NCBI RefSeq assembly: GCF_009827635.1
Contig: NZ_WTYW01000002.1
Coordinates: 248,001-312,000, forward strand
Length of the DNA: 64,000 nt
From: Parapontixanthobacter aurantiacus
Lineage (GTDB): Bacteria; Pseudomonadota; Alphaproteobacteria; Sphingomonadales; Sphingomonadaceae
Direction of reading: 5' to 3'
Shown here: positions 1 to 64,000 of the stretch, piece by piece
Numbering within the stretch: the first letter of the stretch is position 1
How the letters are laid out: each line of letters begins with the position of its first letter
Program-made: the position numbers and the translations under genes
The notes under the pieces: generated by a model
The model's database searches: none
What the model saw: the letters and a program-made list of their open reading frames with translations, nothing else
Told to the model about the DNA's origin: nothing

Positions 1-1609
1 CGATACGAAGCTGGGTCCGGAAGACATTACGCGCGACATCCCCAATGTTGGCGAGGAAACACTTCGCAATCTCGACGAGGCGGGCATCGTCTATATCGGT
101 GCCGAAGTGCATCCGGGCGACATCCTCGTCGGCAAGATCACGCCGAAGGGCGAAAGCCCGATGACGCCGGAAGAAAAGCTGCTGCGCGCGATCTTCGGCG
201 AGAAGGCGTCCGACGTGCGCGATACCTCGCTTCGCCTGCCGCCCGGCGTGTCGGGAACGGTGGTCGAGGTCCGCGTCTTCAACCGTCACGGCATCGAGAT
301 CGACGACCGGACTCGTGCCATCCAGAACGAGGAAATCGAACGCCTCCGCAAGGACAGCCAGGACGAGCGCGCCATCCTCAACCGGGCGACTTACAACCGG
401 CTCAAGGACATGCTGGTCGGCCAGACGGCTTCGGCTGCTCCGTCCGGCGTGAAGAAGGGGACGGAGATTACCGAGGACGTGCTTGAAGGCGTGGACCGCC
501 ACGAGTGGTTCAAGTTCGCCGTTGCCGACGACAATCGCCAGGCTCAGATCGAGGCGGTGAAGTCGCAATATGACGAGAGCGTCAAGGCGATCGACGAGAA
601 GTTCGAGGACCGGAAGGAAAAGCTGGAGCGCGGCGACGAACTGGCTCCGGGCGTCCTGAAGATGGTCAAGGTCTTCGTCGCGGTGAAGCGCAAGCTGCAG
701 CCGGGCGACAAGATGGCCGGACGGCACGGCAACAAGGGTGTCATTTCGCGCATCCTGCCGGCCGAGGACATGCCGTTCCTCGAGGACGGAACGCCGGTCG
801 ACATCGTGCTCAACCCGCTGGGCGTTCCCAGCCGCATGAATGTCGGACAGATCTTCGAGACCCACCTTGGGATGGCCGCGCGCGGTCTCGGCCAGCAGGT
901 CACGCAGGCGCTCGAGGAATGGCGCAGCGCCAATCCCGATCCCGAAGCGGCAAGCCCGCCCGACGCGGTGAAGGAGCGGTTGAAGGACGTCTATGGCGAG
1001 GACTATCACGACGATATCGAGAGCCGCTCGGCCGAAGAGATCGTCGAACTTGCAGGCAACCTCGCGCATGGTGTCCCGATGGGTACGCCGGTGTTCGACG
1101 GTGCGCGCGAGGGCGACGTTACGACGATGCTCGAACAGGCCGGCTTGCCGGGCTCGGGTCAGGTAACGCTCTATGACGGACGTACGGGCGATGCGTTCGA
1201 CCGCAAGGTGACGGTGGGCTATATCTACATGCTCAAGCTGCATCACCTCGTGGACGACAAGATCCACGCCCGCTCGATCGGCCCCTACAGCCTCGTCACC
1301 CAGCAGCCGCTGGGCGGTAAGGCGCAGTTCGGTGGCCAGCGTTTCGGCGAGATGGAGGTCTGGGCATTGCAGGCCTACGGTGCTGCCTACACGTTGCAGG
1401 AAATCCTCACCGTGAAGTCCGACGACGTCGTCGGCCGGACCAAGGTTTATGAAGCGATCGTCAAGGGCGACGACACCTTCGAGGCCGGTATTCCGGAAAG
1501 CTTCAACGTGCTGGTGAAGGAAATGCGCAGCCTAGGCCTCAACGTCGAACTCAAGAACCTCGCCGATGAGGATGAGGACGACGACGGCCTGCAGATCGCG
1601 GCGGAGTAA
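1..1609 (+). CDS. rpoB: RNA polymerase subunit beta, 3' part
   Basis: C-terminal part of the beta subunit of DNA-dependent RNA polymerase; the 5' end lies outside the window. The reading frame opens at base 2 and gives 535 residues before the TAA. Typical beta-subunit blocks are present: the [15 protein letters not shown] stretch early on, the [13 protein letters not shown] segment around base 710, and the C-terminal [24 protein letters not shown] block around base 1310. These contact the RNA-DNA hybrid and the beta' subunit. rpoC follows in the same direction, as in nearly all bacteria, but 215 bases of intergenic DNA here hold a short extra ORF. Identification is secure. Confidence 0.98.
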
Positions 1610-1612
1610 TCG

Positions 1613-1792
1613 ATGCGAGATAGGCCGGTAGCAGCGAACACTGTAATGGGCGTAGCCATGCTGATCATGGGTGCTTCGGCGCTAAGCTGGCCGGACGCGG
1701 GCATTTATAGGATTGTAATGGGAACATTACTTCTAGCTGGCTCTGCCACCTTCTTTGCGAAGGCCTATCGCGCTCACCAGACCGCCGATTGA
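1613..1792 (+). CDS. 59-residue putative membrane protein between rpoB and rpoC
   Basis: An ATG ORF of 59 codons begins three bases after the rpoB stop and ends 32 bases before rpoC. The product starts MRDRPVAANT and has two hydrophobic stretches, about residues 11-26 and 33-50, separated by WPDAG, so a two-helix hairpin in the inner membrane is predicted. No strong Shine-Dalgarno sequence is visible; the rpoB 3' end (GCGGCGGAG) lies 7-15 bases upstream and could serve. I do not recognise a family. Codon use is less GC-biased than rpoB or rpoC, which could mean a young, weakly expressed or non-coding ORF. Its position would put it on the RNA polymerase transcript. Confidence 0.5.
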   Translation: MRDRPVAANTVMGVAMLIMGASALSWPDAGIYRIVMGTLLLAGSATFFAKAYRAHQTAD

Positions 1793-1824
1793 TTGATTTT
1801 CTCCCATCTCAAGGGAATTGACGA

Positions 1825-6141
<4,317 letters not shown>

Positions 6142-6191
6142 GGCGACAACGGGACGGCAGGTAACTGCCTGCTCATCGTCCAAGCGAACAG

Positions 6192-6227
6192 ACCCCGCCG
6201 AGGCACGATGCCCCGGCGGGGTTTTTC
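6192..6227 (+). terminator. Intrinsic terminator after rpoC
   Basis: The arm CCCCGCCG at 6193-6200 pairs with CGGCGGGG at 6214-6221 across a 13-base loop, and a T-run (GTTTTTCG) follows immediately. It lies 51 bases after the rpoC stop and closes the RNA polymerase operon. Confidence 0.93.
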
Positions 6228-6378
6228 GTATGTTGTACTGTTGCATGGCCGTTTCAGGCGCGAAGAAGGAGCGGACTTCGGTCTTTGCCAGCGCCCCCGT
6301 TAGAGATTATTAACGATAGAAGTTTAGGGATCGGCAACCCGCGAAAGACTGGGATGGGCCGTGGCGAACAGGGGTACG

Positions 6379-8682
6379 ATGAGCTTGGCGATGTCGACGA
6401 CCGAGACGATCGAGGCGGAGCTTCTGCGCCGTCGGGTCCGCTCGCTCATCGCATCCGCCCCGTTCGGCCTCCTCGTGTCGCTGGTATCGGTCTTGGTGCT
6501 GGCGATCACGCTGCGCCATTCGACCAGCCCCGTAATCCTCTGGTCGTGGGCGACGGGAGCAGTGCTGTTCGTTCTTTACCGGGCATGGCAAATTACAGCT
6601 ATCGAGCCGGAGACCGCCGAACTCACTTATCTTTCTCGCACATGGCGGCGCTCGGTTCGCACGATGTATGCCAGCAGCGTCGGCTGGGCCTTGAGCCTTC
6701 CCTATGCGGCGATCGTGGCGGAAGGGCTCGAACTGCCGCTCGTCGCAGCGGTCGGAACCGGCGTCTTCATCTCGGCCTTGCTGATGTATCGCGCCATTCC
6801 GCGAGCGGCGAAGCTGCATATCGTCCTGCTCTGCGCTTCGTTCATCGTGACCGCATGGTTTCTCGCCGGACCCTCGTCGCTCGTCTTCAACCTGCTGATC
6901 CTCGTTTACGGGTTCACCCTGTTGAGGACGTTCAACCTTCAGGAAAAGAATTTCGTCTCCAGCATCGTGCACGCGGTCGAACGTCGGGAAAGCGAGTCGA
7001 CGGTGCGGATGCTGCTCAACGATTACGAGGCCCATTCGTCCGACTGGCTATGGACGACGTCGAGCGATGGCCTGTTGCGCAACGTATCGGCGCGCTTTGG
7101 TGAAGCGGCCGGACGCGACCTTGGCGAGCTCGAGGGATTGCCGATCGTGTCCTTGTTCGAGGAAGGCAGCGAACGCGACCGGCTGGCCTATGCGATCGAC
7201 CATGGCGAGCCGATCCGCGATCACGTCGTTGCGTTGAACGCGCATGGCGCACGGCGTTACTGGAAACTGTCTGCGCGCCCGCGCGAGGATGGGCGGATCA
7301 GCGGGGTTGCTTGCGACGTCACGCATACCAAGCTGGCGGAAGATCGCGTCAGGAACATGGCGCATTATGACGGGCTGACGAACCTCGCCAATCGCTATCT
7401 CTTCAACGAACGGTTGCGGAATGCACTTGACTTGCCGACCGCGGCCCGCAGTCAGGTCGCCTTGTTCTATGTCGATCTCGACGACTTCAAGAGCGTCAAT
7501 GACACGCAGGGCCACCTGATCGGGGACCAGTTGCTGTGCGAGGTCGGACGTCGCCTCGAGGCAGAGGTACGCGGCAGCGATCTCGTCGCCAGGCTGGGCG
7601 GGGACGAGTTTGCCATCCTCTTGGAAGCAGGGGCAGGGACGGCGGCCCTGATCGAACGTGCGCACCGGTTTCTCACCGTCTTGCGCGAACCCTATGTCAT
7701 CGGCGAGCACGTTTTCCGCGTATCCGCCAGTATCGGCGTCGCGCGGGGCACCGGTCCGGACGACGAGGCGCTCGAATTGCTGCGCCGCGCGGACCTTGCG
7801 CTTTACGCGGCGAAGGCCAAGGGGCGCGACAGCTTCGCCCTGTTCGAACCGACGCTCGACACGGCGGCGCGGCAGCGACGCGAGACCGAATTGCAGCTGC
7901 GCGAGGCGATGGAGCGCGGCCAGCTCCTGCTGCATTACCAGCCCATCCTCGCGCTCGGCACCGACACGATCACCGGTTACGAAGCACTTGTCCGCTGGCA
8001 GCATCCCGAACGCGGCCTGCTTTATCCCAGTGAGTTCGTCGCCATTGCCGAAGCAAGCGGACTCATCGTTCCGCTTGGCGAATGGATCATTCACCAGGCG
8101 CTCGTCGAATCGGCAAGCTGGCCCGAGCATCTGCGGATCGGCATCAACCTCTCCCCGACACAGGTCGGCAGCCCCCGCCTCGTCAAGACGATCGCCGAAT
8201 CTTTGGCAATCAGCGGGATTGCGCCCGGACGCGTGGATTTCGAGATTACCGAGCATGTCGTCCTCGAAGGGAGCGAGGCCAATCGCTCGACGCTCTACAA
8301 GCTGCGCGAACTTGGTGCCTCGATTTCCCTCGACGATTTCGGCACGGGCTATTCCTCGCTCAACTATCTGCGCAACTTCCCCTTCGACCGGATAAAGATC
8401 GACCGCGATTTCGTAACGGGCATCGTATCGAGCCGCGAGAGCCAGGCTATCGTGAAGACGATCTGCCGCTTGGCGGATGCGCTCGGAATGGCGACCGTCG
8501 CAGAAGGGGTGGAAGAGGCCGAACAGCTCGAAATGCTGCGGCGGATCGGGTGCAGCGAGGCGCAGGGCTACCTCATCGGCAAGCCTGCGAGCGAGCCGCT
8601 TGCTGCTGCGCAAAGCCGACCCGACGCATCCGGGCACACGAATCACTCCGCCCCGACGAGCGAGCGCGCTTCCCCGCTTTAG
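6379..8682 (+). CDS. Membrane-anchored PAS-GGDEF-EAL protein
   Basis: Predicted dual-domain enzyme of cyclic di-GMP turnover. The N-terminus (about residues 30-200) has several hydrophobic segments forming a membrane sensor. A PAS-like domain follows (about 220-325), then a GGDEF domain with intact RLGGDEF motif near residue 405, then an EAL domain with intact YEALVRWQHPERG near residue 535 and DDFGTGYSSL near residue 655. Both catalytic signatures look complete, so it could make and break c-di-GMP; which activity dominates cannot be read from sequence. The ATG at 6379 has AGGGGT just upstream; a GTG at 6361 would add six residues. It is transcribed separately after the rpoC terminator. Confidence 0.92.
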   Translation: MSLAMSTTETIEAELLRRRVRSLIASAPFGLLVSLVSVLVLAITLRHSTSPVILWSWATGAVLFVLYRAWQITAIEPETAELTYLSRTWRRSVRTMYASSVGWALSLPYAAIVAEGLELPLVAAVGTGVFISALLMYRAIPRAAKLHIVLLCASFIVTAWFLAGPSSLVFNLLILVYGFTLLRTFNLQEKNFVSSIVHAVERRESESTVRMLLNDYEAHSSDWLWTTSSDGLLRNVSARFGEAAGRDLGELEGLPIVSLFEEGSERDRLAYAIDHGEPIRDHVVALNAHGARRYWKLSARPREDGRISGVACDVTHTKLAEDRVRNMAHYDGLTNLANRYLFNERLRNALDLPTAARSQVALFYVDLDDFKSVNDTQGHLIGDQLLCEVGRRLEAEVRGSDLVARLGGDEFAILLEAGAGTAALIERAHRFLTVLREPYVIGEHVFRVSASIGVARGTGPDDEALELLRRADLALYAAKAKGRDSFALFEPTLDTAARQRRETELQLREAMERGQLLLHYQPILALGTDTITGYEALVRWQHPERGLLYPSEFVAIAEASGLIVPLGEWIIHQALVESASWPEHLRIGINLSPTQVGSPRLVKTIAESLAISGIAPGRVDFEITEHVVLEGSEANRSTLYKLRELGASISLDDFGTGYSSLNYLRNFPFDRIKIDRDFVTGIVSSRESQAIVKTICRLADALGMATVAEGVEEAEQLEMLRRIGCSEAQGYLIGKPASEPLAAAQSRPDASGHTNHSAPTSERASPL

Positions 8683-8757
8683 GCTCGATCCTCAAGCGAG
8701 CGTGCGACCGCGTTTCCGCCTCGCCAAATCGGCTTCGCTTCGCTACCGGCTGCGGCC

Positions 8758-10110
8758 ATGTCCGCAAATCCCGCCCCCAGCACGCCGACGACGCGTTTCG
8801 CGCCTTCACCGACCGGTCGCCTTCACGTCGGCAACATCCGCACCGCCCTGCACAACTTCCTCGCCGCACGGCAGGCCGGCGGGCGGTTCCTCCTGCGGAT
8901 CGACGATACGGATGCGGAACGCAGCCGCGAGGAATATGTCGAGGCCATTCGCGAAGACCTGGCATGGCTGGGCATGACCCCCGATGGCGAGGAGCGGCAG
9001 TCCGAACGGCTCGAACTCTACGAAAGGGCGTTCGAACGGCTGGTCGAGGATGGCAGGGTCTATCGCGCCTATGAAACGGCGCAGGAACTCGAACTGAAGC
9101 GCAAAATTCTGCTGGGGCGTGGCAAACCGCCGATCTACGACCGGGCGGCGCTTGCACTGACGGACGCAGAGCGAAGCGAGAAGGAAGCTCAAGGGATCGT
9201 GCCGCACTGGCGGTTCAAGCTCGATCACGAGAGCCCGATTATCTGGGACGACGCCGTGCGCGGTCCGCAAAAATTCGACGCGGCGCAAATGTCCGACCCC
9301 GTCATCCGCCGCGCCGACAACTCCTGGCTTTACATGCTGCCGAGCGCGATCGACGACATCGACATGGCAATCACCCAGGTCCTGCGCGGGGAGGACCACG
9401 TGTCCAATACCGCGGTCCAGATACAGATGTTCGAAGCACTCGGCGCCAGCCCGCCGGCCTTCGCGCACACCGCGCTGCTGGTCGGCCGGGAGGGCAAGCT
9501 GTCGAAGCGGCTTGGTTCGCTCGGCTGCGATGCGTTTCGCGAACAGGACTATGAGCCGATGGCGATCAACGCGCTGCTGGCGCGGCTCGGCACGTCGAAG
9601 CCGGTCGAGCCGATCGCGAGCATGGCGGAGTTGATCGAGACCTTCGACCTTTCGAGTTTCGGCCGCGCCCCCGCCAAATTCGACGAAGCGGAACTGGCGC
9701 GCATCAACGCCCAGATCGTTCACCAGCTTCCTTTCGAAGCAGTCAGCGGTTTCGTGCCAGAGGGATTCACGCCCGAAGCATGGCATGCCATCCGGCCGAA
9801 CCTCGAAAAGAAAAGCGAGGTCGTCGAGTGGTGGCAGACCGTGACGGGCCCGATAACGCAGCCGGAATTCTCCGCCGAGGACAGGTCCTATCTGGCGGAA
9901 GCTGCGAGCCTGCTGGAATGGGACGAGAACCCATGGCAAAAATTGACGGGCGCGCTGAAGGACAGGACCGGGCGCAAGGGGCGCGCCTTGTTCCTGCCGC
10001 TGCGCCAGGCGCTGACGGGGCGCGATCATGGACCGGACATGGGCGAATTGCTGCTTCTCATCGGCGAGGAGGAGGCGCGCGCGCGTCTCGAGGCGGCAAG
10101 CAAGGCGTAA
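8758..10110 (+). CDS. gltX: Glutamyl-tRNA synthetase
   Basis: Class I aminoacyl-tRNA synthetase that charges glutamate onto tRNA in the cytoplasm; 450 residues. The HIGH-type motif is FAPSPTGRLHVGN at residues 14-26, and the KMSKS-type loop is KLSKR at 247-251. LRGEDHVSNT at 209-218 is typical of GlxRS enzymes. The C-terminal helical anticodon domain is shorter than in E. coli. Alphaproteobacteria often carry two GltX copies, one of which may charge tRNA-Gln for the amidotransferase route; this window cannot say which copy this is. The upstream gene ends 75 bases before, with no clear terminator. Confidence 0.94.
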   Translation: MSANPAPSTPTTRFAPSPTGRLHVGNIRTALHNFLAARQAGGRFLLRIDDTDAERSREEYVEAIREDLAWLGMTPDGEERQSERLELYERAFERLVEDGRVYRAYETAQELELKRKILLGRGKPPIYDRAALALTDAERSEKEAQGIVPHWRFKLDHESPIIWDDAVRGPQKFDAAQMSDPVIRRADNSWLYMLPSAIDDIDMAITQVLRGEDHVSNTAVQIQMFEALGASPPAFAHTALLVGREGKLSKRLGSLGCDAFREQDYEPMAINALLARLGTSKPVEPIASMAELIETFDLSSFGRAPAKFDEAELARINAQIVHQLPFEAVSGFVPEGFTPEAWHAIRPNLEKKSEVVEWWQTVTGPITQPEFSAEDRSYLAEAASLLEWDENPWQKLTGALKDRTGRKGRALFLPLRQALTGRDHGPDMGELLLLIGEEEARARLEAASKA

Positions 10111-10209
10111 CCTCGACCAAACGACCGACCGGTCTCGCCGGAACGTCGCATGATCCTGCAGACGCACTAATTCATTCGTCTTTTCGAATATTTGGGCGTA
10201 ATTACGGCG

Positions 10210-11274
10210 ATGATGAAGAGGGGAAGGACATCCGCGATTGTGAAGCGGTTGCCGCATTTCGATGTGGCCGGCCATTTCGCGGAAGGGCCGGCGCGCGTAG
10301 GCGTTCAGATCGGCTTCGGTTCGTTGTGCGCGATCGCGATGATCGCGATTCGCAGCGCGCTCGACGTCATCGTCCCGACCGCCGGTCCGTTCGCACTCGT
10401 CTATCCCACGGTCCTGCTCGCGACGCTTTACGGCAGGTGGCTGGCGGGCATCGTCGCCTATTTCATCTGCTTCTTCTGGGCATGGTTCTACGTCCTGCCG
10501 GCGGTCGGCTCGTTCCATTTCGAGGTGCCAACCGATCCGGCGCGCGTCGCGATCAACGCCTTCGCCGCCCTCATCGTCCTGCTGTTTGCCGAGACGTTCC
10601 GCCATGCGGGCGCCGAATATGCGGAGGAGCGCGACGCGGAAATTGCCCGGCGGCAGCTGCTTCTCGAAGAACTCGACCATCGCACGAAGAACAATTTCGC
10701 CCTGTCGGTCAGCCTCCTCGAAACGCAGCGGCGCCGGGTCGAGAGCGAGGAAGCGTCCGACGCCCTGACCCAGGCAATCGGGCGGCTTCATTCCTTTGCC
10801 AGCGCCTATTCCAATCTTAACGAGAACCAGGGCGAGGGCGCTTCGGTCGAGATGCGTCCTTATCTCGAAGACGTGGTGAACCGCTTCCGCGAAGCAGCGC
10901 TTGACGAAAACGTGGCCGTCGAAACGCATGTCGATGTCGATGAACTGCCGCGCGCCACCGCGGTCGCGATCGGTCTGTTCACAAACGAGGCACTGACCAA
11001 CTGCGCCAAATACGCATTCGCCGAAGGAGAGCGCGGCACGATCCACGTTTCGCTGAAGGAAAGCGGCGACTCATGGCTGTTGCAGATCGCGGATAACGGC
11101 ACACGGAAACCAGCCGCCGCGTCCGAAGCCTTACCGTCATCAGGGCTCGGAACCCGCCTGTTCCAGGCATTCGCCAATCAGGCGGACGCCGAATACCGCA
11201 TCGATCTGGAGGGTCCCGGCTGCACGGTCTCGTTGATCGGCAACTCGGACGAAGACGAAATTTCGCCGTCGTAA
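10210..11274 (+). CDS. HisKA_2-type sensor histidine kinase
   Basis: Membrane sensor kinase. The N-terminus has about four closely spaced hydrophobic segments (roughly residues 28-125 from this start), resembling the DUF4118 membrane module of KdpD-like sensors. The phosphoacceptor segment reads ELDHRTKNNF, with His at about residue 157, the HisKA_2/HWE-like pattern rather than classical HisKA. An HATPase domain follows (TNEALTNCAKYAF, IADNG, GLGTRLFQAF). No response regulator lies next to it. Kinases of this class often feed the PhyR/EcfG general stress response in alphaproteobacteria; that link is inference. The start is uncertain: TTG 10192, ATG 10210 and GTG 10240 are all in frame. Confidence 0.87.
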   Translation: MMKRGRTSAIVKRLPHFDVAGHFAEGPARVGVQIGFGSLCAIAMIAIRSALDVIVPTAGPFALVYPTVLLATLYGRWLAGIVAYFICFFWAWFYVLPAVGSFHFEVPTDPARVAINAFAALIVLLFAETFRHAGAEYAEERDAEIARRQLLLEELDHRTKNNFALSVSLLETQRRRVESEEASDALTQAIGRLHSFASAYSNLNENQGEGASVEMRPYLEDVVNRFREAALDENVAVETHVDVDELPRATAVAIGLFTNEALTNCAKYAFAEGERGTIHVSLKESGDSWLLQIADNGTRKPAAASEALPSSGLGTRLFQAFANQADAEYRIDLEGPGCTVSLIGNSDEDEISPS

Positions 11275-11287
11275 TTCAAAAGACGCG

Positions 11288-12778
11288 TCAGCCTTCGTAG
11301 CGGTCGAGTTCGTCGCCGCTCAGCGTCACCACGTGGAGGAGATTGGTTGCGCCCGGCGTGCCGAACGGAACGCCGGCCAAGGCGATCAGCTTCGATCCGC
11401 CATGTCCGAAACGGTGACGCAACGCCATGCGCTTGCCCTTGGCGATCATCTCTTCGAAACTGCCGATATCCTTCGTGGCGACGGGGTGGGCGCCCCATAG
11501 CAAGGCGACGCGCCGCGCCGTGCGTTTCGAGGGCGTCAGCACCAGCATCGGAACCGAGGGCCGCTCGCGCGCCACCCGCCGCGCAGTCGAGCCGGAACCG
11601 GTGAACACCGTGATCGCGCTGATGGCAACCGTATCGGAAATCGTCATGCAGGAATGGGCGAGCGCGTCGGCGGTCGTCTTGTCGGGCGGCGTATCGAGCA
11701 GGCGCACCCGCTCCAGATAGGCATCGTCGCGTTCGACCTGCGCCGCGATCCGGTCCATGATCGTCACGGCCTCCTCGGGCCATTCGCCTGCCGCCGTTTC
11801 CGCCGACAGCATCACGCAGTCGGCTCCGTCATAGACTGCGTTCGCGACGTCAGAGACTTCGGCGCGCGTCGGGGCAGGGCTTTCGATCATGCTTTCGAGC
11901 ATCTGTGTGGCGACGATGACCGGCTTGCCGGCATTGCGGGTCGCGCCGACGATCTTCTTCTGCAGCGGTGGCACTTCTTCCGGATTGAGTTCGACGCCGA
12001 GGTCCCCGCGGGCGACCATAATACCGTCCGACAGTTCGATGATCTCGTCGAGCCGTCGCACGGCCATCGGCTTCTCGATCTTCGCGCATAGAGCGCCATA
12101 TCCGCCCATCAGCTTGCGCGCTTCGGCAAGGTCTTCGGGGCGCTGGACGAAACTGAGGCCGATCCAGTCGGCATCGTTCTGCACCGCGAAGGCGAGGTCG
12201 CGGCGATCCTTCTCGGTTAGCGCGGGAATGGGAACTTCGGCGTCGGGGACGTTCACGCCCTTGCGATCGGAGATGACGCCGCCGACTTCCGCCGAACAGA
12301 GGATCTCGTCATCGTCGGCCTTGATGACCTTCAAGCGGATCTTGCCGTCGTTGATAAGAAGGCGCTGCCCCTTTTCGAGAAGGCCGAACAGTTCGGGATG
12401 CGGCAATTGCACGCGCGTCTCGTCGCCCGGTTCGTCGCGCCGGTCGAGCGTGAAATGGCCCGAATGGCGAATGACCGCCTTGCCGTCCTTGAACGTACCG
12501 ACGCGCAATTTCGGACCTTGCAGGTCGCACAGGATCGCGATGGGGTGGCCGACCTTCTTCTCGAGCGCGCGGATATTCGCGATTGTTTCGGCATGGGTGG
12601 CGTGGTCGCCATGGCTCATATTCACGCGGAAAGCGTCGACGCCCGCCTTGAACAGCCGCTCCAGCATGGCCGGCGAACGGCTTGCCGGACCCACCGTTGC
12701 GAGTATCTTGATCTTGCGGCTGCGCGGGCCGTAGGCCGCGTTCTCGTCATATTCGAGAGAAGTTTCGCTGTTGTCCAT
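11288..12778 (-). CDS. pyk: Pyruvate kinase
   Basis: Glycolytic enzyme converting phosphoenolpyruvate and ADP to pyruvate and ATP; 496 residues from the chosen ATG at 12778. Family signatures are clear: KILATVGPAS near the N-terminus, RVNMSHGDH, the active-site stretch CAKIEKP with the catalytic lysine, then MVARGDLGVEL, and the C-terminal allosteric domain with a SGSTAR motif. The open frame continues upstream past 12778, but that extension runs antisense to the DUF1244 and gapR genes and has no family similarity, so MDNSETS is taken as the N-terminus. It is divergent from the DUF1244 gene with a 57-base gap. Confidence 0.97.
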   Translation of the reverse strand: MDNSETSLEYDENAAYGPRSRKIKILATVGPASRSPAMLERLFKAGVDAFRVNMSHGDHATHAETIANIRALEKKVGHPIAILCDLQGPKLRVGTFKDGKAVIRHSGHFTLDRRDEPGDETRVQLPHPELFGLLEKGQRLLINDGKIRLKVIKADDDEILCSAEVGGVISDRKGVNVPDAEVPIPALTEKDRRDLAFAVQNDADWIGLSFVQRPEDLAEARKLMGGYGALCAKIEKPMAVRRLDEIIELSDGIMVARGDLGVELNPEEVPPLQKKIVGATRNAGKPVIVATQMLESMIESPAPTRAEVSDVANAVYDGADCVMLSAETAAGEWPEEAVTIMDRIAAQVERDDAYLERVRLLDTPPDKTTADALAHSCMTISDTVAISAITVFTGSGSTARRVARERPSVPMLVLTPSKRTARRVALLWGAHPVATKDIGSFEEMIAKGKRMALRHRFGHGGSKLIALAGVPFGTPGATNLLHVVTLSGDELDRYEG

Positions 12779-12835
12779 CGGCGCGACCCTATGGCACAGC
12801 CGCCTCGCAACACAAGAATTAAGCAGGATGAACCC

Positions 12836-13159
12836 ATGACCGAGCAACCGAACACGCAAGCTGCAACCGATCCGCTCGACGAACTCGACGATGCAGTCGC
12901 CGCCGCCGCTTTCCGCCGCCTGGTGCGACATTTGCGGCATCGCCACGATGCGCAGAACATCGACCTCATGGGATTGTCGGGCTTCTGCCGCAATTGCCTG
13001 GCCGACTGGATCAGGGATGCAGGCTATGAAGGCGACAAGGCCGGGGCGCGGGAACTCATCCACGGGATGGGGCAGGACGAATGGAAGGCGACCCGGCAGA
13101 AACCGGCCACGCAGGAGCAGCTCGACCGGATGGAAGCGAGCGTCGCGAAAAACGCTTGA
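12836..13159 (+). CDS. DUF1244 family protein
   Basis: Small cytoplasmic protein of 107 residues. The conserved core IDLMGLSGFCRNCLADW (about residues 42-58), with its two cysteines, is the hallmark of the DUF1244 family, widespread in proteobacteria and without an established function. The start ATG at 12836 follows AAGCAGG. The protein is otherwise charged and helical. It is probably cotranscribed with the GapR-like gene 90 bases downstream, an arrangement that would fit a housekeeping role; that is inference. Confidence 0.85.
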   Translation: MTEQPNTQAATDPLDELDDAVAAAAFRRLVRHLRHRHDAQNIDLMGLSGFCRNCLADWIRDAGYEGDKAGARELIHGMGQDEWKATRQKPATQEQLDRMEASVAKNA

Positions 13160-13249
13160 GGATAATTGTGCTGTCCGGTTCACGCGAACTGTCGGGCTGG
13201 CTATCGAGGCGCCAACCGATTCTCGAAATTTGACCGGAGTTACCCCATC

Positions 13250-13486
13250 ATGGCCGAAGCCACCGACGACCGCCTGCGCCTTCTGATCGAGCGGATCGAG
13301 CGCCTCGAAGAAGAGAAGAAGGGCATCGCCGACGACATTCGCGACGTCTATGCCGAAGCGAAGGCGGTCGGATACGATCCCAAGATCATGCGGCAGGTCG
13401 TGCGTCTCAGGAAGATGAAGCCCGACGATCGCAGCGAGATGGAAACCATCCTCGATACCTACAAGGCGGCGCTCGGCCTCGGCTGA
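13250..13486 (+). CDS. gapR: GapR-like nucleoid-associated protein (DUF2312)
   Basis: Small DNA-binding protein of 78 residues. The sequence [20 protein letters not shown] followed by [24 protein letters not shown] is the DUF2312 signature. Characterised members such as Caulobacter GapR bind overtwisted AT-rich DNA ahead of polymerases and help topoisomerases. The N-terminal half is a coiled coil. The start ATG is preceded by CCGGAGT at a suitable distance. Length and motif order match the family, so the call is firm; the function is by homology. Confidence 0.9.
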
Positions 13487-13546
13487 ACCTTTCCTCGTAT
13501 CACGGAAAGCAATGAGGCGAGCGGGCGTCGTGACGCGTCCGTTCGC

Positions 13547-13572
13547 GGAACGCGTGGCGTCCGGCTTTCGTT
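13547..13572 (+). promoter_or_regulatory. EcfG-type general stress promoter
   Basis: GGAAC at 13547-13551 is separated by exactly 17 bases from CGTT at 13569-13572. This matches the consensus GGAAC-N16/17-CGTT used by the alphaproteobacterial general stress sigma factor EcfG. It lies 36 bases before the ATG of a stress-type SDR, a fitting distance for a leader with ribosome binding site. Motif match only; no expression data. Confidence 0.7.
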
Positions 13573-13607
13573 GATCGGGTGAACCCCGAACACGAAGGAA
13601 CCAGCCC

Positions 13608-14498
13608 ATGAGCCACGAGAACGACACGCTCGACAAGCACGAAAATGCCGATTTCATCGAACCGATTTCCGAAGAACCGCGGATGCCGGGTCATGAAAGC
13701 GAGATGGAGAACAAGCCCGACTGGGAGCCGCGCTATCCCGGCTCCGGCCGAATGAAGGACAAGGTGGCGATCGTCACCGGCGCCGACAGCGGCATCGGGC
13801 GCGCAACCGCCGTCCTGTTCGCGCGCGAAGGTGCGAAGATCGCGATCTCCTATCTCTGCGAACATGACGATGCCGCGAAGACCAAGGAACTGTGCGAAGC
13901 GGAAGGCGCCGAAGCCTTCACGCTCGCCGGCGATCTCGGCAAGAAGGAAGAGGCCGACAAGCTCGTCTCGCAAACGATCGAGAACTTTGGCAAGCTCGAT
14001 GCGCTCATCCAGATCGCAGGAGAGCAGCACCCCGATTACGAAGTCGAGGACATCACCGCCGAGCAGTTGCAGCGCACGTTCCAGTCGAACATCTTCTCGA
14101 TGTTCTATATGGTGCAGGCCGCGCGTCCGCATCTGAAGAAGGGTGCGACCATCGTGAATTGCACCAGCGTGACGATGTACAAGGGTGCGCCGATCCTGCT
14201 CGATTACAGTTCGACCAAGGGCGCTATCACCGCCTTCACTCGCTCGCTGTCCGGCAATCTCGTCGATGACGGTATCCGGGTGAATGCGGTCGCGCCGGGA
14301 CCGATCTGGACGCCGCTCAACCCCTTTGGCGGGCAGCCGGAAGAGAAGATGGACAGCTTCGGCGAAAGCACGCCGATGGGCCGGCCGGGACAGCCGAACG
14401 AAGTGGCGCCAGCCTTCCTGTTCTTGGCCAGCGAAGACTCATCCTATATGTCGGGACAGGTCTTGCATCCCAACGGAGGAATGATCGTCAATGGCTAG
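13608..14498 (+). CDS. SDR-family oxidoreductase, stress-protein type
   Basis: NAD(P)-dependent short-chain dehydrogenase of 296 residues. About 46 residues precede the Rossmann core and are rich in acidic and polar residues, as in the general stress protein 39/YghA branch. The cofactor motif TGADSGIG begins at residue 57, and the catalytic Tyr200-Lys204 pair sits in [17 protein letters not shown] and [19 protein letters not shown] complete the family pattern. The substrate is unknown. The EcfG-type promoter just upstream and the overlapping ybjQ-like gene suggest a stress-induced two-gene unit. Confidence 0.92.
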
Positions 14499-14841
14499 TC
14501 CCTGGAGCAACGAGAAGGGCGGGATGATCGTCTCGACGACGACCACGCTCGAAGGCCGCCCGGTGAAGAAATATCTGGGCGTCGTGACGGGAGAGGTCAT
14601 CGTCGGGGCGAACCTCTTCCGCGACATCTTCGCATCGATCACCGACCTCGTCGGCGGCCGATCGGGCAAATACGAGGAAGTCCTGTCGCGGGCGCGTCAG
14701 GAAGCAATCTCGGAAATGAAGCAGGAGGCGCTGTCGCTCGGCGGCAATGCGGTGATCGGCGTCGATATCGACTACGAGGTCCTGGGCCAGAACGGCTCGA
14801 TGCTGATGGTAAGCGTGTCCGGCACCGCCGTCGTCACCTGA
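14491..14841 (+). CDS. YbjQ/UPF0145 family protein
   Basis: Cytoplasmic protein of 116 residues matching the YbjQ (UPF0145, DUF74) family, a pentamer-forming fold sometimes called heavy-metal-binding from structural work. The core begins [26 protein letters not shown] and continues with [20 protein letters not shown] and [13 protein letters not shown]. The ATG at 14491 lies inside the end of the SDR gene (8-base overlap), with GGAGGA at 14475-14480. An alternative ATG at 14524 gives the shorter family-typical N-terminus. Overlap implies translational coupling with the SDR. Confidence 0.88.
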
Positions 14842-14863
14842 CGCGGCAACACCTCCGCGAAAT

Positions 14864-15634
14864 TTAGCCGCCCGCCAGTTCCCCGGCCAGCATTGCGACA
14901 GAAAGCGCGGTCGCGTTGTGCAGCGCGTGGATGAGCATGCTCGCCCACAATCCGTAATGCACCCGGACATAGCCGAAGATCGCGCCGCCGATGAACTGGG
15001 GTATGACGAAGGGTAGCAGATAGGCGAGCGATCCCTCGTCGTAATTGACGAGGTGGACGAGCGCAAAGGCAAGCGTCGCCAGCCAGAAGAAGACCGGGAA
15101 CAGCTTCGCGAACCAGCCTACGGGTTCGCGCTTTCCGACGCGAAAGCCGATGAAACCGGCCGCTCCGATCGTCAGCACGAGCAAGGCGAACCCCCATAGG
15201 GCGGCGCCCGAGATGCTGGCTTCGGACAGGGAGGTTACGGCGACGAGGCCGAGGCCCAGTACGCCAAGGGCGATCCAGTGTCCGATCCGCCCAGACAGCC
15301 AACTGCGAAACAGCAACTCCTCGGAAACCGGCGCGAACACCACGATCAGCGCGATCGTCTGCGCGTTCCATTCGAGTTTGCCCAAGGCGCTTTCCGGAAG
15401 GTCCAGCCCGAAGGCTACGACCAGCATCGCAAGCGCGATCAGCGCGCTCATCAGCAGGACGTCGAGCACCCACATCCGGCCGATCGCCACGAGACTGGGC
15501 CAGCCGATGCTCGCCGCCCCCGCAGGCAGGCGCGGACGTTTCACGAAAGAGCCGAAATGCCGCCATTCCCCGACCGTCGTGTCGGCCACGACATGGCGTG
15601 GATCGGGATGAAGGCTGGAAACGTCGCTTTTCAT
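14864..15634 (-). CDS. CPBP family intramembrane metalloprotease
   Basis: Polytopic membrane protein of about 256 residues with the three CPBP/Abi protease motifs: EELLFR (EExxxR, residues 105-110), FALVH (FxxxH) and HALHN (HxxxN). These form the metal site of CAAX-type intramembrane proteases. Members process prenylated proteins, bacteriocin precursors or regulators, or are uncharacterised; the role here is unknown. About six to eight hydrophobic segments are visible. The ATG at 15661 would add nine residues; neither start has a strong ribosome binding site. The gene is convergent with the ybjQ-like gene. Confidence 0.85.
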   Translation of the reverse strand: MKSDVSSLHPDPRHVVADTTVGEWRHFGSFVKRPRLPAGAASIGWPSLVAIGRMWVLDVLLMSALIALAMLVVAFGLDLPESALGKLEWNAQTIALIVVFAPVSEELLFRSWLSGRIGHWIALGVLGLGLVAVTSLSEASISGAALWGFALLVLTIGAAGFIGFRVGKREPVGWFAKLFPVFFWLATLAFALVHLVNYDEGSLAYLLPFVIPQFIGGAIFGYVRVHYGLWASMLIHALHNATALSVAMLAGELAGG

Positions 15635-15722
15635 GAGTGCTGAGGGTTGAGGAAACCGCATTCAAGGCGCTATGCGATGGCCCCAGTTAAATCCAACCTA
15701 ATTTTCCGGTAGCGAAACGACC

Positions 15723-16469
15723 ATGGCAGGCCATTCCAAATTCAAGAACATCATGCACCGCAAGGGTGCGCAGGACAAGAAGCGATCGAACCTCTTTTCC
15801 AAACTTTCCCGCGAGATCACCGTCGCGGCCAAGATGGGCACGCCCGACCCCGAGATGAATCCGCGCCTGCGACTGGCGGTCAACAACGCCAAGGCGCAAT
15901 CCATGCCCAAGGACAACATCCAGCGGGCGATCGACAAGGCGAGCGGCGGCGATGACGAGAATTACGAGGAAGTGCGCTACGAAGGCTACGGACCCGGCGG
16001 CAGCGCGATCATCGTCGAGGCGCTGACCGACAATCGCAATCGCACCGCGACCGCCGTCCGCACGGCATTCTCGAAGAACGGCGGCAATCTCGGCACCGAA
16101 GGCAGCGTCGCCCACGGGTTCGAGCGACTGGGCTTCATCCTCTATCCCGCCGAAGCGGGCAGCGAGAACAAGGTTCTCGAAGCTGCGATGGAAGCGGGCG
16201 CGGAGGACATCACCTCTACCGAGGACGGCCACGAAATCTGGACCGCAGCAGAAGACCTGCACCAGGTCGCGAGCGATCTGGAAAAGGCGCTGGGCGAGGC
16301 GGAGACGGTGAAGCTCGCATGGAAGCCCAACCTCACCGTCGACATGGACGAGAAAAACGCCGCGACGCTTCTGAAACTGATCGACGCGCTCGACGACGAT
16401 GACGACGTGCAGACCGTATGGGGCAATTACGACATTTCCGACGAAGTGATGGAGAAGGTCGAGGGGTGA
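15723..16469 (+). CDS. yebC: YebC/TACO1 family protein
   Basis: Cytoplasmic protein of 248 residues starting [21 protein letters not shown], the invariant N-terminus of the YebC/PmpR/TACO1 family. Members were first described as transcriptional regulators; more recent work assigns several a ribosome-associated role in relieving stalling at proline-rich stretches. The acidic C-terminus [15 protein letters not shown] is also typical. Gene order yebC-(DUF3147)-ruvC is common in proteobacteria. It overlaps the next gene by one base (TGATG). Confidence 0.95.
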
Positions 16470-16819
16470 TGTGGAGCCTTCTCGGCAAGGCGTTGCTGGC
16501 CGGGGCGATGATCGCGGCCATTGCCGAGATCGGCAAGCGTCTTCCGGCGATGGCGGCACTTATCGCGAGCCTTCCGCTCGTATCCATCCTCGGCATGATA
16601 TTCCTCTGGCAAGCGCGTCCCGATGCGGAAAACATGGCGCGCCATAGCGAGGCGACGTTCTGGTTCGTCCTGCCCAGCCTGCCGATGTTCCTCCTCATCC
16701 CCGTCATGCTGCGCGCCGGTCTGCCTTTCTGGCTGTCTCTCGGAATCGGCTGCGCGGTGACGGTCGGTCTCTACCTCGCGATGGTCCAGTTCGGACCACG
16801 CCTCGGCGTCCGGTTCTAG
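16469..16819 (+). CDS. DUF3147 family membrane protein
   Basis: Membrane protein of 116 residues with four hydrophobic helices. The stretch AEIGKRLPAMAALIASLPLVSILGM and the later FWFVLPSLPMFLLIPVMLRAGL match the DUF3147 family of unknown function. Its ATG overlaps the yebC stop by one base, and ruvC starts 12 bases after its end, so it lies inside the yebC-ruvC operon. Upstream in-frame codons exist but are inside yebC. No function is proposed. Confidence 0.82.
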   Translation: MWSLLGKALLAGAMIAAIAEIGKRLPAMAALIASLPLVSILGMIFLWQARPDAENMARHSEATFWFVLPSLPMFLLIPVMLRAGLPFWLSLGIGCAVTVGLYLAMVQFGPRLGVRF

Positions 16820-16831
16820 GGGGCGGGGCGC

Positions 16832-17302
16832 ATGACAATCATCCTCGGCCTCGACCCGTCACTAAGCTGCACCGGCTGGGGCGTCATCCGGAGCGACGGC
16901 AGCAGGCTGACGCATATCGCGAACGGCCAGATCGCGACCCGATCCGACGAGCCGATGCCCATGCGTCTCGCCGCGTTGCAGACGGGGCTGCGCGAAGTCA
17001 TTCGGACCCATCGTCCCGACCGGGCGGCGGCGGAAGAAGTCTTCGTCAACAAGAACCCGCAATCCACCCTGAAACTGGCACAGGCGCGCGGAGCGGTGCT
17101 CGCGACGTGCGGCATGGCTTCGCTGGAGGTGCGCGAGCACGCGGCCCGCGCGGTGAAAAAGGCGGTCGTCGGTTCAGGCGGAGCGGAGAAGAGCCAGATA
17201 CAGGCCATGGTGAAAGTGTTTTTGCCGGGCGTCACGCTGGCCGGAGCAGACGCAGCGGATGCACTCGCGGTCGCCATCGCAGATGCCCATACGGGCCGCT
17301 GA
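16832..17302 (+). CDS. ruvC: Holliday junction resolvase RuvC
   Basis: Endonuclease that resolves Holliday junctions with RuvAB; 156 residues. The acidic catalytic set is visible: Asp8 in ILGLDPS, Glu68/Glu69 in AAEEVF, and Asp140 and Asp143 in AGADAADALAVAI. The AVKKAVVGSGGAEK segment is the conserved DNA-binding region. RuvA and RuvB genes are not adjacent. The gene follows the DUF3147 gene with a 12-base gap containing GGGGGCGGGGCG. Confidence 0.96.
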   Translation: MTIILGLDPSLSCTGWGVIRSDGSRLTHIANGQIATRSDEPMPMRLAALQTGLREVIRTHRPDRAAAEEVFVNKNPQSTLKLAQARGAVLATCGMASLEVREHAARAVKKAVVGSGGAEKSQIQAMVKVFLPGVTLAGADAADALAVAIADAHTGR

Positions 17303-17317
17303 CGAAAGGCGCGAGAA

Positions 17318-17707
17318 TTGATCTACATCGTTCAGAACATCGTGCCCATCGGTATCGCCATGCTCGTCGGACTGGCGATCGGGCTGGCATGGCTCAAGCT
17401 GTCGGGACGGAAGGTGCCGTCTGCCGGCGGTATTGCGGTCGCGGCAGTCGCCGAGTTCTGGCTCGCCGCCATTCTGGCGGGCGCGCTCATCCTCGCCCCG
17501 GCACAGGCAGGACCCTGGCAGATGGCGCTCGGCAGCGCTCTCATTGTCTGGGTCGGCTTCGTGCTGCCGGCTTTCGTCGTCACCTTGCGCGCGACGCAAA
17601 CGTCCTATCGCACGATCTCCTCCGTGGTGGGGCACTGGCTCATCGTCATGCTGGCACAGGCCGCCGCGATGCAGGCTATCGGCCTGACGGCACCGCCGGG
17701 AGCGTGA
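17318..17707 (+). CDS. Small polytopic membrane protein, DUF1761-like
   Basis: Protein of 129 residues with four strongly hydrophobic segments (about residues 8-28, 40-62, 70-90 and 103-123). The pattern, with a short basic loop after the first helix and a SVVGHWL segment before the last, resembles DUF1761, but the match is from memory and moderate. The start is TTG at 17318 after AAAGGCGCGAGAA; an ATG at 17360 would shorten the first helix. It lies 15 bases after ruvC and probably belongs to the same transcript. Function unknown. Confidence 0.7.
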   Translation: MIYIVQNIVPIGIAMLVGLAIGLAWLKLSGRKVPSAGGIAVAAVAEFWLAAILAGALILAPAQAGPWQMALGSALIVWVGFVLPAFVVTLRATQTSYRTISSVVGHWLIVMLAQAAAMQAIGLTAPPGA

Positions 17708-17890
17708 AGCGTGCTATCCTACCTGCCTGCGAGACGCTATTCGCCTCGTCATGAAACCGTCGCCCGATCCCTGCATAAGCCGCCATTCAGCGGGCGTTGT
17801 CCGACTTGTGCGCATTGCGGAGTTTTCATCGTCAGGACCGTGTTCCATGTGTTCCAAGCGTGCTTCACCTGAGACGAACGGAGTGTATTC

Positions 17891-18241
17891 GTGATCGATA
17901 TCTACGGCATCCCGAACTGCGACACGGTTCGGAAAGCGCGCAAATGGCTCGATAAGAACGACGTCGAGCACACGTTTCACGACTTCAAGAAAGCGGGCAT
18001 CGATCGGGCCTCGCTCGAACGCTGGGCCGATCGGGTCGGCTGGGAGATCCTGCTGAACCGGCGCGGCACGACCTGGCGAAAGCTCTCCGACGAGGAAAAA
18101 GGCGATGTCGATCGGGACAAGGCCATCGACCTGATGCAGGAACATCCGAGCCTCATCAAACGGCCCGTCGTCGAAAAGCAGAAGGGCGACCGGGTTCTTG
18201 TCGGCTTCACCGAGAGCGAATGGGAGAACGCGCTTGCGTAA
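17891..18241 (+). CDS. ArsC/Spx-family thioredoxin-fold protein (YffB-like)
   Basis: Protein of 116 residues with the motif IYGIPNCDTVRKARKWL at the N-terminus, a single reactive-type cysteine (Cys10), and the LLNRRGTTWRKL and LIKRPVVE segments of the YffB branch. This family is related to ArsC arsenate reductases and Spx, but YffB members lack a demonstrated arsenate function. It starts with GTG. The downstream phosphodiesterase gene begins inside its last codons, so the two are coupled. No ars genes are nearby, which argues against an arsenic role. Confidence 0.87.
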   Translation: MIDIYGIPNCDTVRKARKWLDKNDVEHTFHDFKKAGIDRASLERWADRVGWEILLNRRGTTWRKLSDEEKGDVDRDKAIDLMQEHPSLIKRPVVEKQKGDRVLVGFTESEWENALA

Positions 18242-19304
18242 GGGTCTTGCGGCAATGGCGCTCGCGGCCGTCGCGGCGTTCTCTTCCGCACCGGTCGCAG
18301 CGCAGGGAGAGGGAGAGCGAATGCTGATCATCGCGCATCGCGGGGCCAGTGGAGAACGACCCGAACATACGCTAGCCTCGTACGAACGGGCGATCGATCA
18401 GGGCGCCGACTATGTCGAGCCCGACCTTGTCGCGACCAGCGACGGCGTTCTGGTCGCCCGGCACGAGAACGACATCTCCGATACGACGGACGTGTCGACG
18501 CGCCCCGAATTCGAGGACCGCAGACGAACCAAGGAGATCGACGGTCAGCTCGTCACCGGATGGTTCGTGGAGGACTTCACGCTCGCTGAACTGCGGAGCC
18601 TGCGCGCGAAGGAGCGCCTGCCGCTGATCCGCGCGGCCAATGCACGCTTCGACGGCCTCTATCAGGTGCCCACCTTTGCCGAGATCGTTGCGCTGGTGCG
18701 CGCCAAGGAAGCGGAAACCGGACGGCGGATCGGGATCTACCCCGAACTGAAGCATCCCGGCTTCCTCTTGCAGGAGGCGGGGATCGACACGGTCGATCTG
18801 CTGGTGCTGGCACTTCAGGAGGCGGGCTACACGTCGGCCAGCGATCCCATCTTCGTGCAATGCTTCGAGATCGGACCGCTTAAGCGGCTCGACCGCCTGA
18901 CCGATGTGCCGCTCGTCCAACTTGTCCACTTCATCGGCGGCCCGGCGGACGAGCCTGCGCTGACCTATGCCGACATGGCGACACCGACGGGCTTTGCTGC
19001 CATCGCGGACTATGCCGATGCGATCGGGATCGACCTGCGCTACATCATGCGCGAGGACGGGATCGACGGCGCCGTGATCGAGGACGCGAAGGCGACCGGC
19101 CTCGCGGTTCACGGCTGGACGCTGCGCAAGGAGAACGTGTTCCTCCCGCCACCCTTCAAGAGCGGCGGCGGCGAAGCGGCGACGGGCGACTTCGAAGCGA
19201 TCTGGAACGCCTTGGCGGCCACCGGCATGGACGGCGTCTTCACCGACGATCCCCGGCTCGCGGCGGCCGTGCAGCGCGGCTCGCAACCTGCCGGCGGCAA
19301 CTGA
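18234..19304 (+). CDS. glpQ: Periplasmic glycerophosphodiester phosphodiesterase
   Basis: Hydrolyses deacylated phospholipids to glycerol 3-phosphate and an alcohol. The TTG start at 18234, preceded by GGGAGAACG, gives a classic signal peptide (RKGLAAMALAAVAAFSSAPVAAQ) with cleavage near residue 24. The mature protein shows the GDPD catalytic signature: IIAHRGASGERPEHT, then VEPDLVATSDGVLVARHE, and a later GIYPELKHP. The C-terminal GVFTDDPRLA is typical. About 356 residues, in the GlpQ size range. It overlaps the YffB-like gene by 8 bases. A longer start at 18198 would lie in that gene and bury the signal peptide. Confidence 0.92.
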   Translation: MRKGLAAMALAAVAAFSSAPVAAQGEGERMLIIAHRGASGERPEHTLASYERAIDQGADYVEPDLVATSDGVLVARHENDISDTTDVSTRPEFEDRRRTKEIDGQLVTGWFVEDFTLAELRSLRAKERLPLIRAANARFDGLYQVPTFAEIVALVRAKEAETGRRIGIYPELKHPGFLLQEAGIDTVDLLVLALQEAGYTSASDPIFVQCFEIGPLKRLDRLTDVPLVQLVHFIGGPADEPALTYADMATPTGFAAIADYADAIGIDLRYIMREDGIDGAVIEDAKATGLAVHGWTLRKENVFLPPPFKSGGGEAATGDFEAIWNALAATGMDGVFTDDPRLAAAVQRGSQPAGGN

Positions 19305-19318
19305 GCAGAGGTTCGCTG

Positions 19319-19813
19319 ATGCCTTCGAGCGACGAGGACTGGATGCGACTTGCGCGGGAGCACGCGATCGCAAGCAAGGGGACCGATCCGGCGAATACGC
19401 CGATCGCGGCGATCGTCGTGCTCGATGGCAAGGAAGTGGCGCGCGGAGTGAACCGGACCGCGGAAGACTGCGACGCGACTGCTCATGCCGAAATCGTCGC
19501 CTTGCGGGCGGCGGGAGCGGCTTCCGGGGCCATACGGGTCGAGGGCGCGACCCTCTATTCGACCTTGCAGCCCTGCGGAATGTGCACCTTCGCGAGCATC
19601 TGGGCCGGGGTCAGCCGCATCGTTTACGGGGCGGGACGCGATAACGTCCACGAGATGTATTTCGAAGATCGTCACCTCTCGACGCTCGATTACATCACCG
19701 ATGCCTATAAGGACGATCTGGAACTGGCGGGCGGCATGCTGGCAGAGGAATGCGCGGGCCTCTATTTCCGGCCGTGGGACGATGTACCGGAAGAGGAGCA
19801 GGCGAACGACTAG
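19319..19813 (+). CDS. Nucleoside/tRNA-type deaminase
   Basis: Zinc-dependent cytidine/deoxycytidylate deaminase-family protein of 164 residues. The motif HAEIVAL supplies the zinc histidine and catalytic glutamate, and PCGMC supplies the two zinc cysteines. The branch resembles guanine deaminases or TadA-like nucleoside deaminases; the substrate cannot be fixed by sight. It starts 14 bases after the phosphodiesterase gene and ends with a 4-base overlap against the convergent ubiG gene. Confidence 0.85.
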   Translation: MPSSDEDWMRLAREHAIASKGTDPANTPIAAIVVLDGKEVARGVNRTAEDCDATAHAEIVALRAAGAASGAIRVEGATLYSTLQPCGMCTFASIWAGVSRIVYGAGRDNVHEMYFEDRHLSTLDYITDAYKDDLELAGGMLAEECAGLYFRPWDDVPEEEQAND

Positions 19814-20562
19814 GTGGAAGGTGGCGCGGTGCGCCGCGCAGTCACGATGTAGTTGAGGCTTGTATCATCGGACAGGTGCAGCCCCTTGAAGGGAGAGAAA
19901 GCGATCCCTCTCGGTTCGCTCATCTTGAGGCCTTCGGCACCCAGCAGGTCGGCAAGTTCTTCAGGAGTGACGAAATCGCTCCAATGGTGAGTGCCCCGCG
20001 GTATGGCGCCGACGGCCTCTGCCGCTCCGACCAGCAGCAGGCGGGATTGCGCGGTGCGATTGGGGGTGGAAAGGACGAGCAGCCCGTCCTCGGCAAGATG
20101 GCGGACGAGTTGCGCGACGAAGGCCGGCTTGTCGGCGACGTGCTCGATCACTTCCATCGCAGTGACGAGGTCGAAGGTGCCGATGTCCTGTTCGGCAAGT
20201 TCGCCCGCCATGTAGCGGATGTCGAGCTTCGCGCCTTCGGCATGGGCGGCGGCGGCGGCGGTGTTTTCCGGCGCTGCATCGATCCCGGTGACTTCGGCGC
20301 CCATGCGCGCCAGCGGCTCGCACAGGAGGCCGGCTCCGCAGCCGACATCGAGCGAAAGTTTCCCGGCGAGCGGGCGGCGGCCCTCGATACTCGTTCCCCA
20401 ATGAAGGTCGATGGCCTCGCGCAGGAAGGCAAGGCGGACGGGGTTGAGGCGGTGCAACATGGCGGAGGAACCGGCGGGGTCCCACCATTCCGCTGCCAGA
20501 GCGCCGAAATGTGCGGCCTCGTCTTCACGAATGGTAAGTTTTGCTTTTCTTGCATCGGCCAT
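19810..20562 (-). CDS. ubiG: Ubiquinone biosynthesis O-methyltransferase
   Basis: SAM-dependent methyltransferase of 250 residues acting at two O-methylation steps of ubiquinone synthesis. The N-terminus EAAHFGALAAEWWDPAGSSAMLHRLNPVR is the hallmark of UbiG. SAM motif I is LDVGCGAGLLCEPLARMGAEVTGID. FSPFKG and SLNYIVTARR near the C-terminus are also conserved. It is divergent from lysC across a 53-base gap and convergent with the deaminase gene. Confidence 0.96.
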   Translation of the reverse strand: MADARKAKLTIREDEAAHFGALAAEWWDPAGSSAMLHRLNPVRLAFLREAIDLHWGTSIEGRRPLAGKLSLDVGCGAGLLCEPLARMGAEVTGIDAAPENTAAAAAHAEGAKLDIRYMAGELAEQDIGTFDLVTAMEVIEHVADKPAFVAQLVRHLAEDGLLVLSTPNRTAQSRLLLVGAAEAVGAIPRGTHHWSDFVTPEELADLLGAEGLKMSEPRGIAFSPFKGLHLSDDTSLNYIVTARRTAPPST

Positions 20563-20615
20563 GCCTCGCCCTTAACACCGCGTCGTCGCACGCACCAGCA
20601 GAGAGGCAAACGGGC

Positions 20616-21896
20616 TTGGCACGCATAGTGATGAAATTCGGCGGCACGTCGATGGCCGGGACCGAGCGCATCCGGCGGGTCGCCAATATCGTGCGCAAGC
20701 AACAGGCGGGCGGTGACGAGGTGGCCGTGGTCGTTTCGGCAATGGCCGGGGAGACCGATCGTCTGGTCAATTTCTGCCGCGAGGCCAACGCGCTCTACGA
20801 CCCGGCCGAATATGACGTCGTCGTCGCCAGCGGAGAGCAGGTGACGAGCGGTCTTCTCGCCCTGACCCTGCAAAGTCTCGGTGCGAAGGCGCGCAGCTGG
20901 CTCGGCTGGCAATTGCCGATCAAGACGATCGAAGCGCATGCGAAGGCCCGCGTCGACACTATCGACGCGCCCGACCTCATCGCTTCGCTCGAGCGCGGGG
21001 AGATCGCTGTGATACCGGGCTTCCAGGGCATTTCCGGAGATGGCCGCGTCACAACTCTTGGTCGCGGTGGGTCTGACACTTCTGCCGTAGCCATCGCTGC
21101 TGCGCTCGATGCCGACCGCTGCGACATCTATACCGATGTCGACGGCGTCTATACGACCGACCCGCGGATCGTCGCCAAGGCGCGCAAATTGAAAGCGGTG
21201 ACATACGAGGAGATGCTTGAACTAGCATCCGTCGGTGCGAAGGTCCTCCAGACGCGCAGCGTCGGTCTGGCGATGAAGGAAGGTGTGCGGGTGCAGGTCC
21301 TGTCGAGCTTCATCGACGACAATGCGACGCCTGCCGACGATCTGCCCGGTACGCTTATCGTATCGGATGAAGAAATGGAACGAATTTATCAGGAGGGCGA
21401 CATGGAACGCCAGCACGTAACCGGTATCGCGCATGACAAGAACGAGGCGAAGATCATCCTGACGCGCGTCCCGGACGAGCCCGGTTCGGTCGCGCATATC
21501 TTCGAACCGCTCGCCAAGGCGAGCATCAATGTCGACATGATCATCCAGAACGTCGGACGTGACAAGGGGGAGACCGATGTCACTTTCACGGTGCCGCAGA
21601 CCGATCTTGCGCGCGCGCAGGCTCTGCTCGAGGATAAAAGAGATGAGATCGGCTTCAACCGCATCATCACCGACAGCAAGATCGCGAAGATCTCCGTCGT
21701 CGGGGTGGGCATGAAGAGCCATGCAGGCGTCGCCAGCACCATGTTCAAGTCGCTGGCCGACCGCGGGATCAATATTCAGGCCATCACGACCAGCGAGATC
21801 AAGGTGTCGGTGATGATCGACGAGGACGAGACCGAACTTGCCGTGCGAGTGTTGCACACGGCCTACGGCCTCGATGCTGCGGACGAAGCGGCCTGA
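20616..21896 (+). CDS. lysC: Aspartate kinase
   Basis: Catalyses the first step of the aspartate family amino-acid pathway (Lys, Thr, Met). From the TTG at 20616 the product is 426 residues and starts (M)ARIVMKFGGTSMAG, the standard start of proteobacterial aspartate kinases; GAGAGG at about 20601 serves as ribosome binding site. Substrate motifs LGRGGSDTSAVAIAAAL and CDIYTDVDGVYTTDPR are intact. Two ACT domains occupy the C-terminal third, consistent with feedback inhibition by lysine and threonine. The longer upstream frame would run into the ubiG promoter region. Confidence 0.96.
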   Translation: MARIVMKFGGTSMAGTERIRRVANIVRKQQAGGDEVAVVVSAMAGETDRLVNFCREANALYDPAEYDVVVASGEQVTSGLLALTLQSLGAKARSWLGWQLPIKTIEAHAKARVDTIDAPDLIASLERGEIAVIPGFQGISGDGRVTTLGRGGSDTSAVAIAAALDADRCDIYTDVDGVYTTDPRIVAKARKLKAVTYEEMLELASVGAKVLQTRSVGLAMKEGVRVQVLSSFIDDNATPADDLPGTLIVSDEEMERIYQEGDMERQHVTGIAHDKNEAKIILTRVPDEPGSVAHIFEPLAKASINVDMIIQNVGRDKGETDVTFTVPQTDLARAQALLEDKRDEIGFNRIITDSKIAKISVVGVGMKSHAGVASTMFKSLADRGINIQAITTSEIKVSVMIDEDETELAVRVLHTAYGLDAADEAA

Positions 21897-21909
21897 CGGG
21901 CAGAACTGC

Positions 21910-22476
21910 CTAGGGGTTCAGGCGAACGTCGCGGTCCAGCACCGCCACGAGTTCCGTTCCCGCGGGGATGACTGCGCTCTTGCCGCTTATGATGAAGGCG
22001 AAGCCGCTGACCAGCGCCGTCGCGGCGGTGGCTGTTCCGGTATTGCTCTTCCCCTGCGTCGCGAGTTCACCCGAAAGGCGAACCGGGCCATCGGGCAGGT
22101 CGAGGTAAAGGACGCGGGCGGAGAGTTTACCGGGGCGGCCCATCAACCCCTTTTCCTCCGCTTCGCTGATCTGCGCGACGACCGGCGAGCCCTGCGCGAT
22201 GACGACGCGATTTTCGGCAAGAACGTCCTGCGCTACTTCGAGCGTTACGATGTCGCCCTTGCGATGAGTCTTGCTCGACAGGACATCGCGCGTAAGCAGC
22301 GGCACGATCGAGCCAGCGGGCAGGATTGCGTGATGTTCTGCCGCCTTGTCTGAAAGGTCGGGCAGCGCGATGAGTGGGCTGTCGGAGGCGGGCGCTGCTG
22401 CTGTTTCCTCCTGCGCCCAAATTCCTGCCGGAAGCAGAGTGAGAAGGACAGCGAGCGGGGCGGACTTACGAAGCAT
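21910..22476 (-). CDS. Exported protein, paralogue of the next gene upstream
   Basis: Protein of 188 residues from ATG 22476 with a signal peptide (MLRKSAPLAVLLTLLPAGIWAQ). The mature part is a probable beta-rich domain: PAGSIVPLLTRDVLSSKTHRKGDIVTLEV, then VVIAQGSPVVAQISE and PAGTELVAVLDRDVRL. This layout, with an opening 'limit' strand, a default-value strand and a closing VPAGT strand, is repeated in the upstream neighbour, so the two are paralogues. I do not recognise a named family. The ATG overlaps the upstream gene by 11 bases, which implies coupled translation. A longer in-frame extension upstream is arginine-rich and lacks the signal peptide. Confidence 0.72.
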   Translation of the reverse strand: MLRKSAPLAVLLTLLPAGIWAQEETAAAPASDSPLIALPDLSDKAAEHHAILPAGSIVPLLTRDVLSSKTHRKGDIVTLEVAQDVLAENRVVIAQGSPVVAQISEAEEKGLMGRPGKLSARVLYLDLPDGPVRLSGELATQGKSNTGTATAATALVSGFAFIISGKSAVIPAGTELVAVLDRDVRLNP

Positions 22477-23008
22477 CGGACAGCAACGTATCCTGTGCGA
22501 CGAAGGCGACCATCTTTTCACCCGCCTTGATCTTCGCATTATTACCCTTCGCGAACAGCCCGAGCGGACCCATTGCCAGCACTCCGAGCAGGGTTTCTCC
22601 CTTGCCGCTCTTGCCGTCGGCCGTGGTCTGCCCTTCGAGCGGAATGTGCGTCCCGCCAAACTCGATATGCGTCAGAACGGCTGCCAGCTCGCCCGACTTG
22701 CCAACGTTGCCGCTGCGGCTGGCATCGGTCACCTCGCCCCAGGCGGTCGCGCCGACTGGGACGACTTCGCGTCCATCGACCACAATCGGACGGTCCACGC
22801 GCAATCGGAATTTGTGTCCGGCGGCGTGATCTTTCGTCGAAACTTCGTTCAGGACCATCAGATGGACGGGCGTATCACGTGGAACGACGACCTGTTCGGG
22901 GGCAATATGTTCGATTGGCGGGACGCTATCGGAGGGAATGGGAACGACGATCGGCGTGTCCGCTCCAGCGGCCTGCGCTGCCAGAACTATTCCCCATGCG
23001 AAAATCAT
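22466..23008 (-). CDS. Exported protein, first of a tandem paralogue pair
   Basis: Protein of 180 residues with a short hydrophobic signal (MIFAWGIVLAAQAAGA). The mature domain contains VVPRDTPVHLMVLNEVSTKDHAAGHKFRLRVDRPIVVDGREVVPVGATAWGEV and a C-terminal AGEKMVAFVAQDTLL. The order and hydrophobic pattern match the downstream gene. A glycine-rich segment LLGVLAMGPLGLFAKG near the end could be a membrane hairpin. No family recognised. It is divergent from the gene at 23158 across about 150 AT-rich bases. Confidence 0.72.
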   Translation of the reverse strand: MIFAWGIVLAAQAAGADTPIVVPIPSDSVPPIEHIAPEQVVVPRDTPVHLMVLNEVSTKDHAAGHKFRLRVDRPIVVDGREVVPVGATAWGEVTDASRSGNVGKSGELAAVLTHIEFGGTHIPLEGQTTADGKSGKGETLLGVLAMGPLGLFAKGNNAKIKAGEKMVAFVAQDTLLSDAS

Positions 23009-23087
23009 AGCGAGTCTTCCCCCCAGTACGTGTTTTAATCCCTATTCTCGTTAGAATTAACGGCGGGTAAGCGCCAGCGACAAATAC

Positions 23088-23107
23088 CAGTCAATATTCA
23101 TTGACTG
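23088..23107. promoter_or_regulatory. Perfect inverted repeat, candidate operator
   Basis: CAGTCAAT at 23088-23095 and ATTGACTG at 23100-23107 form a perfect 8-base inverted repeat around ATTC. The right arm contains the TTGACT that could serve as -35 box of the gene at 23158, so a bound dimer would block RNA polymerase. The regulator is unknown. Confidence 0.55.
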
Positions 23108-23130
23108 TTTACTTGGCACGGCGATATGCC
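23101..23130 (+). promoter_or_regulatory. Candidate sigma-70 promoter for gene at 23158
   Basis: TTGACT at 23101-23106 and TATGCC at 23125-23130 with an 18-base spacer lie 28 bases before the ATG. The -35 box overlaps the inverted repeat. Confidence 0.45.
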
Positions 23131-23157
23131 GCCCTGTCAATTACGACGGGGGATCAC

Positions 23158-23619
23158 ATGAAATTCAAACAATTCGCGGTCGCGTTTGCTGCCGCCTCAC
23201 TTCTGTTGCCCGTATCGGGCGCTATGGCGGGAAAGAAGGACGAGTATGTCGTCGTAAATGAGGAAATGGGAGTGCCCGTTTTCCCCTATGACATTACCGA
23301 TCGCCCTTACGTCATCGTCGGACCGGTCAAGGCCGGGGTGCGCAAGGCGACGATCTTCAGCAAGGAACCCTCGCAGGAAAAGATCTACAAGGAATTGTGG
23401 GAGCGCGGCGAGAAGCTGGACGCCGATGCGGTCGTCAATGCAACCTATGGCGACAGCCACATGACCGCATTTAGCTGGGGAAAGACGAATGCGCTGGGCT
23501 TCGCCGTGCGCTTCCTCACGCAGGCCGAAATCGACAGCGGCATGACCGGCGAGAAAGTGCCTGCTCCTGAAGATTACACGGAAGAAATGTTCGACGACGC
23601 GAACTCGAAGTCGAAATAA
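23158..23619 (+). CDS. Secreted small protein of unknown function
   Basis: Protein of 153 residues starting MKFKQFAVAFAAASLLLPVSGAMAGKK, with a clear Sec signal peptide cut near residue 24. The mature part includes VGPVKAGVRKATIFSKEPSQEKIYKELWERGEKLDADAVVNATYGDSHMTAFSWG, which resembles the YbjQ/RcsF-like layout in which a residue block is built around 'GADAVVN'. The resemblance is weak. The ATG at 23158 follows CGACGGGGGATCAC; an upstream ATG-less extension in the same frame lacks support. A strong terminator follows, so it is probably monocistronic. Confidence 0.78.
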   Translation: MKFKQFAVAFAAASLLLPVSGAMAGKKDEYVVVNEEMGVPVFPYDITDRPYVIVGPVKAGVRKATIFSKEPSQEKIYKELWERGEKLDADAVVNATYGDSHMTAFSWGKTNALGFAVRFLTQAEIDSGMTGEKVPAPEDYTEEMFDDANSKSK

Positions 23620-23648
23620 TTACGCGCTTTTTCAAACAAAGAAGAATG

Positions 23649-23680
23649 GGGGCGATGGCAATCAGCCATCGCCCCTTTTT
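23649..23680 (+). terminator. Strong intrinsic terminator
   Basis: GGGGCGATGGC at 23649-23659 pairs perfectly with GCCATCGCCCC at 23665-23675 around AATCA, followed directly by TTTTT. It closes the gene ending at 23619. Confidence 0.95.
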
Positions 23681-23742
23681 CGTGTTCGTCATGGCGTGCA
23701 GCGGACTTGCTGCAAGGATTTGCGGCTTCTAAGGGCTACACG

Positions 23743-24753
23743 ATGAACGACAACAGCAAGACGCGCGCCCTGATGCGGCGCGGCATCGAATTCCTCGGCA
23801 GCGAATATGCCATTTTGTGCGGCGCGATGAGCTGGGTCTCCGAGCGCAACCTTGTCGCCGCAATCTCCAATGGCGGCGGCTTTGGCGTGATAGCCTGCGG
23901 GGCGATGACGCCCGAACTGCTCGACACCGAAGTCGCGGAGACCATGAAGCTGACGGACCGGCCCTTCGGCGTCAATCTAATCACCATGCATCCCGATCTT
24001 TTCGACCTCATCGGGATTTGCGAAAAGCATGGTGTCTCGCACGTCGTCCTCGCCGGGGGCATTCCGCCGAAAGGAAGCGTCGAAGCGATCAAGGCGTTCG
24101 GCGCGAAGGTCATCGTATTTGCGCCGACCCTCGCACTGGCGAAGAAGTTGCTGCGCTCTGGCGGAGACGCGCTGGTCATCGAAGGGATGGAAGCGGGCGG
24201 CCATATCGGGCCGGTCTCGACGAGCGTGCTGGCGCAGGAATTTCTTCCCGACCTCGCGGCGGATCACCTCGTGTTCGTGGCCGGCGGGATCGGGCGGGGA
24301 GAGGCGATCGCAGGATACCTCGAAATGGGCGCGGTGGGGGTCCAGCTCGGCACGCGCTTTGCCTGCGCTACCGAAAGCATTGCGCATCCCAACTTCAAGA
24401 AGGCGTTCTTCCGCGCGAATGCTCGCGATGCCGTAGCAAGCGTGCAGGTAGATGCCCGGCTTCCGGTCATTCCCGTACGCGCCTTGAAGAACAAGGGAAC
24501 CGAGGCCTTTACCGGAAAGCAGAGGGAGGTTGCAGGTTCGCTCGATCGCGAGGAAATCGCGATGGCCGAAGCGCAGTTGCAGATCGAACATTACTGGGCG
24601 GGTGCGCTGCGCCGGGCGGTCATCGACGGTGACGTCGAGAATGGCAGCCTGATGGCGGGCCAGTCGGTCGGCATGGTGCGCGAGGAAGAACCGGCAGCAC
24701 AGATTATCGCGACGCTCGTCGAACAATGCGAGGATGCACTGGTCCGACGATAG
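23743..24753 (+). CDS. NMO/FabK-like flavin oxidoreductase
   Basis: FMN-dependent TIM-barrel protein of 336 residues of the nitronate monooxygenase (2-nitropropane dioxygenase)/FabK family. Visible motifs are AILCGAMSWVSERNLVAAISNGGGFGVIA at the N-terminus, VIEGMEAGGHIGP in the middle and VFVAGGIGRGEAIAGYLEMGAVGVQLGTRF, the phosphate-binding region of FMN. Substrate is not predictable; members include nitronate monooxygenases, enoyl-ACP reductase FabK and thioester reductases. The ATG at 23743 has AAGGG nine bases upstream. A second, more distant family member lies at 59823. Confidence 0.88.
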   Translation: MNDNSKTRALMRRGIEFLGSEYAILCGAMSWVSERNLVAAISNGGGFGVIACGAMTPELLDTEVAETMKLTDRPFGVNLITMHPDLFDLIGICEKHGVSHVVLAGGIPPKGSVEAIKAFGAKVIVFAPTLALAKKLLRSGGDALVIEGMEAGGHIGPVSTSVLAQEFLPDLAADHLVFVAGGIGRGEAIAGYLEMGAVGVQLGTRFACATESIAHPNFKKAFFRANARDAVASVQVDARLPVIPVRALKNKGTEAFTGKQREVAGSLDREEIAMAEAQLQIEHYWAGALRRAVIDGDVENGSLMAGQSVGMVREEEPAAQIIATLVEQCEDALVRR

Positions 24754-24839
24754 CCGCCGGTTTCTTTCCCGGCGGGATGGTCTTGCCCTTCGTGCAGCAG
24801 GTAAGGTAGTGTCGCTGCGACCAAGAGGGGAAGAATTCT

Positions 24840-25835
24840 ATGGGATATGTGCTGCTCGGACTGATCTTGTTCCTGCTGCTCGTCTTCATCATGATGGGCG
24901 TGCGGGTCGTCAGGCAAGGCTACGTCTACACGATCGAACGACTGGGCAAGTTCACGCTGGCCGCCGAGCCGGGGTTCCATCTGATCGTGCCGTTCATCGA
25001 TCGCGTCGGTCACAAGATCAACATGATGGAGCAGGTGCTCGATATTCCCGGGCAGGAAATCATTACCGCCGACAACGCGATGGTCGGCGTGGATGCCGTC
25101 GTCTTCTTCCAGGTTCTCGAAGCGGGCAAGGCCGCCTACGAAGTCTCGGGTCTGCACAACGCCATCATGGCGCTGACGACGACCAACCTGCGCACCGTGA
25201 TGGGATCGATGGATCTCGACGAGACCTTGTCGAAGCGCGACGAGATCAATGCGCGCCTGCTGTCCGTGGTCGATCACGCGACGTCCCCGTGGGGCATCAA
25301 GATCACTCGGGTCGAGATCAAGGACATTCGGCCCCCGCTCGACATTTCTGAGGCGATGGCGCGGCAGATGAAGGCCGAGCGGCTGAAGCGTGCGGAAATC
25401 CTCGAGGCCGAGGGCGATCGGCAAAGCCGCATCCTGCGTGCAGAAGGGGAAAAGCAGTCCGCTATCCTTACGGCCGAAGGACAGAAGGAATCGGCTTTCC
25501 GCAACGCCGAAGCGCGCGAACGCGAAGCCGAAGCGGAGGCGAAGGCGACCCAGCTCGTCTCCGACGCGATTGCCGGTTCGGGCAATCAGGCTATCAACTA
25601 CTTCATTGCGCAGGAATATACGAAAGCCGTCGGCAAGTTCGCCGACAGCCCCAATGCGAAGACAATCCTGTTCCCGGTCGAGGCTACGCAGCTCATCGGT
25701 TCGCTTGGCGGGATCGGCGAACTCGTCAAGGGTACGTTCGGCGATGAAGCGGGCGTCGTCAAAAGCCCTGATCGGGGAACGCAGATGAGCGAACCGCGTG
25801 CTCGCGCCAGCGTCCCGCGGACCGGCAATCAGTAA
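24840..25835 (+). CDS. SPFH/band 7 (stomatin-like, QmcA type) protein
   Basis: Inner-membrane scaffold protein of 331 residues. An N-terminal anchor ([20 protein letters not shown]) is followed by the band 7 domain ([33 protein letters not shown]) and a long charged coiled coil (roughly residues 165-245, with repeated [15 protein letters not shown]-type units). GAGGGGAAG precedes the ATG. It is followed after 12 bases by an NfeD-like gene, the standard partner in bacteria. The pair is thought to organise membrane microdomains and to influence membrane protein quality control. Confidence 0.93.
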
Positions 25836-25847
25836 GGCGACCAGCGC

Positions 25848-26369
25848 GTGGATGATCTCGGTACGTTCGATCCGCACTGGATCTGGATCGCCATTGGCTT
25901 GGTGCTCGCAACTGCCGAGATGCTCGTTCCGGGCGTCTATTTGCTGTGGCTGGCGATCGCGGCAATCATTACGGGCCTGCTGACCTACGGTTTCGATCTC
26001 AGCCTGCCGATGCAGGTGATCAATTTCAGCTTCATCTCTCTCATCCTCGTCTTCAGCGTGAAGCGCTTCCTCAAGGATTCGCCGATCGTCAGCTCGGACC
26101 CGCTCCTCAACAATCGTGGCGGGAGGCTGATCGGGCAGAGCGCCATCGTTTCCACGCCTTTCCTGAGCGGCGAGGGTCGTGTTCGGCAGGGGGACAGCGA
26201 TTGGAATGCGCGCGGTCCCGACATGGATGTCGGCGAACGCGTCCGTATCGTTGCGGTCGAGGGAACGGTCTTGCGGGTCGAGCCGCTGAATCTGATCGAA
26301 GCGCCCCTCGCCAACGAAGAGGCTTCTTCCGCCAGTGAGACAGGTGAGCCGAAGCCGGGCGCGAACTGA
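25848..26369 (+). CDS. NfeD-like membrane protein
   Basis: Short NfeD-type protein of 173 residues. Three to four hydrophobic helices occupy residues 8-68 and are followed by a small beta-barrel OB-fold domain (about 85-145) containing GQSAIVSTPFLSGEGRVRQGDSDWNARG and MDVGERVRIVAVEGTVLRVEPL. It lacks the protease domain of long NfeD proteins. The start is GTG at 25848. Gene pairing with the upstream SPFH protein is conserved widely and indicates direct partnership. Confidence 0.92.
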   Translation: MDDLGTFDPHWIWIAIGLVLATAEMLVPGVYLLWLAIAAIITGLLTYGFDLSLPMQVINFSFISLILVFSVKRFLKDSPIVSSDPLLNNRGGRLIGQSAIVSTPFLSGEGRVRQGDSDWNARGPDMDVGERVRIVAVEGTVLRVEPLNLIEAPLANEEASSASETGEPKPGAN

Positions 26370-26469
26370 CAAAATCGGCTCGCAATAACGCAATCGAGTG
26401 TGTTAGACGCTGCCTCCGAACCGGGTCATCCATACTGGCCCTTCCCGATCTCAACGGAGGATTTCGCTC

Positions 26470-27894
26470 ATGGACAACTACGCCCAAAATTATATCGACG
26501 GTAAATGGGTGGATTCCATCGGCGGGACGCCGCACGAAGTCATCAACCCGGCAACCGAAGAGCCGACGACCAAAGTTGTGCTGAGTACGAAGGCCGACGT
26601 CGATAAGGCGGTCGAGGCTGCCCGTCGCGCCTTCGAGAGTTTCAGTCAGACCTCTCGCGAGGAGCGCCTCGAGTTGCTCGGCCGCATCATCGAAGAATAC
26701 AAGAAGCGCATCCCCGACATGGCGCAGTCCATCGCGAAGGAAATGGGCGCGCCCATCAGTTTCGCGAACGCCGCGCAGGCGCCTGCCGGTTTGGGCGGTT
26801 TTGCCAAGACCATGCAGGCGCTCAAGAACTTCGAGTTCGAGACAACCGATAGCGGCGCGAAAGTCGTTTACGAACCGATCGGTGTGGTCGGCATGATTAC
26901 CCCGTGGAACTGGCCCCTTAACCAGATCGCCCTGAAGGTGGCACCGGCGCTGGCCGGCGGAAATACGATGGTGCTAAAGCCGTCCGAGGAATGTCCGGGA
27001 AATGCCGCCATCCTCGCCGAAGTGATGGATGCCGCCGGCGTTCCGGCCGGTGTCTTCAATCTGGTGCAGGGCGACGGGCCGACCGTGGGCGAAGCGATTT
27101 CCTCGCACCCCGATATCGACATGGTGAGCTTCACCGGTTCCACCCGCGCAGGCATCATGGTGGCGAAGGCCGCAGCCGATACGGTCAAGCGCGTGCATCA
27201 GGAACTGGGCGGCAAGTCCCCCAACCTCGTATTGCCGGGGGCGGACCTCTCCAAGGTTCTGCCGCCGACCATTACGGGCGTCATCGCGAATTCCGGCCAA
27301 AGCTGCATCGCGCCGACGCGGGTGCTGGTTCACAAGGACCAGGAAAGCGAAGCGATTGCCGCGGTCAGAGGAATCTTCGAAGCTGTCGAAGTTGGAGATC
27401 CGTTGAGCGAAGGGATGCATATCGGTCCCGTGGTCAACAAGACGCAGCACGACAAGATCCGCGATCTCATCCAATCCGCCATGGACGAAGGCGCAAAACT
27501 CGAAACCGGCGGTCCCGACCTGCCGGCGAACGTCAATCGCGGTTTCTATATCAAGCCGACGGTATTCAGCGGCGTTACGCCCGACATGCGCATCTCGAAG
27601 GAAGAGACTTTCGGCCCGGTTGTCACGATCACGAAATACGATGACCTCGAGGAAGGCATCCGGATCGCAAACGACACGGCTTATGGCCTTTCCTCGGTCA
27701 TTTCCGGCGATCCGGCAGAAGCGGCCAAGGTCGCACCGCGTCTGCGTGCCGGGATGGTCGTGATCAACAATTGGGGCCCTTCGCCAGGCGCCCCGTTCGG
27801 CGGCTACAAGCAGTCGGGCAATGGCCGCGAAGGCGGGCTGCACGGGATCAAGGATTTCATGGAAGTGAAGGCGATCAGCGGACTTCCTGCCTGA
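26470..27894 (+). CDS. NAD(P)-dependent aldehyde dehydrogenase
   Basis: Aldehyde dehydrogenase superfamily enzyme of 474 residues that oxidises an aldehyde to the acid. The catalytic Cys lies in NSGQSCIAPTRVLV (about residue 278), the general-base Glu in QELGGKSPNLVLPGADL (about residue 244), and the cofactor motif FTGSTRAG near residue 220. TPWNWPLNQIALKVAPAL is also family-typical. The substrate cannot be named. An excellent AACGGAGGA ribosome binding site precedes the ATG, suggesting high expression. It appears monocistronic, with a stem-loop about 40 bases after the stop. Confidence 0.95.
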   Translation: MDNYAQNYIDGKWVDSIGGTPHEVINPATEEPTTKVVLSTKADVDKAVEAARRAFESFSQTSREERLELLGRIIEEYKKRIPDMAQSIAKEMGAPISFANAAQAPAGLGGFAKTMQALKNFEFETTDSGAKVVYEPIGVVGMITPWNWPLNQIALKVAPALAGGNTMVLKPSEECPGNAAILAEVMDAAGVPAGVFNLVQGDGPTVGEAISSHPDIDMVSFTGSTRAGIMVAKAAADTVKRVHQELGGKSPNLVLPGADLSKVLPPTITGVIANSGQSCIAPTRVLVHKDQESEAIAAVRGIFEAVEVGDPLSEGMHIGPVVNKTQHDKIRDLIQSAMDEGAKLETGGPDLPANVNRGFYIKPTVFSGVTPDMRISKEETFGPVVTITKYDDLEEGIRIANDTAYGLSSVISGDPAEAAKVAPRLRAGMVVINNWGPSPGAPFGGYKQSGNGREGGLHGIKDFMEVKAISGLPA

Positions 27895-27935
27895 TCGGCA
27901 ATCCGACGCATATTCGGGGTGAGAGCAGGCGCGTG

Positions 27936-27959
27936 CCGGTGAGGGTTCGCCTTCACCGG
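27936..27959. terminator. Stem-loop after aldehyde dehydrogenase gene
   Basis: CCGGTGA at 27936-27942 pairs with TCACCGG at 27953-27959. No T-run follows, so it may be a weak or Rho-assisted terminator, or only an mRNA hairpin. Confidence 0.35.
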
Positions 27960-27998
27960 TAGCCTGTTCCTTACGCTAAGAGTATAGGCGGCAGCGCA

Positions 27999-29219
27999 AT
28001 GATGTCCGCACTCATGAATACCCGCGCCTTGCTGCTCGCGATCTTCATTCTGATGGCGGGCAGCGGGTTTCTGTCGACTTTGATCGCGATCCGACTGGAA
28101 GCAGCGGGCGTGACCGCCGTGACGATCGGTCTCGTCGCAACGAGCTACTTCGCCGGCCTGACGATCGGATCGATCCGGGTGACCCGGCTGCTTTCCGAGA
28201 TCGGCCACATCCGTTCCTTCGCGGTTTTCGTCAGCCTCTATTCGGCCACGAGCCTGACCTATGCCATCTTCGAGAATGCTGCCGTCTGGATGGTCCTCCG
28301 GTTCGTCGATGGCTTTGTCATGGCCGGGGTCTTCATCTGTCTGGAAAGCTGGCTCAATCGGCAGGCGACGCCCGTCAATCGCAGTTCGATCCTCGCCGCA
28401 TATATGGTTGCGCTCTATTCTGGACAGGCTGCGGGCCAATATCTGCTGAACCTCAGTCACATGTCGCCCGATCTGCCCTTCATGGTATCGGCAATACTTT
28501 TGTCGATCGCGTTGCTGCCCGTTCTGCTGACCCGCATGGAGCAGCCTACGCTGGAGAAAGTAGCACCATTTTCGGTCCGCAAGCTTTACGCGGCCTCACC
28601 CCTCGGCATCATCGGCACGCTATCGACCGGGGCGATGCTGGGCGGCTTCTACGCCTTGGGGGCGGTCTATATCCAGCGCCTCGGGTTAGGCGTCAGCGAA
28701 GTCGCGCTGTTCACCTCGAGCGTGATAGCGGGCGGCGTCGCCCTGCAATATCCCCTGGGCATGCTGTCCGATCGGTTCGATCGGCGCTCGATTATCGTCG
28801 CTTGCCTGTTTCTGATCGCAGCGATCTGTGCTGGCTTCGTGATGCTCGATCTGACGATGGGTGGCCTCGTCGTCATGGCCGCGCTGTTCGGCGGCTTTTC
28901 TTTCGCGCTCTATCCGATGTGCATCGCCCATTCGAACGATCATCTCGACGAAGATCAGCGCGTCGGCGCAAGCAGCGGTCTCGTCTTGACCTATTCGGTC
29001 GGCGCGATGATCGGGCCGATCCTCGCATCGTCCGGAATGGCAGCAATGGGCCCGGCGGGCCTGTTCATCGTCATTGGTGTCCAGGCATTGGCGGGCGGCT
29101 TGTTCGGGCTATGGCGCATGGCCTGGGCTCCTCCGGTCCCGGCAGAGGAACAGCAGACGTTCCAAAGCCTGCCGCGCACGACGCCGATGGCTGCAGTTCT
29201 CGAAGCGCAAGACGATTGA
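27999..29219 (+). CDS. MFS transporter, YcaD-like
   Basis: Twelve-helix major facilitator protein of 406 residues. The layout (LLLAIFILMAGSGFLSTLIAIRLEAAGV at the start, GLTIGSIRVTRLLSEIGHIRSFA after helix 2, LQYPLGMLSDRFDRRSI after helix 8) matches the YcaD-type group, whose substrates are mostly unknown. The DRFDRR loop is the usual MFS signature. A second ATG six codons in is an alternative start. The next gene, fdhD, begins 46 bases later and may be cotranscribed. Confidence 0.88.
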   Translation: MMSALMNTRALLLAIFILMAGSGFLSTLIAIRLEAAGVTAVTIGLVATSYFAGLTIGSIRVTRLLSEIGHIRSFAVFVSLYSATSLTYAIFENAAVWMVLRFVDGFVMAGVFICLESWLNRQATPVNRSSILAAYMVALYSGQAAGQYLLNLSHMSPDLPFMVSAILLSIALLPVLLTRMEQPTLEKVAPFSVRKLYAASPLGIIGTLSTGAMLGGFYALGAVYIQRLGLGVSEVALFTSSVIAGGVALQYPLGMLSDRFDRRSIIVACLFLIAAICAGFVMLDLTMGGLVVMAALFGGFSFALYPMCIAHSNDHLDEDQRVGASSGLVLTYSVGAMIGPILASSGMAAMGPAGLFIVIGVQALAGGLFGLWRMAWAPPVPAEEQQTFQSLPRTTPMAAVLEAQDD

Positions 29220-29265
29220 TCCGGCAATTGTCGCGGCGGGGTCGATCCGCTATCGCAATGCGAAG

Positions 29266-30066
29266 ATGGATGAAGCCGTAACCCCGACAGTGAATGAAAC
29301 CATCTCGGCACTCGGGAAACGAAAAAGAAAACGTCGCCCACTCGCAGGGGAATGGCCGGTCGCATTCGAGTTCGACGGCTTCGCTTATGCCGTGATGATG
29401 GCAACCCCGCAGGACATCGAAGATTTCGCTACTGGTTTCGCCCTGTCGGAGGGTCTCATTGCCTCGACCGAGGAGCTTGCCGAATTGACGGTCAGCGAAG
29501 TCGAGCGCGGCGTCATCGTTAGAGCATCGCTACCTCAACGCAGCGCTGCATTATTGCGCGAGCGCGTCCGAATGCGCCTTGTCGAGGGAAGCTGCGGATT
29601 ATGCGGCATCGAAACGCTTGACGAGATCCTGCGACCGCTGACGAGGTTGGCACAAGCTCCGCGCATCGAGCCGAACGCCTTGTCGCGCGCCTATGCCGAA
29701 CTGCCGGAGTGGCAATCGCTCGGTCGGCAGACGGGGGCGATGCACATCGCGGCGTTTTGCGCATTTGACGGGCGGATTAGGGCCGCGCGCGAGGACATTG
29801 GCAGGCACAATGCCCTCGACAAGCTGATCGGTCACGCAAGCCGAACGGAGATCGAACCGACCTCCGGCTTCGTACTTCTCTCGTCGCGATGCAGTTATGA
29901 ACTGGTCGAGAAGATGGTTCGCTTCGGCTGTCCCATGCTGGCGACCATATCCGCCCCGAGCGATCTGGCCGTCTGTCGCGGCGTGGAAGCCGGTTTGACC
30001 ATGGCGGCTTCCGTGCGGACAGATGATGCCGTCATCCTGCACGACCCGCATCGTGTCTTCGCGTGA
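29266..30066 (+). CDS. fdhD: Formate dehydrogenase accessory sulfurtransferase
   Basis: FdhD transfers sulfur to the molybdenum cofactor of formate dehydrogenases and related enzymes. The protein is 266 residues from the ATG at 29266. The conserved persulfide-carrying motif CGLCG is at residues 110-114, in GSCGLCGIETL. Other family blocks are QTGAMHIAAFC, EDIGRHNALDKLIG and LLSSRCSYELVEKM. It overlaps mobA by four bases (GTGA), and an FdhF/YdeP-like oxidoreductase follows mobA, so the three form one maturation-plus-enzyme operon. Confidence 0.95.
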   Translation: MDEAVTPTVNETISALGKRKRKRRPLAGEWPVAFEFDGFAYAVMMATPQDIEDFATGFALSEGLIASTEELAELTVSEVERGVIVRASLPQRSAALLRERVRMRLVEGSCGLCGIETLDEILRPLTRLAQAPRIEPNALSRAYAELPEWQSLGRQTGAMHIAAFCAFDGRIRAAREDIGRHNALDKLIGHASRTEIEPTSGFVLLSSRCSYELVEKMVRFGCPMLATISAPSDLAVCRGVEAGLTMAASVRTDDAVILHDPHRVFA

Positions 30067-30602
30067 AGATCCTAGGCGTCGTGCTGGCAGGGGGCCGTTC
30101 GAGCCGCTTCGGCAGCGACAAGGCCGAGGCTTCGTGGCACGGCGGAAGCTTGCTCGACAACGCCGTGACGTTTCTGGCGCCTCAGGTAGATGAAGTCCGG
30201 GTTGCGGGACGCGAAGATGCGCCCGTAGCCTCGCTGGCCGATTGGCCGGCACCGGGTTTTGGGCCCCTCGGCGGAATAGCCGCTGCCTTGCGCGAAGCGT
30301 GTAGCCGAAGGTTTGATGCGGTCCTCTCCATTCCGGTGGACGCACCGATGCTTCCCGATGACCTCTCATCAACCCTGCAACCGGGGCCATCCTTTTTGAG
30401 CGAACTGCCGGTCGCAGGATGCTGGCCCGTCGAAACGCTCGCGCCGCTCGAAGAATTGATGCTGAGCGATCGAAGCAAATCCGTCCGAGCCTTTGCCGAG
30501 GCATGCGGGGCGAGGACGGTTTCGCTCGACCGTCCCATATTTAATATCAATACTGTCGATGACTTGCAGCGCGCTCATGCGTTCGAACGAGAGACACACT
30601 GA
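30063..30602 (+). CDS. mobA: Molybdenum cofactor guanylyltransferase
   Basis: Transfers GMP to molybdopterin to form the guanine dinucleotide cofactor. The 179-residue protein starts at GTG 30063 and has the nucleotide-binding motif LAGGRSSRFGSDKA (residues 8-21), GPLGGIAAAL and the metal-binding SIPVDAPMLP. The C-terminal FNINTVDDLQRA is typical. The start codon overlaps the fdhD stop. It supplies bis-MGD for the oxidoreductase encoded downstream. Confidence 0.93.
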   Translation: MKILGVVLAGGRSSRFGSDKAEASWHGGSLLDNAVTFLAPQVDEVRVAGREDAPVASLADWPAPGFGPLGGIAAALREACSRRFDAVLSIPVDAPMLPDDLSSTLQPGPSFLSELPVAGCWPVETLAPLEELMLSDRSKSVRAFAEACGARTVSLDRPIFNINTVDDLQRAHAFERETH

Positions 30603-30622
30603 CCGACCGGAGAGAAGCTGAC

Positions 30623-32932
30623 ATGGCCGACGATCTTCCCGAACCCAAGCGATATGATGGTGCAACCGGCGGCTGGGGATCGCTCGAAGGGATCAGCCGC
30701 ATCGAATTGTCGGCAAAGGCATCGCCGAGCGCGGCCCTTACGCTCAAGATCCAGAACAAGCCGGGCGGCTATATGTGTTCGTCATGCGCCTGGACGAAGC
30801 CCGAAGATCCGCACGCCTTCGAATTCTGCGAGAATGGGGCGAAGGCGACCTTGTGGGATTTGACCTCGGACCGTTGCACGCCGGAATTTTTCGAGCAGCA
30901 TACCGAGAGCGAACTTCGCAAATGGGGCGATTATCGCCTCGAGAAGTTAGGGCGGCTGACCGAGCCGCTGCGTTATAACCGGGCAACCGACAAGTACGAA
31001 CGGGCCAGCTGGACCGAAGCGTTCCAGGCGATCGGCGCGAAACTAAGGACGATGGAGCCCAAGTCGGTCACCTTCTATGCAAGCGGGAAGGCGGCGCTCG
31101 AACCGTCCTACCTCTATGCCCTTTTCGCGCGCGCTTACGGGCACAACAACCTGCCCGACAGTTCCAACATGTGTCACGAGACGACTTCGGTGGGACTGAA
31201 GAAAGTCATCGGGTCCCCGGTCGGCACTTGCCAGATGGACGATTTCGAGCACGTCGATGCAATCTTCTATCTCGGGCAGAACCCCGGGACCAACAGTCCG
31301 CGTATCCTTCACACGTTGCAGAACGCGGTAAAGCGCGGTTGCAAGATCATCGTCTTCAATCCGCTAAAGGAGAAGGGGCTGCGCGAATTCGTCAATCCTC
31401 AAAATCCAGTGCAGATGACGATCGGCAAGCCGACCAGGATCGATCACATGTATTGTCAGGTGCGACCGGGGGGCGATCTCGCGGCGCTGATGGGCGTCTG
31501 CAAATACGTGATCGAGCAGGACCGGCTGGCGCAGGAAGCGGAGTGTTCGCGCATCCTCGATACCGGTTTCATCGAACAGCACACAACGGGTCTCGAAGCG
31601 CTTGTCGCGAAGGTCGAACAGACAGACTGGCCTGAACTCGAACAAGCGAGCGGGCTCACACGCGGGGAGATGGAACGGGCTGGCGAAGTCTATGTGAAAG
31701 CCGGCAATGTGATGGGCATTTACGGCATGGGTGTCACCCAGCATGTCCACGGCTCGCAGACGATCGGCATGCTCGTCAATCTGCTGCTGTTAAGAGGCAA
31801 TATCGGGCGGAAAGGCGCCGGATGCTCGCCCATTCGCGGCCATTCAAACGTTCAGGGTCAACGAACCGTCGGGATCACCGAGAAGGTCGAACTCGCCCCG
31901 GTCGAGAAATATCGCGAACTATTCGACCTCGAGACCCCGCAGGAGGACGGCCATACCACGGTGGAATTCCTTGAAGCGCTTCTTTCGGGGGAGAACAAGG
32001 GTTATGTCGGTCTTGGCGGCAATCTTGCAAATGCGGTGCCAGACCACGAACGCGTCCACCGTGCCTGGAGCGAAATGGAACTGACGGTTCATGTCGCGAC
32101 GAAGCTCAACACTACTCACTGCATTCCCGGCCGTGAAAGCTGGATCCTGCCCTGTCTCGTTCGTGCAGAGCGGGACAACCAGGCGAGCGGCAGTCAATGG
32201 GTCAGCATGGAAGACAGTTTTAGCCATATCTACGGCAGCCGTTCCGATCGCGAGCCGGCGAGCGAGCACCTGAAAAGCGAAACGGCAATCGTCTGCGGCC
32301 TCGCCAAGGCTACGCTGGGGGATGCCTTTCCCAAACTGGCGTGGGACACCTGGACGGAAGATTACGCGCGCATCCGCGACTGCATCGCCGCTACCTATCC
32401 CGATCAGTTCCACGACATGAATGCGAGGATGAACGAACCCGGCGGGTTTTATCGCGGCAATGCAGCGCGCGAGCGGGTGTGGAAGACGGCGAGCGGCAAG
32501 GCCGAGTTCACCGATCCCACCGTGCTTAACGCTTGCGGGATCGGAGACGCGGAGGGGCGTTATCACCTGGCGACCCTGCGTTCGAACGATCAGTTCAATA
32601 CGACGATATACGGCCATTCCGACAGGTTACGCGGCTTGTCGGGGGACCGCCGCATCGTGATGATGCGACCCGAGGACATGGTCGCGGAGGGATTTGCGGA
32701 AGACGATCTCGTCGACGTTACGACCGACCTGCCCGACGATCATGCCGCGAATGACGGTCAAACGCGCCGCGTTTCCGGTTTCCGGGTCGTGCCTTACGAC
32801 CTGCCCAAGGGAACTCTGGCGGGCTATTTTCCCGAACTCAATCCGCTGGTGCCATTGCAGTATCACGAGGAACTGTCGAAGACACCGGCCAGCAAGGGCA
32901 TTCCGGTCCGCCTTGCCAGAACGAGCACCTAG
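30623..32932 (+). CDS. FdhF/YdeP family molybdopterin oxidoreductase
   Basis: Large molybdopterin enzyme of 769 residues related to formate dehydrogenase alpha subunits. An iron-sulfur motif is near the N-terminus (Cys52, Cys55, Cys69, in MCSSC...FCENGAKA). The segment SSNMCHETTSVGL places Cys184 where E. coli FdhF has selenocysteine, so a Mo-Cys ligand is expected. GMGVTQHVHGSQTIGMLVNLLLLRGNIGRKGAG and the C-terminal dinucleotide-binding domain are typical. This branch usually acts without FdhB/FdhC partners; none are present here. E. coli YdeP is linked to acid resistance; the reaction is not established. It follows fdhD and mobA. Confidence 0.9.
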   Translation: MADDLPEPKRYDGATGGWGSLEGISRIELSAKASPSAALTLKIQNKPGGYMCSSCAWTKPEDPHAFEFCENGAKATLWDLTSDRCTPEFFEQHTESELRKWGDYRLEKLGRLTEPLRYNRATDKYERASWTEAFQAIGAKLRTMEPKSVTFYASGKAALEPSYLYALFARAYGHNNLPDSSNMCHETTSVGLKKVIGSPVGTCQMDDFEHVDAIFYLGQNPGTNSPRILHTLQNAVKRGCKIIVFNPLKEKGLREFVNPQNPVQMTIGKPTRIDHMYCQVRPGGDLAALMGVCKYVIEQDRLAQEAECSRILDTGFIEQHTTGLEALVAKVEQTDWPELEQASGLTRGEMERAGEVYVKAGNVMGIYGMGVTQHVHGSQTIGMLVNLLLLRGNIGRKGAGCSPIRGHSNVQGQRTVGITEKVELAPVEKYRELFDLETPQEDGHTTVEFLEALLSGENKGYVGLGGNLANAVPDHERVHRAWSEMELTVHVATKLNTTHCIPGRESWILPCLVRAERDNQASGSQWVSMEDSFSHIYGSRSDREPASEHLKSETAIVCGLAKATLGDAFPKLAWDTWTEDYARIRDCIAATYPDQFHDMNARMNEPGGFYRGNAARERVWKTASGKAEFTDPTVLNACGIGDAEGRYHLATLRSNDQFNTTIYGHSDRLRGLSGDRRIVMMRPEDMVAEGFAEDDLVDVTTDLPDDHAANDGQTRRVSGFRVVPYDLPKGTLAGYFPELNPLVPLQYHEELSKTPASKGIPVRLARTST

Positions 32933-32977
32933 GTCTCGTCGGACGCTGCCAAAAGCCAAGACAATCGAGGCTAAAAC

Positions 32978-34192
32978 GTGAAAGTACTTTATCTCGTCGA
33001 ACGGTTTCCGGTCTTTTCCGAAACCTTCATAATCGACGAAATTGCCGGTCATGTCGAAGCCGGACTCGACGTCGTTGTCGCAAGTCTGAAAGGGCAGGAG
33101 CATGGCGACTATCCGTTCGAGCAGTCGCCGTTGTTCGGAAGAACCGATTTGGTCTTTCTCGAAGGCAATGCAGAAACGGCGGCAGACAAGTTCAGGCTGA
33201 TTGCACGCGCGCTCCTGGCCAATCCGAAGGCATTCCTTCGCTTGCGCGGGTCGGGTCTGTCGATCCGCGAAATGGCGCAGGCCGCGCTTGTCGAAAGGCT
33301 TGTAAAGAGTCGGTTCGACATCATCCATTGTCACTACGGCTATATCGGACGGGTCGGTCTGGGACTGCGCAAACTAGCCGGGTCGCGGCCCCCTCTGTTC
33401 ATCACGTTCCATGCACATGATCTGCTCAAGCAGTGGTATCTGCCGCTTGCCTCGTTCTACCGTCCGGTTTTCGAAAGCGATGCGACGCTGCTGCCGATCA
33501 GCGACCATTGGCGAAAGCTGCTCGTATCGTCCGGTGCAGACCCTTCCCGTACGAAAGTGCACCACATGGGTGTCCTCCTTCCGTCGGCGCGGGCCAAGTC
33601 GGAGGACGAGGGCGCAAAGCGGGGTGGAACCGCGCAGATCGTGATGACGGGCCGTTTGGTCGAGAAAAAGGGGCATCTGTTCGCCTTGGACGCGTTCGAG
33701 CGCATTGAGGATACCGTCGATTTTCACTGTACGATCGTCGGCGGCGGACCGTTGCTCGAAACGGTGAAAAAGGAAGTACGCGCGCGCGGCCTCGAAGAGA
33801 AGGTAACGCTGTTGGGCTCGGTCCAGCACGAGATCGCCCTGCGCACGCTCGACCGCGCCGACCTGTTCCTGCTTCCCTCCGTTACGGCGACCAATGGCGA
33901 TCAGGAAGGCATTCCCGTCGCTCTGATGGAAGCTATGGCCAAGGGCATCCCGGTCGTATCGACGCGCCATACGGGGATACCGGAACTGATCGAGCATGGT
34001 CGTTCGGGCCTGCTATGCGAGGAACATGACGCAGAAGGACTTGCCGAAAATATCGAAAGTCTGTGCCGGGATCCTGTGCTGCGTGAACGGCTGGCGAAGG
34101 CAGGACGCAAGAAGGTCGCAGCGGAATTCGAACGGCAGGAGCTCGGCCGGACCCTGCGTCGCTATTACGCCGAAGCCCTCACGCGCAACTGA
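32978..34192 (+). CDS. GT4-family glycosyltransferase
   Basis: Glycosyltransferase of 404 residues with GT-B fold. The N-terminal half begins MKVLYLVERFPVFSETFIIDEI, typical of exopolysaccharide or surface-glycan enzymes of the GT4 group. The C-terminal donor-binding half contains MTGRLVEKKGHLFALDAF and the E-x7-E motif EGIPVALMEAMAKGIPVVSTRHTGIPELI. Donor and acceptor sugars cannot be predicted. It starts 45 bases after the oxidoreductase gene but is functionally unrelated and probably separately regulated. Confidence 0.9.
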   Translation: MKVLYLVERFPVFSETFIIDEIAGHVEAGLDVVVASLKGQEHGDYPFEQSPLFGRTDLVFLEGNAETAADKFRLIARALLANPKAFLRLRGSGLSIREMAQAALVERLVKSRFDIIHCHYGYIGRVGLGLRKLAGSRPPLFITFHAHDLLKQWYLPLASFYRPVFESDATLLPISDHWRKLLVSSGADPSRTKVHHMGVLLPSARAKSEDEGAKRGGTAQIVMTGRLVEKKGHLFALDAFERIEDTVDFHCTIVGGGPLLETVKKEVRARGLEEKVTLLGSVQHEIALRTLDRADLFLLPSVTATNGDQEGIPVALMEAMAKGIPVVSTRHTGIPELIEHGRSGLLCEEHDAEGLAENIESLCRDPVLRERLAKAGRKKVAAEFERQELGRTLRRYYAEALTRN

Positions 34193-34222
34193 CGCGCAGC
34201 AGCGGTTCGATTACGCTTCTTA

Positions 34223-35797
34223 TCAGCTTGGCCCGGTTTCCTCGTCCTCTCGCCGGAGATAGACGGTTCGCGTCGGGAACGCGATCGCGATGTCGGCGGC
34301 CTCCAGTCGCTCGTAAATATGGAGGAGAAGATCGTTGCGGATCGTAAGGCTCTCGTTGAAGTCGCTCGTTTCTATGTAGGCGAAAGTTTCGACCGATAGT
34401 GAATCTGCTCCGAAATATCTCAGCTTCGCGCGCCTTGGATCGTCCGCAATCCGCGGGTTCTCTATCAACGCGGCTTCAATCAGATCGATGGCCTGCCTCA
34501 GCTTCGCGGAACTCAACGCGTATTCAAGACCGATGGTCTCGTTGAACAAGAACCGTTCTCGCTTGGTGTAATTCTCGATCTGGCGGGACGAGAAATCGCC
34601 GTTGGGAATAGTGACCAGCGTCCGCTCCAAAGTGCGAATGCGGGTCGAGCGCATTCCGATATCCTCCACCGTACCGATGACGTCACCGACCTTGCAGACA
34701 TCGCCGACCTGGATCGGCCGGTCTGCCAGGACGGAGATCGTTCCGACGAGGTTCTCGACCGTCTTTTGAGCGCCGAGCGCGAGCACGAGACCGCCGATGC
34801 CGAGCGCCGCGACCCCCGTCGTCACGTCGAAGCCGAGCGTATCGAGAATACCGAGCGTCGCGATCACCAGCAGCGCGACCTTGGCGACGCGGCGGGCAAA
34901 GGTAATGACGGATGCCGTTTGGTGGCGTTCGCGCCGCTCCATGCGGCCCGACAGCCAGCGGGCGAAGGCATCGACCAGTCGCAAGGTGAACCAGAGCGCC
35001 GCAATCCAACCCGCGATCCCCAGATAGCGCAGGACGGTCTGCCGGGCGACGATGGATATGGCCGTTCCGTCGGACCAGATGCGGAAGGTAACGATCGCGA
35101 CGAACAGCGCGAGAGGTGGCAGGGCCGCATCGATTAGCCGGTACAAGCCGCCCTTGCTCGATAGGACCTGCCGCAGGCCGAGCAGTATCAGCGCGGCGAT
35201 CCCACGTGCGATCACGAAGGCGAGAAGGAGGAGGGCGAACAGTTTCACCCAGTCCCATAGGGGTGCGCCCGCAATCTCGAGGTCGCTGCGGGCCGGCGTG
35301 TTGCCGACCTCGTCCGGCAGGGCCGCCAACGTCTCGCCGGCTACCTGCCATATGGGCTGTCCGTCTTCGCCTTCGCTCCGCGTCAGGAGGATCGGCGTTT
35401 CCCCGTCAGCCAGAAAACCTACCCGTTCAACTGTCGGCGGAAGCCCGTCATCGAGATCGCCTTCCGCCTCGTTGGATAATTCCTGAAAAGTCTGCAGCGT
35501 ACCTCCGCTATCAAGCGCCCCGCGCAACCGCGCGGCCAACATTTCGGCTGGAACGTCGGAGCCTTCGGGAGGTGCGAGATACGGGTCGGCGGCGGCCAGT
35601 TCGTCGCTGGCAAGCGCTCGCAGTAAACCCGTGACCGTTGAACGCGGCGTTTCGCGGCCGAACGGATCGGCCTCCACAGCTTCTTCGTTGGTTGCTTCGG
35701 AACTCGGAAAGAGGGCAGAAGCGGCAATCGTCGGGCCTGCCTGCAGGGCCAGCGATATGGCGAGAACGATGCGAAGGACGAAGCGTATGGACGTCAT
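34223..35797 (-). CDS. MscS-family mechanosensitive channel
   Basis: Mechanosensitive ion channel of 524 residues. A signal peptide (MTSIRFVLRIVLAISLALQAGPTIAAS) leads an approximately 170-residue periplasmic domain. Transmembrane helices follow, then the pore helix GVAALGIGGLVLALGAQKTVENLVGTI and the beta domain DRPIQVGDVCKVGDVIGTVEDIGMRSTRIRTLERTLVTIPN, the MscS core. It protects against osmotic downshock. The ATG at 35797 is preferred; a TTG at 35833 would place 12 residues before the signal peptide. It is convergent with the glycosyltransferase gene. Confidence 0.93.
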   Translation of the reverse strand: MTSIRFVLRIVLAISLALQAGPTIAASALFPSSEATNEEAVEADPFGRETPRSTVTGLLRALASDELAAADPYLAPPEGSDVPAEMLAARLRGALDSGGTLQTFQELSNEAEGDLDDGLPPTVERVGFLADGETPILLTRSEGEDGQPIWQVAGETLAALPDEVGNTPARSDLEIAGAPLWDWVKLFALLLLAFVIARGIAALILLGLRQVLSSKGGLYRLIDAALPPLALFVAIVTFRIWSDGTAISIVARQTVLRYLGIAGWIAALWFTLRLVDAFARWLSGRMERRERHQTASVITFARRVAKVALLVIATLGILDTLGFDVTTGVAALGIGGLVLALGAQKTVENLVGTISVLADRPIQVGDVCKVGDVIGTVEDIGMRSTRIRTLERTLVTIPNGDFSSRQIENYTKRERFLFNETIGLEYALSSAKLRQAIDLIEAALIENPRIADDPRRAKLRYFGADSLSVETFAYIETSDFNESLTIRNDLLLHIYERLEAADIAIAFPTRTVYLRREDEETGPS

Positions 35798-35895
35798 GGC
35801 ACAGGCCTTGGCAAGCGAGCCGGTGCTTTTCAAGGACCGTGGCGGGGGCTAGGCCGTCACAGACACTGCATGTGAAGAGGGTGCATTTCACTATT

Positions 35896-36783
35896 ATGAC
35901 CGATAGGACACGGCGCGCGATGCGCTCTTGGCTGTTCGCCCCGGGTGACAGCGAAAAGAAAATGAGCAAATGCGCCGAAAGCGCGGCCGATATTGCCATC
36001 CTCGATCTCGAGGACGCCGTTGCCCCGGACAGCAAGAACGAAGCGCGACAAATCCTCCGCGATTTCCTGTCTACCTACGATGGAGACAAAAGCCGCGTCT
36101 TCGTCCGCGTCAATCCGCTCGACGGACCCCACACGCTTGCCGACCTTGCCGCTGTCATGCCGGCCCGGCCCGGCGGCATCATGCTGCCGAAGGTGTATGG
36201 TCGGCAGGACGTCGAGACGCTCGACAAATATCTCGAAGCTTTCGAGGTCGCCAACGACATGGAGCGCGGTTCGACGCAGGTGATCGTCCTGGTCACGGAA
36301 ACTGCCGAGAGCATGTTTCATTGCGGGGATTTCAAGAACGCGCCCCGCCTCGTCGCAATGACATGGGGCGCCGAGGACCTTGCAGATTCGCTCGGTGCGA
36401 GCGCCAATACGGAACCCGATGGCAGCTTCGGCTTCACCTACGAACTGGCGCGCAGCATGTGCTTGCTCGGTGCCGCTACGGCGGGCGTTACGGCGATCGA
36501 AACGATCCAGGCGGATTTCCGCGATCTCGATGCGCTACGTGTGCGAGCGGACAAGGTACGTCGCGCGGGGTTTCAAGGGATGCTGGCGATCCACCCGGCG
36601 CAGATTGACGTCATCAACGAGGCTTTCACACCCGGCGAGGAAGAACTCGCAGAGGCGCGCGAGATCGTCGCTCTGTTCGAAGCCAATCCGGGTGCCGGGA
36701 CGATCGGTCACAATGGCAAGATGCTGGATCGGCCCCATCTTGCGCGAGCGCGAAACCTGCTCGCGGCAGCGGACCTGAACTAG
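35896..36783 (+). CDS. CitE-like HpcH/HpaI aldolase/lyase
   Basis: Cytoplasmic TIM-barrel lyase of 295 residues of the CitE/HpcH family. Motifs are RSWLFAPGDSEKKMSKCAESAADIAILDLEDAVAPDSKNEAR, then RVNPLDGP, GIMLPKV and the metal-ligand region AMTWGAEDLADSLGA, and GMLAIHPAQI. Stand-alone CitE-like proteins act on malyl-CoA, citramalyl-CoA or related thioesters; no citrate lyase alpha or gamma subunits are near, so a thioesterase or lyase role on a short CoA thioester is likely. It is divergent from the MscS gene. Confidence 0.9.
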   Translation: MTDRTRRAMRSWLFAPGDSEKKMSKCAESAADIAILDLEDAVAPDSKNEARQILRDFLSTYDGDKSRVFVRVNPLDGPHTLADLAAVMPARPGGIMLPKVYGRQDVETLDKYLEAFEVANDMERGSTQVIVLVTETAESMFHCGDFKNAPRLVAMTWGAEDLADSLGASANTEPDGSFGFTYELARSMCLLGAATAGVTAIETIQADFRDLDALRVRADKVRRAGFQGMLAIHPAQIDVINEAFTPGEEELAEAREIVALFEANPGAGTIGHNGKMLDRPHLARARNLLAAADLN

Positions 36784-36852
36784 CGGACGATAATCCCCGC
36801 GCCGAAGGATGGCGGCTTTGATTGCGCTTCGTCTCGCTGTAACGGTCTCGGC

Positions 36853-37500
36853 ATGCGGATCGCGATCTATGATCTCGACAATACCCTCACGCGTCGAGCA
36901 ACCTTCACGCCTTTTCTTGCCTTTGCCGCGCGGCGGATTGCCCCCTGGAGGCTCATACTGCTGCCCATCTGGGTCCTGATGATGTTGGGCTATCGCGCCG
37001 GGCTGTTCGATCGGACGACGCTCAAGACCTATGGAATGCGCTTGATGCTGGGGAAGGCCAGCGTCGAAATGCTCCAGCGAGTGGGCCACGAATTTGCAAG
37101 CACACGCGCGAATAACGACTTTTTCATGCCTGCCGTGCTCGCCCTGCTCGATGAAGACCGAAGGAACGGGGCGCACGTCGTCATCGCCACCGCCGCTTTC
37201 GATTTTTACGCACTCGCCTTTGCCGATCTTCTGCTCATCGAAACGGTGATCGGATCGCGCTGGGACGGGCGCGTAATCAGCGGAGGCAATTGCTACGGCG
37301 AAACGAAGCTTCGCCGCGTCCAAAGTTGGGCGAAGGCGGAAGGGCTGTCGCTGGATTCCGCTACGATCCGGTTCGTGAGCGACAGTTTTGCCGATGCGCC
37401 GCTTCTCGAACTGGCGGACGAGCCGATCTTCGTCAGTTCGAGCGCGAGCAAACGGGCGCGGGCGAAAGCGCGCGGCTGGCGCGTTATCAGCGCTGATTGA
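36853..37500 (+). CDS. HAD-family phosphatase, PSP/HAD-IB type
   Basis: Haloacid dehalogenase superfamily hydrolase of 215 residues. Motif I is YDLDNTLTRR (DxDxT, residues 6-11), motif II is the Thr/Ala stretch VVIATAAFDFY, and motif III/IV is VSDSFADAPLLELADEPI. A hydrophobic stretch at about residues 30-48 (APWRLILLPIWVLMMLG) is common in HAD-IB members. Possible substrates include phosphoserine-like or lipid-linked phosphates. It overlaps the convergent GT4 gene by 14 bases at the 3' ends. Confidence 0.88.
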   Translation: MRIAIYDLDNTLTRRATFTPFLAFAARRIAPWRLILLPIWVLMMLGYRAGLFDRTTLKTYGMRLMLGKASVEMLQRVGHEFASTRANNDFFMPAVLALLDEDRRNGAHVVIATAAFDFYALAFADLLLIETVIGSRWDGRVISGGNCYGETKLRRVQSWAKAEGLSLDSATIRFVSDSFADAPLLELADEPIFVSSSASKRARAKARGWRVISAD

Positions 37501-38581
37501 GGAGACTATTCAAACGGCGGACGATGAGCGCTCCTGTCGCGTCGAACCTTTCCTGCGAGAATTTCTCCAGCACTCGCTTGCGGGCTGCAATCCCCATCTC
37601 AGAAAGGTCTTCAGGATTGTTCAGCAGATTGCGGAGCGCCGCAGCCAGCGAATGAGCGTCGCCAGTTTCCACCACGCGCCCGATGGCAGGTGTGTCGACT
37701 GTGAACGGCATCTCGCCTGTTCGTGAGACGATGACGGGGAGGCCTGCCTCCATCGCTTCGTGCGCGGCGATGCAGAAACCTTCGCGGCGGGAGGGCTGCA
37801 CGTAGAGGTGAAGTTTCTTCAGATATTCCGAGGTGTCCTTAGCGAATCCGACAAAGTCGATCGTGTCCACCCTCTCGGCTCTCGCGCGTTCGCGCAAGGC
37901 TTGCTCCTCCGCTCCTGTTCCGGCGATCGTGATGCGGTAGGGCGTTTTCGGGCAGGAGGGCTCAGCGTGCATGATCGCGAGCGCGTCGATCAATATGTCG
38001 TAGCCCTTGTTGGGATGAAGCCTACCGAGACTTCCGATCCGCAAGGTTTCTCCACTGTGCCAAGGCTGTGCCTGGGGTGCATCCCGTCTGGCAGCAAAGA
38101 TCGGCCAGGTGACGACACGCTGCGGGGCAAGACCTAACCGCTTGGCAGTCAGCATGGCGACCTGTTCGCTATCTGCGACCCAGATGTCGGATGCATCTGC
38201 CCGCCAACGCAACAACCGCTCGTTCCAGGGTTTCAGAAAGGCATTGTGCTGCCAACTCACGACCGGGATTCCGAGCCTTCTGCCAACCACCTGCCCGAGG
38301 AGGGTCGCGCGCGTCAGAGAGGTCCAGATCGCATCCGCGCCCCATTCTCGCGTCTGTCCCAGAAGCCAGCGATAGGCGGCCAAGTGTTCGCCTTCGCCGC
38401 CTTCGCGAACGACGGGTTCCACGCCCTCGTTCCGCAAGCGTTCCACGGCCAGTCCGTCACGCCGGGTCAGCGCCAGGACGCGCACCTGCGCACCTGCTTT
38501 CTCCAGAGCCTGGACGATTTTGGGAAGCGGCGTTTGCGCACCGCCGCCCTCCATCGAATTAATGGCATAGGCTATGCGCAT
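37487..38581 (-). CDS. GT4-family glycosyltransferase
   Basis: Glycosyltransferase of 364 residues. The start MRIAYAINSMEGGGAQTPLP holds the glycine-rich acceptor loop of GT4 enzymes, and the C-terminal half has RIGSLGRLHPNKGYDILIDAL and REGFCIAAHEAMEAGLPVIVSRTGEMPF with the E-x7-E donor motif. It begins inside the end of the glycerophosphotransferase-like gene (10-base overlap), so the two are cotranscribed and presumably build the same surface polymer. Confidence 0.9.
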   Translation of the reverse strand: MRIAYAINSMEGGGAQTPLPKIVQALEKAGAQVRVLALTRRDGLAVERLRNEGVEPVVREGGEGEHLAAYRWLLGQTREWGADAIWTSLTRATLLGQVVGRRLGIPVVSWQHNAFLKPWNERLLRWRADASDIWVADSEQVAMLTAKRLGLAPQRVVTWPIFAARRDAPQAQPWHSGETLRIGSLGRLHPNKGYDILIDALAIMHAEPSCPKTPYRITIAGTGAEEQALRERARAERVDTIDFVGFAKDTSEYLKKLHLYVQPSRREGFCIAAHEAMEAGLPVIVSRTGEMPFTVDTPAIGRVVETGDAHSLAAALRNLLNNPEDLSEMGIAARKRVLEKFSQERFDATGALIVRRLNSLLNQR

Positions 38582-39771
38582 TCTGGTCCGCTCTTGCGGC
38601 GTTCGTTTGCTTGAGCGATAGCCTTGGCGATCGCATTGGCAGCACGCTCGGACGCCGGCGTATCGGACAGTGCGAAAGTATGGGCGACCAGCTGCATCTG
38701 TCGTTCGCGATCCCGTTTGCCGATCGTTTTCCAGTCGCCGAGCGCTGTAATGAGCTCTGACGTAGTGGCAACCCGCTCCCCGACTTGCAGGAAGGGTAGG
38801 GCTGCTTCACCCTGCGATTGCAACGCACCATTAGGATCGAGCAGAAATACGGGTCGCGGGCGTACGATGAACTCATAAAGCTGGCTCGAGGCATCGCCGA
38901 TATATGCGTCCGCAGCCAACATGTACGACATGTCGAACAGGCGCGGTCCGTCGATATCGACGAGGATGTTCGAAGCCGCGAGTGCTTCCTCCGGTATTTC
39001 CGGGCGCAACCGTCCGACCTTGTATTCCGGCGATACATGGATGGTCTTGCGGAACAGCATGACGTGCGGCGCGAAGATGAGATTGTAAGCCTGCCCCGCA
39101 TCGCTTGCGAACCAGTGGAGAAGCTCGGGACCCTCGTCGTACCAGCTCGACAGGTGCGGATCGAAATGCGGATTATAGACGAAGGTCGGGCGAGTGTTGT
39201 CGAAGAATTTGGGCCGCGCCTCGAGATCGATGTTCTCGAATTTCGGATAGCCCGTGACCTCGATCTTTGTCGCGTCGACGCCATTGGCAACGAGCTGCTC
39301 TTTTATCTTCGGCCCCGCGACGAGGCTGAGATCGAAGCGCCGATGGTCGGGATGAAAGGTCACGCTGCGGTCGCCCGTTCCGTGTGGGACTCGGACGAAT
39401 ATCGGCGCGATCTGGGGATCGAGGCGCTGCTTCACGCGCAGGCAGGTTCTCTCGGTTGAGATTACCGCGTCGCTGGCGGCGAAGATGCACTCATGGCTTC
39501 TCAGGCGAGCCAGCCTCGTAACGGGAGCGAGCCTGTCCAGCCCCTTGGCAGCAGCCGCGACGAGGCGAGGGAGTGCGAGTTCGTGCCAGGATATGCGCGC
39601 TGCATCCTCCGGCCTGATCAGGCTTTCGATCTGTGCCCGAATGACGTCGCTGGCATAAGCTACTTTCGTCTCGATGTCCGGGTGAAGCCGGGCCATCGCA
39701 CCTGCGACCGGGGCGAGATGCGCCACCTGATGCGCCGCGTCGTGGTTGAACAGGAAAAGGGCGCGGGGCAT
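38572..39771 (-). CDS. CDP-glycerol glycerophosphotransferase-like protein
   Basis: Protein of 399 residues from ATG 39771. The N-terminal half resembles a GT-B fold (MPRALFLFNHDAAHQVAHLAPVAGAMARLHPD), and the C-terminal half carries YIGDASSQLYEFIVRPRPVFLLDPNG, recalling the DxSS motif of TagB/TagF-like poly(glycerol-phosphate) polymerases. The middle FVYNPHFDPHLSSWYDEG is also in keeping. Assignment to the family is moderate and the substrate is unknown. A TTG at 39807 would add 12 residues. It heads a two-gene minus-strand unit with the GT4 gene. Confidence 0.72.
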   Translation of the reverse strand: MPRALFLFNHDAAHQVAHLAPVAGAMARLHPDIETKVAYASDVIRAQIESLIRPEDAARISWHELALPRLVAAAAKGLDRLAPVTRLARLRSHECIFAASDAVISTERTCLRVKQRLDPQIAPIFVRVPHGTGDRSVTFHPDHRRFDLSLVAGPKIKEQLVANGVDATKIEVTGYPKFENIDLEARPKFFDNTRPTFVYNPHFDPHLSSWYDEGPELLHWFASDAGQAYNLIFAPHVMLFRKTIHVSPEYKVGRLRPEIPEEALAASNILVDIDGPRLFDMSYMLAADAYIGDASSQLYEFIVRPRPVFLLDPNGALQSQGEAALPFLQVGERVATTSELITALGDWKTIGKRDRERQMQLVAHTFALSDTPASERAANAIAKAIAQANERRKSGPECA

Positions 39772-39836
39772 GGTTCGCGCGATTAAAGCAACGGCTTGCC
39801 GATGCAAGGCGATTAGCCCGCCCGTAGCGTTTGCCT

Positions 39837-40001
39837 ATGCCGATGGCAGCAGCTATCGCGCCAACGCGTCCCGGTGTGAGCGACGCATTGGGATTGACAA
39901 TGAAATCTGCGGTGATCGAACCGGAAAAATGCAACAAATCCGAGGTCAGCGACTTGCTCGATCTGCTCGTTGGTTTGTTCGGTCCGGAGAATGCCAAGTG
40001 A
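39837..40001 (+). CDS. 54-residue ORF coupled to nucleotidyltransferase
   Basis: A 54-codon ORF from ATG 39837 ends in a GTGA overlap with the start of the nucleotidyltransferase gene. The C-terminal part (KSEVSDLLDLLVGLFGPENAK) would form an amphipathic helix; no family recognised. The upstream ribosome binding site is weak, and an internal ATG at 39900 is possible. It could be a real small protein or a chance frame; the coupling overlap is the main support. Confidence 0.4.
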   Translation: MPMAAAIAPTRPGVSDALGLTMKSAVIEPEKCNKSEVSDLLDLLVGLFGPENAK

Positions 40002-40750
40002 TCTCGGCGCTCATATTGGCTGGGACCCGGCCGGGCGACGATCCGCTGGCAGGGACGGAAGGCAAGCCACACAAGGCCCTCATCGAAATACAGGATACGC
40101 CCCTTCTCGAACGCGTTGTGAGGGCACTGCGCGCAGCCGGAATGGACCGGATCGGCGTATCGTGCGACGAGGGGCCCGTTGCCGAACTCGCCCGCGCATT
40201 GCGGTGTGAAGTCATGCCGACCGGAAACGGGCCAAGCGATAGCGCCAGCATCGCCTTTAACGCATTCGGAGCGCCGCTTCTCGTGACGACCGTCGATCAT
40301 GCGCTCTTGCGCCCCGAATGGGTTCGCGAGCTTATCGAGGGCACGCCTGCCGATTCCGATCTGAGTGTTGCGCTGGCAAAGCGCGAGGATATCGAGACCG
40401 CCATGCCCGGCAGCCAGCGGACCTATCTGCGGTTTGCCGATGGGGCGTGGTCGGGCTGCAATCTCTTCTATCTGCAGACTTTTCGTGCTGCTGCCGCCCT
40501 CAAGGCTTGGCGCCTTGTGGAAAAGGATCGCAAGCGTCCCTGGCGCCTCGTCAGCAGGCTGGGTCTTGCGGTACTCGTGTCCTACAGCCTTGGGCGACTC
40601 GGTTTAGGGGACGGGATCGGTCGTCTGGGCCGTCGTCTGGGGATCAAGGCGAGCCTGGTAAGGGTGACGGACGGATTGGCGGCGGTGGACGTCGACAAGC
40701 CGAGAGACCTCGAAGACATTCGTAATTTTTTGGCCCGGACGGCGATCTGA
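39998..40750 (+). CDS. MobA-like NTP transferase domain protein
   Basis: Nucleotidyltransferase of 250 residues. The motif ILAGTRPGDDPLAGTEGKPHKALIEIQDTPLLERVV resembles the nucleotide-binding region of sugar-1-phosphate and molybdopterin nucleotidyltransferases, and VTTVDHALLRPEWV holds a likely metal-binding Asp. WSGCNLFYLQTFRAAAALKAWR and AAVDVDKPRDLEDI close the fold. The start is GTG at 39998 with GGAG upstream. Its neighbours (glycosyltransferase and glycerophosphotransferase-like genes) suggest it activates an alcohol phosphate for polymer synthesis; this is inference. Confidence 0.82.
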   Translation: MISALILAGTRPGDDPLAGTEGKPHKALIEIQDTPLLERVVRALRAAGMDRIGVSCDEGPVAELARALRCEVMPTGNGPSDSASIAFNAFGAPLLVTTVDHALLRPEWVRELIEGTPADSDLSVALAKREDIETAMPGSQRTYLRFADGAWSGCNLFYLQTFRAAAALKAWRLVEKDRKRPWRLVSRLGLAVLVSYSLGRLGLGDGIGRLGRRLGIKASLVRVTDGLAAVDVDKPRDLEDIRNFLARTAI

Positions 40751-40885
40751 CGAGAAGAGAGTTGCTGGCTGTCCGGCGCGCGACAAAGCCGAACTTTATC
40801 TCCGCCGCTATGGCTAAAATCGCGGCGATCCTTCCTTCAGGTCGACGAATTGCCAGATCAGACAGGACGACCCGAAACGATCCAA

Positions 40886-40915
40886 GGGCCCAATCCCTAG
40901 GATTTCTCTGGGTCC
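40886..40915. repeat. Nested inverted repeat
   Basis: GGGCCCA at 40886-40892 and TGGGTCC at 40909-40915 can pair with one G-T; inside them AATCC at 40892-40896 and GGATT at 40900-40904 form a smaller hairpin with a CTA loop. The two stems share one base, so they are alternatives. A weak terminator for the nucleotidyltransferase gene is possible. Confidence 0.35.
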
Positions 40916-41029
40916 TATAGATTATTTGGGAGAACGTGAGAAGAACAAATGGTGCCCAGAAGAGGCATCACATTCGAACTTCTTTTCCGTTTAATTTCTG
41001 ATGTTTAGATATTTCGGTCAAGCTGAAAA

Positions 41030-41050
41030 GCCCGCAAAAGGCCCGCAAAA
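41030..41050. repeat. Tandem 10-base direct repeat
   Basis: GCCCGCAAAA occurs at 41030-41039 and again at 41041-41050, a period of 11 bases or one helical turn. Two copies only; could be a binding site or chance. Confidence 0.35.
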
Positions 41051-41200
41051 TCCCTCTAATGTATTGGTTCGATGCCTTTTTTAGGACTCGGAATTTCAAT
41101 TTCAAACTTGACCGCGGAGTAGGTCGTTATCCGCTTTGCGCTCCAATCTCCGCTATTCTACGGGCTGCGCGCTCTGCCCGGAAGCAGTCATCCGTTCGGT

Positions 41201-42151
41201 TTACTTTAAATCATCGATATTCGTTCCAGCTTCTCTTCTTTTTGGCCGATAGTCTGGGAGGGGAGGATTTGATGTAATTCCCTCAACCTGAATATCTTCG
41301 ATTTTTTCACTGAGAGGAGCAAGTTCGCGACTAAGCTCGCGAAGGTCCGTTTCACCTTCAACCAAAGAATCTTCGACCGCCGGAATGCCACTCCTTATCT
41401 GGGAAAGTTTGTTTTCAGCGTTCTGCACCCCCTCCCTGAATTGGCGAAGGCGTCGTTGCGCGATAGCAGAAGCGCTCCGCCCTGAGATCCGCCGATCTGC
41501 ATCTCGAAGATTATTTCCCCATCCACCAACCCTTTGCCCTAAGTCTAACAATCTTCCTTTTGTTGAGGCCAATCGTTCGTCCCAACCTTCGGCGTCCGAT
41601 GCGAGTGCGGCCGTCGTGACTCGAAGCCGGACAAGATCGGAGGTGATCACCCGTTGCTTTTCTGGCTCCAGTCCTTCGTTCAGAGCGCGAATGCTATTTG
41701 CCACGGTCTCTACAGTGGCGGTCGCATCCCTCCCCAATAGTCCGGTTTCGTCCGCGGCGGGAATGATCTTTTTTCCTGACTTGTCGGTGTAAATGCCCTG
41801 ACGACCCCGTCGGCCCTCGAGCACGAGCGCAGCCTCTCCAGTTATCAGATCCGTGCTGATTGTCGCTTCAAGGCCGTGGACTTTCGCCGCAGAAGGATCG
41901 AGAGTCAGAACAACGACCACGTTTTCCGGTTCATTTTCCGCCAGACGGACCGATGTTACCTGTCCCACAGGGACTCCCGATAGTGTTACAGTCGATCCCG
42001 ACTGAAGGCCTTCCACGGAGCGATCAAACTTGATCTGATATGTTTCCTGATTTGGTCTGGGATCGATTAGCCACATCGCGAAAGCGATGGTCGTAAGCAT
42101 CAGAATGCCAACGATCCACGCCACTAGGGAGAAGTTTGCGTTAGTTTCCAT
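41201..42151 (-). CDS. Orphan MCE/MlaD domain protein
   Basis: Protein of 316 residues with an N-terminal anchor (SLVAWIVGILMLTTIAFAMWLI) followed by an MCE/MlaD domain: FDRSVEGLQSGSTVTLSGVPVGQVTSVRLAE and STDLITGEAALVLEG. The remainder is helical and partly coiled coil (about residues 200-290), ending with a polar tail. MCE proteins form hexameric rings that move phospholipids or other lipids across the periplasm, normally with an ABC permease (MlaE) and ATPase (MlaF). None of these lie nearby. Its ATG overlaps the end of the MarR-like gene by 28 bases. Base composition is lower in GC than the core genes. Confidence 0.82.
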   Translation of the reverse strand: METNANFSLVAWIVGILMLTTIAFAMWLIDPRPNQETYQIKFDRSVEGLQSGSTVTLSGVPVGQVTSVRLAENEPENVVVVLTLDPSAAKVHGLEATISTDLITGEAALVLEGRRGRQGIYTDKSGKKIIPAADETGLLGRDATATVETVANSIRALNEGLEPEKQRVITSDLVRLRVTTAALASDAEGWDERLASTKGRLLDLGQRVGGWGNNLRDADRRISGRSASAIAQRRLRQFREGVQNAENKLSQIRSGIPAVEDSLVEGETDLRELSRELAPLSEKIEDIQVEGITSNPPLPDYRPKRREAGTNIDDLK

Positions 42152-42669
42152 CTAGCACGCCGCCAGCGGTTTGTTCGTCCGGCAGAGGGCCGGTGCAATG
42201 AAAGTTCGCGTCCCGCATGCTCCATTCGGTTGTCCGCTATAGAACATGACCGAGGTTCGTCCCCTGGCGCAATCGCCACGAGCGGGGCATCCGGGCGCGT
42301 CGAATGTGTTTTGGTTTGAGATCGGCCTAGTCCCAACACGGGCGTGATGCCGCCCCGCCCGTGGCGACCGAATATTGCTATGACTTGCGCAAGCCGCGTC
42401 CGGTCACTCAAGCGCGAAGGCGTCATGTCTTCCAGGCCGCTGCTGGAGGATGTGATTTCAAGTCTCCTGGCGATGTCCGTCTGGTTCAGGGCAGGAGCTC
42501 TGATGAGCTGCGCCAACACACGCCACTGCGTACGATTGAGGCTCAGCGGCTGTGCTCGGTCATCGAATGCCTTGCGCGCGGCGCGGCTGATCTGGTCCAT
42601 CATGAAGATCGCTCGATCATCGTGGGTGATGACATTGTCGAGTGCGAGAGTGCCCTCATCTTCTGGCAT
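42124..42669 (-). pseudogene. MarR-family regulator, broken after HTH helix
   Basis: The first 72 residues look like a MarR regulator: IFMMDQISRAARKAFDDRAQPLSLNRTQWRVLAQLIRAPALNQTDIARRLEI, that is dimerisation helix, wing helix and recognition-helix start. After that (about residue 73 onward) the frame reads SSSSGLEDMTPSRLSDRTRL and then low-complexity Arg/Pro-rich sequence with no wing or C-terminal dimer helices. No other frame restores the family pattern by eye. It is divergent from an EmrA-EmrB-OMF operon, where a MarR repressor is expected. Probable truncation by rearrangement, although a short functional protein cannot be excluded. Confidence 0.6.
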
Positions 42670-42777
42670 GAGACATTCCTATCGATCGGAGAAAAATAGT
42701 AAAGGACTTTCGCATTTTGTTTTGGCCGCTATATCGCTCGCGCAGCGGCTCAAACGATGGCGAGGAGCGAAATAATC

Positions 42778-43905
42778 ATGGCGGACGAGACAGCAGGGGC
42801 TAGCGATGAAGGCGCACGTCCGACGGGGTTGTCCAGTCCGCGGGTCCGGCTGGGTCTGCTGATCGCCGGCATTCTGGTCCTGCTCGCCGGGAGCTACTGG
42901 TATTACAATCATCAGACGTACGGCAGATTCCAGCAGTCCACCGACAACGCTTATATTGCCGCCGACAGCGTCATCATCTCCCCCAAAATTGCGGGCTACG
43001 TCGAGCGCGTATTAGTGACGGAGAATCAAACGGTCGCGTCGGGCGATGCACTTGTCCAGCTGGACGTGCGAGATTATCGTGCCCAAACGAACCAGGTCGA
43101 AGCCCAGATCGCCGCGTCGCTCGCCGGAGCAGATACGGTACGCGCCCAGCAACAAGAGCAGGACGCGGCAATTGCCCAGGCCCGTGCACAGCTCGCAGCA
43201 GCATCTGCACAGGCTGGTCTCGCTGCTGAGCAGGTTGTCCGGTACCGCCCCCTTGCCGCTTCGGGAGCGGAGCCGCGCGAGAGGCTCGATCAGCTGGAGG
43301 CCCAGGCCAGAGAAGCGCAGGCTCAAGTCGCGGCAGCGCGCGCCGCGCTCACGGCGGCACAGCGCCGACAGAACACGCTTAGCGAGCAGATAGACCAGGC
43401 CAATTCGCAAGCCAACGCCGCTCGTGCGCAACTCGAGGCCGCCCGTCTGAACCTGTCATCGACCACGCTCCAGGCCAGTATTTCCGGGCGGGTGGGTGAC
43501 CTCACGGTCCGACCTGGACAATTTGTCCAGCCTGGCCAACGCCTTATGAGCCTCGTACCGACCGACCGCCTCTACGTGACAGCAAATTTCAAGGAAACGC
43601 AGCTCGGACTTGTCCGCCCGGGGCAACCCGTCACCTTGGAAATCGACGCGCTGCCGGACCTCGAGCTATTAGGAAGAGTGGAAAGCATCGCCCCCGGGAC
43701 CGGGGCAGAATTCTCGATCCTACCTCCGCAAAACGCGACGGGTAATTTCACCAAGATCGTTCAGCGCGTCCCGGTGCGCATATCCATTCAGGCTTCGCCC
43801 GAGATCCTGCGTCTGCTGGTGCCGGGCATGTCTGTTGTCGCGAGTGTCGATACGCGCGCCGCTAGAGACCAACTCGATTCGATCCGCAACGCGGCCGGAG
43901 ACTGA
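42778..43905 (+). CDS. HlyD/EmrA-type membrane fusion protein
   Basis: Periplasmic adaptor of 375 residues of a tripartite efflux pump. The N-terminal anchor is LGLLIAGILVLLAGSYWYY, then a lipoyl half-motif, a long alpha-helical hairpin (Ala/Gln-rich, about residues 95-230) and the second lipoyl half (TLQASISGRVGDLTVRPGQFVQPGQ). The beta-barrel part follows (TANFKETQLGLVRPGQPVTLEIDALPD). This is the EmrA pattern. The ATG at 42778 is preceded by GGAGCGAAATAATC; ATG 42757 is possible. It is cotranscribed with emrB and the outer-membrane factor gene. Confidence 0.93.
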   Translation: MADETAGASDEGARPTGLSSPRVRLGLLIAGILVLLAGSYWYYNHQTYGRFQQSTDNAYIAADSVIISPKIAGYVERVLVTENQTVASGDALVQLDVRDYRAQTNQVEAQIAASLAGADTVRAQQQEQDAAIAQARAQLAAASAQAGLAAEQVVRYRPLAASGAEPRERLDQLEAQAREAQAQVAAARAALTAAQRRQNTLSEQIDQANSQANAARAQLEAARLNLSSTTLQASISGRVGDLTVRPGQFVQPGQRLMSLVPTDRLYVTANFKETQLGLVRPGQPVTLEIDALPDLELLGRVESIAPGTGAEFSILPPQNATGNFTKIVQRVPVRISIQASPEILRLLVPGMSVVASVDTRAARDQLDSIRNAAGD

Positions 43906-43908
43906 CCG

Positions 43909-45462
43909 ATGGCAGGCGCCGCTGCAGCGGTTTCGCCGCCGGTCGAAAAGGCCGATGCTACGGCCTGGATCGCCGTAGCCGCCGGTGCGCTGGGGGCGAT
44001 GCTGGCAACGCTTGACATCTCGATCGTCAATTCGGCGCTGCCGACGATCCAGGGGGAAATCGGCGCGACCGGAACCGAAGGCACCTGGATCGCGACAGCC
44101 TTCCTTGTTGCCGAGATCATCATCATCCCTCTGAGCGCGTGGCTGGAAAGACTGCTCGGCCTTCGCACGCTGCTCATCGTCGCGGTTTCTGCCTTCACGG
44201 CCTTTTCGGTGTTGTGCGGCATTGCCACCGATCTGACGACGATGATCATCGGTCGCACCGGTCAAGGGTTCATGGGCGGCGCGCTTATTCCAACCGCCAT
44301 GACCATCGTCGCAAAGCGACTGCCTCCATCGCAACAGCCGATTGGCATGGCGCTCTTCGGAATGACCGTGGTTCTTGGGCCGGTAATGGGCCCGTTGGTG
44401 GGGGGCTGGCTTACCGAGAACCTGAGCTGGCACTACGCCTTCTTCGTCAACGTGCCCGTCTGCGCGTTGCTCCTTGCTTTACTATTCATCGGGCTACCCC
44501 ATGAAAAGCCCGACTGGGTTTACCTGCGCGAGGCTGATTGGGCGGGAATAGCTGGTATGATCCTTGGGTTGGGTGGGCTGACCATCGTTCTGGAAGAAGG
44601 CCACCGTGAGGAGTGGTTCGATTCCACGCTGATCGTCCAGCTCACACTGATGACGGTCGTGGGTTTTGCACTTCTGACCTACGGACAGCTTTACGCGCGC
44701 AAACCCGTGCTCAAATTGCGCCTGATGCTCAGCAGGCAGTTTGCCAGCGTCGTGGTGATGGCACTGGCGCTTGGCATGGTCATGTATGGCTCGACCTACG
44801 TGATCCCGCAATTTCTCGCGATAATTTCCGATTATAATGCCTTGCAGACCGGACTTGTGATCTTCTGGATGGGCGTTCCGGCTTTCCTGTTGATGCCCGT
44901 TCTCCCGTTCATGATCCGCAGGATTCACATCCGCATTGCGGTCGGCGCGGGCATGTTCATCATGGCGCTAAGCTGTTTCGTCAGCATAAATCTGACAGCG
45001 GAATCGGGAGGTGGAGTGTTCACCGAAAGCCAGTTCCTGCGTGGCATCGGCATGATCCTCACGATGATGTTCCTCAACCAGGCGACGGTAGCTTCGGTTG
45101 CCAAGGAGGATGCCGGCGATGCTTCGGGCATCTTCAACGCGGCGCGAAACCTCGGGGGCTCGTTCGCGCTCGCGGGGCTTGCCTCGTTCCAGGATCAGCG
45201 CCAGTGGCATCATAGTCGACGCATGGAAGAAACCCTCAACGCTAACAGCCCCCGGCTACAGGAATACCTGGACGGCATGACGGCGTCGCTGGGCAGCCCA
45301 CAGGCCGCGCTGGAGATGCTTTCCGGCATCATTCAGCGCGATGCGTTCGTGATGACCTACAACGATGTCTTTTTCGCCATGGGCGCGATTACCCTGGTCA
45401 CGGTGCCGCTGGTACTGTTCCTCAAGCCTCTCCCGAAGAACTTATCCCTTTCGATGCACTGA
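43909..45462 (+). CDS. EmrB/QacA family MFS efflux transporter
   Basis: Drug:H+ antiporter of the DHA2 group, 517 residues with about fourteen hydrophobic helices. The start contains GAMLATLDISIVNSALPTIQGEIG, the DHA2 motif D1, and GRTGQGFMGGALIPTAMTIV plus GPVMGPLVGGWLTENLSWHYAFFVNVP, motif C. It begins three bases after the adaptor gene. With the adaptor and outer-membrane factor it should export hydrophobic toxicants, uncouplers or antibiotics across both membranes. Substrate specificity is unknown. Confidence 0.94.
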   Translation: MAGAAAAVSPPVEKADATAWIAVAAGALGAMLATLDISIVNSALPTIQGEIGATGTEGTWIATAFLVAEIIIIPLSAWLERLLGLRTLLIVAVSAFTAFSVLCGIATDLTTMIIGRTGQGFMGGALIPTAMTIVAKRLPPSQQPIGMALFGMTVVLGPVMGPLVGGWLTENLSWHYAFFVNVPVCALLLALLFIGLPHEKPDWVYLREADWAGIAGMILGLGGLTIVLEEGHREEWFDSTLIVQLTLMTVVGFALLTYGQLYARKPVLKLRLMLSRQFASVVVMALALGMVMYGSTYVIPQFLAIISDYNALQTGLVIFWMGVPAFLLMPVLPFMIRRIHIRIAVGAGMFIMALSCFVSINLTAESGGGVFTESQFLRGIGMILTMMFLNQATVASVAKEDAGDASGIFNAARNLGGSFALAGLASFQDQRQWHHSRRMEETLNANSPRLQEYLDGMTASLGSPQAALEMLSGIIQRDAFVMTYNDVFFAMGAITLVTVPLVLFLKPLPKNLSLSMH

Positions 45463-45469
45463 GAACTCT

Positions 45470-46987
45470 ATGCGCAAGACCCTAACCCTCCTCGCTCCCA
45501 TGGCGCTCCTCGCGGGTTGCATGTCCGGTCCCGACTATGCCGGTCCCCCGCAACTTGCGACCGCCGCAGGCAATGCGTTCGTACGCGCCGGCCCCGAAAT
45601 CGATCCGTTTGCGCCGATTGCCGGCGACTGGTGGACGCTGCTCGGCGATCCGGTTCTCAATGAACTGGAGGCGCGCGCGCTGGTCGGCAATCCGGGCGTG
45701 GCCGCGGCGCGCGCTCGCATCGAACAGGCAAGGGCTTCTGTCCGCCAGGAGCGCGCCAACCGGCTACCCGCCGTGGCTGCGCAGGCGACTGCGGTCCAGG
45801 CGAATATCCCAGGGCTAGATATCGGCAGTGGCCCGCCCCCGGGATCGCCCGGCGCTCCTGCAGACACCGAAGAGCAGGACAGCCTCAGCGTCTACAACGT
45901 CGGGCTCAATGCAAACTGGGAGATCGATTTCGCTGGGGGGCAGGCACGGCGTGTCGAGGCCATTAACGCTCAGGCTGCGGCCTCGGTGGCGAACGCCGAG
46001 GATGCGAAAGTCCAGCTCGCCGCCGAAATCGCGCGGGCGTATGTGAGCCTGCGAGAAGCGCAAGGGCGGCTCGAGCTTGTCCAGCGAGAGCGCGACTTGC
46101 AGCAGCAAATTCTCGAACTGACCTATCAGCGCTATACACAGGGCGCTCTCGCGCTGTTCCCGGTCGGTAACGCGAACGCCGAGCTCGAACTGCTCAAGTC
46201 GCAGATCGCGGAAGCTCAAGCGGACATCGATGTATTCAAAGACACGCTCGCGGTGCTGACGGGCGAAGCGCCCGGCGCACTCGACGGGCTCCTGGCGGCT
46301 CAGGCCGAAATTCCGCTTCCCCCCGAACGGGTCGCGGTGGGCGATCCCGCAGCGCTAATAGCGCGGCGGCCGGATGTTCGAGCCGCCGAACGCATGCTGG
46401 CCGCGGCGAATGCGCGCATTGGCGTGGCAGAGGCTGCTCGCTTCCCCAAGATTTCCTTCATGGGGATTCTCGGTTTGGGCGGATCGGAGCCCGACGACAT
46501 CCTGGACCCGGGCAACTTATCGGCAATCGCTTTGCCGCGGCTGCAGTGGAACCTGCTTGATTTCGGCCGCACGGCAGCATCGATCGATCAGGCCGAGAGT
46601 GCGCGCGACGAGGCCGAAGCGCGCTATCTTGAAGTGGTCCTGGGCGCACTACGCGACGCCGAACAATCGCTTGCTCGGTTCGGGCAACAAAGAGCCAACG
46701 TAGCCGCGCTGGCGCAGATCAGTCGGCAGGCCGACACGGCTGCGGAGCTTAACGAGCAACGCCGCGCCGCGGGGGTAATCTCGCAAGGCGAACTCAACAC
46801 TTCGATCCGCAAGCGCGAACAGGCCAGAGCAAATCTCGATCGGGCGATCGCCGCCATGACAAATGGCTGGATCGCGATCCAGAAGTCGCTTGGGTTGGGA
46901 TGGGTCGAATTGTCTCGCGACAATCGCACGTCGGTTGAGCCAGCTCCGGTCGATCGAAAATCAGTTATGAAACCTGAACAGAGTTAG
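45470..46987 (+). CDS. NodT-family outer-membrane efflux lipoprotein
   Basis: TolC-like outer-membrane factor of 505 residues. The lipobox LLAGC places the lipidated cysteine at residue 17. Two OEP repeats occupy the rest; typical stretches are GDWWTLLGDPVLNELEARALVGNPGVAAARARIEQARASVRQERANRLP and RRPDVRAAERMLAAANARIGVAEAARFPKISF. The ATG at 45470 follows the emrB stop by seven bases. It completes the EmrAB pump as the exit duct. The longer upstream frame would lie inside emrB and is rejected. Confidence 0.94.
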   Translation: MRKTLTLLAPMALLAGCMSGPDYAGPPQLATAAGNAFVRAGPEIDPFAPIAGDWWTLLGDPVLNELEARALVGNPGVAAARARIEQARASVRQERANRLPAVAAQATAVQANIPGLDIGSGPPPGSPGAPADTEEQDSLSVYNVGLNANWEIDFAGGQARRVEAINAQAAASVANAEDAKVQLAAEIARAYVSLREAQGRLELVQRERDLQQQILELTYQRYTQGALALFPVGNANAELELLKSQIAEAQADIDVFKDTLAVLTGEAPGALDGLLAAQAEIPLPPERVAVGDPAALIARRPDVRAAERMLAAANARIGVAEAARFPKISFMGILGLGGSEPDDILDPGNLSAIALPRLQWNLLDFGRTAASIDQAESARDEAEARYLEVVLGALRDAEQSLARFGQQRANVAALAQISRQADTAAELNEQRRAAGVISQGELNTSIRKREQARANLDRAIAAMTNGWIAIQKSLGLGWVELSRDNRTSVEPAPVDRKSVMKPEQS

Positions 46988-47427
46988 GATAAGTTTTCTC
47001 AGAAGTCTGCCCCGCAGCCCCTTCCAACTTTTCCTAACGCGTCAGCACCTCGTGCACTACGACCCAATCTTGGATCATAGGGGTCAGCATGTTTCCGCCT
47101 TTCGCAGAGTGCGTTTGCCAGTATCACCATCGGATATCCCGATTGCACTATTCGGTGACTCTTCATTGTCGTTTCTATGTAAGGCCTTAAGCTTTCCGCG
47201 AGCATCTCGTAGCGACATCAACGAGCGATCGTACAGGCATTTCGAGTGCAGCTCGCATTTGGCCGGTTCGATGACCGCCTCGTCGGTAGGCTTACGAGGC
47301 GGTCATCGAGCATTACGCCGCTCTGGAAAAGCTATAAAGTCATGGGTCGAAATACGAACTAGCTGGCACTGTCCGTTCGGGTCGTTGGGAGGACCACCGA
47401 TCTCCCCGCCAACACGATCTGGACCTG
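46988..47427. other. 440-base intergenic region
   Basis: No credible gene: ORFs here (for example 47052-47438) lack ribosome binding sites and recognisable families. It contains a long perfect inverted repeat (47268-47309). It separates the plus-strand efflux operon from the 3' end of the minus-strand TonB receptor gene, so both transcripts converge here. Confidence 0.6.
47268..47309. repeat. 16-base perfect inverted repeat between convergent genes
   Basis: TCGATGACCGCCTCGT at 47268-47283 pairs perfectly with ACGAGGCGGTCATCGA at 47294-47309 around a 10-base loop. It lies between convergent transcripts. No T-run follows on either strand, so it could be a bidirectional Rho-assisted terminator or a remnant of a mobile-element end. 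Confidence 0.75.
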
Positions 47428-50364
47428 TTAGAAACTGAACCCCAAAGCAACACCATATCTACGAGGATCCAAAGTGTAGATATTGGTAAAATTCCCCGAG
47501 GATGCGTCGGTCAAGTACAATCCTGTCACCGAGCTGCTGTCGAAAATGTTCTGAACAAATCCGCGCACGAACCAACGCTCATCCGCACTGTTCAACTGCA
47601 CGATCGCGTTGGCTTGCACGAATGGCTCGATCCGGTTGACCCTGCCGTTAAAGATATTGCCGTATTGCTCACCAGTCAGCGCTACGTCCACGCGAGGAAC
47701 CAGAGTCATGCCATTGTCGAAAGTGGCGGTGTACTGCACACCCATCGAAACCTTCATTTCGGGGGCCTGCGGCAACTTGTTCCCTTTAATGTTGACCTCT
47801 ACGCCAGGGCTTAATACCGCAAGGCCGCTGCCCGCCGGAACGGCTCCGGCCAAGACATCGCAAATGCTGAATGCGCCGCTTGACGCAAGATTGCCGTCAT
47901 TAGGAAATTCTTCGGGACCACGAAGACCCAGAGCTGCGTTCACTCCGGCCACGAATGCGTCGGCCGCGCCGGGGGCTGGCCCGGTTACGGCACAATTAGC
48001 ACCGTTGCTAATATCCTTGATGATGACGGCATCAGGATCGCCGCCACCCGGGTCGCGCGGATTGGAGAAGAACTGGTCGCCGGCAACTTCCGCGTTGAGA
48101 TAACTGAACGTCAAGTTGACAAGCCAATCGGGATCGGGCCGGATAACGGACTCTAGTTCCACACCCCAGATATCGGCATCGATAGTATCATTAACTGAGG
48201 TACGGGCGACGATGCGGCTAAGCTGCAACCCGCTATACTTATAGTAGAATGCAGTAGCGTTTAATTGCAGTGCGCCATTCGCAAAGGTATTTTTCGATCC
48301 GATTTCAAATGCGTCGATGGTTTCTGATCCGAAGCTTTCAGCCACATCGAAAACGGGCGAAAGGGGCGGGTTGATACCCCCGGATTTATAGCCCCTGGCA
48401 TAAGATGCGTAAATCGAATTGTCAGGCGTAACTTCGTAGTCGAGCACCGCACGCCCGGTTATTTCATCGAAACCTACTTCTCTAAATTGCGTTAGCTGCT
48501 CACCTGGCGTACCAGGATCGGCATCAAAAAGACCAGAGGGACCGGTTAAGGGAGTGATCGGGCTGTCGAACGGCTCCCCGTCATTCGCGTAAGGATTGAG
48601 GAAGCTAATCAAGGTCGTGCGCGCAGTCACGTCTTTCTTGTCGTCGTTATACCGCAAACCTCCGGTGAAGGTCAGACGCTCGGTCAGGTCGACGTAGATC
48701 TCCCCGAACACACCGAAGCTCTCAAGATTAGCCTCGAGAGAATTGTTGCGGTACATGGATGTTGCGAAGTAGGATGGCGGTGCACCGCCTGCCAAAGTAC
48801 CAAACGATCCCAGAATGGCACTGGCGTAGTCAAGCGCGAATGAGTTTACATAGTAACTGTTGTCGGTAGTCTTGGACTTTGCATAGATCCCTCCGAGCAG
48901 GAAATTGAATGCTCCGTCGAAATCACTGGAAAGGAGGATTTCGCCGCTCCAGGATTCGCGTTGCTCTGAAGACCTGTCGAAGGATAGCGGCGTTTCGCCG
49001 CACAATACATTACCTTCGAACGCGCCCCTGTTCCCATCATCGTTATCGGAGGTGCACAATACGCCCCCTGGGCCATTGGGGATGAGAGCCTCCACAATCG
49101 GGGTAAAATACGCCGACGAACCTGGCACGAACGCCGGTGCAGGTGCGGGGAGGCCGGTAGGCAAACCGTTGGCCGCGAAGCCGGACAACACGTTCAAGGC
49201 CGTAGCAAAGCCGGTACGATCCTGAATGCCCAGAAAGTAGTCCTGCCGGGAATCGACTTCGGTGTCCTGATAAAGACCGGTTGCAGTCAGTGTCATAGCT
49301 CCGATGCGCTGCTCGAGACGGGCCTGTAGCTGCACTTCATCGGCAAAATAGAATGGAGTATACGCCGTGTTTACCGTGCGCACATCGTCGGGCTTATCGA
49401 ATCCTGCAAATGCATCGGGGCCGTACAGGCTTCCCAATCCCAGTACTGAGGGAATTCCCTGAATAGCGAAGAACTCTTGCGAACTGAGCGTTGCGCCGAC
49501 TGTGGAATTGGCATTGGTGATGTCAAAGTCGCGGCGATTGTTCAGACAACCCAGCACGCCGAGCGGGTCACGCTGGCAGGCCTGCTTTTGATTACGTAAA
49601 CGGGTGTCATCTTCCCTGAAATAATATGCCATGAAGTCGAGAGTGGTATCGGCACCGGGTTCAAAACGAAGAGAACCACGAACAGCGTACATGTCTCGGT
49701 CGTCGACATCCGAATTGTCGAAAAGGTTTGTGGTGTAACCGTCGCGATTCAGAAAGAATCCGGCTACCCGAACGCCGATAGAATCGCCGATCGGGACATT
49801 GACCATCCCTTCGGCCTTGATGCTGTTGTAATTCCCATACTCGAACTCTCCGGCCGCGCCGAAAGAACCGAGGTCAGGCTTGGCTGTCACAAGGTTGACA
49901 ACACCCGAGGTAGCGTTGCGGCCGAAGAGGGTGCCCTGCGGCCCCCGTAGGACCTCAATTCTCTCAAGGTCAAAATATTCTGTTTCGAACAGCCGGGTAC
50001 CAAAAAGAGGGGAACCATTGATATGGATAGCCGTCGCTGCGTCACACGTCACACCAACACAAAGATCGCCGATACCACGGATGGTGAAGGACGACCCGGT
50101 GAAGTTGCCCTTCGAAAATGAGACGTTCGGGAGCGTCAATTGAAGGTCAGCAGCGTTTTCGATCTGCTGGCTTTCGAGAGCCGTAGCATCGAAGGCACTG
50201 ACCGCGATCGGCACCTCTTGCAGACTCTGAGATTGGCGTTGGGCCGTCACGATGATTACGGATCCTTGGGGTTCCGCCTCATCAGTTGTGGAATCCTGCG
50301 CTAAAGCCATCTGCGGCCAAGCCAAGATGGCCGAAGTGGCGAGCACCATCGCTCTCAGTGTCAT
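47428..50364 (-). CDS. TonB-dependent outer-membrane receptor
   Basis: Outer-membrane receptor of 978 residues. A signal peptide (MTLRAMVLATSAILAWPQMALAQ) is followed by a plug with VIIVTAQRQSQSLQEVPIAVSAF, FTIRGIGD and RIEVLRGPQGTLFGRNATSGVVNLVT, and a beta-barrel ending RRYGVALGFSF with terminal Phe, the outer-membrane signature. This large type is abundant in sphingomonads and is often tied to uptake of aromatic, steroid or oligosaccharide substrates. It lies downstream of the catabolic operon on the same strand, behind its own promoter and a terminator-like hairpin. Substrate is unknown; uptake for the adjacent pathway is inference. Confidence 0.94.
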   Translation of the reverse strand: MTLRAMVLATSAILAWPQMALAQDSTTDEAEPQGSVIIVTAQRQSQSLQEVPIAVSAFDATALESQQIENAADLQLTLPNVSFSKGNFTGSSFTIRGIGDLCVGVTCDAATAIHINGSPLFGTRLFETEYFDLERIEVLRGPQGTLFGRNATSGVVNLVTAKPDLGSFGAAGEFEYGNYNSIKAEGMVNVPIGDSIGVRVAGFFLNRDGYTTNLFDNSDVDDRDMYAVRGSLRFEPGADTTLDFMAYYFREDDTRLRNQKQACQRDPLGVLGCLNNRRDFDITNANSTVGATLSSQEFFAIQGIPSVLGLGSLYGPDAFAGFDKPDDVRTVNTAYTPFYFADEVQLQARLEQRIGAMTLTATGLYQDTEVDSRQDYFLGIQDRTGFATALNVLSGFAANGLPTGLPAPAPAFVPGSSAYFTPIVEALIPNGPGGVLCTSDNDDGNRGAFEGNVLCGETPLSFDRSSEQRESWSGEILLSSDFDGAFNFLLGGIYAKSKTTDNSYYVNSFALDYASAILGSFGTLAGGAPPSYFATSMYRNNSLEANLESFGVFGEIYVDLTERLTFTGGLRYNDDKKDVTARTTLISFLNPYANDGEPFDSPITPLTGPSGLFDADPGTPGEQLTQFREVGFDEITGRAVLDYEVTPDNSIYASYARGYKSGGINPPLSPVFDVAESFGSETIDAFEIGSKNTFANGALQLNATAFYYKYSGLQLSRIVARTSVNDTIDADIWGVELESVIRPDPDWLVNLTFSYLNAEVAGDQFFSNPRDPGGGDPDAVIIKDISNGANCAVTGPAPGAADAFVAGVNAALGLRGPEEFPNDGNLASSGAFSICDVLAGAVPAGSGLAVLSPGVEVNIKGNKLPQAPEMKVSMGVQYTATFDNGMTLVPRVDVALTGEQYGNIFNGRVNRIEPFVQANAIVQLNSADERWFVRGFVQNIFDSSSVTGLYLTDASSGNFTNIYTLDPRRYGVALGFSF

Positions 50365-50393
50365 ATAGCATCCCTTCCCATCTCTTCAGTGCA

Positions 50394-50422
50394 ACGATAA
50401 TTGGCTCCGCCGCTTACTGCAA
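50394..50422 (-). promoter_or_regulatory. Candidate promoter for TonB receptor gene
   Basis: On the minus strand TTGCAG (50422-50417) and TATCGT (50399-50394) are spaced by 17 bases, about 30 bases before the ATG at 50364. Confidence 0.45.
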
Positions 50423-50448
50423 AATGGGGCGACCTCGAGGGTCGCCCC
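50421..50448 (-). terminator. Terminator-like hairpin after hydrolase gene
   Basis: GGGGCGACC at 50426-50434 pairs perfectly with GGTCGCCCC at 50440-50448; read on the minus strand it is followed by ATTTTG. It could end transcripts arriving from the catabolic operon before the TonB receptor gene. Confidence 0.6.
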
Positions 50449-50783
50449 TTAGTCTAAGGAGAGGAGAGGGAGAGAATTAGCCCAATCCCCGTCCATGGGC
50501 ATATAAATCCGCGTGATATTAGTAAAGCGCCTTATCTTTTGACCCCATGGGCCACGATCCAGACCGCACGCGGAGTGAACGTTTGCTAAAGATCAGCAAT
50601 GGTTGGCGCGCTAAGCGAGTTGCTCCCGATAAAGCTTTTGCCCCAGCTGGCATCGAGACCAACGAAGCGTTCGCCGTGCCGACGGCGACAATAGTTCGGA
50701 TATAGTACAAGATGAATATGGACGCCCTTTGCCCCCATCTCGCTGGCCTCTGACCAGGAACCAGCCTCTTAGTATGGGGGATC
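50449..50783. other. 335-base intergenic region after the catabolic operon
   Basis: No gene supported. A 52-codon plus-strand frame (50551-50709) and a minus-strand frame (50519-50983) overlapping the hydrolase gene look like chance frames. A purine-rich tract (AAGGAGAGGAGAGGGAGAGAA) starts near 50456. Confidence 0.5.
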
Positions 50784-51755
50784 TCAGAGGCTCCAAAAGG
50801 CCAGTACCGCCCGTAGCGCAGCGACGAACGCGAGCGGCTGATCCAGCATGAGATGATGGCGTGCATCGGGCACTGCAACAATTGGTATCTTTCCCCCTCC
50901 CAGTTCCCGGATATAGCGGGCGGAATCGCGATCAAAGAGCTGACTTTTCTCGCCGTACACAATCGCTTTGCGCCCGGGCGCATCGACCAGCCTCTGGCCT
51001 ACTGTCAGCCATTCGTCGGGCTTGTTGCTGCGCCGGAACACTTCGGGAGAAAACTTCCATGTCCACTCCTCGCCATCGCGGCGGAGAGAGTGATAGGCCA
51101 TGTAATCCATCAGGAACGGCTCACCAACTGCCTGCGGCGGCGACAGGATATACCTCTCGCGCGCCGCTTCGTAGGTGGGGTAGCGTCGCACCGGTTTGTC
51201 AGGATTACCCGACCCGGGGCTCGATCTGCCCATGGTCCAGTATTTCTCCAGCTTTTCGGGCCGCATCACCATGAGATCGCAGACAATAACGCCGGCGAAG
51301 GCATCCGGCGATTGGGAAACGGCGGTCAGCGCTGCACCCGAGCCGAAACTATGGGCGATGATCGTCGGTCTGCTTCCATCTGCAAACAAATCGAGCGCTT
51401 CGCTGATCTCGACAAATTCCTTTCCCCGCGCAGCTATATCGGCCACGCCGCGCATCTCGCTATCGCCCATACCGGCCAGATCGAACGCCACCACGTCGTA
51501 GTCTTCGGCAAGGTACGGTGCGATGAAGGCAAAGCAGCGGGCATGGGCGAGAAAACCGTGAGTCATGAGCAATTTGGGCCGGTCACGCCTGCCCCAGCGA
51601 AGATAATGCACCCGCGCGCCACCAACCTCTACGAAGCCTTCCTCACGGGGCACGCTCAGCGCCCAGGCGAACCATTCGGGTATATCCGCCCCGTCGCCGG
51701 CCCATACGGGATCAATATCTGTTGACCCGTCGTGGATTGGTTTCATTTCATTCAT
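50784..51755 (-). CDS. Alpha/beta hydrolase
   Basis: Hydrolase of 323 residues, probably an esterase or lactonase. The nucleophile elbow is AHSFGSG, the oxyanion region is LLMTHGFLAHARCFAFIAPYL, and the acid and His are expected around VYGEKSQLFDRDS and PDARHHLMLDQP. The ATG at 51755 (MNEMKPIHDG) overlaps the stop of the upstream monooxygenase by four bases (ATGA); this decides the start, because the longer frame is antisense-like. Placed after a Baeyer-Villiger enzyme, it most likely opens the resulting ester or lactone. It is the last gene of the operon. Confidence 0.88.
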   Translation of the reverse strand: MNEMKPIHDGSTDIDPVWAGDGADIPEWFAWALSVPREEGFVEVGGARVHYLRWGRRDRPKLLMTHGFLAHARCFAFIAPYLAEDYDVVAFDLAGMGDSEMRGVADIAARGKEFVEISEALDLFADGSRPTIIAHSFGSGAALTAVSQSPDAFAGVIVCDLMVMRPEKLEKYWTMGRSSPGSGNPDKPVRRYPTYEAARERYILSPPQAVGEPFLMDYMAYHSLRRDGEEWTWKFSPEVFRRSNKPDEWLTVGQRLVDAPGRKAIVYGEKSQLFDRDSARYIRELGGGKIPIVAVPDARHHLMLDQPLAFVAALRAVLAFWSL

Positions 51756-53389
51756 TTCGGCGCAGTCTCCATACCGGATAGTGTATTCCTGATAAAACCA
51801 CGATAATCGTGCCGTGCGACATCGTGGCATAGATCGGCGTAACCAGATACGCTGGGGAAATTGATCAGTTGTCGGGGTTTGCCGGGAATATTGGCGCCCA
51901 TGTACCACGATTCAGCCTTGGGGAAGAGCGTCATCGACCCTACTTGGGCGACCATATCGGTCCAGCTTCGCTCGGCCAGCGCATCGGCTTCGAAAAGGCC
52001 GATCCTGTTATCGCGCAGCCAGATCAGGAAATCGCAGATCCAGTCACCCTGGATTTCGGCGCTTGTCGGACCGTTGGAAAAGCCTGAAGGGCTGAGCGGG
52101 CCGTAGGCGAACAGCATGTTCGGAAATTGGGCGACGGCCATGCCCAGATAGGCTTTGATCTCACTCTTCCATGCTTCTGCCAGCGCCAGCCTTCCGCGGC
52201 CGGTGATGTTCATGTCGATGAGCCCGCCACGACCGGCATCGAAGCCGGTCGCGAAGACAATGAGATCGCACGGGATCATGCCAGTGGCTGTTTCTATCCC
52301 GGCCTCGGTGACGCGAGTGATCGCGGTGTCGTTCAGATCGACCAGCGTCACATTGTCTTGTGCGAAGATCTCGTAATAATTCTGTTCGAGCGATGGTCGC
52401 TTGGTCCCGAAGGGATGTGGCGGCTCATCGGGAGCGAGCTTCTCGGCAATGGTCGGGTCGCAGATCCGCTCGCGCACCTTGTCACGCCAGAACTCGTAGG
52501 CGTGGCGATTGGCGTCCTCGTTCGTCAGTATGTCAGCGAAATTATGATACCAGAAGCGCAACCCTCCTCGCTGCCACAAATCCTCGAAATGCGTAGTCCG
52601 CTCTTCCTCGGTCACAGCCAGGGCCGAAATGTCCAGCGATTGGCATTCGAAACCGCCACTTGTCGTAAGCCTTTTCTGGAAGACAGCGGGATATTCGGAT
52701 TTTTCGCGAAGCTGACGATCAGCGTCCAGTTTTTCCTGCCGCATGGGAAGGGCGAGAATCGGGGTTCGCTGAAAAAGCGTCAGCTGCTCCGCGCAGCTTG
52801 CCGCCTCCTGCGCCACCTGTACGCCGCTGGCACCCGTGCCGATCAGGGCGATCCGGCGGCCGGAAAGGTCGATGCCTTCCTGCGGCCAGCGGGCGGTATG
52901 GCACCATTCGCCTTCGAAATCGCTAAGGCCCGGGATATCGGGAATGTAGGGTTTCGAGGCGAACCCCAGGGCCGGCAAGAGGAAACGCGCGCTTACTTTT
53001 CCGCCATCGTCGAGCTTCAATCGCCAGCAGGCGGTGTCTTCATCGAACGGCGCGCTTTCGACCCGTGTTTTCATTCGCATTGCCGGCCAGAGGTCGAGCG
53101 TATCGCAGACGTGGAGGAAATAGGCGCGCAGTTCTTCCCAGCCTGGAAATCGTTCGCTCCACGTCCAGCTTTTCCATACTTCCGCAATGGAAAATTCGTA
53201 AAGTGGAACCTGGGAATCGACCCGTGCTCCCGGATAGCGGTTCCAGTACCAGATTCCGCCCGGCTGCTCCGCTGCGTCTACCAGCAGAACATCGAACCCC
53301 GCCTGACGCAGCTTGTAAAGCAGGTATATTCCGCTGAACCCGGCCCCGACGATTACGACATCATAGTCAGGAGGGGGCGAATGGCTCAC
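51752..53389 (-). CDS. Baeyer-Villiger flavin monooxygenase
   Basis: FAD- and NADPH-dependent monooxygenase of 545 residues. The FAD motif GAGFSG is at residues 15-20, and the Baeyer-Villiger fingerprint FxGxxxHxxxWP is intact at 158-169 (FEGEWCHTARWP). A second Rossmann motif, GTGASG, follows near residue 182. It should insert oxygen next to a ketone, giving an ester or lactone. Cyclohexanone-, phenylacetone- or steroid-type ketones are all possible. It overlaps both neighbours by four bases, so translation of ligase, monooxygenase and hydrolase is coupled. Confidence 0.95.
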   Translation of the reverse strand: MSHSPPPDYDVVIVGAGFSGIYLLYKLRQAGFDVLLVDAAEQPGGIWYWNRYPGARVDSQVPLYEFSIAEVWKSWTWSERFPGWEELRAYFLHVCDTLDLWPAMRMKTRVESAPFDEDTACWRLKLDDGGKVSARFLLPALGFASKPYIPDIPGLSDFEGEWCHTARWPQEGIDLSGRRIALIGTGASGVQVAQEAASCAEQLTLFQRTPILALPMRQEKLDADRQLREKSEYPAVFQKRLTTSGGFECQSLDISALAVTEEERTTHFEDLWQRGGLRFWYHNFADILTNEDANRHAYEFWRDKVRERICDPTIAEKLAPDEPPHPFGTKRPSLEQNYYEIFAQDNVTLVDLNDTAITRVTEAGIETATGMIPCDLIVFATGFDAGRGGLIDMNITGRGRLALAEAWKSEIKAYLGMAVAQFPNMLFAYGPLSPSGFSNGPTSAEIQGDWICDFLIWLRDNRIGLFEADALAERSWTDMVAQVGSMTLFPKAESWYMGANIPGKPRQLINFPSVSGYADLCHDVARHDYRGFIRNTLSGMETAPK

Positions 53390-54996
53390 GAGGCCCCGGC
53401 ACCCGCTTTCGCGATGTCTTTAGCCGTAGTATAATCCGCCTTGCCGTTTGACGCGCGCAAGGCGGTTTGCGTTGGGCAAATCGCCTTGGGCGTTTTGTAA
53501 CCTGCCAGTTGCTGGCGCACGTGATCCTTGATCGCTTGCGCGTCGAAGTCCGCATCCTGGGTCAAATGCACCACAGCGGTCACCGCTTCGCCCCATTTTT
53601 CGTCAGGCACCCCGACGACAAGCGCGTCGGCAATGGCGGGATGGGTTTTGAGCACTTCCTCCACCTCCTCGGGGTAAACCTTTTCACCTGCGGTGTTGAT
53701 GCAGACGCTGCCGCGGCCCAGCAAGGTCAGGCTTCCATCGGATTCCACCCGGCACCAGTCGCCCGGGATGGAGTAACGCACGCCATCGATCGTCCTGAAA
53801 GTCTTGGCCGACTTTTCCGGGTCCTTGTAGTATCCTGTGGGGATTGCGCCCTTGCGGGCAATAAAGCCGGGCACGCCGCTCCCCGCCTCGACCTTCCGGT
53901 CGTTCTCGTCGAATACGTCGCAAAATTCCCCGATCCCGAATTTCGCGGTGTTGGTGCCGCCCTGTGCGGTCGTCACCGACAAGCCGTAGCCCAGCCCTTC
54001 CGAAGCGCCAAAACTGTCCATGAGGATGACCTGGGGGATATGTTTGCACAGGCCCGCCTTTACCTGTTTACTCCACATGACGCCGGACGAGATGATCGAA
54101 ATCAGGCTGCTCGTGTCCCAGCGCTTCGGGTGGGCGTCCAGCGCCTGCAGCATGGGTTTGGCAAAAGCGTCACCGACAATGGCGATGCTCTGCACCTTGT
54201 GCTGGTCCACCGCATCCCACAATTCTTCCGCGTCGAAGGATGGATCGGACAGCGTGACGATGGCCCCGCCCGACATGAGCGTGCCAATAGCAGTAATGAA
54301 CCCGGTTCCATGCATCAGCGGGCACGCCGGCAAAGTGATGCGCGCAAGCTCGCCCTGCTTCACCAGGGCCACCATTTCCTCCATGGTCTGGGGAACCGGA
54401 CCCAGCAGCTTTTGCGCGTCGAGCTGAGCCTTGCGCATATCATCGTGTCGCCACATCACGCCCTTGGGCATGCCGGTGGTACCGCCTGTATATATGAACA
54501 GCAGGTCATCGGGAGAACGCTCGATATCGAGAGGCGCGCCGTTACCTTCTACAAGTTTTTCGTAAGGAAGCGCGAAGGAAGCGATCTGCGAAGCATCGCC
54601 GATTTCTACAAATGTATGAACCTTGGTCAACCGTTCCTTCAGTTCAAGAATGCAGTCGCGGAACTCGGAACTGTAAACAATTACCTCGCTATCGGAATCG
54701 TCGAAGATGTAGAAAACCTCCTCGGGACGGTAACGATAATTGATGTTCACGTGCGTGAGGCGGCCCTTGAAGCACGCGGCCATCAATTCCCCGTATTCGG
54801 AACGGTTGCGCATGTAGAAGGCTATCTTCGCCCCGTCGCCTGCACCTTGCGCGCGCAGATTGCGCGCCAAATTGTTCGAACGCTTCGACATTTCGGGCCA
54901 GCTAATGATCCGGTCGCCGTGAATCAGCGCCGGAGCATCTTCCGGGACCGCAGGTTCGATTGCATCAAGGATGTCGCCAAGGTTCCAGTCGATCAC
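53386..54996 (-). CDS. Acyl-CoA synthetase (AMP-forming)
   Basis: ANL-superfamily CoA ligase of 536 residues that activates a carboxylic acid through an acyl adenylate. The P-loop-like motif is IYTGGTTGMPKGVMWRH, then SFGASEGLGYG and the C-terminal hinge region GRGSVCINTAGEKVYPEEVEEVLKTHPAIADALVVG. KADYTTAKDIAKAG holds the catalytic-lysine region. The overall pattern resembles ligases of the FadD19/FadD3 group used for steroid-derived acids, but this is from memory and not decisive. It follows the acyl-CoA dehydrogenase gene after 63 bases. Confidence 0.92.
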   Translation of the reverse strand: MIDWNLGDILDAIEPAVPEDAPALIHGDRIISWPEMSKRSNNLARNLRAQGAGDGAKIAFYMRNRSEYGELMAACFKGRLTHVNINYRYRPEEVFYIFDDSDSEVIVYSSEFRDCILELKERLTKVHTFVEIGDASQIASFALPYEKLVEGNGAPLDIERSPDDLLFIYTGGTTGMPKGVMWRHDDMRKAQLDAQKLLGPVPQTMEEMVALVKQGELARITLPACPLMHGTGFITAIGTLMSGGAIVTLSDPSFDAEELWDAVDQHKVQSIAIVGDAFAKPMLQALDAHPKRWDTSSLISIISSGVMWSKQVKAGLCKHIPQVILMDSFGASEGLGYGLSVTTAQGGTNTAKFGIGEFCDVFDENDRKVEAGSGVPGFIARKGAIPTGYYKDPEKSAKTFRTIDGVRYSIPGDWCRVESDGSLTLLGRGSVCINTAGEKVYPEEVEEVLKTHPAIADALVVGVPDEKWGEAVTAVVHLTQDADFDAQAIKDHVRQQLAGYKTPKAICPTQTALRASNGKADYTTAKDIAKAGAGAS

Positions 54997-55059
54997 GTAT
55001 TAATTCCTCTCTCCTTGGTGGCCACGATTTTGTCGGTAGCGTGCGCCTAATTCATCGTC

Positions 55060-56151
55060 TCATGCGACCTGCGTCCACCCCTGCAAGGCCGCTGCTTCGG
55101 CCCGGACCGCTTCGGGACTTCCCAGAACCTGGCGGTCGAAACCGATTCGCTTGAACCAGAAATGCAGACCTAGGAGATCGGTAAAACCCATCCCCCCATG
55201 CACCTCGGTTGAGGTTCGGGCGACAAAACGGTGGACTTCGCCCGTATGTGATTTGGCATGGCATGCCACCAGCGAAGCCTCGTCGGGCGTCGCATCGAAC
55301 GCATGGGCGGCATACCAGACCAGCGAACGGCATGGTTCATGGCGGGCAGCCATTTCCGCGCACATATGCTTGACCGCCTGGAAGCTGCCGATCACTCGTC
55401 CGAACTGTTCGCGCTGCCCGGCATAGTCGACCGCTTTTTCGATCATAGCCTGGCCCGCACCGAGGCTATCGGCGGCCAGGAGCACCCGGCCGGCGTCCCG
55501 CAGGCGCCTGACTGTGGCCCCACCATCGTCCGCGAGAGCCTCGCCCGCTACGCCAGAAAACCGCAGCTCCCCTACGCTCCGGGTGCGGTCGATCGTTTTG
55601 AGAGCAACCTTCTCCAGACCCGCAGCATCGCCAGCTACGAAGTGCATACGACCGGCGGTATCGGCTACCAGAAACGCGTCGGCTTCCAGGAAGTCGAGCG
55701 CGAACAAAGCCGTTCCGTCGAGCTTTGCGCCGTCGAAGTCCACGCCTGCCCGGTCCCGGATCTCCACCGTTTCCGCGATCGCGACGGCGATTTGCGCCTC
55801 GCCCTTCGCTATCCTCGGCAGCCAGTGCGCCTTCAACTCCTCGCTACCGCCCTGTGCCAGCGCAAGGGGTGCCAGTACATGGGCACCGATAAAAGGCACC
55901 GGCGCGACGGCATAGCCGAGCTGCTCGGCCACAGCGGCGGCATCGAGCATTGTCATCCCGAGCCCGTCATGTTGCTCGGGAACCATCATTCCCCAAATGC
56001 CGATTTCGCCCAGCGCCGAACGCACGTTGTCGCTGAAGGGAACCGAGCCCTCCGCGCATTCGCGCACATGATCGAGCGGACAAGTATCAGCAAGAGTGCG
56101 GCTGATCGCGTCGCAGAGCATCTCTTGGTCTTGCGAAAGTCCGAAATCCAT
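55060..56151 (-). CDS. Acyl-CoA dehydrogenase, small/partner subunit
   Basis: Acyl-CoA dehydrogenase family protein of 363 residues. It has the N-terminal all-helical domain (MDFGLSQDQEMLCDAISRTLADTCPL), the beta domain and the C-terminal helices with REQFGRVIGSFQAVKHMCAEMAAR and TEVHGGMGFTDLLGLHFWFKR. At the positions where homologues carry a catalytic glutamate (WEH after GGIGFT, and the HER-type or YEG-type sites) no Glu is visible. The gene overlaps the larger partner by one base. In steroid and similar pathways such pairs form alpha2beta2 heterotetramers with one catalytic subunit; this is the likely non-catalytic partner. Confidence 0.9.
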   Translation of the reverse strand: MDFGLSQDQEMLCDAISRTLADTCPLDHVRECAEGSVPFSDNVRSALGEIGIWGMMVPEQHDGLGMTMLDAAAVAEQLGYAVAPVPFIGAHVLAPLALAQGGSEELKAHWLPRIAKGEAQIAVAIAETVEIRDRAGVDFDGAKLDGTALFALDFLEADAFLVADTAGRMHFVAGDAAGLEKVALKTIDRTRSVGELRFSGVAGEALADDGGATVRRLRDAGRVLLAADSLGAGQAMIEKAVDYAGQREQFGRVIGSFQAVKHMCAEMAARHEPCRSLVWYAAHAFDATPDEASLVACHAKSHTGEVHRFVARTSTEVHGGMGFTDLLGLHFWFKRIGFDRQVLGSPEAVRAEAAALQGWTQVA

Positions 56152-57401
56152 CAGGCGGCTCCCTTATTCTGCCCGCTTGCAACGGCCGTCGCCTGTTCGA
56201 CGGCGGGAGGCGTTGCGAACTTGGGTTCGCGCGGCATTTCCAGCCCGCGTTCGGCGATGATGTTCTTCTGGATCTGGGCGGTGCCTCCACCGATGATCAG
56301 ACCAAGCTGGAACATGTAGTTCCACTGCCAGGCACCGTCTTCGCGCTCGCGCTCGCTTCCGTGATAGAGTATGCCCATCTCGCCCATTGCGTCGATCGCG
56401 AGCGCGGAAATCTGATGGGCGAGCTCACAGCTCTGCAGCTTCACGACAAGTTTCGCCATGCCGCCGGCATCCCCCCTAAGGCTGTTCGACAGGATGCGCA
56501 TGCCGTTGAATTTCATCGCCGCGACTTCGGCTTGCAATGCAACCAGCCGGTCACGCAGAACGGCGTTGTCCATTGCGCAACCCTGGCCGATGCGTTCTTT
56601 TTGCATCAGCCTGACCAGCGCCTGGAGCCGGTTTTCCAGTGCATCGGGGTCGCCCAGCATGCCACGTTCATGGCCCAGTGTGGCATTGGCCACGTACCAC
56701 CCCTGCCCGCGCTGCCCGACGATCTGATCCAGGGGAACCCGCACGTCGGTAAAGAACGTTTCATTGAACTCGGCATGACCGGTCATGGTCTTGAGTGGTC
56801 GGACCTCGATCCCTGGTGTGTCCATCGAGAAGATCAAGTAGGAGATGCCGCCGTGCTTGGGCGCGTCCGGTTCGGTCCGAACAAGGCAAAAGATCATGTC
56901 CGCCTGCTTGGCCGTGCTGGTCCAGATCTTCTGTCCGTTGATGACAAAGTCGCCATTTTCGACGCGGGCGCTGGTCTTGAGCGCGGCGAGGTCCGATCCC
57001 GCTCCAGGTTCCGAATATCCCTGACACCAGACTATCTCGCCATTTAGGGTCGGCTCGATCCATTGCCGTTTCTGGGCTTCGGTTCCGAGTTCCAGCAGCG
57101 TGGGAACGAGCATGGAAATGCCCTGGTTCGCAAGGCCTGCGGGGATGCCAGCGCGCGAAAATTCCTCGGCAATGATCCGCGATTTCAGGATGTCCGGCTC
57201 GGCTCCGTATCCGCCGTATTCCTTGGGAATCGTACGCGCCGTGTAACCATGCAGGATCAACAGCTTTTGCCATTCGACGGCTTCGGGGGAAGGGCGCGCG
57301 GCACGGCCTTGGCCATCGGGTGCGCGGTGACCGTGGGTTTGCAGGAACTGGCGCACTTCCTCGCGAAACGCGTCATACTGGGGTCCGTAGTCGAGATCCA
57401 T
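56151..57401 (-). CDS. Acyl-CoA dehydrogenase, large/catalytic subunit
   Basis: Acyl-CoA dehydrogenase of 416 residues with conserved FAD-binding blocks: WCQGYSEPGAGSDLAALKT, KIWTSTAKQADMIFCLVRT, and GGGTAQIQKNIIAERGLEMPRE near the C-terminus. The stretch NATLGHERGML places Glu where the alternative catalytic base occurs. Together with the overlapping small partner it probably makes a heterotetramer acting on a bulky CoA thioester. It starts six bases after the DUF35 gene. Confidence 0.93.
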   Translation of the reverse strand: MDLDYGPQYDAFREEVRQFLQTHGHRAPDGQGRAARPSPEAVEWQKLLILHGYTARTIPKEYGGYGAEPDILKSRIIAEEFSRAGIPAGLANQGISMLVPTLLELGTEAQKRQWIEPTLNGEIVWCQGYSEPGAGSDLAALKTSARVENGDFVINGQKIWTSTAKQADMIFCLVRTEPDAPKHGGISYLIFSMDTPGIEVRPLKTMTGHAEFNETFFTDVRVPLDQIVGQRGQGWYVANATLGHERGMLGDPDALENRLQALVRLMQKERIGQGCAMDNAVLRDRLVALQAEVAAMKFNGMRILSNSLRGDAGGMAKLVVKLQSCELAHQISALAIDAMGEMGILYHGSEREREDGAWQWNYMFQLGLIIGGGTAQIQKNIIAERGLEMPREPKFATPPAVEQATAVASGQNKGAA

Positions 57402-57407
57402 CTTGGT

Positions 57408-57884
57408 CTATCCTTCTGCGCGCGCGATCGCGACGGGTCGGAATACTGGCAGGCGAAAATCTTCGGAGATCGGCTCGAAATCCAGCGTGACCGGCAGATC
57501 GAGCTCAAGCTCGTCGAGCGCGCAATCGACCAGCCGGGTTGCCATGCGCACTCCCTCCTCCAGTTCCACCACCGCAGCGATGAAGGGAATCTCGCCGGCG
57601 AAGGCGGGATGCAGTGCCTGATGGGTCACCGTCCAGGAAAACAGCGTGCCATTGCCGGTGCTATGCTCCCACGACCATTCAGGAGAACCGCATCGGGCGC
57701 ACATATAGCGCGGCAAATGCCGAAAACTGCCGCATCCTTCGCACTGCTGGAAGTAAAGGTTGCCGTCCTGACACCGGTTCCAGAATTCCTGCTCCACCGG
57801 ATCCTGCGGGCGCGGCTTTGGCTTGGCTGGTGCGGCCTGCGCCGAGGGGCGCATCTTGGGCGGCAGATCTTTCTCGTCGCTCAC
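57408..57884 (-). CDS. DUF35 OB-fold/zinc-ribbon protein (ChsH2-like)
   Basis: Protein of 158 residues. The N-terminal zinc ribbon uses Cys48, Cys51, Cys62 and Cys65 (CEGC...CARC); the OB-fold begins near residue 75. In steroid side-chain catabolism a DUF35 domain (ChsH2) associates with the Ltp2 aldolase and is needed for activity. It overlaps the thiolase-like gene by four bases, so stoichiometric expression of both is expected. Role is inferred from partner and homology. Confidence 0.92.
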
Positions 57885-59053
57885 GCAAACCTCCTCAAAA
57901 TCGCTATACTGCCGTCACCCAGATCGCCCCAGCCGGTCACCAGGCCGGTCTGGGCGCCTTCGACCTGCCGCTCCCCACAATCGTGGCGCAACTGACGCAC
58001 CGCCTCGACGACATGGTTCAGTCCCCAAACATGGGCCTCGCTCAGCAGGCCGCCATGGGTGTTGACGGGATAGCGCCCGCCCAGCTCGATCTGGCGATTC
58101 GCGACGAACTCTGCCTGTCCACCTGGTTCGCAATAGCCCAGGGCCTCCAGCTGAAGGAGAACCACGTAGGTGAAGCAGTCGTAGATCTGCAGAAAATCCA
58201 TGTCTTCGCGATCGACCCCCGCCATTTCGAACGCGCGCGGCGCGGCGTAGCTCAGGCCGATCTTGAAGGGGTCGGGACGCGAAGGGATATCGTCGGCGGG
58301 GTAAGGATGCCCTTCAGCCGCACCGGCGATGCTCACGGGAACATGCGGCATGTCCCTGGCGCGGTCTATTCGCGAAACCACGACTGCGCATGCCCCGTCA
58401 GTCTCCAGACAGCAATCGTAGAGGCGAAAGGGTTCGGATATCCAGCGCGCGGAATGGTAGGTTTCGGCATCCAGTTCCCGGCCATAAGTGAAGGCCTGCG
58501 GATTCATCTGCGCATGGCGACGGCACGCCAGTGCAACGGCCGCCATCGCTTCCGGGCCGATATCGTAAATTCGGGAGTGCCGGGTGGCGAGCCAGGCATA
58601 CATCTGCACCGGCAGGAACACGCCATACGGAATGTAATAGCCTTGGATCGTATTCGTCAGGGTGTTCATGTTCATCGGCCGCGTCGGCGGTGCGCCAGGC
58701 TTGGGCCGCAAGGCGGAATAACCGTTCCACCCGAGCGTCACCAGCACATGGTCGCATAAGCCGCTGGCAATTGCCATCGCGGCGTTCTGGAGTGCCGTGG
58801 TAGGGCTCGCCCCGCCCATGTGGACCGTAGAGGCATAGCGCAGAACTTCGATACCGAGGTTAGCCGCCATCTCTTCCGAGGTGGTGTAGATCGGCGGAGG
58901 AACCATGCCGTCGATATCCGACGGCTTCAGCCCTGCATCTGCTATGGCTTTGCGCGATGCTTCCAGCATCATGTCGACCGCGGTTTTCTCGGTGCCTTTC
59001 ACGAAAGCGGTTTCGCCCACTCCGGTGATGGCCGATTTGTCGCTTAAGCTCAT
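57881..59053 (-). CDS. Thiolase-superfamily lipid-transfer protein (Ltp2-like aldolase)
   Basis: Thiolase-fold protein of 390 residues from ATG 59053. The thiolase nucleophilic cysteine block is replaced by [12 protein letters not shown] (about residues 77-87), so thiolytic cleavage is not expected. Typical SCP2/Ltp blocks are present: [24 protein letters not shown] and [25 protein letters not shown]. Ltp2-type enzymes carry out retro-aldol cleavage of a tertiary 3-hydroxyacyl-CoA, releasing acetyl- or propionyl-CoA and a ketone, together with DUF35. It overlaps the coq4-like gene by four bases (ATGA), which decides the start over the longer frame. Confidence 0.92.
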
Positions 59054-59742
59054 GCCTGCCTGACCGCCTGGTAATCGCGTTCGAGCTGTTCGGAAAGAGC
59101 GCGCACCCTCTGATAGGTCTCCGGCGGACGCAGTCGCAACTCGCGGCGGACATCCTCCAACGGACGATCGAGATTTTCTTCCCAGTAGAAGGTGGTCAGA
59201 TCGGCTGCAGCCCGGCCCCGGCGCCACGCTTCAAATGCAGCGCGCGCCACTGGCAACTGGGCAGCTTCCAGTTTCATCTTGGGAATGCCGACGCCCAAGA
59301 TGAAAGCGATCCCGTGATTATAGAATTGCGCGTTTCCGAAGGACAGCACGCACAATTCGCCCAGTGCGTCCCTGCCGTATCCGGCGACGTCATGAAACAG
59401 GTCATGCGAATCGCGAAGGCGCCGACGATAGAGGGAAACATCGGGGTCGCCGAGGTCCTCCAGACCTCCGGCCTCGCTGGCTTCCGCCAGACCTTCTGCT
59501 GTCAGACCCTCCCCGTAAACAAAATCGAGGTAGGCTCGGCCAAGCGTGCCAGACGCACAGGTCGCAAGGCGTTTGCGATCGCACAAGGTTTCAAGTAGGT
59601 CGGCCCGGTCGGAAGCGATACGCCGCCCATCGCTCGACTTCATGAAGCGATTGAAATTCCGATAATAGGAATTGCCCGACAATGCCTTGACGATACGGAA
59701 CACCTGCGCCGTATCCTCCTTGTCGGCAATCAACTGCCTCAT
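59050..59742 (-). CDS. Coq4-family protein in a catabolic operon
   Basis: Protein of 230 residues. The COQ4 metal-binding signature HDxxH-x11-E is intact: His113, Asp114, His117 and Glu129 ([18 protein letters not shown]). The rest is helical, as in the family. Eukaryotic COQ4 is reported to perform oxidative decarboxylation at C1 of the coenzyme Q ring. Here the gene lies inside a minus-strand catabolic operon, overlapping the aldolase gene by four bases and sharing its start with the stop of a 21-codon ORF. A role in substrate degradation rather than quinone synthesis is inferred from context. Codon use matches its neighbours. Confidence 0.9.
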
Positions 59743-59804
59743 TGCCCCAGCGCTCTGAGAGGCTCTACGGGGCGGCGCAATTCATGACCTTTGGCGTAAG
59801 CCAT
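59739..59804 (-). CDS. 21-residue ORF with strong SD, coupled to coq4-like gene
   Basis: An ATG ORF of 21 codons preceded by AGGAGG at a spacing of seven to eight bases; its stop overlaps the coq4-like start (ATGA). The product begins MAYAKGHELRRP. No homology recognised. It may be a small protein, a leader that couples translation, or the remnant of a longer N-terminal piece. The coq4-like ATG itself has no comparable SD, so this ORF may drive its translation. Confidence 0.5.
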   Translation of the reverse strand: MAYAKGHELRRPVEPLRALGQ

Positions 59805-59822
59805 CTTCTTGCCTCCTGCGCT

Positions 59823-60965
59823 TCACTTGTAGATACCAGCGGACGCCAACGCCTTCTCGGCTCCATCGACCAGGTCGCGCATCACTTCGGCGGCAGGCCG
59901 GATCGAATCGATCAGGCCGATGCCTTGCCCCGCGAAGCCGGGGATGACATCCTTGCGCTCTGCCTTGATCCCGGAGGCCATGACCGGGCCGGAGATCATC
60001 GACTGATAGGGCATCGGCAGAGGCTCCTTTCCGGCCTGCACCCAGGCGTCGGCCCATTTGTTACGGATCATGCGCGCCGGTTTGCCGGTAAGCGATCGAC
60101 TAACGACCGTATCGGCATCGCCGCTTTCGGTGATCGCCTCTTTCTGGAAGCGCTCGATGCCCGCTTCCTCGGTCGCGAGAAATGCCGTGCCGACCCACGC
60201 GCCCTCTGCCCCCAGCATCATCGCAGCGGCAACACCCCGGCCATCCGAGATACCGCCGGCCCCAAGGACAGGAACACGATCGCCAACGGCGTCGACCACC
60301 TGGGGAATCAAGGAAATAGTCCCGATCGGCGAGTTGTGACCTCCGCCATCGTGCCCTTGCGCGACGATCATGTCGATGCCCGACCCGACGACCTGTTCGG
60401 CGTGCTTGACCTTGCCGATCACCGCCATGACCTTGGTGCCATTGGCATGGAGCCGATCCATCCACGGTTCAGGATTGCCAAGGCCGGCAGCATAAACCGG
60501 CACCTTTTCCTCGATCACCACTTCCATCTGCGCCTCAAAGAATTCCTTCGAGAACAACTGCGGGCCGCCCTTGCCCATTTCAGGCGCGCCCGCCGCCCGC
60601 ATGGCGGCGGCAGCATCGACCTCCGGAAGCTCTTCACGATCCATGAAGTCGCGCGCGAACTGCTGATATTCACCCATCAGATCCATGGGATTTTGGGGTG
60701 CAGCACCGCTTTGAGGGGCAGAGCCGCGCCTGACCGACGCGGGGAGCAGCGTATCGACACCGAAAGGTTTGTCGGTCAATTCCCGGGTCTGGCGAATCCA
60801 GTCACGCAACTGATCGGGCGAACACGCCGCGGCACCCAGGACCCCGAGCCCGCCGGCATTCGAAACCGCAGCCGCCAGCGCCGGAACGCTCGCTCCGCCC
60901 ATCCCGGCAAGCAGGATCGGGTACCGGATCCCCAGCATTTCGCATATTCGGCTCTTCAACGCCAT
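59823..60965 (-). CDS. NMO-family flavin oxidoreductase (IpdC-like candidate)
   Basis: FMN TIM-barrel protein of 380 residues. Motifs: GIRYPILLAGMGGASVPALAAAVSNAGGLGVLGA, then VAQGHDGGGHNSPIGT and VLGAGGISDGRGVAAAMMLGAEGAWVGTAF. The active-site HDGGGH replaces the EAGGHIG of the paralogue at 23743. Members of this branch include nitronate monooxygenase and IpdC, an NMO-type flavoprotein in bacterial steroid ring degradation. It is the first catabolic gene after the GntR regulator (50-base gap). The reaction is unproven. Confidence 0.87.
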   Translation of the reverse strand: MALKSRICEMLGIRYPILLAGMGGASVPALAAAVSNAGGLGVLGAAACSPDQLRDWIRQTRELTDKPFGVDTLLPASVRRGSAPQSGAAPQNPMDLMGEYQQFARDFMDREELPEVDAAAAMRAAGAPEMGKGGPQLFSKEFFEAQMEVVIEEKVPVYAAGLGNPEPWMDRLHANGTKVMAVIGKVKHAEQVVGSGIDMIVAQGHDGGGHNSPIGTISLIPQVVDAVGDRVPVLGAGGISDGRGVAAAMMLGAEGAWVGTAFLATEEAGIERFQKEAITESGDADTVVSRSLTGKPARMIRNKWADAWVQAGKEPLPMPYQSMISGPVMASGIKAERKDVIPGFAGQGIGLIDSIRPAAEVMRDLVDGAEKALASAGIYK

Positions 60966-61015
60966 TCTTCCTCTCCAGCCACTTGCCTAAACGCACACTC
61001 AAACTATTGAAAATT

Positions 61016-61744
61016 CTACAGCTGCCCCCACCGCACCCGCTGCGAGACCAGCTCGGGACTGCGCTCCGAAAGATAGACGGCAGAGCCGGCCACCAACCGG
61101 CTCATTGCTTGACGGGCCGCGGCGCTGTCGCCAGTCCGCACTGCCTCGAGCACCCGCACCAGAAACTTCATCTGCACCGCCCGTTCCTGTGCCGAATATC
61201 CCAGCGAATGGGAAAACTCGCGGGTCAACAGATGCATCGCAGAGGTCAGCAAACCGAACAGCGGATTGCCGCTCGCCCAACCCAACAAGTCGTGAAATCT
61301 GCGATTAAGTTCCTCGAATTGATCAGAGGCTTCATGATGCCTCAATTCCGCCAGACACCCTGCCAACGCGCTGAGATCAGCGGTAGTTGCACGCTGGGCT
61401 GCATACCCTGCGACATCGGGAGCAATTGCTTCGCGCAATTCAAGCAAACCACGCAAATCGGCTTCCATGAAATGCAGAATCAATGACAAACTGCTTGCAA
61501 AATCGCCGGTCTGCGGACGGGCTACGACGGGACCTCCACCACGGCCGAGCTGGAGATGGATGACCCCTTGCAATTCCAGGAACCGCAAAGCCTCCCGCAA
61601 AGTTGCGCGCGCAACCTCGTAACGCGCGAGCATTTCATCCTCGCGCGGAAGCCTGTCACCCGGGTTATGGCGACCCGCCTCGATGTCCCGCACGATGCTT
61701 TGCGCAAGAGAAAGGGCACGCTTGGCCTTCTTCACCGCTGACAT
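61016..61744 (-). CDS. GntR-family (FCD/FadR-type) transcriptional regulator
   Basis: Regulator of 242 residues from ATG 61744. The winged-helix part has IVRDIEAGRHNPGDRLPREDEMLARYEVARATLREALRFLELQGVIHLQLGRGGGPVV (residues about 15-72), and the C-terminal FCD effector domain starts near residue 90 with helices carrying metal-binding type residues (LNRRFHDLL). FCD regulators sense acyl-CoAs or organic acids. It heads the minus-strand operon and is divergent from the P450 operon, so it probably controls both. Candidate operators lie in the intergenic region. Confidence 0.92.
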   Translation of the reverse strand: MSAVKKAKRALSLAQSIVRDIEAGRHNPGDRLPREDEMLARYEVARATLREALRFLELQGVIHLQLGRGGGPVVARPQTGDFASSLSLILHFMEADLRGLLELREAIAPDVAGYAAQRATTADLSALAGCLAELRHHEASDQFEELNRRFHDLLGWASGNPLFGLLTSAMHLLTREFSHSLGYSAQERAVQMKFLVRVLEAVRTGDSAAARQAMSRLVAGSAVYLSERSPELVSQRVRWGQL

Positions 61745-61812
61745 CCGCCACTCATCAGCACACCCGCACCTCTCGAATAAAAAGTATAAGGATATTAGCA
61801 AACCTTCGTTGG

Positions 61813-61830
61813 ATCGGCACACTATCCGAT
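61813..61830. promoter_or_regulatory. Inverted repeat ATCGG-N8-CCGAT, candidate GntR operator
   Basis: ATCGG at 61813-61817 and CCGAT at 61826-61830 are separated by eight bases and lie next to a minus-strand TATACT -10 candidate for the regulator gene (61788-61783). Confidence 0.4.
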
Positions 61831-61871
61831 GGGATTGGTGTCTGCAAGGGACTAAAAGAGTATACGATTTA

Positions 61872-61900
61872 TTGACTGCACGAGATGTCTCCCTTAAGGA
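61872..61900 (+). promoter_or_regulatory. Candidate promoter for P450 operon
   Basis: TTGACT at 61872-61877 and TAAGGA at 61895-61900 with a 17-base spacer precede the P450 ATG by about 45 bases. Confidence 0.5.
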
Positions 61901-61914
61901 TGACTGAAGGCCGA

Positions 61915-61924
61915 TCAGGCCTGA
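61915..61924. promoter_or_regulatory. Palindrome TCAGGCCTGA, candidate operator
   Basis: Perfect 10-base palindrome about 15-25 bases downstream of the -10 box of the P450 promoter and before the ribosome binding site (GAAGGAATAG). Position suits a repressor site for the divergent GntR protein. Confidence 0.4.
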
Positions 61925-61945
61925 GATGTAGAAGGAATAGTTCTT

Positions 61946-63208
61946 ATGGACAGCCAGATCGCCGAGCCGGATGCCGCGGCGAGGATCGCGTCAATTCCGA
62001 TCGAGGAAATCGACGTGGCCCGGCCAAGCCTGTTTCAGAACGATACCATCGGTCTATTTTTTGACAGGTTGCGCGCCGAAGAACCTGTCCACTACTGCCG
62101 CGAGAGCTATGTCGGCCCTTACTGGTCCATTACCAAGTTCGACGACATCATGGCGGTGGACACCAATCATAAGGTCTTCTCTTCGGAAGCGAAGCTAGGC
62201 GGAATTGCAATCCAGGACATGCATTCGGTGGAAGGCGCGCTCGAACTTGAAATGTTCATAGCGATGGACCCGCCCAAGCACGATCAGCAGCGCAAGGCGG
62301 TGACTCCGGCAGTGGCTCCGTCCAACCTGCAACTGCTCGAGCCGATCATCCGCAAGCGCGCGGGAGAGATTCTCGATGAACTCCCGATTGGCGAAGATTT
62401 CGACTGGGTGGATAAGGTTGCGATCGAGTTGACGACGATGACGCTGGCAACCTTGTTTGATTTCCCTTGGGAGGAGCGGCGCAAGCTGACGCGCTGGTCC
62501 GATGTAGCAACTGCGGCACCTGAAACCGGGATCGTCGAATCCTACGAGGCGCGGCGCGAAGAACTCATCGGTTGCGCGATGTATTTCAAGACTCTGTGGG
62601 ACGAACGGATAAACGAGGAGCCGAAGAACGACCTCATCTCGATGATGGCTCATTCTCCCGCCACGCGCGACATGCCGTTCCTCGAGTTTCTCGGCAATCT
62701 TATGCTGCTGATCGTCGGTGGAAACGACACAACACGCAATTCCATCAGCGGCGGCGTGCTCGCCTTGAACCAAAGCCCGGACGAGTACGCGAAACTCGAC
62801 GCGGATCCTTCGCTCATTAGCAAAATGGTTCCGGAAATCATCCGTTGGCAGACCCCCCTCACTCATATGCGCCGCACCGCGCTGGAAGATTGGGAGATCG
62901 GCGGCAAACAGATCAAGAAGGGCGACAAGGTGGTGATGTGGTACCTGTCAGGCAACCGCGACGAGAGTGCTATCGAGCGCGCGGACCAGTTCATCATCGA
63001 CCGCAAAAATCCGCGCCATCACCTCTCATTCGGCTATGGCATTCACCGCTGCATGGGAAACCGGCTCGCGGAACTGCAGCTGCGGATCATCTGGGAAGAA
63101 ATTCACAAGCGCTTTTCCCGGGTCGAGGTTACAGGTGAACCAGAGCGTCTTTTTTCAAACCTCGTCCGCGGAATCACCAGGCTGCCGGTGCGGCTCCGCG
63201 CCCGCTGA
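61946..63208 (+). CDS. Cytochrome P450, CYP153-like
   Basis: P450 monooxygenase of 420 residues. The heme loop FGYGIHRCMGNRLAELQ has Cys369 as iron ligand; the I-helix carries LLIVGGNDTTRNSISGG; the K-helix ExxR is EIIRWQ. The N-terminus (IPIEEIDVARPSLFQNDTIGLFFDRLRAEEPVHYCRE) and the C-terminus ERLFSNLVRGITRLPVRL match the CYP153 group known for terminal hydroxylation of alkanes and for cyclic substrates. The next gene encodes its likely ferredoxin. Electron delivery should be soluble and class I type. Confidence 0.92.
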   Translation: MDSQIAEPDAAARIASIPIEEIDVARPSLFQNDTIGLFFDRLRAEEPVHYCRESYVGPYWSITKFDDIMAVDTNHKVFSSEAKLGGIAIQDMHSVEGALELEMFIAMDPPKHDQQRKAVTPAVAPSNLQLLEPIIRKRAGEILDELPIGEDFDWVDKVAIELTTMTLATLFDFPWEERRKLTRWSDVATAAPETGIVESYEARREELIGCAMYFKTLWDERINEEPKNDLISMMAHSPATRDMPFLEFLGNLMLLIVGGNDTTRNSISGGVLALNQSPDEYAKLDADPSLISKMVPEIIRWQTPLTHMRRTALEDWEIGGKQIKKGDKVVMWYLSGNRDESAIERADQFIIDRKNPRHHLSFGYGIHRCMGNRLAELQLRIIWEEIHKRFSRVEVTGEPERLFSNLVRGITRLPVRLRAR

Positions 63209-63236
63209 CTCTCGAGATCGAAATGCGGAGTTCAAG

Positions 63237-63563
63237 ATGATCAAAATTACGTTCGTGGCTAGCGATGGTGAGCGACGGGAGGTCGAAATAGAAGAAGGCG
63301 AGACAGCCAGGGAAGCGGCGCTATACAATGACGTGCCGGGTATCGATGGCGATTGCGGAGGGGTATGTGCTTGCGCGACCTGTCATGTGCATGTCGATCC
63401 CGAATGGATCGACAAGGTGGGTCGGCTTATGCATGATGGAATGGAGGCCGACCTCTTGCAGTTCGCCGAAGGCACCACTGAATACAGTCGCCTTGCCTGT
63501 CAGATTCCGATGAAGCCGATGCTGGATGGATTGGTTCTTCACCTACCCGAACAACAATACTGA
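63237..63563 (+). CDS. [2Fe-2S] ferredoxin for P450
   Basis: Adrenodoxin/putidaredoxin-type ferredoxin of 108 residues. Cluster ligands are Cys40, Cys46, Cys49 and Cys88 (C-x5-C-x2-C...C). An extra Cys44 lies within the loop. MIKITFVASDGERREVEIEEGETAREAALYNDVPGIDGDCGG and the tail LACQIPMKPMLDGLVLHLPEQQY match the group that feeds bacterial P450s. The ATG at 63237 follows GGAG at a good distance. It starts 28 bases after the P450 stop. A ferredoxin reductase gene is not in the window. Confidence 0.95.
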   Translation: MIKITFVASDGERREVEIEEGETAREAALYNDVPGIDGDCGGVCACATCHVHVDPEWIDKVGRLMHDGMEADLLQFAEGTTEYSRLACQIPMKPMLDGLVLHLPEQQY

Positions 63564-63631
63564 CGGAGGGATCCTCGTCCCCGTAGCCTACATTCTTATC
63601 TGTCTTTCCTTGATTCTTCGAGAAAACACCC

Positions 63632-64000
63632 ATGGCCACACAAATCGAGCCCGCAACCCAGACCGACGAAGACGCCTTCCGCGCGGAAGTGCAGCAGTTT
63701 CTGGCGGACAATTTTCCCGATGAACTCAAGGGCACCAACAATGCCTTGTCCGGCGTCGACGGCCCGACCAATGAAACCCCCGCCCAGAAAAAATGGCGCG
63801 AAGCCATGGGCGCGCGCGGTTGGGGCACGCCGACCTGGCCGAAGGAATACGGCGGCGGCGGCCTCACCAAGGCGCAGGCCAAGATCATCGACCAGGAATT
63901 CGCCAAGGCGGGTGCCTACAACCCGATCGGCGGCATGGGCGTCATGATGTTCGGCCCGACGCTGCTCGAATACGGCAACGAGGCACAGAAGCAGGAGCAT
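63632..64000 (+). CDS. Acyl-CoA dehydrogenase, 5' part
   Basis: The first 123 residues of an acyl-CoA dehydrogenase, cut by the window edge. It starts MATQIEPATQTDEDAFRAEVQQFLADNFPDELKG and includes GWGTPTWPKEYGGGGLTKAQAKIIDQEFAKAG, the N-terminal helical domain of the larger ACAD subunits. It is on the same strand as the P450 and ferredoxin genes, with a 68-base gap, and is probably part of the same catabolic programme. Confidence 0.9.
   Translation, partial: MATQIEPATQTDEDAFRAEVQQFLADNFPDELKGTNNALSGVDGPTNETPAQKKWREAMGARGWGTPTWPKEYGGGGLTKAQAKIIDQEFAKAGAYNPIGGMGVMMFGPTLLEYGNEAQKQEH

Follow-up and report, generated by a model that had tools for sequence, protein, structure and literature searches.

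The EcfG-type promoter upstream of an SDR oxidoreductase gene in the window (the whole stretch of 64,000 nucleotides of Parapontixanthobacter aurantiacus DNA analyzed here) is with high probability real and of a familiar, ordinary type, and EcfG very probably controls the SDR. More can be learned from the gene order: gapR and ybjQ are commonly paired in the host's family, and here the SDR breaks up this pair. The explanation that we favor, and judge likely from sequence comparison, is that an EcfG (ECF15) promoter drives the SDR gene, that the transcript reaches ybjQ, and that the SDR was inserted into the gapR-ybjQ interval.

In the PhyR-NepR-EcfG partner switch, stress leads phosphorylated PhyR to bind NepR, which frees EcfG. 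The promoter at 13547-13572 would bring SDR expression into this general stress response (GSR): EcfG-bound RNA polymerase would start 6 to 8 nt after CGTT, near 13579, to give a leader of about 30 nt, and the SDR transcript very probably runs on into ybjQ. Table 1 gives the coordinates of the features.

Table 1. Features of the gapR-SDR-ybjQ locus and related loci (window positions, unless a locus is named)
Feature	Position	Strand	Basis
DUF1244 gene, upstream of gapR	12836-13159	+	
gapR, GapR-like DNA-binding domain	13250..13486	+	PF10073 5.3e-36
-35 element GGAAC of EcfG-type promoter	13547..13551	+	Sequence read; GGAAC in 40/40 GapR-linked SDR upstream regions
-10 element CGTT, spacer 17	13569..13572	+	Sequence read
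AAGGA, likely SDR ribosome-binding site, 8 nt before ATG	13595..13599	+	Sequence read, inference
SDR oxidoreductase, 296 aa	13608..14498	+	Pfam adh_short_C2 2e-58; NCBIfam
GGAGG, likely ybjQ ribosome-binding site in SDR end, 11 nt before ybjQ	14475..14479	+	Sequence read, inference
8-bp overlap ATGGCTAG, SDR stop/ybjQ start	14491..14498	+	Sequence read
ybjQ (UPF0145), 116 aa, Pfam domain from residue 12	14491..14841	+	Pfam YbjQ_1
Lys-to-Arg SDR homologs, outside host's family	L189-L195, L197, L198, L202		

The promoter and its conservation upstream of SDR relatives

A preliminary description of this DNA had noted GGAAC-N17-CGTT shortly 5' of the SDR gene and an overlap between that gene and a YbjQ-family gene. 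Both are present: the first is a strict EcfG-type match on the plus strand that ends 35 nt before the ATG at 13608, and the second spans 8 bp. A hairpin lies directly 5' of the -35 box. We considered and rejected a terminator in the gapR-SDR interval, as the 74-nt stretch (-29.9 kcal/mol; z -0.78) folds no better than shuffles and no terminator-like site was found there on the plus strand.

Of 397 genomes of the host's family, 148 have relatives of the SDR (E up to 1e-90), and we read 90 of the 150 places listed, namely 30 and every second one of the other 120. Because the -10 box has been published as variable (PMC7083833), we also scored a relaxed version of the motif, GGAAC-N16/17-nnTT, at up to 130 nt before the start. 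The relaxed motif precedes 53 of the 90 loci and the strict form 10; on the same loci, the reverse-complemented pattern was found at 2 and the reversed pattern at 6, while composition shuffles gave a mean of 0.7 and a maximum of 3. Genomic context divides the loci sharply: the relaxed motif is present at all 40 GapR-linked SDR loci and at only 13 of the remaining 50, so stress control would not be a property of every copy. With no anchoring to the motif, GGAAC is the sole 5-mer present in all 40 GapR-linked regions (in shuffles, no 5-mer reaches more than 23). The spacer in these regions is 17 nt in 32 and 16 nt in 8, and the -10 element varies (GGTT, 11; CATT, 8; CGTT, 7; others, 14). These results, together with the GSR regulators found in the genome (below), strongly support the earlier proposal of an EcfG-type promoter for the SDR.

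PMC3892343 describes EcfG as exclusive to the Alphaproteobacteria. The relaxed motif was found at 11 of 16 SDR loci from Alphaproteobacteria outside the family, several of which are close relatives of one another. Among 80 SDR loci from named organisms, it precedes 15 of 30 alphaproteobacterial versus 1 of 50 non-alphaproteobacterial genes (p 2.9e-7, from counts that ignore shared ancestry; the named and unnamed sets share species, and related loci are not independent). Seven of the eight named GapR-linked loci, some from the same species, have the relaxed motif; one named gapR-linked relative (L233) keeps GGAAC and lacks a correctly spaced nnTT. The exact CGTT is uncommon in relatives, since the strict form that marks 10 of the 90 family loci recurs at 1 of the 30 named alphaproteobacterial ones. 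The nearest named SDR (92%) is that of Qipengyuania atrilutea, Erythrobacteraceae (record name Actirhodobacter atriluteus).

The SDR interrupts a gapR-ybjQ neighborhood

We found ybjQ in 69 of 119 family genomes (own included), and in 63 of these gapR precedes it on the same strand at a distance of ≤3 kb. The two genes are within 150 nt in 35 of the 63, further apart with no close SDR in 17, and separated by an SDR in 11; "no close SDR" here means none at E up to 1e-90, with a weaker tblastn search (1e-5) covering the 30 ybjQ loci that were read. Another seven genomes have gapR-SDR with no ybjQ match. Seen from the SDR, ybjQ lies ≤300 nt downstream at 24 of the 90 loci, at spacings that range across the family from overlap to 237 nt, and 13 of the 24 adjacent pairs overlap by tblastn coordinates. 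A conserved SDR-ybjQ stress operon was thus not found in the family (24 of 90 SDR loci; 11 of 69 ybjQ genomes). In the window, a gene for a CAAX-type protease follows ybjQ on the opposite strand.

Reading the best 30 of the 69 ybjQ loci, we found seven with an SDR, each with the relaxed motif between gapR and ybjQ; none of the other 23, which lack the SDR, has an EcfG motif ≤150 nt before ybjQ. Outside the family but within the class, where 28 of 56 listed ybjQ loci were read, none has the motif and none has gapR within about 1.5 kb, although a very distant gapR could be missed. We therefore reject ybjQ as a general stress gene on the strength of the 0/23 and 0/28 counts. The two-gene stress operon of the preliminary description survives in its first half, the EcfG promoter of the SDR; as a general rule the two-gene operon falls, because the usual neighbor of ybjQ is gapR (63/69) and the motif is absent from all 23 SDR-less family loci.

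Four of the 17 wide gapR-ybjQ gaps (>150 nt, SDR absent) were looked at, and none holds this SDR. Other frames occupy these four intervals: L052 and L057 have opposite-strand frames of 188 and 212 aa that are related to each other (32% identity over 181 aa), L041 has an opposite-strand CAAX-protease-like frame, and L054 has a same-strand glutathione-transferase-like frame, the last two named by eye.

A quick tree of 107 SDRs places the GapR-linked sequences in nearly one clade of 40 rows (support, 99), made up of 39 linked loci and L146, whose gapR is 2.3 kb off; the exception, L178, falls outside on a long branch. Adjacency to ybjQ requires 10 changes on this tree, which marks the SDR-ybjQ pair as unstable, and the motif label requires 13.

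The main competing explanation, which we think unlikely but worth keeping in view, is that the EcfG promoter serves the SDR only and that ybjQ is expressed outside the stress response, mainly by read-through from gapR or from its own promoter. It fits the observations that gapR is the usual partner of ybjQ (at a gap of ≤150 nt in 35 of the 69 ybjQ genomes), that ybjQ without the SDR is never preceded by an EcfG motif in the two samples above, and that SDR-ybjQ spacing and adjacency vary as much as they do. It fits the window itself less well: ybjQ starts inside the SDR gene, with GGAGG 11 nt before its start, overlap recurs in over half of the adjacent pairs (13/24), and neither a terminator-like site on the plus strand nor a sigma-70-like site was found in 13100-15000. 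Because of the 8-bp overlap, cotranscription of SDR and ybjQ is likely in this genome, and because ybjQ starts inside the SDR end, the two genes are probably translationally coupled here.

Under the explanation that we favor, in which the transcript reaches ybjQ, the SDR and its promoter would have entered an existing gapR-ybjQ neighborhood in an ancestor within the family, and this entry would have placed ybjQ under general-stress control in this lineage only. The simplest history would be a single arrival of the EcfG-driven SDR between gapR and ybjQ, after which some genomes lost the SDR or ybjQ; alternatively, the present pattern may reflect repeated loss from an older gapR-SDR-ybjQ state. 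At most, the SDR-ybjQ stress unit appears to hold for this lineage. More specifically, and tentatively enough that we would stop just short of favoring it, the locus may represent regulatory capture: in an erythrobacter-like ancestor, a stress-controlled SDR that brought its own EcfG promoter would have moved a single time into the space between gapR and ybjQ and thereby recruited ybjQ as second gene of a general stress operon. If so, ybjQ would not be a stress gene in other contexts, and the SDR would have landed flush against it, with an overlap of 8 bp.

General stress response regulators in the genome

A single NepR in the genome scores over the Pfam cut-off, and its gene is immediately followed by that of a 202-aa ECF sigma. 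Among the 25 NCBIfam models shown, there is none whose equivalog or subfamily cut-off this sigma reaches; we call it EcfG because it adjoins nepR. Nearby are genes for an HWE/CHASE kinase, PhyR (over the Pfam cut-off), and a receiver-only protein. The 8-kb regulator stretch contains three strict motifs versus 0.20 expected: one lies 92 nt before nepR, one lies 25 nt before the receiver frame, and one lies about 28 nt before the ATG taken as the phyR start (the mechanical frame begins at an earlier TTG inside the motif). We also scanned ten hand-picked proteins behind other strict motifs against Pfam; three had no match and seven matched, to OsmC, MscS, DJ-1/PfpI, CBS, fasciclin, a TUDOR-like domain, and a sigma-70-type factor.

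Several further genes may touch on this circuit. In the window, 2.3 kb upstream of the SDR promoter, 10192-11274 (+) encodes a HisKA_2/HWE histidine kinase with a DUF4118 region; it is weakly PhyK-like, far below the PhyK cut-off, and is a candidate GSR-activating kinase. At G000:C1:675456-675557 (L123), the PhyR sigma-like domain is matched again above its cut-off (32.6 bits), possibly by a second EcfG-type sigma. At L005 (G000:C1:190058-193083), a strict EcfG motif, scored as inside another frame in the placement count below, lies 129 nt before a 301-aa sigma-70-type frame (Pfam). We take this frame to be RpoH-like, and its position suggests a cascade from the GSR to a heat-shock sigma.

The second PhyR sigma-like domain match (at G000:C1:675456) also counts in favor of the rival proposal that the SDR site is read not by canonical EcfG but by another ECF sigma whose consensus overlaps, as does the situation reported in Sinorhizobium meliloti, where the RpoE2 regulon includes 27 of the 40 target genes of RpoE6 (ECF26; PMC6180224). 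We consider such a sigma improbable here, since the strict motif also precedes the genome's own nepR-ecfG and phyR, as EcfG autoregulation predicts.

Motif counts and placement

Taken alone, the motif match in the window is weak evidence. With a spacer of 16 to 18, the window has four pattern matches versus 1.66 expected, a number reached in 6 of 100 shuffles; the three besides the SDR site are at 38408-38433 (-), which lies within a long frame and is probably due to chance, 30999-31025 (-), and 56734-56760 (+). The strict pattern (spacer 16 to 17) has 42 matches in the whole genome versus 67 for the reversed control. We rejected the motif count as evidence because neither the window nor the genome number is clearly above chance, and relied on placement and conservation instead. 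Intergenic position ≤150 nt upstream of a same-strand start was found for 16 of 30 motif loci (of 42) versus 1 of 30 control loci (of 67; Fisher p 2.3e-5), as scored with a rough, home-made gene caller that counted the window's own site as a miss by placing it inside a read-through pyruvate-kinase frame. The genome-wide scan suggested in the preliminary description thus speaks for the motif by where its matches lie 5' of genes and not by how many there are. Conservation is stronger evidence for the motif than either placement or count. That the SDR site is a chance match with no promoter function gains some color from the commonness of the pattern (fewer genome matches than the control and no significant excess in the window) but is very improbable when the relaxed form precedes all 40 GapR-linked relatives versus 1 of 50 non-alphaproteobacterial homologs.

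The SDR and YbjQ proteins

The SDR has the features of a classical SDR: a glycine-rich nucleotide motif, a Ser-Tyr-Lys active site, and a Pfam score over cut-off. Glycines G58, G62, and G64, together with N161, S187, and Y200, are present in all 107 aligned homologs, and K204 is present in 97. Given the invariance of S187, Y200, and N161 and the near constancy of K204, the window SDR should be catalytically competent; from its family and active-site residues, it probably uses NAD(P)(H) to reduce or oxidize a carbonyl or alcohol generated under stress. Its best-scoring NCBIfam model is PRK06701, of which it is not a member (373.5 bits, below the cut-off of 413). The protein belongs to the same SDR type as structures 3i3o/3ijr, 3r3s, and 5jyd/5u8p, with nearly full-length matches (3i3o, 6.6e-89). 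Among 16 SDR homologs from other families of Alphaproteobacteria, 10 have Arg in place of the active-site Lys of YxxxK (Table 1), and eight of these 10 lie behind an EcfG-type motif.

YbjQ matches PF01906 (YbjQ_1) over profile positions 1-102 of 103 (1.7e-38; 131.8 bits versus a cut-off of 23). A P-W tail before the YbjQ domain is common to 27 of 30 relatives' proteins (own included), which supports the ybjQ start at 14491. Residues 10-116 match the YbjQ/UPF0145 structure 1y2i (1.9e-38), and 1y2i, 1vr4, and 2gtc each have five chains; the window ybjQ differs from these in that it overlaps an SDR gene. YbjQ relatives are described as pentamers that share the fold of RcsF, DUF1471, and an archaeal Se-binding protein (PMC4092069), and YbjQ is, by analogy, probably a small pentameric protein with an RcsF-like fold.

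Two functions were considered for YbjQ. Heavy-metal binding, as in the family name, lacks Cys/His support: the window protein has neither residue, and among 30 relatives' proteins Cys occurs in 10 and His in 8, with one Cys position recurring in 5; carboxylates may instead serve as ligands. We reject thiamin phosphate synthase activity, which belongs to YjbQ, a different family. PMC7084401 gives this role to "YbjQ," but none of the five NCBIfam models matched by the window protein is a thiamin model.

Comparison with known regulons and significance

The EcfG/GSR regulon of Sphingopyxis granuli TFA (PMC7083833) resembles the situation here in its GGAAC-N16-CGTT-type promoters with a conserved -35 and a variable -10, in having its regulators within the regulon, and in its osmC and mscS members; in the main text of that paper, the terms short-chain, dehydrogenase, oxidoreductase, and YbjQ are absent. 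The EcfG regulon of Sphingomonas melonis Fr1 (PMC6599016) has the same promoter type, and its Pak-SdrG-PhyT-PhyR relay may have a counterpart in the receiver gene near phyR here; the terms short-chain and YbjQ are absent from its main text. In S. meliloti, overexpressing the GSR sigma RpoE2 increased expression of SMa0187, a short-chain dehydrogenase whose likeness to the window protein is one of SDR class, and RpoE6 raises it too (PMC6180224). We found no report of the SDR-ybjQ arrangement in the open-license listings and passages covered, supplements aside.

Many GSR targets in Sphingomonadales are unannotated (PMC7083833), and the SDR adds a well-supported predicted EcfG target of a defined enzyme class to the GSR of this order; the same EcfG control is predicted for some SDRs elsewhere in the Alphaproteobacteria. 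The neighborhood comparison corrects a tempting inference, in that ybjQ goes with gapR as a neighbor and has no conserved stress partnership with the SDR, and lineages with and without the SDR constitute a natural experiment on ybjQ regulation. Had a stress-controlled SDR indeed captured ybjQ, the gapR-ybjQ pairing itself (63/69) would hint that YbjQ and the nucleoid protein GapR are linked in a way not yet recognized.
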